The notes beneath the pieces were generated by a model. It was not told the DNA's origin and made no database searches. It saw only the letters and a list, made by a program, of their open reading frames with translations. DNA of 36,347 bases, taken from positions 1-36,347 of IMG/VR virus record IMGVR_UViG_3300025101_000007; one strand, written 5' to 3'. Position 1 is the stretch's first letter. Each line of letters starts with the position of its first letter. This DNA comes from a virus. Shown in pieces: positions 1 through 36,347 of the stretch. Made by a program: the position numbers and the translations under genes.

Positions 1-99
1 TCTCAAAACGCTTTTAATGAGTATTATGGGGTTTCTGCCGCCGCTCCTGTCGCAACTTACAAAGGCCGTATACTTACAACAGGTAACGGATTTCCCTCG
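1..99. repeat. 99-bp terminal direct repeat, left copy
   Basis: Bases 1-99 are identical to 36249-36347. Both copies lie inside the same open reading frame and join it seamlessly, so this is best read as the overlap of a circular (or circularly permuted) assembly. A physical terminal repeat cannot be excluded from sequence alone. Confidence 0.95.
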
Positions 100-690
100 G
101 GATATATTGCTCTTAGTGCTAGTACAAAAATTGTTGTTGTTGCTGCAACCATTCCGGGCTATCGAAATACATACATATCAGTCGGCGGCTCAAATATGAC
201 GATGGCCGCAGATAGTTTCAGCACTGCTAGTAACACTCAAGGTAGTCATTCATTAATTTATTATAAAGAAATGACTACACCTGCTCAACAATACTATTTC
301 ACTGGAAATGGTGGTAGTGGTAGATCCGTTATTTATGTTTGGGAGATCACTGGATACAATAGTTCCACACCTTCATCTACGGACACAGAGTCAACAAGTA
401 CCGCTAACTACGGTAATAGTTATAGTGAAACCGTATCGTTATCAACTCAGTATAATGGCGTCACAATAGGGGCAGGACTTTGCGAAGATACTATCACTAA
501 TGGTGTGACAGTTAGCAACTCTGATCAAATAGAGCAAATTGATTTAGAGAGCGCTACCAACCATTACACATGGAAAGATGAAGGTACTAGTCTGGGAAGT
601 AGAAGTTATGTATGTACGCAAAACAACCCCGGAGCTAACGGTAGCAATACTGGAACTTTTCACCGAATAGCAGCCGCGCACTGGAAATGA
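1..690 (+). CDS. Tail fibre/adhesin-like structural protein, 3' part (gene crosses the circular join)
   Basis: This is the 3' part of a gene whose ATG is at 36123; bases 1-99 repeat 36249-36347 in the same frame, so the joined protein has about 271 residues. The reading frame is open from base 1 to the TGA at 688-690. The body is rich in Ser, Thr, Gly and Asn with alternating hydrophobic residues, as in beta-rich phage fibres, and it ends FHRIAAAHWK. There is no signal peptide or membrane segment. It lies one base before the tail stabilisation gene and after two other fibre-type genes, which suggests a receptor-binding or fibre-tip role. The function is inferred from composition and position; I recognise no enzymatic motif. 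Internal ATGs (such as 196) are not needed as starts. Confidence 0.8.
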   Translation, partial: SQNAFNEYYGVSAAAPVATYKGRILTTGNGFPSGYIALSASTKIVVVAATIPGYRNTYISVGGSNMTMAADSFSTASNTQGSHSLIYYKEMTTPAQQYYFTGNGGSGRSVIYVWEITGYNSSTPSSTDTESTSTANYGNSYSETVSLSTQYNGVTIGAGLCEDTITNGVTVSNSDQIEQIDLESATNHYTWKDEGTSLGSRSYVCTQNNPGANGSNTGTFHRIAAAHWK

Positions 691-691
691 T

Positions 692-2554
692 ATGCCTTTA
701 GTACCGTTAGATTTAAAAGCAGGATTTTACCGAAACGGCACTGAACTTGACGCATCAAATAGGTGGCGTGATGGCAGTTTAGTCAGATGGCGCGATGGTT
801 CTTTGCGTCCTATAGGTGGATGGCAAAATTTTAAAAAGGGGTTTTGTGCAAATCCGATCAGAGGCGCACACGCTTGGGAAAGCAATAACGGGACAGCTTA
901 TTTTGCGGCAGGAAGTCATAACGAATTAACTGCAATGACAGGTTCAGGAACAACCTACGATATAACCCCAACATCAATGACAACTGGCAGAGAAGATGCA
1001 GGCTTAAATTTAGGTTTTGGCGGTGGTTTTTACGGCACTGGATATTTTGGTACGCAAAGACCTTCTACTGGAACTTATTCTGAGGCGTCGTCGTGGAGCC
1101 TTTCAAACTACGGCCAGTATTTGGTCGGGGTTCATTTCGATACAGGAACTTTAGTTGAGTGGCAGCTTGGATCTTCAGCCGTAGCAGCCCCAGTAGCTAA
1201 CGCCCCGACAAATAATCTCGGTCTGGTTGTTACCGAGGAGCGCTTTATATTTTTATTAGGAGCCGGTGGAAATCCTCGAAAAGTCCAGTGGTGTGACTTT
1301 GAGGATAATACACTATGGACTGCGGCAAGCACGAACCAAGCTGGTTCTCAAATCCTACAGACAAGCGGCCAGATAATGCAAGGCATTAAGACAAGAGGTC
1401 AGACTTTAATCATAACCGACACCTCAGCATTTACAGCAAGGTACGTTGGTCCGCCCTACATTTATCAATTTGATAGGGTTGCAGATGGATCAGGGGCTGT
1501 TTCTCGTATGTCGGCTGTAGACACTGACATGGGCGCATTTTGGATGGGTCAGAAGGGCTTCTTCACGTTCGATGGTAACAGTGTTAAAGAACTTCCATGC
1601 GAGGTTCACGATTATATTTATGACGATATAAACGTAAACCAACAGTCAAAAATTTGGGCGTTTAGCAATACAGAATTTAGTGAAGTCTGGTGGTTTTATC
1701 CGTCTGCAAATAGTTTAGAGATAGACAGATATGTTGCATACGATTTATTAGAAGGTCACTGGCTTATCGGTAATTTATCGAGAACTGGAGGCGTCTCCAG
1801 AGGTGTATTTAGAACTCCTGTTTTGAGCGGTGAATTAGCTGAAACAATTACTTACAATGTGACTGTCGTCGGTGGAAACCCTGCTAATCACCCTCAGTAT
1901 AACGTAGGCTCATCTAACAAATATGCTATAGATGGTTCTACAGCAACAGCAGATGTTGCTCTTACTTTTGTCAAAGGTAATGTATACCGATTTGACCAGA
2001 GTGATGCCAGCAATATAGGCCATCCTTTTAATTTTTCTACAACAGCAAACGGTACTCATGGCGGCGGCTCTGCGTATAATACAAATGTTGTTTCAACAGG
2101 ATCCCCGGGATCCGCCGGGAGTTATGTCGAGATAACAGTTACAGATAGCACACCGTCTAATTTGTTCTATTATTGCTCACACCATAACGGCATGGGCTGG
2201 AATATTTCTGTTATAGAACCAGTTCAAGTTTACAACCATGAGCAAGGTTTAAATTATGATAGCGGTTCTGTTTTTTGCGAGACAGGACCAATTTCAATTG
2301 GAAAAGGTGATCAAGTTGCGAGGGTCACCGATGTTATTCCCGATGAAAAAACACAGGGTGATGTAGATTTAAAATTTAAAACTAGATTTTATCCAAATGA
2401 TGCGGAGACAACTCACGGCCCGTATAATCCAAGCAACCCAACTTCAGTAAGATTTACTGGTAGACAGATTAGAATGCGTGTCGAGGGTGATCAGGCAGCG
2501 GCTTGGCGTGTGGGCACTATGCGTTTAGAGACTAAGGCTGGAGGCAGACGTTAG
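692..2554 (+). CDS. P22 gp10-like tail/DNA-stabilisation protein with inserted cupredoxin-like domain
   Basis: This 620-residue protein begins MPLVPLDLKAGFYRNGT and continues with a repeated WRDGS element, a start I recognise from marine phage tail proteins related to P22 gp10 (packaged-DNA stabilisation, tail hub). In that family the protein closes the portal and carries the fibres. Residues about 387-510 look like an independent domain: a beta-rich stretch with FDQSDASNIGHPF and YYCSHHNGMGW. His444, Cys495, His498 and Met501 reproduce the type-1 copper ligand set, with the Cys-x2-His-x2-Met spacing of amicyanin. The gp10-like fold resumes after it to the C-terminus. It starts one base after the upstream fibre gene and abuts the next gene. 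The gp10 assignment is fairly secure; copper binding is inference. Confidence 0.8.
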   Translation: MPLVPLDLKAGFYRNGTELDASNRWRDGSLVRWRDGSLRPIGGWQNFKKGFCANPIRGAHAWESNNGTAYFAAGSHNELTAMTGSGTTYDITPTSMTTGREDAGLNLGFGGGFYGTGYFGTQRPSTGTYSEASSWSLSNYGQYLVGVHFDTGTLVEWQLGSSAVAAPVANAPTNNLGLVVTEERFIFLLGAGGNPRKVQWCDFEDNTLWTAASTNQAGSQILQTSGQIMQGIKTRGQTLIITDTSAFTARYVGPPYIYQFDRVADGSGAVSRMSAVDTDMGAFWMGQKGFFTFDGNSVKELPCEVHDYIYDDINVNQQSKIWAFSNTEFSEVWWFYPSANSLEIDRYVAYDLLEGHWLIGNLSRTGGVSRGVFRTPVLSGELAETITYNVTVVGGNPANHPQYNVGSSNKYAIDGSTATADVALTFVKGNVYRFDQSDASNIGHPFNFSTTANGTHGGGSAYNTNVVSTGSPGSAGSYVEITVTDSTPSNLFYYCSHHNGMGWNISVIEPVQVYNHEQGLNYDSGSVFCETGPISIGKGDQVARVTDVIPDEKTQGDVDLKFKTRFYPNDAETTHGPYNPSNPTSVRFTGRQIRMRVEGDQAAAWRVGTMRLETKAGGRR

Positions 2555-2902
2555 ATGCCAGTTACACCTCCACCAATTGGCCTCGATATTCGACAGTGGG
2601 GCAGAGATTTAAATTTATTTTTAACTAGAAATTTAGGTAAATTATTTTTTAAGACTTCCGACGACAACCCATCTATAGATGGAATTTTTTTATGGGACGA
2701 CGTTAATAGTTACCCGGTAGTCAGTCACAATAATGCCTTTCGACAAATTGCTATGAAGCACGCAACGCCTCCGGCAAATACAGGATCCGCTGGCGACGTT
2801 ACCGGGATGATTAGCTGGGATACAAACTACATTTATGTGTGTGTCGCTAACTATGATGGATCGTCGGCTATATGGAAACGAGTGGCTCTTTCTTCATGGT
2901 AA
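2555..2902 (+). CDS. Conserved phage structural protein, unknown
   Basis: A 115-residue protein starting with the ATG directly after the preceding TAG. It begins MPVTPPPIGLDIRQWGRDLN and contains the stretch GMISWDTNYIYVCVANYDG, a pattern I associate with small tail-associated or fibre-connecting proteins that often follow the tail stabilisation gene in marine podoviruses. No signal peptide, membrane segment or catalytic motif is visible. Its position between the gp10-like tail protein and the GNAT-like gene suggests a minor virion or tail-assembly role, but the function is unknown. Confidence 0.75.
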   Translation: MPVTPPPIGLDIRQWGRDLNLFLTRNLGKLFFKTSDDNPSIDGIFLWDDVNSYPVVSHNNAFRQIAMKHATPPANTGSAGDVTGMISWDTNYIYVCVANYDGSSAIWKRVALSSW

Positions 2903-2921
2903 ATGCTGGGGTGGATAAATA

Positions 2922-3368
2922 TTGAATAATGTTGTAGAATTCCCAGCAAAAGCGGCCACAATAACTATTGAGCCTATGGTGGATGATATAGAGAGATCTG
3001 TTCAAAAAGTCCTTCCACTGTTAGAAAGCTCGATAAGGGCAAATGAGCGAAATATGTCTCTTGAGGATGTAGTCGCTGATATGTTTGAGGGCCGTAGCCT
3101 CATCTGGGGCGTATATTTGAAGGACACGCTGATTGCCGCTTTTACTACAAGCGTCGTAAAGCACCCTAACAGAAACACATTATTTATTGAATTCATGGGC
3201 GGAGCCGATATGAAAATTTGGATGAATGCAGCCTTGAAAGCTTTAAAGAAAGTTGCAAAAGAAGGTAATTTAGCTGCAATAGAAGCAGACGGACGTATAG
3301 GTTTTTCTAAGTTTGCAAAGGCAAACGGATTTAAAGAAACATATCGTCACTTTGAGATGGAGTTTTAA
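2922..3368 (+). CDS. GNAT-like virion-associated protein (T7 gp13-like)
   Basis: 148 residues with a TTG start at 2922, preceded by a GGGGTGG ribosome site; no in-frame ATG lies nearer. The pattern resembles the acyltransferase (GNAT) fold: a helix-rich N-terminus, beta strands LIWGVYLKDTLIAAFTTSVV and TLFIEFMGG, and a C-terminal segment AIEADGRIGFSKFAKANGFK like the last helix and strand of GNATs. Similar proteins lie beside ejection proteins in T7-like phages (gp13 group) and may act in core assembly. Whether it binds acetyl-CoA is unclear, as I see no clear pyrophosphate-binding loop. It is followed one base later by the first ejection-type gene. Confidence 0.65.
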   Translation: MNNVVEFPAKAATITIEPMVDDIERSVQKVLPLLESSIRANERNMSLEDVVADMFEGRSLIWGVYLKDTLIAAFTTSVVKHPNRNTLFIEFMGGADMKIWMNAALKALKKVAKEGNLAAIEADGRIGFSKFAKANGFKETYRHFEMEF

Positions 3369-3369
3369 G

Positions 3370-4191
3370 ATGGGTAAAAAAACGCAAACGCAATCAATGG
3401 ATCCTATGCAAGCCAGTTACATTGAGGACATTGTAAGGCCAGCCGCTGACGTAATAGCCGGAATGGAATTCGAGCCATTTACTGGCGATAGGACGGCAAA
3501 GTTAACTCAACTTCAAAGAGATGCAATAGGCGGTTACGGTGCACTAAGTCTTCCATCTGAATTAGCTGAGGCTTCTAGCATTTATCGAGGTATAGCAAAC
3601 AGGACGCCACAAGAGCGCATGGCTATGCTTGGCAATATACAGGACCAAATGGCTCCTATGCTTAATAGGCAGTTTGCACAGCAGGGCGTAGGCACTGAGG
3701 CTCAGGCTATAAAGGCAAATGCATTTGGCGATAGGAGAGACGTATACGAGGGTGAGCGACAGGCTGCACTAGACGCCCGGGCGTATGACTTAGCCAGTAG
3801 ACAATTAGGGGCAGAGGACCAGTCTGCAATGAGATCTGCTAGTGCACTCGCCGCAAGCGGTTTGCAGGGCCTACAGTCAACGAGAGACATACTAGGGGCG
3901 CAAATGGCAGCCGGGGAGACTGAGAGAGCCTTAACTCAGGCAGATCTAGACGCCGCATACAATAATTATTTAGCTGAAATGCAATTCCCATTGACACAGT
4001 TTGCAGCCTTAACTGGGGGAGCTCAGGCATTTCCTGCCGGGATTGGTACTACGACTACTAGAGATCCTATGGGGACATTCGGAATGGGCCTACAGGCACT
4101 TGGCGGCCTTGGCATGGGCGGTATTGGGCCTTTTTCAGCGTTTGGCGGAATGCAGAACTTAACCCAGAACCCATTAACTTTTAGGACTTAA
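3370..4191 (+). CDS. Internal virion/ejection-type protein A
   Basis: 273 residues. The open frame extends upstream, but the ATG at 3370 (MGKKTQTQSMDPMQ), just past the previous stop, is preferred because it avoids a 56-base overlap. The protein is Ala, Gln, Gly and Met rich with long helices (residues 45-200). A Tyr-Pro-type motif (YLAEMQFPLTQFAALTGG) and a Gly/Phe-rich low-complexity tail follow. This architecture is common to small ejection proteins of P22-like and marine podoviruses, which leave the virion ahead of DNA. It is the first of three consecutive genes of this style. The role is inferred from composition and position; no enzymatic motif is seen. Confidence 0.7.
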   Translation: MGKKTQTQSMDPMQASYIEDIVRPAADVIAGMEFEPFTGDRTAKLTQLQRDAIGGYGALSLPSELAEASSIYRGIANRTPQERMAMLGNIQDQMAPMLNRQFAQQGVGTEAQAIKANAFGDRRDVYEGERQAALDARAYDLASRQLGAEDQSAMRSASALAASGLQGLQSTRDILGAQMAAGETERALTQADLDAAYNNYLAEMQFPLTQFAALTGGAQAFPAGIGTTTTRDPMGTFGMGLQALGGLGMGGIGPFSAFGGMQNLTQNPLTFRT

Positions 4192-4192
4192 A

Positions 4193-5302
4193 ATGGAATA
4201 TTCTCTTACAGAAGATGACATCTTAAAATTAGAAGCATTAAACTTCTATCCAAACCCAAATGATAAACCTATGCCCGGTGAGCTTGCTACTGCTGACGAG
4301 ATGATATCACTTGGTATAAATACAGTCGATCCAGAACTAGAAGTAAAAAATGTAACCCCAGAAATTACCCCGGTTGCGACTGGTGGAGCTGGTGGAGCTG
4401 GTGGAGCTGGTGGCGGTGGAGCTGGTGGCGGTGGAGCTGGTGGTTCGGTCACTGGAATGAACCCTCAGATGCAACAACTTCTAGACTTAATGAAGCAGCA
4501 ACAAGAGGCTGCTATGAAGCCAGCCAGACAAAACTACACAGCGGATCAGAAGCGTATGCTGGCTTATGCCGGGATAGCCGACGCCGGGCGTGCCTTGCAG
4601 GGTAAAGAGGGTACAGCCGTTGCATCATTAATGACTAATTTTACAGACATGGCTGACCAAAAAAGAAAAGCTGCAAATGCTTTAGCTCAAAGAAATATGA
4701 TTGGCAGTATGATGGGCGGTATGGGAAATGCTGCTACGTTAAATGATCCAGATCAAATACGAGCTGCGATTGCAGACTTAACAAATATACTGGCCGTTAG
4801 CCCATCTATGGAGCCATTTATAAAACTTCAAGTTGATAACCTTTATAAGAGGCTTGAGGAAATTGAGACTGATGTAGATTCGGCGTCCTCTGCATCAACC
4901 AGCTTGGATTTAATTGATGCTCTTTTAGAGCAAGATTTAGGTCAAGTCGCAGGAGTTAAAGGGTTTTTTAACAGTATTTTTTCACAGTATGGGTTAGCTC
5001 CAAAATACACCAACATAAATAGTTTAGTGGATCAGTTAGACGGTTTAAACTTTTTAGAAATTTTTGTGAAATTAAAAGGTGGCGGCCAGATTACTGAAAA
5101 CGAAACTAAACAAGGTAAGGCAGCGCAAAGTAGAATTAGATCTGTTCTTGAGGGCAGAGGTAGTGAGGCAGATATAAGAGCCGCTATTAAAGAGGTTCAG
5201 TTATACTTTGATGACGCTATAAAGAAAAACCCAACATATAAAGAAGCTAAAAAAGACGCTGAAGACCTAAGAAGAAAATGGCTTAACCCACCTAGTAATT
5301 AA
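4193..5302 (+). CDS. Internal virion/ejection-type protein B with poly-Gly/Ala linker
   Basis: 369 residues, starting one base after the preceding stop. An acidic N-terminal 60 residues is joined by a Gly/Ala linker (about residues 63-84, built from GGA units) to a helical, Gln/Met/Ala-rich body containing NYTADQKRMLAYAGIADAGR and a long region of charged helices. Such helix-rich, linker-containing proteins next to the tail hub are typical of podovirus ejection proteins. The linker DNA is a run of nine-base repeats and could vary in length between relatives. No catalytic motif is recognised. Confidence 0.7.
   Translation: MEYSLTEDDILKLEALNFYPNPNDKPMPGELATADEMISLGINTVDPELEVKNVTPEITPVATGGAGGAGGAGGGGAGGGGAGGSVTGMNPQMQQLLDLMKQQQEAAMKPARQNYTADQKRMLAYAGIADAGRALQGKEGTAVASLMTNFTDMADQKRKAANALAQRNMIGSMMGGMGNAATLNDPDQIRAAIADLTNILAVSPSMEPFIKLQVDNLYKRLEEIETDVDSASSASTSLDLIDALLEQDLGQVAGVKGFFNSIFSQYGLAPKYTNINSLVDQLDGLNFLEIFVKLKGGGQITENETKQGKAAQSRIRSVLEGRGSEADIRAAIKEVQLYFDDAIKKNPTYKEAKKDAEDLRRKWLNPPSN
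4382..4444 (+). repeat. Tandem GGTGGAGCT-type repeat encoding Gly/Ala linker
   Basis: About seven imperfect tandem copies of a 9-12 base unit (GGTGGAGCT, with a longer variant carrying GGCGGT) lie in frame in the ejection-type gene. Simple repeats like this are prone to slippage, but the unit keeps the frame, so a gain or loss would only alter linker length. Confidence 0.9.
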
Positions 5303-5316
5303 TGGTTAGTAGATAA

Positions 5317-7044
5317 ATGGCAGACAGAGAAGAAGTACAAGCTAAATTAGATCAAGTAAAAAAGTCTCAAGAAGAATTTGGGACTATGATCAGAAACGCA
5401 CTCAACGCTGGTACACCTGAGGGTGATGCTGACGCCGCAATAATGGACGCGGAATACGAAAAGTTAGAAATTGAAAAATTAAGACTTGAGGCGATGCTGG
5501 AAGTCAGCCCGGGAGAGGATATGCTTAAATCTCTACCGAAGGCTGGAGCCGGCGCTGGGGCAGCCTTAGACTTCGTTGCCAACTTACTGCCAATGGCTCA
5601 GGAGTTTGGCGCTGATCAAGCCGTAAATCTTATGAGAACTCTGGGTGTAGAGGGTGAGAAGTTAGAATATTATACAAAAATTTTAAATGACTTTGCTAAA
5701 ACATTTGGCCCGGCTGGCCTATTGCCAGAGAATGTCCCAAGTTTCAGACAAGGCATTTCAGACGTGACCGGCGGAGCCACTGAGTATAAGCCTCAAACTG
5801 TCCCCGGAGAATATGTTGGAACTGGTATGGAATTTTTGGGGGGTGCAGCAGCATTGCCAATCGGAGGACCAATTAGATCTATGGCGCAGAGTTTATTTCC
5901 GGCGTTTGCAAGTGAAACAGCCGGGCAGACTGCTAGAAAGTATGCGCCTGAGTATGAAGAGCTGGCAAGGTTTGCGGCGGCATTAAGCGCGCCAGTAGTA
6001 GGCAGCACCATTACGCAGCCAATTACTAGAAGAATGACCCTTGGCCCTCCAGATCAAATTTATGCCAATGTACCGGGCTCACAGAGGGCTCAGAACGTAG
6101 ATCTCTTAAAGCAAATGGGAATGGAAAATATTACCGCCGGACAGCAAACAGGATCTGCAAATCTGCAAAGATTAGAGGATGTCGTCGAGCCTACACTTAG
6201 CCAGAAAACAGACTTAACAAAAATGGTATTGCAGAGGGCTGGTATTGATGACGGTATGGCTACGCCTAATGTAATTGACAAAAGAGCTAAAGAGCTTGGG
6301 AAAATTTTTGATGACGCAGAGGCATCTGTACAGGAAGGTTTTGACATAAGTGAAGGCGAAAAACTTTTAAGATTATTTGATGATGCAAATGAAATGCTTT
6401 CTCAAGGTAAAATTGTTGGTAAGACTAAAAATATAATAGATAAATTTTCTGATAACTCAGTCTCTGGAAATGCAATTTCTTATGCACAACTTAAATTAGC
6501 TAGAGAAGATTTACGAAAAGTAATGAAGTCATCTCTTACATCTCAAGATCAAATAAACTACAATTTAGCCAATGACGTCTTGGAAGTCATTGACGATATG
6601 ATTGAGCGTAACGTCTTAAAGTATAATCCAAAACTTGTTCCACAGCTTACAAAAGCCCGTACTGATTACAGAGCCCTATTAACGGCTGAGAGGGCAGTCT
6701 CTGGTAAAGGTACTGACGCCGCCAGCGGTATAATCACTCCAAACGCATTAGATACCGCCGTGAAGGTTAGAGAGGGCGTCACTGCAACCACCAGAGTTAG
6801 AGGGACAGACGTAGCTGACATATCAAGAGCTGCATCAGAAGTTCTCGCACCACTGCCGACAGTGGCCGCTGGCAGCCGTCGAGATATTGGCGGTATTGCT
6901 CAGGGCATAAGAGATTTTATCCCGGGATACCTTGCTAGAAGCCAGCAGGATTTACTGCCTATGAATTCTCAGGACGCAATAACTAAACTTATGCAAGAGC
7001 AACTACTTAGATCGACTGGTGGACTTCTTACAATACCTGATTAA
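5317..7044 (+). CDS. Large ejection/injection-type protein C
   Basis: 575 residues with an N-terminal coiled coil (residues 1-65, rich in Glu, Lys and Leu). Several small-residue hydrophobic stretches follow, around GAGAGAALDFVANLLP and MEFLGGAAALPIGGP, which could insert in or cross a membrane. A long helical C-terminal half precedes a closing segment near DFIPGYLARSQQDLL. It is the last gene of the rightward late operon and is followed by the terminator at 7328. By size, position and composition it resembles the large DNA-injection proteins (P22 gp16/gp20 class) that form a trans-envelope channel. I see no lytic transglycosylase motif. The final four bases overlap the convergent minus-strand gene. 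Confidence 0.7.
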   Translation: MADREEVQAKLDQVKKSQEEFGTMIRNALNAGTPEGDADAAIMDAEYEKLEIEKLRLEAMLEVSPGEDMLKSLPKAGAGAGAALDFVANLLPMAQEFGADQAVNLMRTLGVEGEKLEYYTKILNDFAKTFGPAGLLPENVPSFRQGISDVTGGATEYKPQTVPGEYVGTGMEFLGGAAALPIGGPIRSMAQSLFPAFASETAGQTARKYAPEYEELARFAAALSAPVVGSTITQPITRRMTLGPPDQIYANVPGSQRAQNVDLLKQMGMENITAGQQTGSANLQRLEDVVEPTLSQKTDLTKMVLQRAGIDDGMATPNVIDKRAKELGKIFDDAEASVQEGFDISEGEKLLRLFDDANEMLSQGKIVGKTKNIIDKFSDNSVSGNAISYAQLKLAREDLRKVMKSSLTSQDQINYNLANDVLEVIDDMIERNVLKYNPKLVPQLTKARTDYRALLTAERAVSGKGTDAASGIITPNALDTAVKVREGVTATTRVRGTDVADISRAASEVLAPLPTVAAGSRRDIGGIAQGIRDFIPGYLARSQQDLLPMNSQDAITKLMQEQLLRSTGGLLTIPD

Positions 7045-7211
7045 GTCTTTGATTTCTTTGACCTTTTCTCCTGGGACTGATCCAGTTTTTTATCGAGCTC
7101 TGTAATTAATTCAGCGGCCTGTTCACAAAAGTTAAATAAAGCAACTGGATTAGGCACTCTGTGTGGCAAAGATAATCTTTCAACTAATTCTTTTTGTTCT
7201 GCTGTAAGCAT
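7041..7211 (-). CDS. Small hypothetical protein
   Basis: 56 residues from the ATG at 7211 (MLTAEQKELVERL), chosen over an ATG twelve bases upstream because a GGAGGG ribosome site lies just before it. The protein is helical and charged, with a Cys at NFCEQAAELITELDKKL and a basic tail (EKRSKKSKT). It converges on the last late gene, overlapping its stop by four bases. A promoter-like pair lies upstream on the same strand (7232-7260). The function is unknown; a monocistronic small early protein is plausible. Confidence 0.6.
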   Translation of the reverse strand: MLTAEQKELVERLSLPHRVPNPVALFNFCEQAAELITELDKKLDQSQEKRSKKSKT

Positions 7212-7231
7212 GGTTCCCTCCATTTTTATAC

Positions 7232-7260
7232 ATTTTAAATCAGTTAAAGTTGTAATGCAA
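7232..7260 (-). promoter_or_regulatory. Candidate sigma70 promoter for the 56-aa gene
   Basis: On the minus strand TTGCAT, 17 bases, then TAAAAT. The -10 matches consensus at five of six positions; the -35 is weak. It lies about 20 bases upstream of the ATG at 7211. Confidence 0.35.
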
Positions 7261-7327
7261 ATTGCTACGTGTTATCAGTCAATTACCGCAGTTTAAATAT
7301 TAGACATATTTACTGTTCTCCCAAACT

Positions 7328-7360
7328 AAGCCCCACAGCTCTCTCGTGGGGCTTTTTTTT
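7328..7360 (+). terminator. Rho-independent terminator of the late operon
   Basis: A nine-base-pair stem AAGCCCCAC / GTGGGGCTT with a nine-base loop is followed by a continuous T run to 7360. The orientation serves rightward transcripts from the late operon ending at 7044. Confidence 0.93.
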
Positions 7361-7372
7361 CTTGCCTTTATT

Positions 7373-7401
7373 TTGTGTTAACTTTATGTATTCACCATAA
7401 T
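7373..7401 (+). promoter_or_regulatory. Candidate sigma70 promoter of the HTH operon
   Basis: TTGTGT, 17 bases, CATAAT (five of six at -10), placed directly after the late terminator and ahead of the ATG at 7422. The octamer GTGTTAAC (7375-7382), a half-site of the operator found elsewhere in this genome, overlaps the -35. Confidence 0.5.
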
Positions 7402-7421
7402 TAAATTTATGGAGAACTAAT

Positions 7422-7577
7422 ATGAATGAAGAAATTAAAACAATTCTAATGAGATTGCGAAGAAAAGTTGAGATAGTTAGAGACGATCAGAAACGTACTG
7501 ACAGTCCTAATATGCACCACAGTAATGAGATGTTATCCTTGCTAGATATGTTAGAGAGGAAGCTCGGTGAAAAGTAA
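7422..7577 (+). CDS. Small hypothetical protein
   Basis: 51 residues beginning MNEEIKTILMRLRRKVEIVR, starting at an ATG preceded by GGAGA. It is wholly helical and charged, with Met-rich segments, and contains no Cys. Its last codons overlap the GTG start of the next gene (GTGAAAAGTAA), showing translational coupling to the helix-turn-helix protein. I do not recognise the family; a small regulatory partner is possible but unproven. Confidence 0.75.
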   Translation: MNEEIKTILMRLRRKVEIVRDDQKRTDSPNMHHSNEMLSLLDMLERKLGEK

Positions 7578-7869
7578 TTTAATGATTGAAATGTACGAAA
7601 GCGCCTATCGCCGGGCGTGGGAAGAATTACGAAAAAAAGAACGTAAAGATAAAAGAGAAAAGCGTAATTCATATCAGCCCAATAAAGTTTTGGGCGATTT
7701 AAATGAGGAAGTAGAAGAGACTGAGATAATACTAGAGCTTTCAGAAAAAGCCAAAAAAGTTAATCTACTTTTAAAAAAGGGCCTCAGTGCAAAAGAGTGT
7801 GGTCAGGTGCTAGGTTGTTCGAGGCAAGCGGTAGTACAGGTAAAAAGCAGATACGGATTACCTAGGTAA
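7567..7869 (+). CDS. Small helix-turn-helix DNA-binding protein (putative regulator)
   Basis: 100 residues with a GTG start overlapping the upstream stop and preceded by GAGAGGAAG. The N-terminal half is a highly charged helix (RKKERKDKREKR). The C-terminal 40 residues form a clear helix-turn-helix pattern: KVNLLLKKGLSAKECGQVLG, then CSRQAVVQVKSRYGL, with the recognition helix starting at SRQAV. It is the only HTH protein outside the terminase that I see, and it follows its own promoter. It is therefore the first candidate for the regulator that reads the TTAAC-N5-GTTAA sites, although no direct evidence links them. A ten-base inverted repeat lies just downstream. Confidence 0.75.
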   Translation: MKSNLMIEMYESAYRRAWEELRKKERKDKREKRNSYQPNKVLGDLNEEVEETEIILELSEKAKKVNLLLKKGLSAKECGQVLGCSRQAVVQVKSRYGLPR

Positions 7870-7874
7870 TTCGT

Positions 7875-7928
7875 GCGACGGCGATTTTGTGTTACAATAC
7901 ACCCAGAGTATTAAAACGTCGCCGTCGC
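7875..7928. repeat. 10-bp perfect inverted repeat flanking a 34-base spacer
   Basis: GCGACGGCGA (7875-7884) and TCGCCGTCGC (7919-7928) are exact reverse complements. TTTT and AAAA flank the inner ends, offset by two bases. The GC-rich arms stand out in an AT-rich gap, and the spacer contains TACAAT. No T run follows, so it is not a terminator; it may be an operator pair or an RNA stem ahead of the gene at 7963. Confidence 0.7.
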
Positions 7929-7962
7929 GAACTCCTATTTAACAGAAAGAGTAGTTGAGACA

Positions 7963-8181
7963 ATGGAATATATTACTGGACTTTTTATTTATTACGTCGT
8001 GGCAAATACAAATGTTTTTACTATTATTTGGTACGAAAGCGAAAAAGAGTGTCTAGAGGCAATGATAGATCAAGCGCCTCTTTACATAAGTTTAGATGCA
8101 GAGGCGATGCTCTGCAAAAAATCAGACAAAATAAGTAAACCAATACCTAGGCCGAAAATACGGCCTGAGGCAGATACTTAG
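7963..8181 (+). CDS. Small hypothetical protein with N-terminal hydrophobic segment
   Basis: 72 residues. The first 22 (MEYITGLFIYYVVANTNVFT) form a hydrophobic segment, followed by a Trp-Tyr-Glu-Ser stretch with Cys in KECLEAMIDQAP and a Pro/Lys/Arg-rich tail. The layout (hydrophobic start, then an xSEKECxE segment) resembles small phage proteins of unknown role, and a similar layout is seen in the 57-aa protein at 9391-9564. It converges on the endolysin gene with a four-base overlap. Membrane association is likely; the function is unknown. Confidence 0.65.
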   Translation: MEYITGLFIYYVVANTNVFTIIWYESEKECLEAMIDQAPLYISLDAEAMLCKKSDKISKPIPRPKIRPEADT

Positions 8182-8651
8182 CCTATCTTTTCGAAGTGAG
8201 GTCCGTCCATGAAGGGGCGTCGTGACTGAGAACGTCTAAGATCTATGTATGCATTCATAGCCTCTTCCATTGTGCCTTCCCACTTACGAATATCCATTGG
8301 ATATTTAGCCTGAGGCGTACCCCACGCAGCTCCCCAGCAAATAGGAACGCCTACCTGTATGGCTGCATCTCGCATGGCGTCAGCTATATCATCATACACA
8401 TTGAGCTCCCAGCAAGCGCGTCCGTTGACGTATGCCATAAGATCGACGGCTTTACCCTCTAAGTGTTTAGATTTTAGCGTTTGGCTTGCCCCGGAGGCTA
8501 CGAGCTCTTTTTGCTGTTCAAGAGTTCTCATGCCTTGGATAACGCCAAAGTCTACTTTTGATAATGTGATAGCCATTTTAACGACGGCCTGTAGATCCTC
8601 GTCTACACCCTCCAGCCTGTCGAGGCTGCGTCTGCTTAATTTAAAACTCAT
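8178..8651 (-). CDS. Endolysin, M15-family L,D/D,D-peptidase
   Basis: 157 residues. The motif SKHLEGKAVDL (His63, Asp70) plus the C-terminal GPHFE (His152) give the three zinc ligands of peptidase family M15 (VanY/T5 endolysin type), which cut peptide cross-links or stems of peptidoglycan. Upstream, FGVIQGMRTLEQQKELVASG matches the conserved entry region of this family. It has no signal peptide, so release would depend on the holin. It overlaps the holin gene by four bases (ATGA), and is the last gene of the leftward lysis operon. The length is usual for single-domain phage M15 endolysins. Confidence 0.92.
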   Translation of the reverse strand: MSFKLSRRSLDRLEGVDEDLQAVVKMAITLSKVDFGVIQGMRTLEQQKELVASGASQTLKSKHLEGKAVDLMAYVNGRACWELNVYDDIADAMRDAAIQVGVPICWGAAWGTPQAKYPMDIRKWEGTMEEAMNAYIDLRRSQSRRPFMDGPHFEKIG

Positions 8652-8989
8652 TTCTTAAAACCTTTCATTGTACGTATTCCAAAGCTTGCGGCGATTGAGG
8701 CATACATGGCCCACGAAAACCACTGCGGCGCAGCCTGCAAATTCTCAAAGCCTTGTTTCATGTAAGGCTGTAACCAAGGCACGAAGCTTCCTAGCACAAT
8801 TGCGATAAAACAAAGCGTCCAAGCTTCGTCCTTCCAACTGTCAGCGCTGGCCTCTATTGCTGCCTGTTCCCAAGAGATCTCGCCGGTGGCAAGTTTCATT
8901 TTTGTCTCTGCTTCGGCTTGTTTTATCTTGGCCTTGCTATCAATAAATGTCGTAGCCAAATTTGCTACGCTTGAAAGTATACCTATCAT
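8648..8989 (-). CDS. Holin, 3TM (gene-transfer-agent/phage type)
   Basis: 113 residues. An amphipathic N-terminal segment (MIGILSSVANLATTF) is followed by a charged linker with SWEQAAIEASADSWKDEAWT. Two clear membrane segments come next, about residues 56-75 and 88-106, and the protein ends KGFKK. The SWKDE-x-WT entry to the first full membrane helix is the pattern of the holin-of-3TMs family. It is translationally coupled to the endolysin downstream (ATGA) and to the EF-hand gene upstream. The role would be to permeabilise the inner membrane for endolysin export. Confidence 0.82.
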   Translation of the reverse strand: MIGILSSVANLATTFIDSKAKIKQAEAETKMKLATGEISWEQAAIEASADSWKDEAWTLCFIAIVLGSFVPWLQPYMKQGFENLQAAPQWFSWAMYASIAASFGIRTMKGFKK

Positions 8990-9300
8990 TTTCTATTCCC
9001 CATGTTTGTGAAGCCAAAGTAAGCGCCGACTAGAGCTGATACACTTACAATATATATATTTGCAATATCAGCAATTAATTCAGCGGCTGTATCGTACCCG
9101 GCGATAGACGCTGCAACGATGCCGAGCGGATAGAAAATGAGGCCACTAATAGCTACCCACGTCATTTTTAACTGCGCGTTGCGCTTGTGGTCCATGTCTT
9201 CAATTTCTCTTTTTTTGTTATCTAAGAGTAATTCACGCTCGTCAGGGTCAATCTTCCCGTTTCCATTGAGGTCCCAAGCTTCCATCTCTTCCTTGTTCAT
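8986..9300 (-). CDS. EF-hand-containing two-TM membrane protein in the lysis cluster
   Basis: 104 residues. Residues 10-21 (DLNGNGKIDPDE) match the canonical EF-hand loop at every ligand position (Asp1, Asn3, Asn5, Gly6, Ile8, Asp9, Glu12). After a charged linker, two hydrophobic segments (about 45-67 and 78-95) span the membrane. It is coupled to the holin by ATGA and preceded by AAAGGA. The arrangement suggests a membrane protein with a calcium-sensing head, possibly an antiholin or timing factor. That function is inference, and single EF-hand loops may be structural. Confidence 0.75.
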   Translation of the reverse strand: MNKEEMEAWDLNGNGKIDPDERELLLDNKKREIEDMDHKRNAQLKMTWVAISGLIFYPLGIVAASIAGYDTAAELIADIANIYIVSVSALVGAYFGFTNMGNRK

Positions 9301-9418
9301 AAAGATATCCTTTCACTACTCTAGAACTGTGGCTCAGTATTAGCAGTTTACCTTTTTTGTTATAAGCTGCAAACTTGCCATTTCTTTTCTCTACTGTTGC
9401 GGATTTACGTTTAGGCAC
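9248..9418 (-). CDS. Possible small basic protein, GTG start
   Basis: An open frame of 56 residues from a GTG at 9418 (starting PKRKSATVEKRNGKFAAY after the initiator), ending at 9248. The region to about residue 38 reads like a genuine small basic protein (KKGKLLILSHSSRVVKGYL). The last 17 codons run out of frame through the start of the EF-hand gene, and the first 28 bases overlap the 57-aa gene. There is no strong ribosome site. It fills the otherwise empty gap 9301-9390. Low confidence; it could also be a decayed gene. Confidence 0.35.
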   Translation of the reverse strand: MPKRKSATVEKRNGKFAAYNKKGKLLILSHSSRVVKGYLYEQGRDGSLGPQWKRED

Positions 9419-9564
9419 GTCAAGGCCATACTTGAATGAGTTACCATGATCTTAGCTTTTTCTTTTTCAATATTACAACTTTCCAGATCCCCATAAGAAC
9501 CAATTTGGTAATACCTGAGGTTGTCAGTATTTACAAAGTGCAAAAAAATCAAAACGTAAATCAT
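9391..9564 (-). CDS. Small hypothetical protein
   Basis: 57 residues beginning MIYVLIFLHFVNTDNLRYYQ, with the ATG at 9564 overlapping the stop of the upstream gene as ATGA. This exact coupling within a leftward operon is strong evidence that it is real. The N-terminal ten residues are hydrophobic; two Cys (30 and 50) flank a charged helix (IEKEKAKIMV), which might form a disulphide in the periplasm. Its layout resembles the protein at 7963-8181. The function is unknown; its place between lysis genes suggests envelope action. Confidence 0.72.
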   Translation of the reverse strand: MIYVLIFLHFVNTDNLRYYQIGSYGDLESCNIEKEKAKIMVTHSSMALTCLNVNPQQ

Positions 9565-9971
9565 GGAAAATAATCTCTCAAATTTAGCCAGCCCATGTAG
9601 TGGAGGTAGCCAGCGCTTCCTACAAACGTAACAATAAGCAGTACGACTATTCCCACTATTGTTATCATTAACTCCTGAGCTGCAATCTGGTCCCTTCTGG
9701 CCTGAGCCTCAGCTTCTCGTTTTTCTTGTAAAACTTCCCGGCGTATTTTTAAAAGTGTCTGCCAGTGTGATGGTCCCAGCCCCGATTGCCGGGGGTCACA
9801 AATGAAAGCTTTTAATTGCTCTTCAGCGTCGGCGGCGGCCCTAAGTTTCGCAAATCGTTCCATACTAACTTTATTCACGTCAGAGCTGGTAATGCCTTTT
9901 TTCTGCAATTTTTTCTTTGCATTGTCGGTTGCATCGAAAAATTGTCCGAGCTGCTTACTCAGGCCAGCCAA
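9561..9971 (-). CDS. Lysis-cluster protein with helical body and C-terminal TM segment
   Basis: 136 residues from a TTG at 9971. The body is helical and charged, with GQLGQFFDATDNAKKK-like segments (residues 6-25) and a long helix (KIRREVLQEKREAEAQARRD). A C-terminal membrane segment follows, LMITIVGIVVLLIVTFVGSAG (about 100-121). The frame stays open upstream to an AAA codon, and the missing residues read IDPISLLSSIKLGISAGQSL, much like the N-termini of related phage proteins I recall. A GGGAGA ribosome site sits six bases before an ATC at 10028, so the true start may be that non-standard codon (155 residues). Membrane anchoring is clear; the role is unknown but lysis-associated by position. 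Confidence 0.72.
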   Translation of the reverse strand: MAGLSKQLGQFFDATDNAKKKLQKKGITSSDVNKVSMERFAKLRAAADAEEQLKAFICDPRQSGLGPSHWQTLLKIRREVLQEKREAEAQARRDQIAAQELMITIVGIVVLLIVTFVGSAGYLHYMGWLNLRDYFP

Positions 9972-10031
9972 AGACTGCCCGGCGCTAATTCCTAATTTGA
10001 TGGAGCTAAGAAGGCTAATAGGATCGATTTT

Positions 10032-10436
10032 TTATCTCCCATCAGACATTGTTGGGCGTCTTGCTAGAAACTCTATTGTGTTTTCTAGTGTCTTAACTCT
10101 GGCTTGCAATTTAACAATTGCCATCATATGGGTTGCCATACCTCCCACATCCTCATGTATCTGATCTATTTCAGACCATATAGACCCGTCGCCTTCTTCC
10201 ATATCCTCGTAAATTTCTGCAAGAATATCTGTTATCTCTTCGATGTTTTCACTATTTTGCTCTACATCCCTGATCAAATTTGTCCTGTCAGCGGCGCTGT
10301 TAGACGCCGTGAGGACAGCAATGTCTTCCGTGAGGGCTTCAATGGTGGCAGCCTGTTGGCTCACCCACCACACGCCTCCAGCGAGCTGCATGGCTAAAAC
10401 ACCCACAAGGGCTATAGGCAGACGCATATTTTCCAT
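10032..10436 (-). CDS. Membrane-anchored coiled-coil protein, first gene of lysis operon
   Basis: 134 residues. An N-terminal anchor (MENMRLPIALVGVLAMQLAG, then GVWWVSQQAA) spans the membrane, and the rest is acidic helices of coiled-coil type (about 28-75 and 95-125). The ATG at 10436 follows GGAG at the right spacing. The MRLP...GGVWWVSQQAAT start is familiar from marine phage lysis regions. The topology (short cytoplasmic N-terminus, periplasmic coiled coil) would suit an inner-membrane spanin-like or envelope-spanning component. That is inference, as I see no partner lipoprotein with a lipobox. Confidence 0.75.
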   Translation of the reverse strand: MENMRLPIALVGVLAMQLAGGVWWVSQQAATIEALTEDIAVLTASNSAADRTNLIRDVEQNSENIEEITDILAEIYEDMEEGDGSIWSEIDQIHEDVGGMATHMMAIVKLQARVKTLENTIEFLARRPTMSDGR

Positions 10437-10493
10437 AGATATACTCCATTTTTTACCTTTTTAGCATATTTTAAAAATAATTAAAATAATTGC

Positions 10494-10523
10494 TTTATAG
10501 GGGTTGATATTTATAGGTGTTAA
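10494..10523 (-). promoter_or_regulatory. Candidate sigma70 promoter of the lysis operon
   Basis: On the minus strand TTAACA (five of six), 18 bases, TATAAA (five of six). The ATG at 10436 is about 58 bases below the -10. The -35 overlaps the inverted repeat at 10520-10534, so a protein bound there should block it. Confidence 0.6.
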
Positions 10524-10532
10524 CATTAAGTT
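10504..10532 (+). promoter_or_regulatory. Possible rightward early promoter
   Basis: TTGATA, 17 bases, TAAGTT. The -35 is good (five of six) and the -10 weak. Its spacer and -10 lie across the TTAAC-N5-GTTAA operator. It would drive the early genes beginning at 10561. An alternative -10 (TATAAA at 10538-10543) has no matching -35. Confidence 0.35.
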
Positions 10533-10534
10533 AA
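10520..10534. promoter_or_regulatory. Putative operator TTAAC-N5-GTTAA, site 1
   Basis: The perfect inverted repeat TTAAC ATTAA GTTAA sits in the divergent gap between the lysis and early operons. The 17-mer TGTTAACATTAAGTTAA here differs by one base from that at 21813-21829. Confidence 0.65.
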
Positions 10535-10560
10535 CAGTATAAACATTAAAGGAGATAAAA

Positions 10561-10824
10561 ATGTTACTTTTACCAGAATTTTTAACAGTAGGTGATGATC
10601 TACAAAATTTGTCATTTGATACTGCCAAAGACAATATTTTAAAGTTTGCTCCAACTACTGAGGGCGATTTATTAGCTGCATTGGAGCATTGTCGTTCTTT
10701 ATATAATGATCATTCAGATGATGAATATGATCTAGAATGTTTTTGTGAGGATCATTTAACAGAGATTGTTTCTTACAATAAAATCTTTTCTTCATTCTCT
10801 CCATTATTTAAGGGGTGTGCATAA
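10561..10824 (+). CDS. Hypothetical early protein
   Basis: 87 residues, first gene of the rightward early operon, preceded by a strong AAAGGAG site. It is acidic, with a run SDDEYDLECFCEDHLTE and a C-terminal FSSFSPLFKGCA. The content suggests a compact helical, acidic early protein; such proteins sometimes act as host-takeover inhibitors or DNA mimics. I recognise no family and no motif. It is coupled to the next gene by TAATG. Confidence 0.75.
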   Translation: MLLLPEFLTVGDDLQNLSFDTAKDNILKFAPTTEGDLLAALEHCRSLYNDHSDDEYDLECFCEDHLTEIVSYNKIFSSFSPLFKGCA

Positions 10825-11003
10825 TGCAGGAATATCATTTTCAGTTAGAAAGCGACTACGGGGTTACCTTTGGCGTGATCGAAGCGCAGAACGAAGAAGA
10901 GTTCTATAAAATTCTTAAAGAGGATTATAAACAAGACATTGGCGCTGATGGTGCTTTTGACTGCCCGATTACTGGTGATGAAAAACCATTAATGTGGGGT
11001 TAA
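10824..11003 (+). CDS. Hypothetical early protein
   Basis: 59 residues from the ATG at 10824 that shares a base with the previous stop (TAATG). A GTG nine bases upstream is less likely. Beta-hairpin-like N-terminus (QEYHFQLESDYGVTFGVIEA), then an acidic helix (NEEEFYKILKEDYKQD) and a CPITGDEKPLMWG end. Proteins with an EEFYKIL-type helix after an F-x-V-x-A strand occur as small phage early proteins of unknown role. The stop is followed at once by the hairpin at 11009. Confidence 0.7.
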   Translation: MQEYHFQLESDYGVTFGVIEAQNEEEFYKILKEDYKQDIGADGAFDCPITGDEKPLMWG

Positions 11004-11008
11004 TTAAC

Positions 11009-11024
11009 GGGGGCTACGGCCCCC
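11009..11024 (+). terminator. GC-rich UNCG-type hairpin between early genes
   Basis: GGGGGC-TACG-GCCCCC is a six-pair perfect stem with a UNCG-class tetraloop closed by C-G, exceptionally stable. It has only a short T stretch after it (ACTTT), so it is more likely an attenuator, processing or mRNA-stability element than a full terminator. It lies between the stop at 11003 and the next ribosome site. Confidence 0.55.
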
Positions 11025-11042
11025 ACTTTAAAGGAGATAAAA

Positions 11043-11453
11043 ATGACATATGCAGTTATCGAAGAAAGATCATCTTGGTTATCAACAGAGTTTGGTGAGA
11101 CATTAGCTCGTAAATATTTTGGTGACGAAGTTGTTGATGATATGCCACGCTATGTTCGCGGTAAGCGTAAAGGTCAAATCAAAGGTAAAATGACTTGGTT
11201 AAAAGTTGATAGCGGTGGATGGGTTCGAGGTGTTTACTCAGATGTTTTTGGTGACATTAAAGGTTGGGGCGTAGAAAGACGCAGAGGTAAAATTATCAGA
11301 GCTGCAATAACTATTCCTCAGTGGGGCGCTCCAGACGAAAATATTGCTCTTTATGTAACAAATACTCCTGAGCTTGACGGTTTAGATAGGTATCACCTCA
11401 AGGAAAAAGGAATAAAAATTTTTGAAGAAAAGGAAAAAGAAAATGTACTATGA
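11043..11453 (+). CDS. Hypothetical early protein
   Basis: 136 residues with the same AAAGGAGATAAAAATG start context as the first early gene. It is basic in the middle (RYVRGKRKGQIKGKMTWLK), Gly/Trp-rich (GGWVRGVYSDVFGDIKGWGV), and has a Lys/Glu tail (KIFEEKEKENVL). The central strands and basic loop could bind nucleic acid, but I recognise no domain. It lies downstream of a stable hairpin and just ahead of the overlapping next gene. Confidence 0.72.
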   Translation: MTYAVIEERSSWLSTEFGETLARKYFGDEVVDDMPRYVRGKRKGQIKGKMTWLKVDSGGWVRGVYSDVFGDIKGWGVERRRGKIIRAAITIPQWGAPDENIALYVTNTPELDGLDRYHLKEKGIKIFEEKEKENVL

Positions 11454-11697
11454 ATTAAGATGGTTTAGCAATCGCCCAGATCACGCATATCCATATTGTT
11501 TTAATGTTAAAACTTTTGATAGCGAAAAAATTGCAATCGAAGCTTTCAACAAAACAAAAGACATAACTGAAAAATGTTGGAACGATCTAGCGGCAGTGGG
11601 CATGGAAGCGCCCGTAGCGTCAATGCTTCAGCTCGTCGCTAGAGATGATGAATGCACTTGGCTGGATGAAATTAAATTGTGGGAGAGAGGGGCTTAA
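11443..11697 (+). CDS. Hypothetical early protein
   Basis: 84 residues from the ATG at 11443 (MYYELRWFSNRPDHAYPY), overlapping the previous gene by 11 bases, with an AGGAAAAAG site before it. An upstream ATG at 11422 would add a poly-Lys start and is less likely. It has the strand-rich YELRWFSN start, then a helix (SEKIAIEAFNKTKDITEKCW) and three Cys. Function unknown. The stop codon lies inside a second GC-rich hairpin (11689-11704). Confidence 0.7.
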   Translation: MYYELRWFSNRPDHAYPYCFNVKTFDSEKIAIEAFNKTKDITEKCWNDLAAVGMEAPVASMLQLVARDDECTWLDEIKLWERGA

Positions 11698-11704
11698 CGG
11701 CCCC
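11689..11704 (+). terminator. GC-rich hairpin over the stop codon
   Basis: GGGGC - TTAACG - GCCCC forms a five-pair stem whose loop contains the TAA of the 84-aa gene. No T run follows. It repeats the theme of the hairpin at 11009, and likely affects mRNA stability or partial termination. Confidence 0.4.
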
Positions 11705-11729
11705 CAGCCTTGCAAGGGTTGTGAAACTA

Positions 11730-11744
11730 ATAACTAGGTGTTAA
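11730..11744. promoter_or_regulatory. Near-match operator ATAAC-N5-GTTAA, site 4
   Basis: One base off the inverted repeat found at 10520, 21815 and 25092. It includes GTGTTAAC (11738-11745) and lies 26 bases before the ATG at 11771. A weak promoter pair TTGTGA (11719), 17 bases, TAACAA overlaps it. Confidence 0.4.
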
Positions 11745-11770
11745 CAAGTTGCTGACAAATGGAGGTACTA

Positions 11771-11956
11771 ATGCAGACACAAATAAAGAAGCGCCAGCGA
11801 AAGCTTAAAGGCTACAGGCTGGAAGAAGAGCTGATTGCTCACATTGTCTATGAGGCAGAAAACCTAGGCATCTCTGAGAATGATTACGTCCGGGGCGTAT
11901 TTGCTAAAGATGCGAAAGTTAAAGGGAAGAAGTTAAAGCATGATTATTGGCATTGA
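11771..11956 (+). CDS. Small ribbon-helix-helix-like protein
   Basis: 61 residues from the ATG at 11771, directly after GGAGG at 11761; an upstream ATG at 11759 overlaps that site and is rejected. A basic N-terminus (KKRQRKLKGYRLEEELIAHI) gives a strand-like start. Two helices follow, the second with a Ser-Glu-Asn-Asp-Tyr-Val-Arg cap (ISENDYVRGVFAK), which is the ribbon-helix-helix layout of Arc/CopG-type repressors. It overlaps the RuvC-like gene by 17 bases. It could regulate this operon from the near-operator at 11730; that is inference. Confidence 0.6.
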   Translation: MQTQIKKRQRKLKGYRLEEELIAHIVYEAENLGISENDYVRGVFAKDAKVKGKKLKHDYWH

Positions 11957-12401
11957 TTGCGGTTATAAAACCGGGGGTGTTGGATTAGTAACCCTAGAGG
12001 GCTGGGCCGAGGTCCACGACTTACCCACTTACGACGAGGGTGGTGTGGACGTCAGGGCCCTGACTGACATTCTTTACAGTGTTGATAAGGTTAAACACAT
12101 TTACGTCGAGAGACAGCATTCCATGCCTAAGCAGGGCGTCGTATCGACGTTTAAAATTGGTTACGCATTCGGACAGATAACAAGCACTTGTGCACTATCC
12201 CGGATACCGTACACAATCGTAAACGCTAATTCTTGGAAGCGTTCACTAAATTTACCGAGAGACAAAGACGCGAGTAGGCGGCTGGCACAGCAGTGGTATC
12301 CAGATCTCGCGTCTCAATTAACAAGAAAAAAAGATGAGCACCGGGCTGAGGCCCTACTCATTGCTAATTATGGGAGCAAACAAATTGACTATCATTCCTG
12401 A
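11940..12401 (+). CDS. RuvC-like Holliday-junction resolvase
   Basis: 153 residues with an RNase H-like start MIIGIDCGYKTGGVG (Asp6), a central VERQHS (Glu57), and a C-terminal KKDEHRAEALLIANYG with Asp132, His134 and Glu137. This is the acidic tetrad arrangement of RuvC-family endonucleases. The GYAFGQI segment (residues 75-80) also fits the family. It would cleave four-way or branched DNA made during phage recombination and replication, before packaging. It sits ahead of the RecE-like nuclease and SSB-like protein, giving a recombination module. The length fits phage RuvC-like proteins. Confidence 0.85.
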   Translation: MIIGIDCGYKTGGVGLVTLEGWAEVHDLPTYDEGGVDVRALTDILYSVDKVKHIYVERQHSMPKQGVVSTFKIGYAFGQITSTCALSRIPYTIVNANSWKRSLNLPRDKDASRRLAQQWYPDLASQLTRKKDEHRAEALLIANYGSKQIDYHS

Positions 12402-13185
12402 CATGGAAAATGAAAAGTATCACTTAGAGCCGTCACTCAGCGCCTCTGGTGCAAAGACAATAGCCATGAAGAGCCTAGCTCACTACAAGTATGCAGAGCA
12501 AAAGACTTCTCAAGCATTCGACTTAGGCACGGCTACTCACACGCTCTGCCTCGAGCCCCACAGATCCAATACTGTCTGGTGTGGACCTGAGACGCGCCGG
12601 GGTAAGGCTTGGAGCGAGAGGAGAGAGGAGGCCGAGGCTGCCGGGGCAATTTTATTGACAGAGGCAGAGTATAAGCAAGCCAACGAAATGGCTAAGGCCG
12701 TGTGGGCAAATGAAGAGGCGGCTAAGATCCTATCGGGAGATATTATGATAGAGCCCAGCATTTTCGTAAAGGATCACGTCAGGAATGCTGACCTAAGATG
12801 TAGGCCGGATGCATGGCGAAAAGATATTGCCGCGATAATAGATTTAAAGACGACGATAGATCCCAGTCCTGCCGGGTTCGCTTCTCAGGCTGGAAAACTT
12901 GGTTACCATATACAGGATCAATTCTACCGTATGTGCTTGGCCCTCGAGGGTCACGAGATTGACAGGTTTGTATTTATAGCCGTCGATAAGAATGGACCGC
13001 CCTACACTGTGGGCGTCTACGAGCTCGATGAGCGGTCACTGCAAGAGGGCAGGGCAGCCGTCGAATACGCGCTGGACAGATATGTCTGGGCGCAAAAAAC
13101 CGGTGTATGGCCGTATGATTATGGGGAGTTGCAAACGATCCAGATACCGCCGTATACCTTTAAATTCACTGAAGAGCAAAATTAG
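12370..13185 (+). CDS. RecE/exodeoxyribonuclease VIII-like PD-(D/E)XK nuclease
   Basis: 271 residues from the ATG at 12370 (MGANKLTIIPDMENEKYH). Later (12403) and earlier (12334) starts are possible; the IPDMENEKYH...PSLSASGAK stretch belongs to the family, which favours a start no later than 12370. Motifs: FDLGTATHTLCLEP near residue 50, then RCRPDAW with Asp147 and IIDLKTT with Asp158 and Lys160, the PD-(D/E)XK core, and a Gln in YHIQDQFYRM. Such proteins degrade double-stranded DNA ends for recombination. It is followed by an SSB-like rather than a clear RecT gene. The start overlaps RuvC by 32 bases. Confidence 0.83.
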   Translation: MGANKLTIIPDMENEKYHLEPSLSASGAKTIAMKSLAHYKYAEQKTSQAFDLGTATHTLCLEPHRSNTVWCGPETRRGKAWSERREEAEAAGAILLTEAEYKQANEMAKAVWANEEAAKILSGDIMIEPSIFVKDHVRNADLRCRPDAWRKDIAAIIDLKTTIDPSPAGFASQAGKLGYHIQDQFYRMCLALEGHEIDRFVFIAVDKNGPPYTVGVYELDERSLQEGRAAVEYALDRYVWAQKTGVWPYDYGELQTIQIPPYTFKFTEEQN

Positions 13186-13198
13186 TCAGGAGACACAT

Positions 13199-13789
13199 AT
13201 GCCAATTAAATTTGAAAGTGAAACCACCTCTGATATGTCTTACGTCAGAGTAAATTTACCACAAAATAAATGGACCATTAAAACGCCTGAGGGTGACATT
13301 GAAGAGATTGACATGGGTAAGGGAATTGCCATTGATATCAAAAATGTTGTCCTAGGGTGGCTACACATTGACGTGGGAGTGCGAGAGTTTCTCGCTTGGC
13401 CGTCACCGGGTCAGCAAACTGAAAAGCCTGAGGGAAGCCCTCACAAAAAAGGTTTTGAGGTTGATTGCTGGGCCAATGGCCGTGAGGCACAGTTTAGCAA
13501 TAATAGTTATGGTGCAAACCAGTTTATCGCTAAACTATACAATCAAGTAGAAGAAGATCCAAACTTTGCGACTAAAATTCCAGTCGTGCAAGTTACTACG
13601 TCAACTCCTGTCGTGATAGGTAAGGGAACCTCCTACGACGTAGGATTTAACATAGCTAAATGGATTGACCGTCCGGGCCTTGACCCCAACCCACCAGCTT
13701 CAAGTAAGCCTGTCATGGCTGCTTCAAGTTACGAGGCCCCGGCTACACCGGCTGCGACGGCTACCGAAAAGAAAGATTTCGGTTTCTAA
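13199..13789 (+). CDS. Single-stranded DNA-binding-like protein
   Basis: 196 residues from the ATG at 13199, preceded by CAGGAGA; the longer open frame upstream lies in the nuclease gene. The beta-rich body contains LPQNKWTIKTPEGDIEEIDM, KGFEVDCWANGREAQFSNNS and the strand IPVVQVTTSTPVVIGKG. A Pro/Ala-rich linker and an acidic-aromatic end (EKKDFGF), like the tip of SSB proteins that recruits partners, complete it. I infer that it coats single strands for the nuclease and primase-helicase on either side. A RecT-like annealing role is less likely, as there is no helical RecT signature. Confidence 0.65.
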   Translation: MPIKFESETTSDMSYVRVNLPQNKWTIKTPEGDIEEIDMGKGIAIDIKNVVLGWLHIDVGVREFLAWPSPGQQTEKPEGSPHKKGFEVDCWANGREAQFSNNSYGANQFIAKLYNQVEEDPNFATKIPVVQVTTSTPVVIGKGTSYDVGFNIAKWIDRPGLDPNPPASSKPVMAASSYEAPATPAATATEKKDFGF

Positions 13790-13797
13790 AAACGATG

Positions 13798-13819
13798 GCC
13801 CCGGTGAAATACCCGGGGC
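13798..13819 (+). terminator. GC-rich hairpin after the SSB-like gene
   Basis: GCCCCGG and CCGGGGC form a seven-pair stem with an eight-base loop. The next bases are TATTCCC, so there is no U tract. Probably an mRNA-stability or partial-termination element before the primase-helicase gene. Confidence 0.5.
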
Positions 13820-13868
13820 TATTCCCAGGGACTAAGTCAATAAAATCAATAACTTACGGGAGAAATAA

Positions 13869-16070
13869 ATGTCTGAAGCATACTTTCAAAAGGTAAAGGA
13901 GAGCGCCGTCAGCGATGTTGCGCTGACTTTAAAGGGCGGTAGAAACGAGACACTCAATAAGGCTGCGTATGCGCTGGGTAGGCACGCACACTTGGCTCCG
14001 GCTAATATAGATTTAGCCATTATAGAATTACACACGGCTGCAAAATCAGTCGGCTTGCACGATTTAGAGATCAAGGCCACAATAGGATCCGGCTTTAAGC
14101 GTGGCGGAGAAAATCCAAAAATTTTAGAAAACTCAGATACTACACCATACACAGTATCGGAATTCGATAGATTGATCGGGCGTCTAGCCAGTAAGGAAAT
14201 GCTGGTGCGAGATCAGGAGACTAGAAAAGATAAAATCAAAAAGGCTAATGAGGCGTGGGAGAGGGCCGTACCGATATCCCGGGATAACAAAGACGCAATA
14301 CGCCCGGCGCTACTATACCTCAACTCACGGGGCTTAAGAGCTTCTACAGCGTCGAATATAGCGCGATTTAGTCCTAACATATACGATGGCCCGGCGATTA
14401 TCTTTTCAGCCGTTAATTCAGAGAATAAAGTGCAGGGCATACAGGCTGTGTTATTGACGCCTGAGGGCAAAAAGCGTGAGCACAATGGCATTAGTAAATA
14501 TAGCCGAGGCGTCATAGCTGGTAACGTCATGCGTATTGGTGATGAGCACGACGGGGCGGCAATCGTTATGGTTGAGGGCCCGGAGGATGCACTGTCAATA
14601 CATCAGGCTACGAAAGATAAAGTAGAGGCCGCTATTGTGTGTACATTTGGTAAGGCCGGGATGCAGTCGTACAACGTCCCTAGAGCCTCGGATGTAACGA
14701 TATGCGCCGATCCCGACTTGGACGTAGACAAGTGCGCTGACGTGCTCAGTGGAGACGGTAGCACTTCTGTGTATGTCGTTAGGTTTAACGAGCTAGGCGT
14801 CGAGAACGTCGTCGATGCAAACGACTACTTACAGGAAGTAGGCGAGGACAAGCTGCGAGAGGCGCTGACACTAGCAAAGCCGGTAGCGCAGGAGAAACAG
14901 GAGATCATCGAGGCCGAGAGGCAGTGGCCGACGCCATACGATCCCATTGACCCGGCGAAGATCCCGGCGAGGCGTTGGATCTATGGCCGTCACTACATTC
15001 GCTCTAATGTGTCTGTGTTGGCATCGGCTGGTGGCATTGGTAAGACTTCCATGCAAACAGTTGAGGCTCTGTCGATTGCGACGGGACAGTCTCTGATCGA
15101 GGACATGGTGCACGAGAGATGTAACGTGTGGCTCATTAACCTCGAGGATCCGCTGGAGGAGATGCAGCGCCGGGTGGCGGCTGCCATGATGCACTACGGC
15201 GTTAAGGCAAAGGATGTTAAGGGAAAACTATTTCTCGACGCCGGGAGAGATCTCAAGATTATATTTGCAAAGCAGTCCCGGGACGGGCTCGACGTAGACG
15301 AGGAGCTCAGAGATTACATGGCCGACAAGATAGAGCAAAATAATATTGGCATGGTTTTTGTGGATCCGTGGGTGGGTGCAAACCAAATCAACGAGAATGA
15401 TAACGTGGCAATGAATGCGGCGATAGCCAGCGTCAGGGCGATTGCAGATAAGACGGATTGCGCTTTCGTATTGACACATCACATACGAAAAATGCACGGA
15501 GATGACGCAACGGTAGATAGTGTCCGGGGTGCAGGGTCACTCATAGGAGCCGCGCGCGCTGCGAGAGTTATCAATAAAGTAAGTCAGGAAGACGCGCTGA
15601 AATTGGGCGTAAGTGAACAGGATAGCCTCGGGATATTCAGAGTTGACGACGGCAAGGCTAACTTGGCTCCGCCTGCGGAGAAGGCCGTGTACAGGCGCAT
15701 GGAGGGCGTCCAGCTTCCTAACGGTGAGTACGTCGGCGTGGCAGTGGCATTTAAAATGCCTGACTTGTTCGATGGCGTGACAGTCAAGGACGCAATGAAG
15801 GTCCAGCGAGTAGTGGGTGAGGCGCTGGGGAATGAGGATCCGTACAGAGAAAACATCCGGGCAAATATGTGGGTAGGAAATGCAGTGGCACAAGTTTTAG
15901 GCTTGGATGCGGAAAAGAAACACGAGAAGGCTAAAATTCGTGCTATAGTTAAGCAGTGGCTGGAGACTGATGTTTTGAGATTGGAGCCAGTTTATGATAA
16001 AAGGCAGGGTAGAGACGTTACAGTCGTCGGCGTCGGTGTATGGATAACAGGAGAAGAGGCAGGACTATGA
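13869..16070 (+). CDS. Primase-helicase: Toprim domain fused to RepA-like ATPase
   Basis: 733 residues. An N-terminal helical region (1-100, no zinc-finger Cys) precedes a Toprim domain: VMVEGPEDALS (Glu236) and CADPDLDVD (Asp281, Asp283). After a linker comes a RepA/DnaB-type ATPase: Walker A ASAGGIGKTS (Lys392), an INLEDP segment, Walker B MVFVDPW (Asp499), and the downstream THHIRK sensor. The C-terminal 130 residues are a winged-helix-like region (KIRAIVKQWLETDVLRLEPV). It would prime and unwind DNA at the phage origin. No DNA polymerase is encoded, so it probably loads the host replisome. It overlaps the next gene by ATGA and lies just upstream of the structured region at 16289. Confidence 0.88.
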   Translation: MSEAYFQKVKESAVSDVALTLKGGRNETLNKAAYALGRHAHLAPANIDLAIIELHTAAKSVGLHDLEIKATIGSGFKRGGENPKILENSDTTPYTVSEFDRLIGRLASKEMLVRDQETRKDKIKKANEAWERAVPISRDNKDAIRPALLYLNSRGLRASTASNIARFSPNIYDGPAIIFSAVNSENKVQGIQAVLLTPEGKKREHNGISKYSRGVIAGNVMRIGDEHDGAAIVMVEGPEDALSIHQATKDKVEAAIVCTFGKAGMQSYNVPRASDVTICADPDLDVDKCADVLSGDGSTSVYVVRFNELGVENVVDANDYLQEVGEDKLREALTLAKPVAQEKQEIIEAERQWPTPYDPIDPAKIPARRWIYGRHYIRSNVSVLASAGGIGKTSMQTVEALSIATGQSLIEDMVHERCNVWLINLEDPLEEMQRRVAAAMMHYGVKAKDVKGKLFLDAGRDLKIIFAKQSRDGLDVDEELRDYMADKIEQNNIGMVFVDPWVGANQINENDNVAMNAAIASVRAIADKTDCAFVLTHHIRKMHGDDATVDSVRGAGSLIGAARAARVINKVSQEDALKLGVSEQDSLGIFRVDDGKANLAPPAEKAVYRRMEGVQLPNGEYVGVAVAFKMPDLFDGVTVKDAMKVQRVVGEALGNEDPYRENIRANMWVGNAVAQVLGLDAEKKHEKAKIRAIVKQWLETDVLRLEPVYDKRQGRDVTVVGVGVWITGEEAGL

Positions 16071-16288
16071 GTGAAGTAAAACCAGAAATAATTGCTAGGC
16101 TTGTCTACGATAACGAGACTGAGATCTACGAGATCGAGTGGAACCATAGCAACCCTAAGACGGCAGACATATTTGTGAACAAAAGCAGACACGAGGCGAT
16201 GAGAGCTTGTGACGATGGAATTGCAGATCTGACTTACTTCAGATTACTACTGCAAGAAGTGGAAAGGAGTGCTCCGACTTTACACTGA
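16067..16288 (+). CDS. Small hypothetical protein
   Basis: 73 residues from the ATG at 16067 overlapping the primase-helicase stop (ATGA), so it is translationally coupled. It reads as strands then a helix (RLVYDNETEIYEIEWNH, then RHEAMRACDDGIADL) with charged residues throughout. No family recognised. A replication accessory role is suggested only by coupling. Confidence 0.7.
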   Translation: MSEVKPEIIARLVYDNETEIYEIEWNHSNPKTADIFVNKSRHEAMRACDDGIADLTYFRLLLQEVERSAPTLH

Positions 16289-16441
16289 AGCGTTTCCTCA
16301 GTCCGAAATTGCGACTGAGGAAGAGTGCTTACACTGAGGAGAATACAACGCAAAAACCTTCCTCCTTAGTTATACGTATATATATACGTAACTAAGGAGG
16401 GAGTGAGGCGGATATATAAAACGACTGAGGAGAATAGTATC
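16289..16441. other. Structured non-coding region with iterated ACTGAGGA motif; candidate replication origin
   Basis: No gene fits here. The region carries repeated motif ACT(G/A)AGGA: reversed at 16294-16303, forward at 16313, 16332, 16390 and 16423, and reversed at 16358. The first pair makes a perfect 10-bp stem (TTCCTCAGTC / GACTGAGGAA, loop nine bases), and the 16358-16403 pair makes a long AT-centred stem. Iterons plus an AT-rich dyad next to the primase-helicase are what a theta-type origin looks like. The same sequences include the ribosome site of the next gene, so translational control is an alternative. Confidence 0.5.
16358..16403. repeat. Long imperfect inverted repeat with anti-Shine-Dalgarno arm
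   Basis: CCTCCTTAGTTA (16361-16372) pairs with TAACTAAGGAGG (16389-16400). Inside it CGTATATATATACG (16375-16388) is itself palindromic, with a two-base bulge on the left, and outside it three more bases pair. About 21 base pairs in all. The left arm contains CCTCCTTA, the sequence of the 16S rRNA 3' end; the right arm contains the perfect Shine-Dalgarno AAGGAGG. Confidence 0.85.
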
Positions 16442-17053
16442 GTGGTAAATAAAAAGAGAACTAAACGAATAACTTTAACAGAAGCTGAAAGGAAGGGACG
16501 TGATGTACTTGGCAGACCTACTGGTGAGGATATCCCTATTAAAGCAGAAGTGCTTGGACAACTTAAACCGCTGGATCGTATTGCCCGGGAAAAAGTTGAT
16601 AAGTGGGGTGATACATTGCCTACGTTTGTGCCGCCAGAAATGGCTGGCCGTTTTGAAGCTGCTTACGAGGCGCTAGGTTACGCAGTCGAGGCTAACGACG
16701 TAATGGCGACTAATCAGATTGCTGGTCAACTTATGAGAGCGTGGGACGTTCTAGAAAAGACTGCAATTGAGGCCGGGCATAAGCCTCCGGCTGAGGATTG
16801 TTATTGCGTCGAGCTCGAGGGTGGCAGGATCGTATGCATTGCGTCTAGGAATGCTCACATATTACGTGAGAAGTACAAAGACTGGATAGTTTACAGTTTT
16901 GAGGATGTTGCTAGAATATTATCTAATGATTTTACGGCTAAGTTTTTGGAGGAGGCTTACGATAGTTTTCCTAAAGCAAAAATAACAACCGTAATTAGGG
17001 ATGGAATTGATAAATCAATCGACTGGTCAATAGGGGATGAGATACCGTGGTAA
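16442..17053 (+). CDS. Hypothetical protein
   Basis: 203 residues from a GTG at 16442 (VNKKRTKRITLTEAERKG), with GAGGAG upstream inside the ACTGAGGAGAATA repeat. A GTG at 16403 would place the start only two bases from the hairpin's Shine-Dalgarno sequence and is less likely. The N-terminus is basic. The middle is helical (AAYEALGYAVEANDVMATNQ), followed by a strand-rich segment CYCVELEGGRIVCIASRNAH and a basic-acidic C-terminus. It precedes the DUF6378-like gene with overlap. The family is not recognised; a replication-associated or packaging-associated role is possible from context only. Confidence 0.72.
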   Translation: MVNKKRTKRITLTEAERKGRDVLGRPTGEDIPIKAEVLGQLKPLDRIAREKVDKWGDTLPTFVPPEMAGRFEAAYEALGYAVEANDVMATNQIAGQLMRAWDVLEKTAIEAGHKPPAEDCYCVELEGGRIVCIASRNAHILREKYKDWIVYSFEDVARILSNDFTAKFLEEAYDSFPKAKITTVIRDGIDKSIDWSIGDEIPW

Positions 17054-17325
17054 AAATGGATAGAGATGAAATTTTAAAGGAAGCAATGAAAGTCATAAAT
17101 AATGACCGCAATGCTGATTATGGAGATGCAAGAGAAAACTTTGAGAACACTGCTAAGTTGTGGTCAGCTTATACTGGCTACGAAATAGGTCACATCGATG
17201 TAGCTGTGATGATGGTGTTGCTTAAAATATCTAGGATAAGAGTATCACCTGATAAAGCAGATCACTGGGTAGATATTTGTGGGTATTCAGCTTTAGCCGG
17301 GGAGATAGGATCAGATGGTAGGTAA
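17047..17325 (+). CDS. DUF6378-like phage protein
   Basis: 92 residues. The pattern RDEILKEAMKVINNDRNADY - GDARENFENTAKLWSAYTG - HIDVAVMMVLLKISRIR - DHWVDICGYSALAGE is that of a phage family I know as DUF6378, small all-helical proteins of unknown function often beside replication or packaging genes. GTG at 17047 has a GGGGATGAG site before it; an ATG at 17056 would shorten it by three residues. It overlaps both neighbours (stop at 17053 upstream, terS start at 17315). Confidence 0.75.
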   Translation: MVKMDRDEILKEAMKVINNDRNADYGDARENFENTAKLWSAYTGYEIGHIDVAVMMVLLKISRIRVSPDKADHWVDICGYSALAGEIGSDGR

Positions 17326-17749
17326 GGTAGGAAAAGCTAAGATTGCAGTAATAGAAAAGATGGGAGAGGATGAGGTGCTCGATAGAATATCTACGGGCAC
17401 TTCAGTTAGATCTCTTATGAAGGAGTTCGACGTTGGCTATAAGTTATTTGCTATGTGGCTCGACGCTGTTGACGGCAGGAGAGGCAGATATGAACAGGCA
17501 TTATCAGAAGCCGGGAATTATTATGCAGAGCGCGCAGTTGACACAGCTCAAAACGCGCAACCTGAGGATGTTAATGTGTCGAGATTAAAAGTTGATACTG
17601 ATAAATGGATAGCCAGTAAACTTAATCATAAATACGATACGAGACAGCGTGATGTGGCTATAAATATAAGCGTTAATGACTTACACGCTCAAGCAGCTCA
17701 ATTACTTGGTGATGTTATCGAGGGAGAAGCTGAGGAAGTTGAACCGTGA
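17315..17749 (+). CDS. Terminase small subunit
   Basis: 144 residues, start overlapping the previous stop. A helix-turn-helix-like N-terminus (EVLDRISTGTSVRSLMKEFD, then VGYKLFAMWLDAV) is followed by a helical oligomerisation region with GNYYAERAVDTAQNA and RLKVDTDKWIASKLNHKYDT, which is the signature layout of phage TerS proteins. It ends in an acidic tail (IEGEAEEVEP). It would recognise the packaging site and load TerL, whose gene follows after a 247-base non-coding gap that may hold that site. Confidence 0.82.
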   Translation: MVGKVGKAKIAVIEKMGEDEVLDRISTGTSVRSLMKEFDVGYKLFAMWLDAVDGRRGRYEQALSEAGNYYAERAVDTAQNAQPEDVNVSRLKVDTDKWIASKLNHKYDTRQRDVAINISVNDLHAQAAQLLGDVIEGEAEEVEP

Positions 17750-17996
17750 TTTCGCACACTAAATCACAATCGCGTGCGCGCGCGCGAATGCCGCAAAGCA
17801 GCAAAAAAGTCAACTTTCAGCCCATTTTTAGCCATTTTACGCTGCAACTGCGAAAAAACAGGCCAATAATTAACATAATACATATTATGCGTAAAACTAT
17901 TTTCTGCGGTGCAGCATTTTTTATTTTAGCCCCCCCTTACTTTTTGTTTGCGCCCCAGCATTTGCAACCACCCCATCACAGATAGAGACGTAGAAA
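17750..17996. other. Terminase intergenic region, candidate packaging site
   Basis: 247 bases without a convincing gene. At 17771-17786 there are sixteen perfectly alternating pyrimidine-purine bases (CGCGTGCGCGCGCGCG), a Z-DNA-prone tract. At 17874-17889 lies CATAATA-CA-TATTATG, a seven-base palindrome. Between TerS and TerL genes such a region often holds the cos/pac signal. An open frame across it (17746-17985) has poor composition and was rejected. Confidence 0.4.
17874..17889. repeat. 7-bp inverted repeat CATAATA-CA-TATTATG
   Basis: Perfect palindrome with a two-base centre in the terminase intergenic region. It could be an operator or part of the packaging signal; no promoter consensus fits convincingly around it. 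Confidence 0.6.
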
Positions 17997-19403
17997 ATGA
18001 CCAGCAACCCATTTTTAAAATTAATGAAAAGATACCAACACGATCCCGTAAAATTTGCCCGGGAAGTGATAGGGATGGATCCCGACGACTGGCAATGTGA
18101 GCTTTTACAATCTGTCGCTGATCCAAAAATTAGACGTGTCAGTTGCCGCTCGGGCCACGGCGTCGGTAAATCTTCCGCTGTGGCAATGGCAGCCATTTGG
18201 CACGTTTTAATGCGCGTGCCATCGAAGACAGTTGTCACCGCCCCCACCTCTGCACAGCTTTTTGACGCCTGTTTCGCTGAAATGAAAAATATTGCAAAAC
18301 GCTTAAAACCGCCATTTGACGATTTACTCGAGATAAAAAGTGATCGTATTGAGCTCAAGAGCTCCCCGGAGAGCACGTTTATTTCCTGTAGAACCTCAAG
18401 ACAGGAACAGCCGGAAGCTCTGGCAGGCGTGCACTCTCCAAGCACGCTTTTATTGGCCGACGAGAGTAGCGGTATCCCGGAAAGCGTTTTCGAGGCAGCC
18501 AGTGGATCAATGTCGGGCATTCACGCGACGACAGTTTTGACCGGGAACCCCACCCGGAACACTGGCTTTTTTTACGATACGCACAATCGACTTAAAGAAA
18601 ATTGGCACACCATGCACGTATCCTGTATTGACAGTAATCGCGTATCCGACGACTTCGTTAATGACATGAAAAATCGCTACGGCGAGGATAGCCCGGCGTA
18701 CCATGTTCGCGTGCTCGGAAATTTCCCTCCGTCGGAAAGTGACACAGTTATCCCGGTATCTTTAATTGATCACGCCATGAAAAACGACGTAAAGATCCAC
18801 GAGGATACTGTTTCCATTTGGGCTCTCGATGTAGCCCGGCAGGGAAATGATAGCTCCGTTTTATGCAAGCGACAGGGCCCGGTAATTCACCCACTGACCG
18901 TGTGGAACAATTTAGACTTGATGCAATTGACTGGGGCCGTGAAATCCGAATACGACGCTGCATCCACATCTAAGAAGCCCGTCGAGATCATCGTCGATAG
19001 CGTAGGCTTAGGAGCCGGCGTATTGGATCGACTTAGAGAGCTGGGCCTCCCGGCTCGAGGCTTGAATGTCTCGGAGAGGTCCGTCCAGAAGGATACATAT
19101 ATAAATTTGCGCGCAGAGCTCTGGTTTAAGTGTAAGGCTTGGCTGGAGGGCAAAGACGTTAAAATACCTCAAGACGACAGGCTCTGGGCCGAGCTGGCAG
19201 CTCCCCGGTATCACTTTACCAGCTCCGGGAAGATCCAAGTCGAGAGTAAGGAGGCCATGAAAAAAAGAGGCATCACCTCACCTGATAGAGCCGATGCAGT
19301 CTGTCTCTGTCTAGCAAATGAAATGACGACGATGGCTTACGGCACGAGCTCCGCCGGGTCATGGAATAAGCCGCTGCGTCGAGAGATCTTAGGCATTGTA
19401 TAA
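17997..19403 (+). CDS. terL: Terminase large subunit
   Basis: 468 residues with both catalytic domains of TerL. ATPase: Walker A RSGHGVGKSS (Gly53-Ser59), an ATP-coupling TAPT segment (81-84), Walker B LLLADESSG (Asp155, Glu156), and the LTGNPTRNTG coupling motif near 181-190. RNase H-like nuclease: ALDVARQGNDSS (Asp278), IIVDSVGLGAG (Asp334) and SPDRADAV (Asp430, Asp433). It powers DNA translocation into the procapsid through the portal and cuts the concatemer. The length is normal. The ribosome site is weak (GAGACG). It is the last gene of the rightward early-middle block. Confidence 0.95.
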   Translation: MTSNPFLKLMKRYQHDPVKFAREVIGMDPDDWQCELLQSVADPKIRRVSCRSGHGVGKSSAVAMAAIWHVLMRVPSKTVVTAPTSAQLFDACFAEMKNIAKRLKPPFDDLLEIKSDRIELKSSPESTFISCRTSRQEQPEALAGVHSPSTLLLADESSGIPESVFEAASGSMSGIHATTVLTGNPTRNTGFFYDTHNRLKENWHTMHVSCIDSNRVSDDFVNDMKNRYGEDSPAYHVRVLGNFPPSESDTVIPVSLIDHAMKNDVKIHEDTVSIWALDVARQGNDSSVLCKRQGPVIHPLTVWNNLDLMQLTGAVKSEYDAASTSKKPVEIIVDSVGLGAGVLDRLRELGLPARGLNVSERSVQKDTYINLRAELWFKCKAWLEGKDVKIPQDDRLWAELAAPRYHFTSSGKIQVESKEAMKKRGITSPDRADAVCLCLANEMTTMAYGTSSAGSWNKPLRREILGIV

Positions 19404-19404
19404 A

Positions 19405-19431
19405 AAGGACCAGTTGATCAAACTGGCCCTT
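19405..19431 (-). terminator. Rho-independent terminator of the leftward operon
   Basis: Read on the minus strand, AAGGGCCAGTT and AACTGGTCCTT pair over 11 positions (one G-U) around a TGATC loop and are followed by more Ts then ATA. On the plus strand the G-U becomes an A-C mismatch and no U tract follows, so the orientation is leftward. It ends the 21751-19528 operon. Confidence 0.8.
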
Positions 19432-19527
19432 AGTGCTAGATCACCAAGAAAGGAGACGAGGCTCTAGCTGCGCGCGGTTTAGTGGGAAATACTCAAAACC
19501 ACCGGCACTCACGGCTTACCGTATACG

Positions 19528-19908
19528 TTATCTGTTTCTCAACTCCTGTATGTACAGGCACTCGTTGCATCTATCCTGCATTTGACCCTTTTTAATTTTT
19601 TTAGATCTAAGCAGTAAAAAATTTCCGCACGCGCATTTGCATACCCACATACTTCCGTTGCAATTTTTCTTCGTATTTAAATCTTTACCAAGAACGGTTA
19701 TGCGTCCATTTTTTCTACCTACCATTTCATTATAAAGTTTTCTCTCGTCGCCCAGCGCCGTGTGATCCGCTTTTCTAAAATATATCGGATCCTTGTAGAC
19801 GTTTTTTAATTCTTTTTTAGGCGTGAAGTGAGTGCCCTTCGATAAGACTACTCTCGCAGCATTACCGTTAATAGGCGTAAAATATTTATTAGCTTTACTT
19901 GTTACCAT
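19528..19908 (-). CDS. Zinc-ribbon phage protein
   Basis: 126 residues from the ATG at 19908, which has GGGAGA six bases upstream; a longer frame adds twelve unlikely residues. The N-terminal 65 residues are basic and unassigned. The C-terminal 60 carry GRITVLGKDL and WVCKCACGNFLLLRSKKIKK, then DRCNECLYIQEL. Cys90, 92 or 94 with Cys114 and 117 look like a treble-clef or ribbon zinc site. I recognise this GRxTVLG...WVCxCxCG...CxxC pattern from small phage proteins found in many tailed phages; a DNA- or RNA-binding role is likely but unproven. Last gene of the leftward operon. Confidence 0.72.
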   Translation of the reverse strand: MVTSKANKYFTPINGNAARVVLSKGTHFTPKKELKNVYKDPIYFRKADHTALGDERKLYNEMVGRKNGRITVLGKDLNTKKNCNGSMWVCKCACGNFLLLRSKKIKKGQMQDRCNECLYIQELRNR

Positions 19909-19962
19909 TACAAATCTCCCGGTTGTATACTTTAACTGTAACATACAAATTTTGCAAATTTA

Positions 19963-20190
19963 CTAGTTGACGTTATTTTTTTTATTTAATTTTTTTATTG
20001 CCTCATTTATTTCTTTATCTGATCCGTCAGTTTCAATAATCCTGCCATCATTTTTATCATAATATCTTTCGTATTTTGGATGCGTGTATCCATTGTAGTC
20101 ATAATAAAAATGTAATTCCAAATTTTGTTTTAGTTTATTTTTGGCGACGAGCTCCCACTCGTCACCGTTGTCAATAAATAGAGCATACAT
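19963..20190 (-). CDS. Small hypothetical protein
   Basis: 75 residues whose ATG shares one base with the upstream stop (TAATG). A short strand start (MYALFIDNGDEWELVAKNKL) is followed by a Tyr-rich middle (LHFYYDYNGYTHPKYERYYD) and a Lys-rich helical end. The coupling makes it a real member of the leftward operon. No family recognised. Confidence 0.7.
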   Translation of the reverse strand: MYALFIDNGDEWELVAKNKLKQNLELHFYYDYNGYTHPKYERYYDKNDGRIIETDGSDKEINEAIKKLNKKNNVN

Positions 20191-20384
20191 TATTTAACTC
20201 CCTTACGCTTAGACGCCGCCGATGCGCGCCTTGCGGCTCTGTTTGTCGAGCCGTCCAAAACTCTATTTCTTCTCCCGTGGCCTCGCCCGGACAATGAGAA
20301 ACTATGTCCGAGCTGAGATCCAGCGGCAAGAAAACTATCAAACGTCACACTCGTGTGACCTTTTACGTTTCCCTTCTTTTTCAT
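20190..20384 (-). CDS. Small basic hypothetical protein
   Basis: 64 residues, very basic and Ser/Gly/Arg-rich (GRGHGRRNRVLDGSTNRAAR, RRASAASKRKGVK), with TAAGGAGGTAGCGTAATG at its start, a near-perfect ribosome site. It overlaps neighbours by one base each. The composition suggests a disordered nucleic-acid-binding peptide. It lies between the SprT-like protease and the 75-aa gene; any partnership is speculation. Confidence 0.68.
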   Translation of the reverse strand: MKKKGNVKGHTSVTFDSFLAAGSQLGHSFSLSGRGHGRRNRVLDGSTNRAARRASAASKRKGVK

Positions 20385-21022
20385 TACGCTACCTCCTTAG
20401 CTATTTTCTGTGCAGCCATACGCTGGCTCCAGTTTAAGTTACCTTTAAACCCGGCCCTCCATAGGGCGATGCAGACTTTACGAACTACCGGGTCATTACA
20501 AAACTTCTCTCGAAGCATAGAGTAAATATCCTTGAAGCCGTCACCGTGCGCCTTACGCATATACTTACCCCAGTATCCCGGGTCACTATGATACAGATTG
20601 TGCTGCACAAAATGTGAGAGCTCGTGTAAGACTTGGATCAGGTTGCCATGATCGACGTCGCCTTTTTTGACGTGCATACCACCGCACTTAGGATCCGCAT
20701 CAAAGTGACAATACTCGTTCCAGTAGTAGTGCCCCGGCTTGACGTAACCCAGCTTTTTAAATCTAGCCTTAACGCCTTGAGATTTACCGCTGATGACGTT
20801 TTCAATTTGCCAGTAAGTCGTGCAAATTATTATGCTATCAAAACCAGCCCGGCTACAATTGCTGCGCCTGTTAGGAGCCTTAACGACTAGCACGTCGTGT
20901 GCCTTTTGCTTTTGCTCCTTAGTCATTTGAAAGCGGTAACCGTCGAGGTAATTCAATGCATCAGTAATGATGTTATGAAAAAACTCTGTTTGGTTCGATA
21001 GACTATATGGATTGTCTGACAT
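20384..21022 (-). CDS. SprT-like zinc metalloprotease (HExxH)
   Basis: 212 residues. LIQVLHELSHFVQHN supplies HExxH (His133, Glu134, His137), and KAHGDGFKDIY 22 residues later supplies the third His (159) in the HGxxF context of SprT/Spartan-type proteases. The Cys-x-x-Cys zinc-ribbon tail of SprT is not obvious, though Cys105 and Cys113 precede the active site. SprT-family enzymes degrade proteins crosslinked to DNA; a phage copy may clear blocks ahead of replication or remodel a host protein. It is coupled by one-base overlaps to both neighbours. Motif assignment is clear, biological target unknown. Confidence 0.78.
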   Translation of the reverse strand: MSDNPYSLSNQTEFFHNIITDALNYLDGYRFQMTKEQKQKAHDVLVVKAPNRRSNCSRAGFDSIIICTTYWQIENVISGKSQGVKARFKKLGYVKPGHYYWNEYCHFDADPKCGGMHVKKGDVDHGNLIQVLHELSHFVQHNLYHSDPGYWGKYMRKAHGDGFKDIYSMLREKFCNDPVVRKVCIALWRAGFKGNLNWSQRMAAQKIAKEVA

Positions 21023-21402
21023 TATGATACCTCCCTTTGAATTATTAAGCCCTTCTTGAGCATTTCCTTAGCTGACGTAATATCGCCCCTCTCCAAGTTA
21101 TCGAGAGCCCAAGCAACCCAACTCTCAGCGCTCTTGACAAGCTTTACATCGTCAGAGCTGGGGAGCTCTGGCTCGTAAAGACCTACCGGCGCATCAGGAT
21201 CATAAGGCGCAACAATATTGCCGTCAGGATCTCGAGTTAAATTATCATTCGCCATTGATCCCACTTTATTGGCGTTTAACCAGTTGATGAGATCCTGCTT
21301 AGATGTAGGCACGTCAACCTCGGTCCAGTCGCGAGGAGCGCCCCGTTGGGCGTCCCTCTGTGTTCCAAACCATTGACCATAGCTGCTATTATATAAACGC
21401 AT
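21022..21402 (-). CDS. Hypothetical phage protein
   Basis: 126 residues from the ATG at 21402, after GGGAGG seven bases upstream; the frame opens slightly earlier at 21426. Starts MRLYNSSYGQWFGTQRDAQR with DWTEVDVPTSKQDLINWLNAN, then an acidic proline-rich middle and a helical tail (NLERGDITSAKEMLKKG). I recall similar starts in marine phage early operons, but the function is not known. It overlaps the upstream gene's end inside the operon. Confidence 0.72.
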   Translation of the reverse strand: MRLYNSSYGQWFGTQRDAQRGAPRDWTEVDVPTSKQDLINWLNANKVGSMANDNLTRDPDGNIVAPYDPDAPVGLYEPELPSSDDVKLVKSAESWVAWALDNLERGDITSAKEMLKKGLIIQREVS

Positions 21403-21415
21403 TATTAAACCTCCC

Positions 21416-21751
21416 TTACCATTCACGTCTGTCGTGTATTGGTAAAATACCGTGGCTCATTCCCTCAGCCTTATACCGACTGTCACAAGTTCCGCCATAA
21501 TTTCCGCCAGCCATATACCAGCCCTCACATCGAACCCACTCACCCTTTTCGTCGTCCCACTCCGCCGGTACTAGCTTTGGATATGGTGTGCCTGTTGGGC
21601 GGTCATCTACCAATAGAACCGCTGCATCTTCTGCGTCTGGTTCAAAAGGACCCTCAGCATTTACCACAATTAAATTATCATGGAACTTTGATACACCGTC
21701 CATTGTGCAATCCATTCCGCTACTTCTATAAACAGAAACACGTAAACCCAT
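21416..21751 (-). CDS. Conserved small phage protein, first in leftward operon
   Basis: 111 residues with AAAGGAGATAAAAAATG at the start, the same context as two rightward early genes. It begins MGLRVSVYRSSGMDCTMDGV and continues with NLIVVNAEGPFEPDAEDAAV, a pattern I recognise from small proteins in many phages and plasmids, without known function. Conserved WYMAGGNYGG and a C-terminal DRREW follow. It is preceded by promoter 21796-21824, overlapped by an operator. Confidence 0.75.
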   Translation of the reverse strand: MGLRVSVYRSSGMDCTMDGVSKFHDNLIVVNAEGPFEPDAEDAAVLLVDDRPTGTPYPKLVPAEWDDEKGEWVRCEGWYMAGGNYGGTCDSRYKAEGMSHGILPIHDRREW

Positions 21752-21795
21752 TTTTTATCTCCTTTAAAAATTTTTAAAAATTAACTTATACTAAG

Positions 21796-21824
21796 ATAGT
21801 ATGTTATTATTCTGTTAACATCAA
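21796..21824 (-). promoter_or_regulatory. Candidate sigma70 promoter of the leftward operon
   Basis: On the minus strand TTGATG, 17 bases, TACTAT. It is 45 bases above the ATG at 21751. The -35 lies within the inverted repeat at 21815-21829. Confidence 0.5.
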
Positions 21825-21829
21825 GTTAA
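21815..21829. promoter_or_regulatory. Putative operator TTAAC-N5-GTTAA, site 2
   Basis: TTAAC ATCAA GTTAA, perfect inverted repeat. The enclosing 17-mer differs from site 1 only by C for T in the centre. It covers the -35 of the leftward promoter. Confidence 0.65.
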
Positions 21830-21862
21830 TAATGCAACTAAATATCCAGGAAAATCAATGAC

Positions 21863-22204
21863 TTAAGATTTTTTTTCTTCGTAGTGAAAAATGCGATGAC
21901 AGTTTGCACACAATATTTGGCACTTTGCAGCCTCCTCATATGCACGCTTCCATTGCTTGTGAGATATGTATTTACTGACTTTTGTATCTCCTTTTGCTTC
22001 TGGATGGTGGAAGTCGATAGCTGCCGGGTGAGAAAATCCGCACTTTTCACATCTTAACTTTGATTTGAATTCCCACCATTTATCTCTGTGTCTCTGGACG
22101 TGTTTTTTATTACTCGCCAAAACTTTTTCTCTGTTTTCGAGATACCACTTCATACCGTAAGACCTGTTGTAAGTCTTACGCCGCTCTTTACTTTTATACG
22201 GCAT
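21863..22204 (-). CDS. HNH endonuclease
   Basis: 113 residues with CAGGAG before the ATG at 22204. A basic N-terminus (MPYKSKERRKTYNRSYGMKW) is followed by the HNH core: CEKCGFSHPAAIDFHHPE (Cys52, Cys55, Asp64, His66, His67) and CQILCANCHRIFHYEE (Cys99, Asn101, Cys102, His107). The two CxxC pairs bind structural zinc and the HH...N...H residues bind the catalytic metal. Free-standing HNH genes near terminase may assist packaging, or may be a mobile homing enzyme; it sits alone under its own promoter, so either is possible. Confidence 0.85.
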   Translation of the reverse strand: MPYKSKERRKTYNRSYGMKWYLENREKVLASNKKHVQRHRDKWWEFKSKLRCEKCGFSHPAAIDFHHPEAKGDTKVSKYISHKQWKRAYEEAAKCQILCANCHRIFHYEEKKS

Positions 22205-22230
22205 ACTAACTCCTGCTGGTAACAGTCAGT

Positions 22231-22259
22231 GTATACTATTTTTTAAACAAATTGAAAAA
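22231..22259 (-). promoter_or_regulatory. Candidate promoter of the HNH gene
   Basis: On the minus strand TTTTCA, 17 bases, TATACA (four of six each). It lies just upstream of the ATG at 22204 and back to back with a possible rightward promoter. Confidence 0.35.
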
Positions 22260-22281
22260 AAACTGCATTGATGGCACAATA
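22253..22281 (+). promoter_or_regulatory. Possible rightward promoter ahead of terminator
   Basis: TTGAAA followed after 16-17 bases by CACAAT/ACAATA. It would start a transcript near 22287, giving a short RNA to the terminator at 22326-22358 or a leader of the late operon. The -10 is weak. Confidence 0.25.
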
Positions 22282-22325
22282 TATTTAGCGGTGGGTTCCC
22301 TTCTGCCGTAGAGCCCTAGGAGCTC

Positions 22326-22358
22326 CCCCGTGTGTCCTCCCACGCACGGGGTTTATTT
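22326..22358 (+). terminator. Rho-independent terminator or attenuator before the late operon
   Basis: CCCCGTGTG pairs with CGCACGGGG over nine positions (one G-U), loop TCCTCCCA, then TTTATTT. Oriented rightward but lying 50 bases before the first late gene, so it either stops read-through from terL or attenuates a leader RNA. Downstream, TATTAT at 22374 may be a -10 with no clear -35. Confidence 0.8.
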
Positions 22359-22407
22359 AACTTAAAAATAATGTATTATAAGGCAGCAAACATGAAGGAG
22401 GCTTATC

Positions 22408-22518
22408 ATGCCAAAAGTTGGTGGTAAAACATACGCATACAATACTAAGGGAATGAAGGCTGCAAAGAAGGCAGCTAAGAAAAAAAAGAAAAAAGTTACT
22501 TATAGTAAGGGTAAGTAA
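22408..22518 (+). CDS. Tiny Lys-rich protein, first of the late cassette
   Basis: 36 residues: a short start MPKVGGKTYAYNTKGMKAAK then a run of Ala/Lys and six consecutive Lys. Preceded by GAAGGAGG; its TAA shares a base with the next ATG. Such MPKVGGKxY-AYxxxGxxAAK peptides are familiar in marine phages as small basic proteins of unknown role, probably DNA-binding or packaged. Confidence 0.72.
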   Translation: MPKVGGKTYAYNTKGMKAAKKAAKKKKKKVTYSKGK

Positions 22519-22694
22519 TGGCTAAGGGTGTTAAGCATTATTTCCGAGACGGGACTGAACATAAAGGTGGTATGCATAAAATGCCTAATGGTCAGGTTCA
22601 TTCTGGTAAAACTCACGGTAAAAATAGTAAGCGTCTTTTTCATTTTAAAGATTTAAGTGAAGCTTCTAAGAAAAAAGCAAGAAAGAAAAAGTAA
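22518..22694 (+). CDS. Small basic protein with His/Gly-rich start
   Basis: 58 residues coupled to the neighbours by TAATG on both sides. It begins MAKGVKHYFRDGTEHKGGMH and includes MPNGQVHSGKTHGKNSKRLF and a Lys/Arg tail. The HYFRDGTxxxGxxHKMPNGxxxSGKTH pattern is one I associate with marine phage small proteins. Probably nucleic-acid-binding; exact role unknown. Confidence 0.75.
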   Translation: MAKGVKHYFRDGTEHKGGMHKMPNGQVHSGKTHGKNSKRLFHFKDLSEASKKKARKKK

Positions 22695-22864
22695 TGGCCG
22701 TAAAGGGAACTAGAAAAAAGTCTTCGAGCCCGAAGCCTAAAAACCCAAAACTCTACTCCCGGGTAAAGTCTGAGGCTAAGAAAAAATTTAAAGTCTATCC
22801 GTCTGCGTATGCAAACGCATGGCTTGTAAGAGAATATAAAAAGCGCGGCGGTACTTATGCCTAA
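22694..22864 (+). CDS. Small basic protein (DUF5872-like)
   Basis: 56 residues starting on the previous stop (TAATG). Lys-rich N-terminus, then NPKLYSRVKSEAKKKFKVYP and SAYANAWLVREYKKRGGTY. The KxKVYPSAYANAW segment is a widespread small phage/bacterial motif that I place near the DUF5872 family. Role unknown; positively charged, possibly DNA-associated. Its end overlaps the next gene by eight bases. Confidence 0.75.
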   Translation: MAVKGTRKKSSSPKPKNPKLYSRVKSEAKKKFKVYPSAYANAWLVREYKKRGGTYA

Positions 22865-23084
22865 GTCATCAGGCGGATTAACGAAGTGGTTTAAGCAGGA
22901 CTGGCGCGATGTTAAGACTGGTAAAAAGTGTGGACGCACAAAGTCTAAGAAAGATAAGGGTAGGCCGTATCCGGCCTGTCGTCCTGCAAGTCAGGCCAAA
23001 ACAGCCTCAGCTAAAAAGGCGGCAAAAAGAAAAACTGGACCGAAGCGCATAAGCTGGAAAACAAAGAAGGGGTCTAAAAAATGA
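22857..23084 (+). CDS. Small basic protein, DUF5872 family
   Basis: 75 residues, ATG overlapping the previous stop by eight bases. MPKSSGGLTKWFKQDWRDVK, then TGKKCGRTKSKKDKGRPYPA and a Cys-Arg-Pro are the DUF5872 signature (GGLTKWF...W.D..TGK.CGR...YPACRP). The C-terminal half is Lys/Ala-rich, histone-like. Family function is unknown. The two Cys may form a metal or redox site, but no more than two are present. Confidence 0.82.
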   Translation: MPKSSGGLTKWFKQDWRDVKTGKKCGRTKSKKDKGRPYPACRPASQAKTASAKKAAKRKTGPKRISWKTKKGSKK

Positions 23085-23530
23085 CAATTGGTTTGCTAGA
23101 TGCACTAGCTATGGGTTTTGGAATGAAAGACAGAACCCAAGAATACTACGACGCTACAGAGCAAAGTATTAGAGCTGATCCAACTGGCTCATATAGAAAC
23201 ATGGGCTTTGATCCAAACGAAAGAGCTGACGCTTACGCTGCACTCGCCGAGAGCGAGGGATACCCGGTCAGGGGTGGTCCATTTAGACTTGCTAAAGTTC
23301 AAATGCAAAGAGACTTAACTGACGCCTTTGACGGCGGAGGTTTTGGCTACGGCCAAAGCGGTCCCAGATTTGAGGGAGGCCCCTCGAGTATGTTTTTAAA
23401 TTTAATCGGCGTTAAGCCTATGGGGTATAATCAGAGAATGCAGTCTGCGCCGGGAATGCCGGGAATGCCGGGAATGCCCCTCCGGGCTAATATGGCAACA
23501 TTTGACGTTTTACCAGATATACTGAAATGA
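23081..23530 (+). CDS. Hypothetical phage protein with PGM repeats
   Basis: 149 residues overlapping neighbours by four bases. Starts MTIGLLDALAMGFGMKDRTQ, with a central GGGFGYGQSGPRFEGG and, near the end, three PGM repeats (APGMPGMPGMPLRANM) encoded by three nine-base units. A short, mixed helical and disordered protein; no motif of known function. Part of the late cassette, perhaps virion-associated. Confidence 0.65.
   Translation: MTIGLLDALAMGFGMKDRTQEYYDATEQSIRADPTGSYRNMGFDPNERADAYAALAESEGYPVRGGPFRLAKVQMQRDLTDAFDGGGFGYGQSGPRFEGGPSSMFLNLIGVKPMGYNQRMQSAPGMPGMPGMPLRANMATFDVLPDILK
23450..23476 (+). repeat. Three tandem CCGGGAATG units
   Basis: Three perfect nine-base copies within the 149-aa gene, encoding part of the Pro-Gly-Met repeat. 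In-frame, so copy-number change would keep the gene open. Confidence 0.85.
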
Positions 23531-23811
23531 GTAAGAAAAAAGATCCACGACTAGCCCGGGCTGGCGTCAGCGGCTTTAACAAGCCGAAGCGCACGCCCAA
23601 TCACCCAAAGAAAAGTCACGTCGTCGTGGCTAAGGAGGGCGACAAAGTTAAGACAATTCGCTTTGGGCAGCAGGGTGTAAGTGGAGCCGGGAAGTCGCCA
23701 AAGACGGCGAAAGACAAGGCGCGCCGCAAATCTTTTAAGGCGAGGCACGCAAAAAATATATCCAAAGGTAAAATGTCAGCAGCCTATTGGGCAAATAAGG
23801 AAAAGTGGTGA
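23527..23811 (+). CDS. Small basic conserved phage protein
   Basis: 94 residues, start overlapping the previous stop by four bases. LARAGVSGFNKPKRTPNHPK, then KSHVVVAKEGDKVKTIRFGQ and QGVSGAGKSPKT, then a KARRKSFKARHAKNISKGKM - SAAYWANKEKW end. This is a strongly patterned small protein that I recognise from marine phage genomes, with no known function. Its C-terminal basic region with aromatic residues suggests binding to nucleic acid or another protein. TGATG coupling to the next gene. Confidence 0.78.
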   Translation: MSKKKDPRLARAGVSGFNKPKRTPNHPKKSHVVVAKEGDKVKTIRFGQQGVSGAGKSPKTAKDKARRKSFKARHAKNISKGKMSAAYWANKEKW

Positions 23812-24944
23812 TGGCTAATCCTATTTTAGATTTATTACGTTTTACTATGAAAGGCTCTAACTATTTTAAAAAGCCTAGATTTGACACTAGCAGATTAAAA
23901 GATCCAGCTCTTTATTCTGGGTTTTCTTTAAATAAACACAGAACAGCTCCATTTAATTATAATGTTGAGGGTGATTTACTTGGAAATTTAATAAAGCCGA
24001 AAACTGTAAGTCCGTCTGACTTACAGGGTAAAACAATGTATTTTGCTGCTGGGGATAGAACTTCTAGTGATAGAGTAATAGACCAGATAAATGATATTTC
24101 ATTATTAAATCCTGTAAAAACATACGGCGGTCCGACATATATGGATGAAGGTAAAAGAGCGTGGGCATCAGAGCCTACGGCAATGAAATCTAAAGCAAAC
24201 GCATTTAAAGAGGCCGCTGACAGAGGAGAAGATGTTGTATTAAGTTATATGCCTATGGGAGAAAGATCAGGAGATTTTTCTGAGCACATGGCAAATACTT
24301 ATTTAGAAGTATTAAAGTCTAGCCCTGTAGGATCTAATAGCTATCCAATTTTAGATGAAGCTATAGCTGCAAAATTTCCAAAAATTGCAGATCAAATACC
24401 TAGTCTTAAAAATAAAGAAAAATTTGCTAACTGGTTGCTCAAACAAAAAGGCGGTAGACGATCACAATTTATAAAATTTTTTGATAGTAGTTTAATGCAA
24501 GATTTAGGTATGCCCGACGTTGGGGCTGTTCGTTTTGCAATTACTAATCCAGATTTAGTTAATTCCAAAGCTTTAAGTGTTGGTTATAGAATGAGCCAGC
24601 CTGATCTTTTATCTGGTATGATTAAAAGTTCTGATCATCCATCTTACGGTGCATTTGTTCCTAAAATGAAGAATGCACCCGGTAGTATGACTTTTGAAAC
24701 TGAATTACCATTTATTATAGGTGCAAGAGACACAGCTTTACCTAAAATTGCAGCCGGTAAGATGGATGCTTTACCAAAAGATATAAAATCTTATATGGGT
24801 AACCCAAGATTAAGTCAAAAAATTGATCAGCAGTTTGTAGATGAAGCGGAAACTTATTCTCAAATTTTAAATACTTTAGGCCAGAAAAGTGCAGACGATT
24901 ATACTTTTGGTTTATTAGAACAATACATAAGAGGTCTTAAATAG
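23811..24944 (+). CDS. Large unknown late protein (GDRT-motif)
   Basis: 377 residues from the ATG at 23811 sharing a base with the previous TGA; an upstream GTG at 23805 is possible. Segment LQGKTMYFAAGDRTSSDRVI followed by LNPVKTYGGPTYMDEGKRAW and VVLSYMPMGERSGDFSEHMA is a pattern I recall from uncharacterised marine podovirus proteins just upstream of portal. It is AT-rich in codon choice compared with the terminase and replication genes. No enzyme motif is secure. A virion or polyvalent-type function is plausible. Its stop overlaps the convergent 46-aa gene by eight bases. Confidence 0.72.
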   Translation: MANPILDLLRFTMKGSNYFKKPRFDTSRLKDPALYSGFSLNKHRTAPFNYNVEGDLLGNLIKPKTVSPSDLQGKTMYFAAGDRTSSDRVIDQINDISLLNPVKTYGGPTYMDEGKRAWASEPTAMKSKANAFKEAADRGEDVVLSYMPMGERSGDFSEHMANTYLEVLKSSPVGSNSYPILDEAIAAKFPKIADQIPSLKNKEKFANWLLKQKGGRRSQFIKFFDSSLMQDLGMPDVGAVRFAITNPDLVNSKALSVGYRMSQPDLLSGMIKSSDHPSYGAFVPKMKNAPGSMTFETELPFIIGARDTALPKIAAGKMDALPKDIKSYMGNPRLSQKIDQQFVDEAETYSQILNTLGQKSADDYTFGLLEQYIRGLK

Positions 24945-25077
24945 TGTCTTTTATCAATTCCATTATATCGTCTATCGAGTCCTCAATATCTTTCGGTAAG
25001 TCTTCTTTTTTAGTCCATAATAAATATGCTAAAGCAGTAATTTCATTTCTTATTGGTTCTAGTTCTTCTATTTCCAT
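24937..25077 (-). CDS. Small acidic protein on the opposite strand of the late operon
   Basis: 46 residues: MEIEELEPIRNEITALAYLL, then WTKKEDLPKDIEDSIDDIME and LIKDTI. GGAGA lies at the right spacing before the ATG at 25077. The acidic, amphipathic helical content is more protein-like than the plus-strand frame (24944-25150) that shadows it, which is Ser/Ile-rich with a weak GTG start. It runs against the late operon and starts next to operator site 3, so it may be an early or regulated small gene. Function unknown. Confidence 0.68.
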   Translation of the reverse strand: MEIEELEPIRNEITALAYLLWTKKEDLPKDIEDSIDDIMELIKDTI

Positions 25078-25091
25078 TTTACTTTCTCCTT

Positions 25092-25106
25092 TTAACACTG
25101 TGTTAA
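25092..25106. promoter_or_regulatory. Putative operator TTAAC-N5-GTTAA, site 3
   Basis: TTAAC ACTGT GTTAA, an inverted repeat extended to TTAACAC-T-GTGTTAA. It lies between the divergent 46-aa gene and the gene at 25141, on the -35 of the rightward promoter. Confidence 0.65.
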
Positions 25107-25120
25107 CAAAAAATAATAAT
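25092..25120 (+). promoter_or_regulatory. Candidate sigma70 promoter for the ART-like gene and portal
   Basis: TTAACA (five of six), 17 bases, AATAAT (five of six), 20 bases before the ATG at 25141. The -35 is within operator site 3. Confidence 0.58.
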
Positions 25121-25140
25121 AAGGTAAAGAGGCGTTTATT

Positions 25141-26286
25141 ATGGCTGTAAAATCTTACCCCGGACCAATGTTTGGACCGTCTTATTCTTTACTAGATCAA
25201 ATGACAGAAGTGTCTAGGAGAAACCCGGGAGGCCCACAATTAATACCTAGAGATACTACTTTTGCAGAGAACATGACTGACCTTCTCACGCCCTATATTG
25301 GTAAGAATACGTCAAGAAGATTATTCGGTGGGGCTATGCCGGGGTCAAATAATTCCGGCATTTTAAATTATCTTGATAACGCCGGTTTAGCTAACGTTCT
25401 ACCCGTAACCGCTGGAGTAATGTCAGGCGGTCAGGCCGTCAAAGATTTTAGAGCTGGCAACTATAGCGACGCCGCATTAAATACAGGCTTTGCTGGCTTA
25501 GATCTTGGTTTAAGCGGCCTCGGCCTAAAACAAGCCTTAAAAACGTCTGCAAGACCTGCTAAGTCATTGAAATCCCAGGGAAAAATACCCGATTATGAGG
25601 ATGCAGCTCACTTTATGAGAGTAAACGAAATGATGGGTAATATGCTCAGGCCGCCATCAGCGACAAACCCAAAATATATACCAAGCCGTTTTGATCGTTT
25701 AGGTGTTCACGTAGGATCTCCACCTCAGGCAGCCGATAGATTTAAATTTAGCGTTGGCGATAAACTAGATATTAACCAAGCTGGTTTAAAAGGTCAGACA
25801 TTTCCTTTAAAAATTAGAACAGATAAACCATTTGAAATTAAAGATTTTGAAGAGTTTGGAATTAAACCAGATTTAAGGTTTGATATGACAGAGGTCATAG
25901 ATGGTAAAACGGTTTTGACTGAGGATGGCGTAAGAGAAGTTATGAATACATATGCTGATGCAAAAAATGTAAGTTTAGAAGATGGCGTAGATTTATTTAG
26001 AAAAGAATTAACTGACAAAGGTTATACCAATATTCCCTATGTTAATCTTATAGAGGGAATGGATAGGAGCGCTGGAGGCGTCATGGAAACTTATAGAGCT
26101 GGCCTTGATGATGTTTTTACAAAAGAAAACATAAGCAACATTATGTTAGTTGACAGAACTGCTAACGATCCGGCGGTAATTAAAAGCAGATTTGCAAAAT
26201 TAAAAAATATATATGACCCAAATATAATGGCTGGCCTAGCTGGCCTTGGCCTGTTATCGCAGATAGAAAATGAGGAAGGCGAGTAA
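25141..26286 (+). CDS. Late-operon protein with ADP-ribosyltransferase-like (ART-PolyVal-type) C-terminal domain
   Basis: 381 residues. N-terminal 130 residues are Gly/Ala-rich and partly hydrophobic (NYSDAALNTGFAGLDLGLSG). From about residue 180 the chain fits the ART-like domains of phage polyvalent proteins: RLGVHVGSPPQAADRF (His190), then FPLKIRTDKPFEIKDFEEFG, KGYTNIPYVNLIEGMD (293-308) and the closing NIMLVDRTANDPAVIKSRFA, followed by an YDPN segment. In such domains the strands surround an NAD site. The catalytic Glu is not certain. The gene has its own promoter and lies directly before portal, suggesting a packaged protein or late effector. The domain call is by pattern only. Confidence 0.65.
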   Translation: MAVKSYPGPMFGPSYSLLDQMTEVSRRNPGGPQLIPRDTTFAENMTDLLTPYIGKNTSRRLFGGAMPGSNNSGILNYLDNAGLANVLPVTAGVMSGGQAVKDFRAGNYSDAALNTGFAGLDLGLSGLGLKQALKTSARPAKSLKSQGKIPDYEDAAHFMRVNEMMGNMLRPPSATNPKYIPSRFDRLGVHVGSPPQAADRFKFSVGDKLDINQAGLKGQTFPLKIRTDKPFEIKDFEEFGIKPDLRFDMTEVIDGKTVLTEDGVREVMNTYADAKNVSLEDGVDLFRKELTDKGYTNIPYVNLIEGMDRSAGGVMETYRAGLDDVFTKENISNIMLVDRTANDPAVIKSRFAKLKNIYDPNIMAGLAGLGLLSQIENEEGE

Positions 26287-26287
26287 G

Positions 26288-28417
26288 ATGGAAAATGAAA
26301 TAAGCGAACTCGTGCAAGAGCTGGAAGCTGAACTCGATCCTAACATCATGGACGATGAGGAGCTGAAAGGCATCGTAGGAAAAGAGATAGACGACGCAAT
26401 TGATTTTGTCGATAACTGGGTATCTCCACTGCGCGCCACGGCCACTGAATATTACAGGGGAGATCCCTTCGGTAATGAAGAGGCCGGGAGATCTCAAATT
26501 GTAAGTATGGATGTCCGGGACACCGTACAGGCCATTATGCCATCTCTTATGCGTATTTTTAATTCTACTGAGAACACGGTGGAATACGCGCCTCAAGGAC
26601 CTGAGGATATAGAGGCGGCAAAGCAAGCGACGGAATATGCCCGGTACGTTATCAACAGAGACAACGACGGTTTTTTACAGATCCACGCAGCCTTTAAAGA
26701 TGCTCTAATTCGTAAAGTAGGCGTACTAAAATGCTACTGGGATGATCAGACAAAATTTGAGACACACGACTGGACCGGGCTAGACGATAATGCTCTCGCA
26801 GCTCTCATGTCAGATAATGACGTTGAGGTTCAAGTCTTAGCCTCTCAGCCAGCCGGTGAGCCTATGATGGATCCGATGACGGGTGAAATGTTACCGCCTC
26901 CAATGGTGCACTCAGTGAGGGCTACATACACTCACCCGGACGGTAGAGTTAAGATGGAGGCCGTGCCACCTGAGGAGTTCCTAATTTCTCGTGAAGCAAA
27001 ATCATTGGATCAGGCGTCATATGTCGGCCACCGCCGGGTTATGACTGTATCCGAGCTCGTCGCTATGGGATACGACTACGACACAGTGTCAGACGCCGGG
27101 GCTAACTATGATGACATGGAAAGCAACATAGAGCGATACACTAGGAATAAATCTTTGACTAGTGAGATGCATGACCGTGACGACAAGGCGATGAAAAAAG
27201 TTCTATATGTCGAAAGTTACATAAAAGTCGATTATGACGGCGATGGCATAGCAGAGCTTAGAAAAGTTTGCACCGTAGGTGACGAGAGTATTGTTCTTAT
27301 GAACGAGCCGTGCTCAGTCGTCCCATTTGCTGTATTTTGCCCGGATCCAGAGGCTCACGATTTCTTCGGTATGAGTGTCGCCGACGCCGTCATGGATATA
27401 CAAAAAATTAAATCTTCTATCATGCGTAATACTCTAGACAGCCTCTCAATGTCTATTCACCCACGCATGGCAATTACTGAGGGTATGGTTAATTTAGACG
27501 ACGCCATGTCAACTGAAGTGGGATCCATAATCCGCCAGAGGCAAAACGGAGCCGTTCAAATGCTCAGTATGCCATTTGTCGGTCAACAGGCATTCCCGGT
27601 CTTAAAGTATATGGATGAGCTTAAAGAGGCCCGTACAGGCATCTCTAAAGCCTCGGCAGGGCTCGACGCTGGAGCCTTGCAGTCTTCGACGGCTGCCGCC
27701 GTTAACGCCACTGTGAGCGCCGCACAGCAACACATAGAGCTGATTGCACGTATATTTGCCGAGACTGGCATGAAGCAATTATATAAAATTGTTTTACACT
27801 TATTAACCACGCACCAAGACGCGCCGCGCATGGTACGGCTGACTAACGATTTTATCCCGATAGATCCCCGTACTTGGAATAGCAATATGGACGTCTCTGT
27901 CCGTGTCGCTCTTGGGCGTGGCACAGACACTGAGCGTATGATGATGCTCAAACAGATCGGTGAGATGCAGAGAGAGGCAATGCAGACTATGGGCGCGGTG
28001 AACCCACTGACTGATATTAATAAGCTTGCCAATACACTGAAGGCGATGACAGAGCTTGCCGGGTTTAAAGATACCTCGCAATTCTGGAGTGACCCGGCAC
28101 AATTCCAGCCGCCTCCACAAGAGGATAAACCAGATATTCAAGAGCAACTCATTGCCGTTCAAATCCAGCAGATACAGGCCGACATTCAGAAGAAGGCGGC
28201 GGAGCTTAATTTAGAGCGCGATAAAATGATGATGGATGATGATCGCAAACGAGATGAGCTTGACGCTGATTTATTTGTTAAGGCTGAGGAAATGAAGGCT
28301 AAGTATGGAACGCAGCTAAACGTCGAAAAAATCAGATCAGATCTGGCTATTAATCGTGAAGTCATGAAGGCTCAAGCTGAAGTATTAAAAGGCGCTGTAG
28401 ATGATAAAGAAAACTAG
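26288..28417 (+). CDS. Portal protein (P22 type)
   Basis: 709 residues from the ATG at 26288, just after the previous stop, with GAGGAAGG upstream; an out-of-operon ATG at 26270 is not needed. N-terminal FVDNWVSPLRATATEYYRGD and RSQIVSMDVRDTVQAIMPSL - MRIF are characteristic of long podovirus portals. Also visible: GVLKCYWDD, VPPEEFLISREAKSLDQASY and a central FFGMSVADAVMDIQKIKSS, with the C-terminal 120 residues a coiled coil (barrel/crown). It forms the dodecameric DNA gate at one capsid vertex and docks TerL. It is longer than siphovirus portals and typical for P22-like podoviruses. Confidence 0.92.
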   Translation: MENEISELVQELEAELDPNIMDDEELKGIVGKEIDDAIDFVDNWVSPLRATATEYYRGDPFGNEEAGRSQIVSMDVRDTVQAIMPSLMRIFNSTENTVEYAPQGPEDIEAAKQATEYARYVINRDNDGFLQIHAAFKDALIRKVGVLKCYWDDQTKFETHDWTGLDDNALAALMSDNDVEVQVLASQPAGEPMMDPMTGEMLPPPMVHSVRATYTHPDGRVKMEAVPPEEFLISREAKSLDQASYVGHRRVMTVSELVAMGYDYDTVSDAGANYDDMESNIERYTRNKSLTSEMHDRDDKAMKKVLYVESYIKVDYDGDGIAELRKVCTVGDESIVLMNEPCSVVPFAVFCPDPEAHDFFGMSVADAVMDIQKIKSSIMRNTLDSLSMSIHPRMAITEGMVNLDDAMSTEVGSIIRQRQNGAVQMLSMPFVGQQAFPVLKYMDELKEARTGISKASAGLDAGALQSSTAAAVNATVSAAQQHIELIARIFAETGMKQLYKIVLHLLTTHQDAPRMVRLTNDFIPIDPRTWNSNMDVSVRVALGRGTDTERMMMLKQIGEMQREAMQTMGAVNPLTDINKLANTLKAMTELAGFKDTSQFWSDPAQFQPPPQEDKPDIQEQLIAVQIQQIQADIQKKAAELNLERDKMMMDDDRKRDELDADLFVKAEEMKAKYGTQLNVEKIRSDLAINREVMKAQAEVLKGAVDDKEN

Positions 28418-28646
28418 ACAGCAAGTCATAGACGACGGGGCGGAGGCTGACAGGCTTCTGAATACAGAATTACCTCGTTTTATGGATGAGCTGGAAGCAG
28501 AGATCTGGGAGGAATTTAAAAAATCTGACCCCAGTGACAAGGATGGCCGGGAGGTTATTTTTGGTAGAGCGTGCGGCATTGAAAATGTAAAAACTATGCT
28601 GCACAGATTAAAACAAAACGCTACTATTGAAAAAAATAGAAAATAG
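28401..28646 (+). CDS. Small conserved head-module protein
   Basis: 81 residues whose ATG overlaps the portal stop by 17 bases. Highly charged and helical (TRQQVIDDGAEADRLLNTEL; MDELEAEIWEEFKKSDPSDK), with one Cys. Commonly a small gene of this kind lies between portal and scaffold in marine podoviruses; its function is unknown. A possible role is scaffold or head assembly accessory by position. Confidence 0.72.
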   Translation: MIKKTRQQVIDDGAEADRLLNTELPRFMDELEAEIWEEFKKSDPSDKDGREVIFGRACGIENVKTMLHRLKQNATIEKNRK

Positions 28647-28667
28647 CGCATAATACGGAGTTAAGCA

Positions 28668-29669
28668 ATGTCAGAAACCAATAACCCAAATGGGACTGAT
28701 CTGAACACAGCAACTAATGCAATTAAAGCCTTACTAACGCCCCAAGAGGATACCGTGACGGAGGAACAGGTTGCGCTTGAGACTGAAGCTACTGAAACTG
28801 AACAAGTTGAAGAACAGGTAGAAGAAGTCGAAATGTCCGAGGATACGCAAGTATCTGAAGACGGTCTTGAAGTTGAAGAGGAAGCAGAAGAATTCGAAGA
28901 CGCATCTCTGGACATACTTGGACAAGTAGTCGAAGTAGACGGCGAGGAGATAACTGTTGAAGAGCTCAGACGCGGAAACCTAAGACAAAGAGATTATACA
29001 CGCAAAACTCAAGAGCTTTCTGAATACAGAAAATCAGTAGAAGCTCAAGCAATTGAGATGGAGCGTGAACGTGCTCAATATGCTCAAATGCTTCCTGCAT
29101 TGCAGGATCGTTTAGAGCAACAGGAGCCGGAGCCAGATTGGGACACTCTGTATGATCAGGATCCTAACATGGCAAGGAAGGCAGAACGTGCTTGGCAGAA
29201 ACAGCAAAAGGAGCGACTAGCTTCTATTGAAGCCGTTAAAGTCGAGCGTGAGCGAATGCAACAGGTTGATGCAGAGCGCATACAAAATATGCAAATGCAA
29301 TACCAAGCGCAGCAGCGAGAAATTTTGCCCGACTTAATCCCGGAGTGGCGCGATACAAAAGTCGCAGCGAATGAGGCTAAACAGGTCCGTGACTTTCTCC
29401 TTGGAGAAGGATTTTCGGAGCAAGACATTAGCGGATTAACAAATGCGACGCTTGTAAAAGTAGCGAGGAAAGCCATGCTGTATGACAAAGGGCAGACTAA
29501 AGCGACGGAGGCAAAGACTAAGCCTAAGAAGCAACAGCCCAGAACTCTAAGAGCTGGATCTCGAAACACGCAGCCAAAACCTAAGACTGAGCAAAAACAA
29601 GCGCTACAACGCGCACGTCAAACTGGCAAAGTGGCTGACGCCGCTGCCGCAATTAAACACTTACTCTAG
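28668..29669 (+). CDS. Capsid scaffolding protein
   Basis: 333 residues with an acidic N-terminal third (many Glu in residues 25-90), a short conserved segment VVEVDGEEITVEELRRGNLR (about 87-106), then long coiled coils rich in Gln, Glu, Met and Arg. A basic C-terminus (KTKPKKQQPRTLRAGSRNTQ) follows, which would contact the capsid. No enzymatic motif or protease is seen. It lies directly upstream of the major capsid gene, with ribosome site AGGAGG before that gene. Composition and position give a confident scaffold call. Confidence 0.86.
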   Translation: MSETNNPNGTDLNTATNAIKALLTPQEDTVTEEQVALETEATETEQVEEQVEEVEMSEDTQVSEDGLEVEEEAEEFEDASLDILGQVVEVDGEEITVEELRRGNLRQRDYTRKTQELSEYRKSVEAQAIEMERERAQYAQMLPALQDRLEQQEPEPDWDTLYDQDPNMARKAERAWQKQQKERLASIEAVKVERERMQQVDAERIQNMQMQYQAQQREILPDLIPEWRDTKVAANEAKQVRDFLLGEGFSEQDISGLTNATLVKVARKAMLYDKGQTKATEAKTKPKKQQPRTLRAGSRNTQPKPKTEQKQALQRARQTGKVADAAAAIKHLL

Positions 29670-29678
29670 GAGGCTGTA

Positions 29679-30641
29679 ATGGCTATTACTACCAATACGT
29701 TCACATCCTTTGATGCCAAAGGTATTCGTGAGCAACTTTCGGACGTGATAAGTTCGATCTCACCTGAAGAGGTCCCACTGCAAAGTAACCTTGGAACAGT
29801 CAATGTTTCCAACACATATTTTGAGTGGCAAACCGACTCACTAAACGCTGTTTCAAAAACGGCGAGAGCTGATGGCGATGACGTAGGAAACACTTTCGAC
29901 GCTACATCTGCAACAACTCGTGTCGGTAACTATACGCATATTTTGCGTAGAACAGCTATCGTCGCTGACAACCTTTCTGACCAGTCCTTAGCAGGGCGCA
30001 ACGATGAAATGGCGATGCAATTGGCGAAGCGTGGACGCGAATTACGTAGAGACTACGAGGCCGTTTTCACGGATAATAACGCCCAAGTTTCCGGGAACAC
30101 AAGTACACCGCGTGAGACTGCTGGCTTAGGTGCATGGATTGCAACTAACGACGTTATGGGTTCAGCAGGGAGCCCTGCAAGTCCAACTGGCGACGGTACT
30201 GACGCTCGTACTGATGGTACACAGCAAGTATTCACTGAGGCTATGGTTAAAGAAGCAATGCAGTTAGCATTTACTTCTGGCGGTAAGCCATCAATTATGA
30301 TGACTGGCCCGTTCAACAAAACCAAAGTATCAGGTTTTGCTGGTATCGCTGCACAGCGCTACATGGCTCCAAGTGATGGTCCAACCACCATTATAGGTGC
30401 GGCTGATGTCTATCTGTCGGATTTCGGCAGCTTATCCTGTGTAGTTAACCTTTTTCAAAGAGAAAGAGACTGCTTTCTGTTAGACCCAGAGTTAGCAGAA
30501 ATCGCTGTTCTACGTCCTATCCAGACCGTTGATCTAGCCAAAACTGGTGACGCAACCAGAAAAATGGTTATCGGCGAGATGGGCTTACAGGTTACTAATG
30601 AGGCTGGACACGCTGGCGTGTTCGATCTTACAACATCATAA
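29679..30641 (+). CDS. Major capsid protein (SU10-like, DUF5309-type)
   Basis: 320 residues with AGGAGG before the ATG at 29679. The sequence has HK97-fold features seen in the SU10 family: a conserved N-terminal FDAKGIREQLSDVISSISPE, EVPLQSNLGTVNVSNTYFEW, TRVGNYTHILRRTAIVADNL, the GKPSIMMTGPFNKTKVSGFA segment, and a C-terminal TGDATRKMVIGEMGLQVTNE. It has no N-terminal prohead-protease region (the scaffold is separate). Forms the icosahedral shell. Followed by a stable hairpin that may adjust downstream expression. Confidence 0.92.
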   Translation: MAITTNTFTSFDAKGIREQLSDVISSISPEEVPLQSNLGTVNVSNTYFEWQTDSLNAVSKTARADGDDVGNTFDATSATTRVGNYTHILRRTAIVADNLSDQSLAGRNDEMAMQLAKRGRELRRDYEAVFTDNNAQVSGNTSTPRETAGLGAWIATNDVMGSAGSPASPTGDGTDARTDGTQQVFTEAMVKEAMQLAFTSGGKPSIMMTGPFNKTKVSGFAGIAAQRYMAPSDGPTTIIGAADVYLSDFGSLSCVVNLFQRERDCFLLDPELAEIAVLRPIQTVDLAKTGDATRKMVIGEMGLQVTNEAGHAGVFDLTTS

Positions 30642-30648
30642 TAACTTT

Positions 30649-30672
30649 AGGGGCAGCTTAATTGTTGCCCCT
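30649..30672 (+). terminator. Hairpin downstream of the major capsid gene
   Basis: AGGGGCAGC and GTTGCCCCT pair over nine positions (one G-U), loop TTAATT. Only ACTCCC follows, so it is a weak or non-intrinsic terminator. A stem after the capsid gene is common in podoviruses and reduces read-through or protects the capsid mRNA 3' end. Confidence 0.55.
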
Positions 30673-30714
30673 ACTCCCAGGGAATAGCCCTTTAAAAACA
30701 AGGACTTATACAAG

Positions 30715-31014
30715 ATGAAAAGATTATGGAGCCATGATCCATTAACCGGGATAAAGAAATATTGGCACGTAACTGGCAAGGGTGAGTATGTCGTTGAGAC
30801 AGTTATGGACGTTAAGCCAATTGTGGAGGCTAATAAAAAGCAAAGAAACAACATGGATAAGAGGCATAAGGACATTAATAAAGTTGCCTCAATACCGCTA
30901 CCGATATACTACGAATTAAAGCGTAGGGGTATCGCTGACGATCCTAAGGCATTATTTAAGTGGCTAAATGATAGCGATAATGCTTGGACTAGAACAAGAG
31001 AAAGCACGCTATGA
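30715..31014 (+). CDS. Hypothetical head protein
   Basis: 99 residues. Starts MKRLWSHDPLTGIKKYWHVT and contains VDVKPIVEANKKQR-like basic helical segments, ending WLNDSDNAWTRTRESTL. In marine podoviruses a gene of this kind lies between capsid and head-tail connector and often carries this SHDPLTG...W.Y.VTG pattern. Function unknown, probably minor head or packaging accessory. Overlaps the adaptor by four bases (ATGA). Confidence 0.72.
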   Translation: MKRLWSHDPLTGIKKYWHVTGKGEYVVETVMDVKPIVEANKKQRNNMDKRHKDINKVASIPLPIYYELKRRGIADDPKALFKWLNDSDNAWTRTRESTL

Positions 31015-31631
31015 GTATTGCAAACTATACCGACTTAAAAAGTTCGATAGCAGATTTTTTAAATCGTGACGATCTTACTTCAGTTATCCCTGATTTTATA
31101 ACTCTAGCCGAGGCCGATATGAATAGACGCCTCAGGCACTGGAGAATGGAGAGCCGAAAGGTGGCTCTTTTAGATACTCAATACACAGCCTTCCCACTCG
31201 ATTTTATTGAGGGTATACGTTTGATGTTGACGGGTACTACAGAATTTAGAATGGAGCTCATTACTCTTAGCGAATTAATGGACAAAAGGGCTGAGAGCAA
31301 TTCCTCAGGAACCCCAAGATTTTATGCCCCGGTAGATGGATCATTTGAAGTTTATCCAACGCCGGATCAGGATTATACTATTGAGATGCTTTACTACGAA
31401 AGAATAGAGGCGTTGAGCAATAGTATTACGACAAACTGGGTTTTAACTTATTACCCAGATATTTATCTTTACGGAGCCCTAACACACAGCGCCCCGTATT
31501 TAGGTGAAGATGCCCGGACGAAAGTTTGGGCGGAGTTGTATCAAAACGCAATAAGTGGTACAAACATGGAAGACCAACAGGCCAAGTCTAGCGGATCGGG
31601 CCACAGAATGAGAATTAGGAGTTTTGGATAA
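31011..31631 (+). CDS. Head-tail adaptor (SU10-adaptor-like)
   Basis: 206 residues. N-terminal helices (NYTDLKSSIADFLNRDDLTS, VIPDFITLAEADMNRRLRHW, then RMESRK) and the segments TAFPLDFIEGIRLML and VYPTPDQDYTIEMLYYERIE match the adaptor proteins that sit under the portal in SU10-like phages. A C-terminal helical LYGALTHSAPYLGEDARTKV follows. It would ring the portal and receive the tail hub. It overlaps the upstream gene by ATGA and abuts the next gene. Confidence 0.82.
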   Translation: MSIANYTDLKSSIADFLNRDDLTSVIPDFITLAEADMNRRLRHWRMESRKVALLDTQYTAFPLDFIEGIRLMLTGTTEFRMELITLSELMDKRAESNSSGTPRFYAPVDGSFEVYPTPDQDYTIEMLYYERIEALSNSITTNWVLTYYPDIYLYGALTHSAPYLGEDARTKVWAELYQNAISGTNMEDQQAKSSGSGHRMRIRSFG

Positions 31632-32081
31632 ATGGCAAGTTTTACAAAAGTAAATGACTTTGTGGTCAATTTAGCTAACGAAATGGATTTAGATAGTGAC
31701 ACTTTAAAAGTTGCGCTTTGCAATACCGATCCTGCATCTGGTACAAATGTTGTATCGGATGGTAACGGTGTTTTAGCAAACGTTACGGAGATAAGTTACA
31801 CTAATCTTTCTGCAAGAACATTAGCAAATGTTACAAGCACACAAACAAGCGGCACATATAAGCTATCTGCCGATGACTTAGTGTTAACAGCATCAGGCGG
31901 CTCGGTTGCACCTTTTAGATATGTTGTGATCTATAACGATAGCCCTGACGCAGCACAATCTGATCACAGTGTTAGCGATCCTATTGTCGGTTATTACGAT
32001 TATGGTTCTGCGCTTACATTAAATGACGGTGATACATTTACAATAGATATTGGCGCAAACGGTATCTTAACGCTTACATAG
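31632..32081 (+). CDS. Structural protein, fibre/tail-associated
   Basis: 149 residues abutting the adaptor. MASFTKVNDFVVNLANEMDL, then DTLKVALCNTDP, the segment LTASGGSVAPFRYVVIYNDS and a DYGSALTLNDGDTFTIDIGA - NGILTL end make a pattern very frequent in marine phages. It is beta-rich and small, often beside tail fibres. The exact role is not known; a head decoration or tail accessory is likely. The gene marks the change to the AT-richer fibre module. Confidence 0.75.
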   Translation: MASFTKVNDFVVNLANEMDLDSDTLKVALCNTDPASGTNVVSDGNGVLANVTEISYTNLSARTLANVTSTQTSGTYKLSADDLVLTASGGSVAPFRYVVIYNDSPDAAQSDHSVSDPIVGYYDYGSALTLNDGDTFTIDIGANGILTLT

Positions 32082-32093
32082 TAGGAGAACATC

Positions 32094-33299
32094 ATGGCAA
32101 AGTTATTTAATAGAGCCAAGATGGGAACTTCAACAACTGGCGCAGGGACGGTGACCCTTGGCAGTGCTGAAACAGGTTTCCAGAGCTTTGCTGATGCAGG
32201 AGTATCTGATAACGATGTTGTCCAGTATGTTATTGAAGACGGTTCTAATTGGGAAATAGGTACTGGAACTTATGCTGCAAGCGGCACAACATTAACACGT
32301 TCTCCAAGTGAAAGCAGTGGTGGCGGTAGTGCGCTATCTCTTAGTGGAGGTGCAAAAGTTTCTATTACTGTTATAGCTGATGATTTTAAAAGACTTCAGC
32401 TAGCAGGGGCTACAAAAGCAGAGGCTACTTCTGGCGGTTTAGATGTTACTGGAAATATTGTTGTAAGTGGTAATGTTGACGGTAGAAATGTTGCTACTGA
32501 CGGCGCAAAACTAGATGGCATAGAAGCAAGTGCAACGGCTGACCAAACAGATGCAGAAATAAAAACTGCATATGAAAACAACTCCGATACAAATGCTTTT
32601 ACCGACGCTTTGCAAACTAAACTTAATGGTATTGAAACAGGCGCAACTGCTGATCAAACTAAATCAGACATAGATGCTTTAAATATTAATGCTGACCAAG
32701 TAGATGGGGTTGACGCAAGTAGTTTTGTACGAAGTGATGCGGCTGATACTGCATCGGGAGATATTACGTTTTCGGGTGGCGCAGGAGCAGTAACTATTTC
32801 TGGCGGTAGCGATATTAGGTTTGATCAAGGTACTTGGACAGGGGAAGCTACTTGTAAAATACAGCATCACTCAAACCATATGTATTTGCAATACAATAAC
32901 AGCGGTCAAATGATTTTTAGAGATAGTGCAGGCGCTAATAATTTTCATTTTGATGCAAGTGGTAATTTTGTGGCAAGCGCTAACGTAACGGCCTATTCTG
33001 ATATTAGGCTTAAAAAAGATATTGTTACAATAGATAATCCTATTGATAAAATCAAAGCAATGCGTGGTGTTTATTATAAAGAAATAGAAACAGACCGACT
33101 TAGAACTGGTGTAATTGCTCAAGAACTTGAAAAAGTTTTGCCAGAGGTGGTTATAGATATTGAAGATACAAATCCAGAGACAGGCGAAACAACAACTACT
33201 AAATCTGTTGATTACGGCAATATGGTTGGTTTGCTAATCGAAGCCATAAAAGAGCAGCAAGATGAAATAGGTCGACTAAGAGCTATAATTGAGGGCTAA
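32094..33299 (+). CDS. Tail fibre with C-terminal S74 intramolecular chaperone
   Basis: 401 residues. N-terminal virion-binding domain ([40 protein letters not shown]) is followed by fibre repeats with [20 protein letters not shown] and [18 protein letters not shown]. The C-terminal domain [34 protein letters not shown] and [15 protein letters not shown] is Peptidase_S74, the self-cleaving endosialidase-type chaperone that trimerises the fibre. The cut is before Asp at Ser302-Asp303. AGGAGA precedes the ATG. One of two S74 fibres in this genome. Serves host attachment. Confidence 0.88.
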
Positions 33300-33301
33300 A
33301 T

Positions 33302-34234
33302 ATGACATTACAAAGCAGTGGCGCAATATCACTAGCAAACATTGCATCTGAATTTGGTGGCTCTACACCTCACTCTTTAAGCGAATATTATTCGGCGGCT
33401 TCTGGGATACCTTCTAGCGGAACTATCAGTATAAGCCAGTTTTACGGAAAATCAGCTAATCCTTCGGCTAGTGGTGGAAGTGTCTATACGACAGGTGGAT
33501 ACCGCTACCATAGATTTTATAGCAGTGGAAGCTTTAGCGTCAGCAATGCTCAGGGAGCAACAATGCAATTTGTTGTCTGCGCCGGAGGCGGCGGCGGTGG
33601 TAAAACATACCAAGGGAACGGATCAGGCGGCGGTGGCGGCGGTGGCGGTGGGGTTTCCTACCATAGCGGCGAAGGACTACACGGTGGTTATGTTACTGTA
33701 GGCGGTGGCGGTGGATTAAAAAGCAACGGCGGTAATTCTTCATTTAGCGGTTGCACATCACAAGGCGGCGGCGCAGGAGCGCAAGACTATCACAATGGTT
33801 GGGTAGGCGTTAATGGCGGTTGTGGAGGTGGTGCAGGTGTTCACAACTATTACGCTAACAGGTCAACTTCAACTCAAGGTAACACTGGTGGAGCAACAGG
33901 ATATGGATACGGAGGCGGCAGAAATGCGGCAGGACACCCTTACTATGGAGGCGGTGGCGGCGGCGCAGGAGGGGCAGGCGGTGACGCTATGAACTCAGTC
34001 GGCGGCTCTCCTAGATATTTATCTGCATTTACTGTTCATAATAGTGGGCGTTACGGCTCTGGGGGTGGTGCAGGAATAACAATTTATGGTAACTCAGGAG
34101 GAAACAAAAGCGGCGGCGGTTACGGTGGTGGAACAGGCAACACATCTAACGGCTCTGCAAATACTGGCGGTGGCGGTGGTTGCGCTAGAACTGGTGGCTC
34201 TGGAATGGTTATAATTAGATACCCATATGCGTAG
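33302..34234 (+). CDS. Glycine-rich adhesin/tail fibre tip
   Basis: 310 residues. Two copies of a short attachment motif: LQSSGAISLANIASEFGG (3-20) and IPSSGTISISQFYGKS (36-51). Residues 95-295 are extremely Gly-rich with runs such as GGGGGG and Asn/Tyr/His in loops, and the protein ends GGSGMVIIRYPYA. This fits polyglycine-sandwich receptor-binding adhesins. Such domains pack as glycine helices with variable loops contacting the host receptor. The LQSSGxI start is shared with the gene at 36123. Confidence 0.82.
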   Translation: MTLQSSGAISLANIASEFGGSTPHSLSEYYSAASGIPSSGTISISQFYGKSANPSASGGSVYTTGGYRYHRFYSSGSFSVSNAQGATMQFVVCAGGGGGGKTYQGNGSGGGGGGGGGVSYHSGEGLHGGYVTVGGGGGLKSNGGNSSFSGCTSQGGGAGAQDYHNGWVGVNGGCGGGAGVHNYYANRSTSTQGNTGGATGYGYGGGRNAAGHPYYGGGGGGAGGAGGDAMNSVGGSPRYLSAFTVHNSGRYGSGGGAGITIYGNSGGNKSGGGYGGGTGNTSNGSANTGGGGGCARTGGSGMVIIRYPYA

Positions 34235-34242
34235 GTTAGAAG

Positions 34243-34611
34243 ATGGCACATTTTGCACAATTAGATGATGATAATAACGTAATAAATGTTCTTGTTGTAG
34301 GCAATGATGATTGCGTAGATGAAAATGGCAACGAAAGCGAAGCTGTTGGTATATCTTTTTTACAAAGTTTAGTAGGCGAAGATACAAAATGGAAACAAAC
34401 AAGTTATAACAATAATTTTCGTGTTCGCTATGCTGCTATTGGTGGTTATTACGATAGTGAGCGTGATGCTTTTATGTATGCGAAACCTTTTCCGTCTTGG
34501 ACGCTAAATGAAGAAACATTAGATTGGCAGCCACCAGTAGACCCACCAGAAGAAGCCCTTGAAAGACCTTTTGTTTGGGATGAGGAAAAACAACAGTGGG
34601 TTGAATTATAA
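34243..34611 (+). CDS. Conserved phage structural protein (fibre-associated)
   Basis: 122 residues. MAHFAQLDDDNNVINVLVVG, then GISFLQSLVGEDTKWKQTSY, NNNFRVRYAAIGGYYDSERD, and PFPSWTLNEETLDWQPP, ending FVWDEEKQQWVEL, form a pattern very common in cyanophages and other marine phages beside fibre genes. Its role is unclear (fibre-tip, fibre chaperone or baseplate-linked). The stop overlaps the next ATG (TAATG). Confidence 0.82.
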   Translation: MAHFAQLDDDNNVINVLVVGNDDCVDENGNESEAVGISFLQSLVGEDTKWKQTSYNNNFRVRYAAIGGYYDSERDAFMYAKPFPSWTLNEETLDWQPPVDPPEEALERPFVWDEEKQQWVEL

Positions 34612-35243
34612 TGCTTGGCTTTTCCCCATTAGGCACAACAGCATTAGGCGCACCAACGGCTAATGAAGCATATTCACTGCAAGTGACTAGCGGCACGTTT
34701 ACGTTGTCAATGCAAGGTGCGGCTAAGTTAATTACTGACATTTACCCTTCTGGTTCTTTTATATTAAGTGGTCAATCTGTTGGTTTAAGTGCCGGTCGTC
34801 CATCTAATTTCAGCGCAGGGTCGTTTACCTTAACTGGTCAGAATATTACTTTTGACCAAAACTTTGGGTTAATTATAGATAGCGTTTATAACAGCGCATC
34901 ATTTTCTTTAACTGGTCAAAATATAGTTTTCGATACTGGTTTTGGTATGGTGCTTGATAGCGGTGCATTTTCTCTAAGCGGCCAAAATATAAACTTCAAA
35001 ATAGACATGAATATTGCGGCTGAAAGAGGTGCTTTTACTTTAACAGGGCAAGATGCTCTTAAAGGCGTTGCTGAAGCTTTTGATCGTGGTCAATTCACAT
35101 ATTCTGGTCAAGATGCAGCACTTTTCGCAGGTAGATTTTTAAGACCAGTTACAGGTGAGTATTCTTATACATTTAAAGATTTTAAAATTAGAGGTTGGTT
35201 TAGCCCGACAGTACCGGCTGAAATATGGACGGATGCAGCCTAA
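34611..35243 (+). CDS. Fibre protein with sevenfold GxFxLxGQ repeat
   Basis: 210 residues, N-terminus MLGFSPLGTTALGAP (a typical phage virion start), then repeats of about 20-24 residues with core G-x-F-x-L-x-G-Q: near residues 28, 48, 70, 95, 118, 141 and 162 (for example SGSFILSGQ, AGSFTLTGQN, SGAFSLSGQN). The C-terminus deviates (TGEYSYTFKDFKI), then PTVPAEIWTDAA. The repeat suggests a beta-solenoid or stacked beta-hairpin rod. Copy number may vary between relatives. Function inferred as fibre/shaft. Confidence 0.75.
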   Translation: MLGFSPLGTTALGAPTANEAYSLQVTSGTFTLSMQGAAKLITDIYPSGSFILSGQSVGLSAGRPSNFSAGSFTLTGQNITFDQNFGLIIDSVYNSASFSLTGQNIVFDTGFGMVLDSGAFSLSGQNINFKIDMNIAAERGAFTLTGQDALKGVAEAFDRGQFTYSGQDAALFAGRFLRPVTGEYSYTFKDFKIRGWFSPTVPAEIWTDAA

Positions 35244-35274
35244 CGTGATAGGTTATTATGAATAGGAGATCTAA

Positions 35275-36123
35275 ATGGCTATTACTTTAACAAAACCAAC
35301 AGTGGGTGGATCTGAGGGAACTTGGGGTACTACCATAAATACGGCACTAGATGACGTTCAGAACGCTCTTAATGGTACAGCCGGAACCGTAGCTCCAGAT
35401 CTAACCAAACTAACTATTAATGGAACTGATGTAACCGCTACAGCCGCAGATTTAACAAATGCCATTACTGGGTTTGTTTTAGAAGATGGAGATGGTACAG
35501 AAGTAACTATTGCCGGAGCAAAAGAAGTTAAGTTTGTTGAAGGCGGCGGTATTGATATTAACTGGAGCGATACATCAACTGGCTCTGACGCAGATCCTTA
35601 TGATTTAACTTTTACTCTCAATACAGATATGCGTAAAAGTGGTAATGTTGATGTGTACACCGGGAATACCGCTGATTATGTATTCTACGATGCAGACGTA
35701 GGTATGCGGTTTTATACTGCCGGTGCTGAAGATATGAGGCTTACGGATGGCGGTGATTTGCACGTTGATGGCAACATTATTGGTTTTTCAACCACAATCT
35801 CTGACGCAAGACTAAAGCACGACATTAATAAAATTGATAACGCATTAGATAAAATTTCACAATTAAATGGTTACACGTTTACATTTAACCATGACGGAAA
35901 AGAAGGCGCAGGTGTAATAGCGCAAGAAGTAGAAAAAGTTATGCCTACAGCCGTCCATAATACCAACTTAGTTTTTCATCCAGAAGTTGAAGGCGATGAC
36001 AGCGCAATAGTTGATTTTAAAACTGTTCAATATGATCAATTAACTGGACTGTTAATCGAAGCTATTAAAGAATTAAAAGAAGAACTAGAGAAATGTAAAT
36101 GTAAAAAATGTGAGTGTGACTAA
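35275..36123 (+). CDS. Second tail fibre with S74 chaperone domain
   Basis: 282 residues after AGGAGATCTAAATG. N-terminal MAITLTKPTVGGSEGTWGTT is the fibre-attachment pattern of many marine phages. The middle is beta-rich (VTIAGAKEVKFVEGGGIDIN). The C-terminal S74 domain has ISDARLKHDINKIDNALDKI (Ser176-Asp177 cleavage site) and VIAQEVEKVMPTAV, plus [21 protein letters not shown] short Lys/Cys tail (KCKCKKCECD) with four Cys is unusual and may be a metal site or be removed with the chaperone. The stop overlaps the next ATG by one base. Confidence 0.85.
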   Translation: MAITLTKPTVGGSEGTWGTTINTALDDVQNALNGTAGTVAPDLTKLTINGTDVTATAADLTNAITGFVLEDGDGTEVTIAGAKEVKFVEGGGIDINWSDTSTGSDADPYDLTFTLNTDMRKSGNVDVYTGNTADYVFYDADVGMRFYTAGAEDMRLTDGGDLHVDGNIIGFSTTISDARLKHDINKIDNALDKISQLNGYTFTFNHDGKEGAGVIAQEVEKVMPTAVHNTNLVFHPEVEGDDSAIVDFKTVQYDQLTGLLIEAIKELKEELEKCKCKKCECD

Positions 36124-36347
36124 TGCCTCTCCCAAGTAGTGGTCAGATAACAATAAATCAAATACACGTTGAAGCAGGAGGCGGTAGCGGTTCCGAAGCC
36201 AAAATAAATGACCTTGATATTCGGGATATGATTGGCAAAAGCTCTGGCTCTCAAAACGCTTTTAATGAGTATTATGGGGTTTCTGCCGCCGCTCCTGTCG
36301 CAACTTACAAAGGCCGTATACTTACAACAGGTAACGGATTTCCCTCG
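36123..36347 (+). CDS. Tail fibre/adhesin-like protein, 5' part (continues at position 1)
   Basis: 75 residues to the end of the window, frame continuing as 1-690 across the join. The ATG at 36123 shares a base with the previous TAA. MPLPSSGQITINQIHVEAGG, then KINDLDIRDMIGKSSGSQNA and FNEYYG repeats the LxSSGxI start of the glycine-rich adhesin, so both probably attach to the same virion site. The full protein is about 271 residues. Confidence 0.85.
   Translation, partial: MPLPSSGQITINQIHVEAGGGSGSEAKINDLDIRDMIGKSSGSQNAFNEYYGVSAAAPVATYKGRILTTGNGFPS
36249..36347. repeat. 99-bp terminal direct repeat, right copy
   Basis: Identical to bases 1-99. See the left copy; it shows the sequence closes into a 36,248-bp circle. 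Confidence 0.95.

Follow-up and report, generated by a model that had tools for sequence, protein, structure and literature searches.

Holins set the time at which a phage lyses its host, and the physical trigger that acts on them is a long-standing question. The locus described here raises that question in a particular form: does a small membrane protein encoded beside a phage endolysin carry an EF-hand calcium loop, and could a metal ion acting on that loop contribute to the control of lysis? We addressed this computationally in a window of 36,347 nucleotides (the whole stretch of viral DNA analysed, IMG/VR record IMGVR_UViG_3300025101_000007) and in relatives of the protein from other phages. 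The original prediction had assigned an EF-hand loop to one of the membrane proteins in the lysis cassette and had suggested calcium-dependent lysis timing, in keeping with a marine setting. A description of the protein family was not found in the open-licence literature searched. We describe the protein as a holin-like lysis protein that carries its own EF-hand, in which both the holin role and metal binding are putative.

An EF-hand loop on a membrane protein in a lysis cassette

The gene lies at positions 8986-9300, as predicted, and is encoded on the minus strand, which the prediction had omitted; the plus-strand reading of the same interval is interrupted by stops. Its product, a protein of 104 residues (hereafter the EF protein), consists of an N-terminal helix, the loop, a charged linker and two membrane segments. 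The loop, residues 10-21 (DLNGNGKIDPDE; 9238-9273, minus strand), reads D10-L-N-G-N-G-K-I-D-P-D-E21 and fits EF-hand positions 1, 3, 5, 6, 8, 9 and 12, which confirms the proposed agreement at all ligand positions. Using the canonical pattern D.[DNS].[DNS]G.[ILVMF][DSTNG]..E, we found no other match in a six-frame translation of the window. The charged linker (residues 22-45; 9166-9237, minus strand) forms an exit helix that is continuous with the first membrane segment in the structural model. As anticipated, two segments follow, at residues 49-67 (9100-9156) and 75-93 (9022-9078, both minus strand) in a Kyte-Doolittle scan, and AlphaFold places helices at 19-67 and 80-101.

The EF gene is embedded in a run of minus-strand genes encoding, in order, an Rz-like protein, a protein that we call cTM, a 57-residue ORF, the EF protein, a phrog_2524 protein and an endolysin. 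It overlaps the phrog_2524 gene (8648-8989, minus strand) by the four nucleotides ATGA, and that gene overlaps the endolysin gene (8178-8651, minus strand) in the same way, bearing out the assignment to a lysis cassette. The endolysin, of 157 residues and M15 peptidase type, matches phrog_465 (E=2.7e-50) and, below the cut-off, Peptidase_M15_4 (E=1.9e-4). The prediction had further described the EF protein as coupled to the holin. The four-nucleotide overlap with the neighbour stands, but the neighbour itself, of 113 residues, matches phrog_2524 (E=5.5e-27), for which no function is named. Its first 26 residues weakly resemble (probability 81%) a protein of Roseobacter phage CRP-810 that scores above the cut-off for GTA_holin_3TM (PF11351, 73.6 bits). 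Because the likeness is limited to these 26 residues, calling the neighbour holin-like is a judgement from this resemblance and from position.

Upstream of the EF gene, the 57-residue ORF (9391-9564, minus strand), read from the sequence, has a hydrophobic N-terminus and overlaps the stop of the cTM gene by 4 nt; in 12 loci a similar ORF immediately precedes the EF gene. By eye, a short protein encoded at 7963-8181 on the plus strand, also with a hydrophobic N-terminus, has a similar layout. cTM (9561-9971, minus strand), recognised through clustered relatives, has one C-terminal membrane segment, and its true start may lie near 10028. At that position the window has ATC where a close relative has an ATG start, with no ATG, GTG or TTG there, and the mechanically called TTG start loses 19 residues that can be aligned with the relative; 9561-10028 would then begin at an unusual start codon or carry a mutated start. 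The tentatively assigned Rz-like, i-spanin-like protein (10032-10436, minus strand) has an N-terminal membrane segment and matches the Rz-like spanin family phrog_739 (E=0.0032); its best match, phrog_8909, has no function named.

The loop is conserved in a large family of phage proteins

Relatives were gathered from IMG/VR in five scans, four of which were queried with the post-loop part of the protein only, so that the loop could not bias recruitment in those scans. The scans contributed the best 80 of 142, of at least 519, of 570, of 308 and of at least 597 relatives, respectively. Together with 8 loci from GenBank, these 400 made up 408 loci encoding 314 distinct proteins, and 320 of the 408 had been recruited with queries that left out the loop. 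As each scan contributed its best 80, counts by group reflect the queries chosen.

The prediction would have been refuted by degenerate loops among relatives. Instead, the canonical loop was kept in 301 of the 314 distinct proteins (408 loci, best 80 per scan plus GenBank). Of the 13 exceptions, 7 are truncated at a contig end. Leaving out these 7, by a rule applied to loop-less proteins only (an ORF starting no more than 75 nt from the contig start), the loop was kept in 301/307. The remaining exceptions comprise three proteins with a single substitution (Gly6 to Asn in L394 and L395, Glu12 to Gln in L103), one frame-shifted EF gene with the loop present in the other frame (L346) and two relatives in which the loop is lost (L364 and L409). 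The loop persists in relatives down to about 25% identity. Computed over all 307 proteins, including the loop-negative members, the ligand positions and Gly6 average 3.69 bits, compared with 2.14 for loop positions 2, 4, 7, 10 and 11. Synonymous codons vary; position 1 is GAT in 174 and GAC in 162 of 336 distinct loop-bearing genes. As controls, the pattern occurred 6 times in 2,490 distinct non-family genes (375,080 residues, from the first 247 loci), and shuffles of the N-terminal 45 residues matched it in 49 of 400,000 cases. This conservation suggests that a metal ion helps to control when or how the host cell is opened. A near-invariant EF-hand on a lysis membrane protein of many aquatic phages would let ion control of lysis be probed directly by mutation.

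Named carriers include the Roseobacter phages CRP-345, CRP-810, CRP-207, CRP-9 and CRP-1, Pelagibacter phage HTVC008M, four Melnitz-type Methylophilales phages and the freshwater Limnohabitans phage DC31. Because DC31 carries both protein and loop, in a similar cassette, the family is not only marine, and we reject the marine setting as a requirement. A PHROGs family with no function named, phrog_27150, matched the relatives from CRP-9 (E=5.2e-11) and HTVC008M (E=2.4e-4); it was absent from the PHROGs matches of the window protein at E<=1. A separate scan of genome contigs yielded 10 loci, 8 with a canonical loop, 1 with a masked residue and 1 cut by the contig start. The masked residue, an X at loop residue 1 reflecting a masked or ambiguous base, is on contig NYWC01000011.1 of a bacterial MAG (L411); another contig of the same MAG has an intact loop (L412). 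A Streptomyces phage tape measure gene showed a weak internal match to the family (E 0.03).

Similarity to EF-hand proteins and predicted topology

Profiles of the family matched calmodulin and EhCaBP in the PDB, with best E-values of 6e-8 and 3e-8. The best 60 of the 351 sequences matched at E<=1 had E-values between 6e-8 and about 2e-6, which are strengthened by the several EF hands in each target chain. The post-loop part alone, used as a profile, gave no EF-hand or PDB match at E<=1. Against Pfam, the window protein scored 16.1 bits with EF-hand_5, below the curated cut-off of 25.9, and the EF-hand and holin matches of ten relatives scanned singly were likewise all below curated cut-offs, which are a convention and not a biological definition of an EF-hand. 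At E up to 0.1, EF-hand_5 was matched by 57 and EF-hand_1 by 49 of 69 members. EF-hands usually work in pairs, although pairing is not strictly required; each of the 187 loop-bearing proteins counted had exactly one canonical loop and no second hand.

An AlphaFold model of the window protein, built from a 69-sequence alignment (mean pLDDT 78.8, pTM 0.47), comprised helices at residues 3-9, 19-67, 70-78 and 80-101. The first two flank the loop in a predicted helix-loop-helix, with pLDDT of 62-75 per ten residues in that region. Modelled from a separate alignment, a DC31-type relative had a similar predicted layout at lower confidence (pLDDT 70.2; helices 10-14, 24-65 and 71-111). Since helix 19-67 spans both the linker and segment 1, the helix leaving the loop is, in the model, the helix that enters the membrane. 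A Foldseek search of the PDB with the model returned no significant match; of the 5 entries at E<=10, 4 were EF-hand entries. The N-domain of EhCaBP1 matched structurally (Z 4.9, rmsd 1.7 across 42 residues), and 1cta, a synthetic single EF-hand that forms a homodimer, was among the weak structural matches; the top VIA row, 8vc9, was a long-helix match (Z 6.9, rmsd 5.2). The family shares with EF-hand proteins such as calmodulin and EhCaBP1 a 12-residue loop with canonical ligands and flanking helices, but differs from them in having a single hand fused to a two-segment membrane hairpin and in scoring below the Pfam cut-offs.

Two hydrophobic segments were found in 402/408 loci (Kyte-Doolittle; best 80 per scan plus GenBank). 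All 302 distinct proteins scored, those of the 307 with exactly two segments, were predicted by K/R count to have both termini in the cytosol (N-in/C-in); both calls are simple hydropathy and charge counts. Class II holins are defined by two segments and an N-in/C-in topology. The EF family resembles them in size, number of segments, predicted topology and, at many loci, an adjacent endolysin gene, but has an EF-hand N-terminus and, among the members scanned singly, no match above the cut-off to a named holin family; its holin role is putative.

Many EF genes lie close to lysis-family genes

We called neighbouring genes mechanically and clustered them by BLAST, naming each cluster from one representative or from the window gene. 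Among these names, that of the i-spanin-like cluster (iSPANa) comes from a weak match (E=0.0032), the gp26 and gp51 names follow the HTVC008M annotation, and cTM2 was named by eye. Lysis-family genes, defined as same-strand members of the endolysin, spanin-like or phrog_2524 clusters, occurred within four genes of the EF gene in 282/408 loci (best 80 per scan plus GenBank). They were concentrated immediately downstream, at +1 in 193/398 and at +2 in 161/379 loci, compared with 23 to 37 at each upstream place. In the best-80 samples, an endolysin or spanin cluster lay within four genes in 76/80 window-type, 80/80 CRP-9-type and 76/80 DC31-type loci, and in 12/80 HTVC-type and 29/80 CRP-207-type loci.

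The composition of the cassette differs between groups. Window-type loci combine a phrog_2524 gene with a phrog_465 endolysin. CRP-9-type loci combine a phrog_465 endolysin with a lipoprotein that has a C-terminal segment and is weakly spanin-like (phrog_1804); the corresponding lipoprotein of CRP-345 is annotated 'spanin2 family'. At DC31-type loci the EF gene is followed by genes for an Rz-like spanin and for an endolysin of the Peptidase_M15_3 type (78.0 bits, above the cut-off), and CRP-810 has GTA_holin_3TM together with an enzyme whose annotation is GH108. A second holin-like gene is present in the cassette of the window and in related ones. cTM has clustered relatives, one matching phrog_32327 (no function named), in the vicinity of the EF gene: in window-type, CRP-9-type and DC31-type loci, and also in 3 loci of the HTVC type and 2 of the CRP-207 type. 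The cTM gene often precedes the EF gene by one or two places. The link between the two genes is not absolute, since the cTM-like protein of CRP-345 is encoded some 22 kb away.

Two further genes were classified by eye. CRP-207 gp73 (3292-3873 in L085), annotated 'putative lysozyme', has by eye an N-terminal membrane segment and a coiled coil and looks more spanin-like. At an HTVC-group locus (L138), an enzyme that by eye is chitinase-like and resembles GH19 (32-691, plus strand) is encoded, like an i-spanin-like protein, some 1.5 to 2.7 kb ahead of the EF gene.

The EF protein as a candidate holin

Among the 80 CRP-9-type and 80 DC31-type loci covered, none had a phrog_2524-cluster gene within four genes of the EF gene, so the EF protein may itself be the holin and not an accessory to one. 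In CRP-1, the EF protein (gp56) and the cassette lipoprotein gp54 are the only two-segment proteins by our hydropathy cut-off among annotated coding sequences shorter than 300 residues (54 rows, with gp56 twice and larger coding sequences left out). Besides the EF protein and the lipoprotein, gp02, gp03 and gp46 of CRP-9 also pass the cut-off (55 rows, gp60 and gp61 left out), as do gp02 and gp42 of CRP-345 (69 rows, gp67 and gp68 twice) and several other mechanically called ORFs of DC31; these additional proteins are encoded away from the lysis genes. Weak matches to Phage_holin_3_6 were obtained for 22/69 members (E up to 0.1, best 9.3e-5), and in four relatives scanned singly the match was below the cut-off.

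Melnitz encodes an EF protein, annotated as hypothetical. The text of the Melnitz paper proposes curli CsgGF as a pinholin-like element, and a word-start search of that text for 'holin' gave a count of zero (PMC9004378). Together with the CRP-1 count and the weak Phage_holin_3_6 matches, these facts make holin or holin partner the best reading of the EF protein. CRP-1-type roseophages and myophages of the Melnitz and HTVC008M type thereby gain a candidate holin.

Two known systems offer partial parallels. The holin-like LysF1a/LysF1b pair of mycobacteriophages Girr and NormanBulbieJr, like the EF protein and cTM, combines in one cassette a two-TMD protein of N-in/C-in topology with a one-TMD protein; the pairs are compared by layout only, the segment of the one-TMD partner is N-terminal and not C-terminal as in cTM, and the abstract describes no EF-hand (PMC13056207). 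LysGH15, as described in the report cited here, is a phage lysin with a calcium site that resembles an EF-hand, but there the site belongs to the lytic enzyme and not to a membrane protein (PMC4022735).

A possible calcium feedback on lysis and its alternatives

We tentatively favour a reading, which we hold at somewhat less than an even chance, in which the EF protein acts in the membrane as part of the lysis cassette, most probably as a class II-like holin with two segments or as an obligate partner of a holin. Its metal-binding EF-hand would face the cytosol, with an exit helix that runs into segment 1, and through this EF-hand Ca2+ would feed back on lysis. In the intact cell, where cytosolic free Ca2+ is low, the loop would be empty or loaded with Mg2+. 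Once the membrane began to leak, periplasmic Ca2+ would enter and fill the loop, and the closing loop would rotate the exit helix and so promote additional assembly or opening. Such positive feedback could make lysis all-or-none. As exit helix and segment 1 are one helix in the model, closure of the loop could be passed on to the membrane part. The reading draws on the conserved loop, the two segments, the predicted topology and the frequent proximity to endolysin and spanin genes. Several observations weigh against it: the sub-threshold Pfam matches, the second holin-like gene of the window and related cassettes, the single loop per protein, the T4-like loci and the many HTVC-type and CRP-207-type loci that lack such neighbours within four genes, the other two-segment proteins of CRP-9, CRP-345 and DC31, and the two relatives that lost the loop. 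In its boldest form, the proposal would be that of a widespread calcium-gated holin family, whose cytosolic EF-hand is closed by Ca2+ entering through the first leaks, with cooperative hole formation as the consequence; its members would be the first membrane-lesion proteins of phages to contain a divalent-ion sensor of their own. We regard this wider claim as rather unlikely; if true, it would also give phages of the HTVC008M and Melnitz types a candidate holin.

The EF-hand could instead be a structural metal site, permanently occupied by Ca2+ or Mg2+, that serves to fold or oligomerise the N-terminal part of a lysis protein without signalling when lysis is to occur. Strong conservation of ligands does not by itself imply signalling, and the match to the 1cta homodimer makes dimers through the loop possible. 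Against this, the loop is predicted to face a cytosol low in free Ca2+ and so would not be loaded with Ca2+ without a leak, although it may be loaded with Mg2+. We consider a purely structural site unlikely, but it is the main alternative.

The EF protein could also act in the manner of an antiholin, restraining the holin-like phrog_2524 neighbour until entry of Ca2+ lifts the restraint. The two genes are tightly linked where they co-occur, overlapping by 4 nt in 57 of the 59 loci in which a phrog_2524-cluster gene follows the EF gene and by 1 nt in the other 2, and a paired system of a two-TMD and a one-TMD protein exists in mycobacteriophages (PMC13056207). However, with the phrog_2524-cluster gene missing near the EF genes of CRP-9-type and DC31-type loci, there would often be no known partner to restrain, and we find this role distinctly doubtful.

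A different set of loci raises the possibility of a virion or tail-associated membrane protein that acts in entry and lies near lysis genes merely through late expression. In HTVC008M and Melnitz, the EF gene is located between a baseplate hub assembly gene and the gene that HTVC008M annotates as tape measure. More broadly, 65 T4-like loci have the EF gene among tail genes, with gp26/gp51-type (T4-type hub) neighbours, and a lysis-family gene lay within four genes in 0/65 of them. This is countered by the lysis-family genes found within four genes across the 408 loci as a whole, and by 18 loci, all from the HTVC and CRP-207 groups, in which an i-spanin-like or o-spanin-like gene lies near the EF gene, with both present in 12/18. 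We consider a role in entry very improbable.

Finally, the sub-threshold Pfam scores of single members might suggest that an ordinary membrane protein has matched the pattern by chance. This is ruled out for practical purposes by retention of the loop in 301/314 distinct relatives, down to about 25% identity, and by the low base rate of the pattern in other genes.
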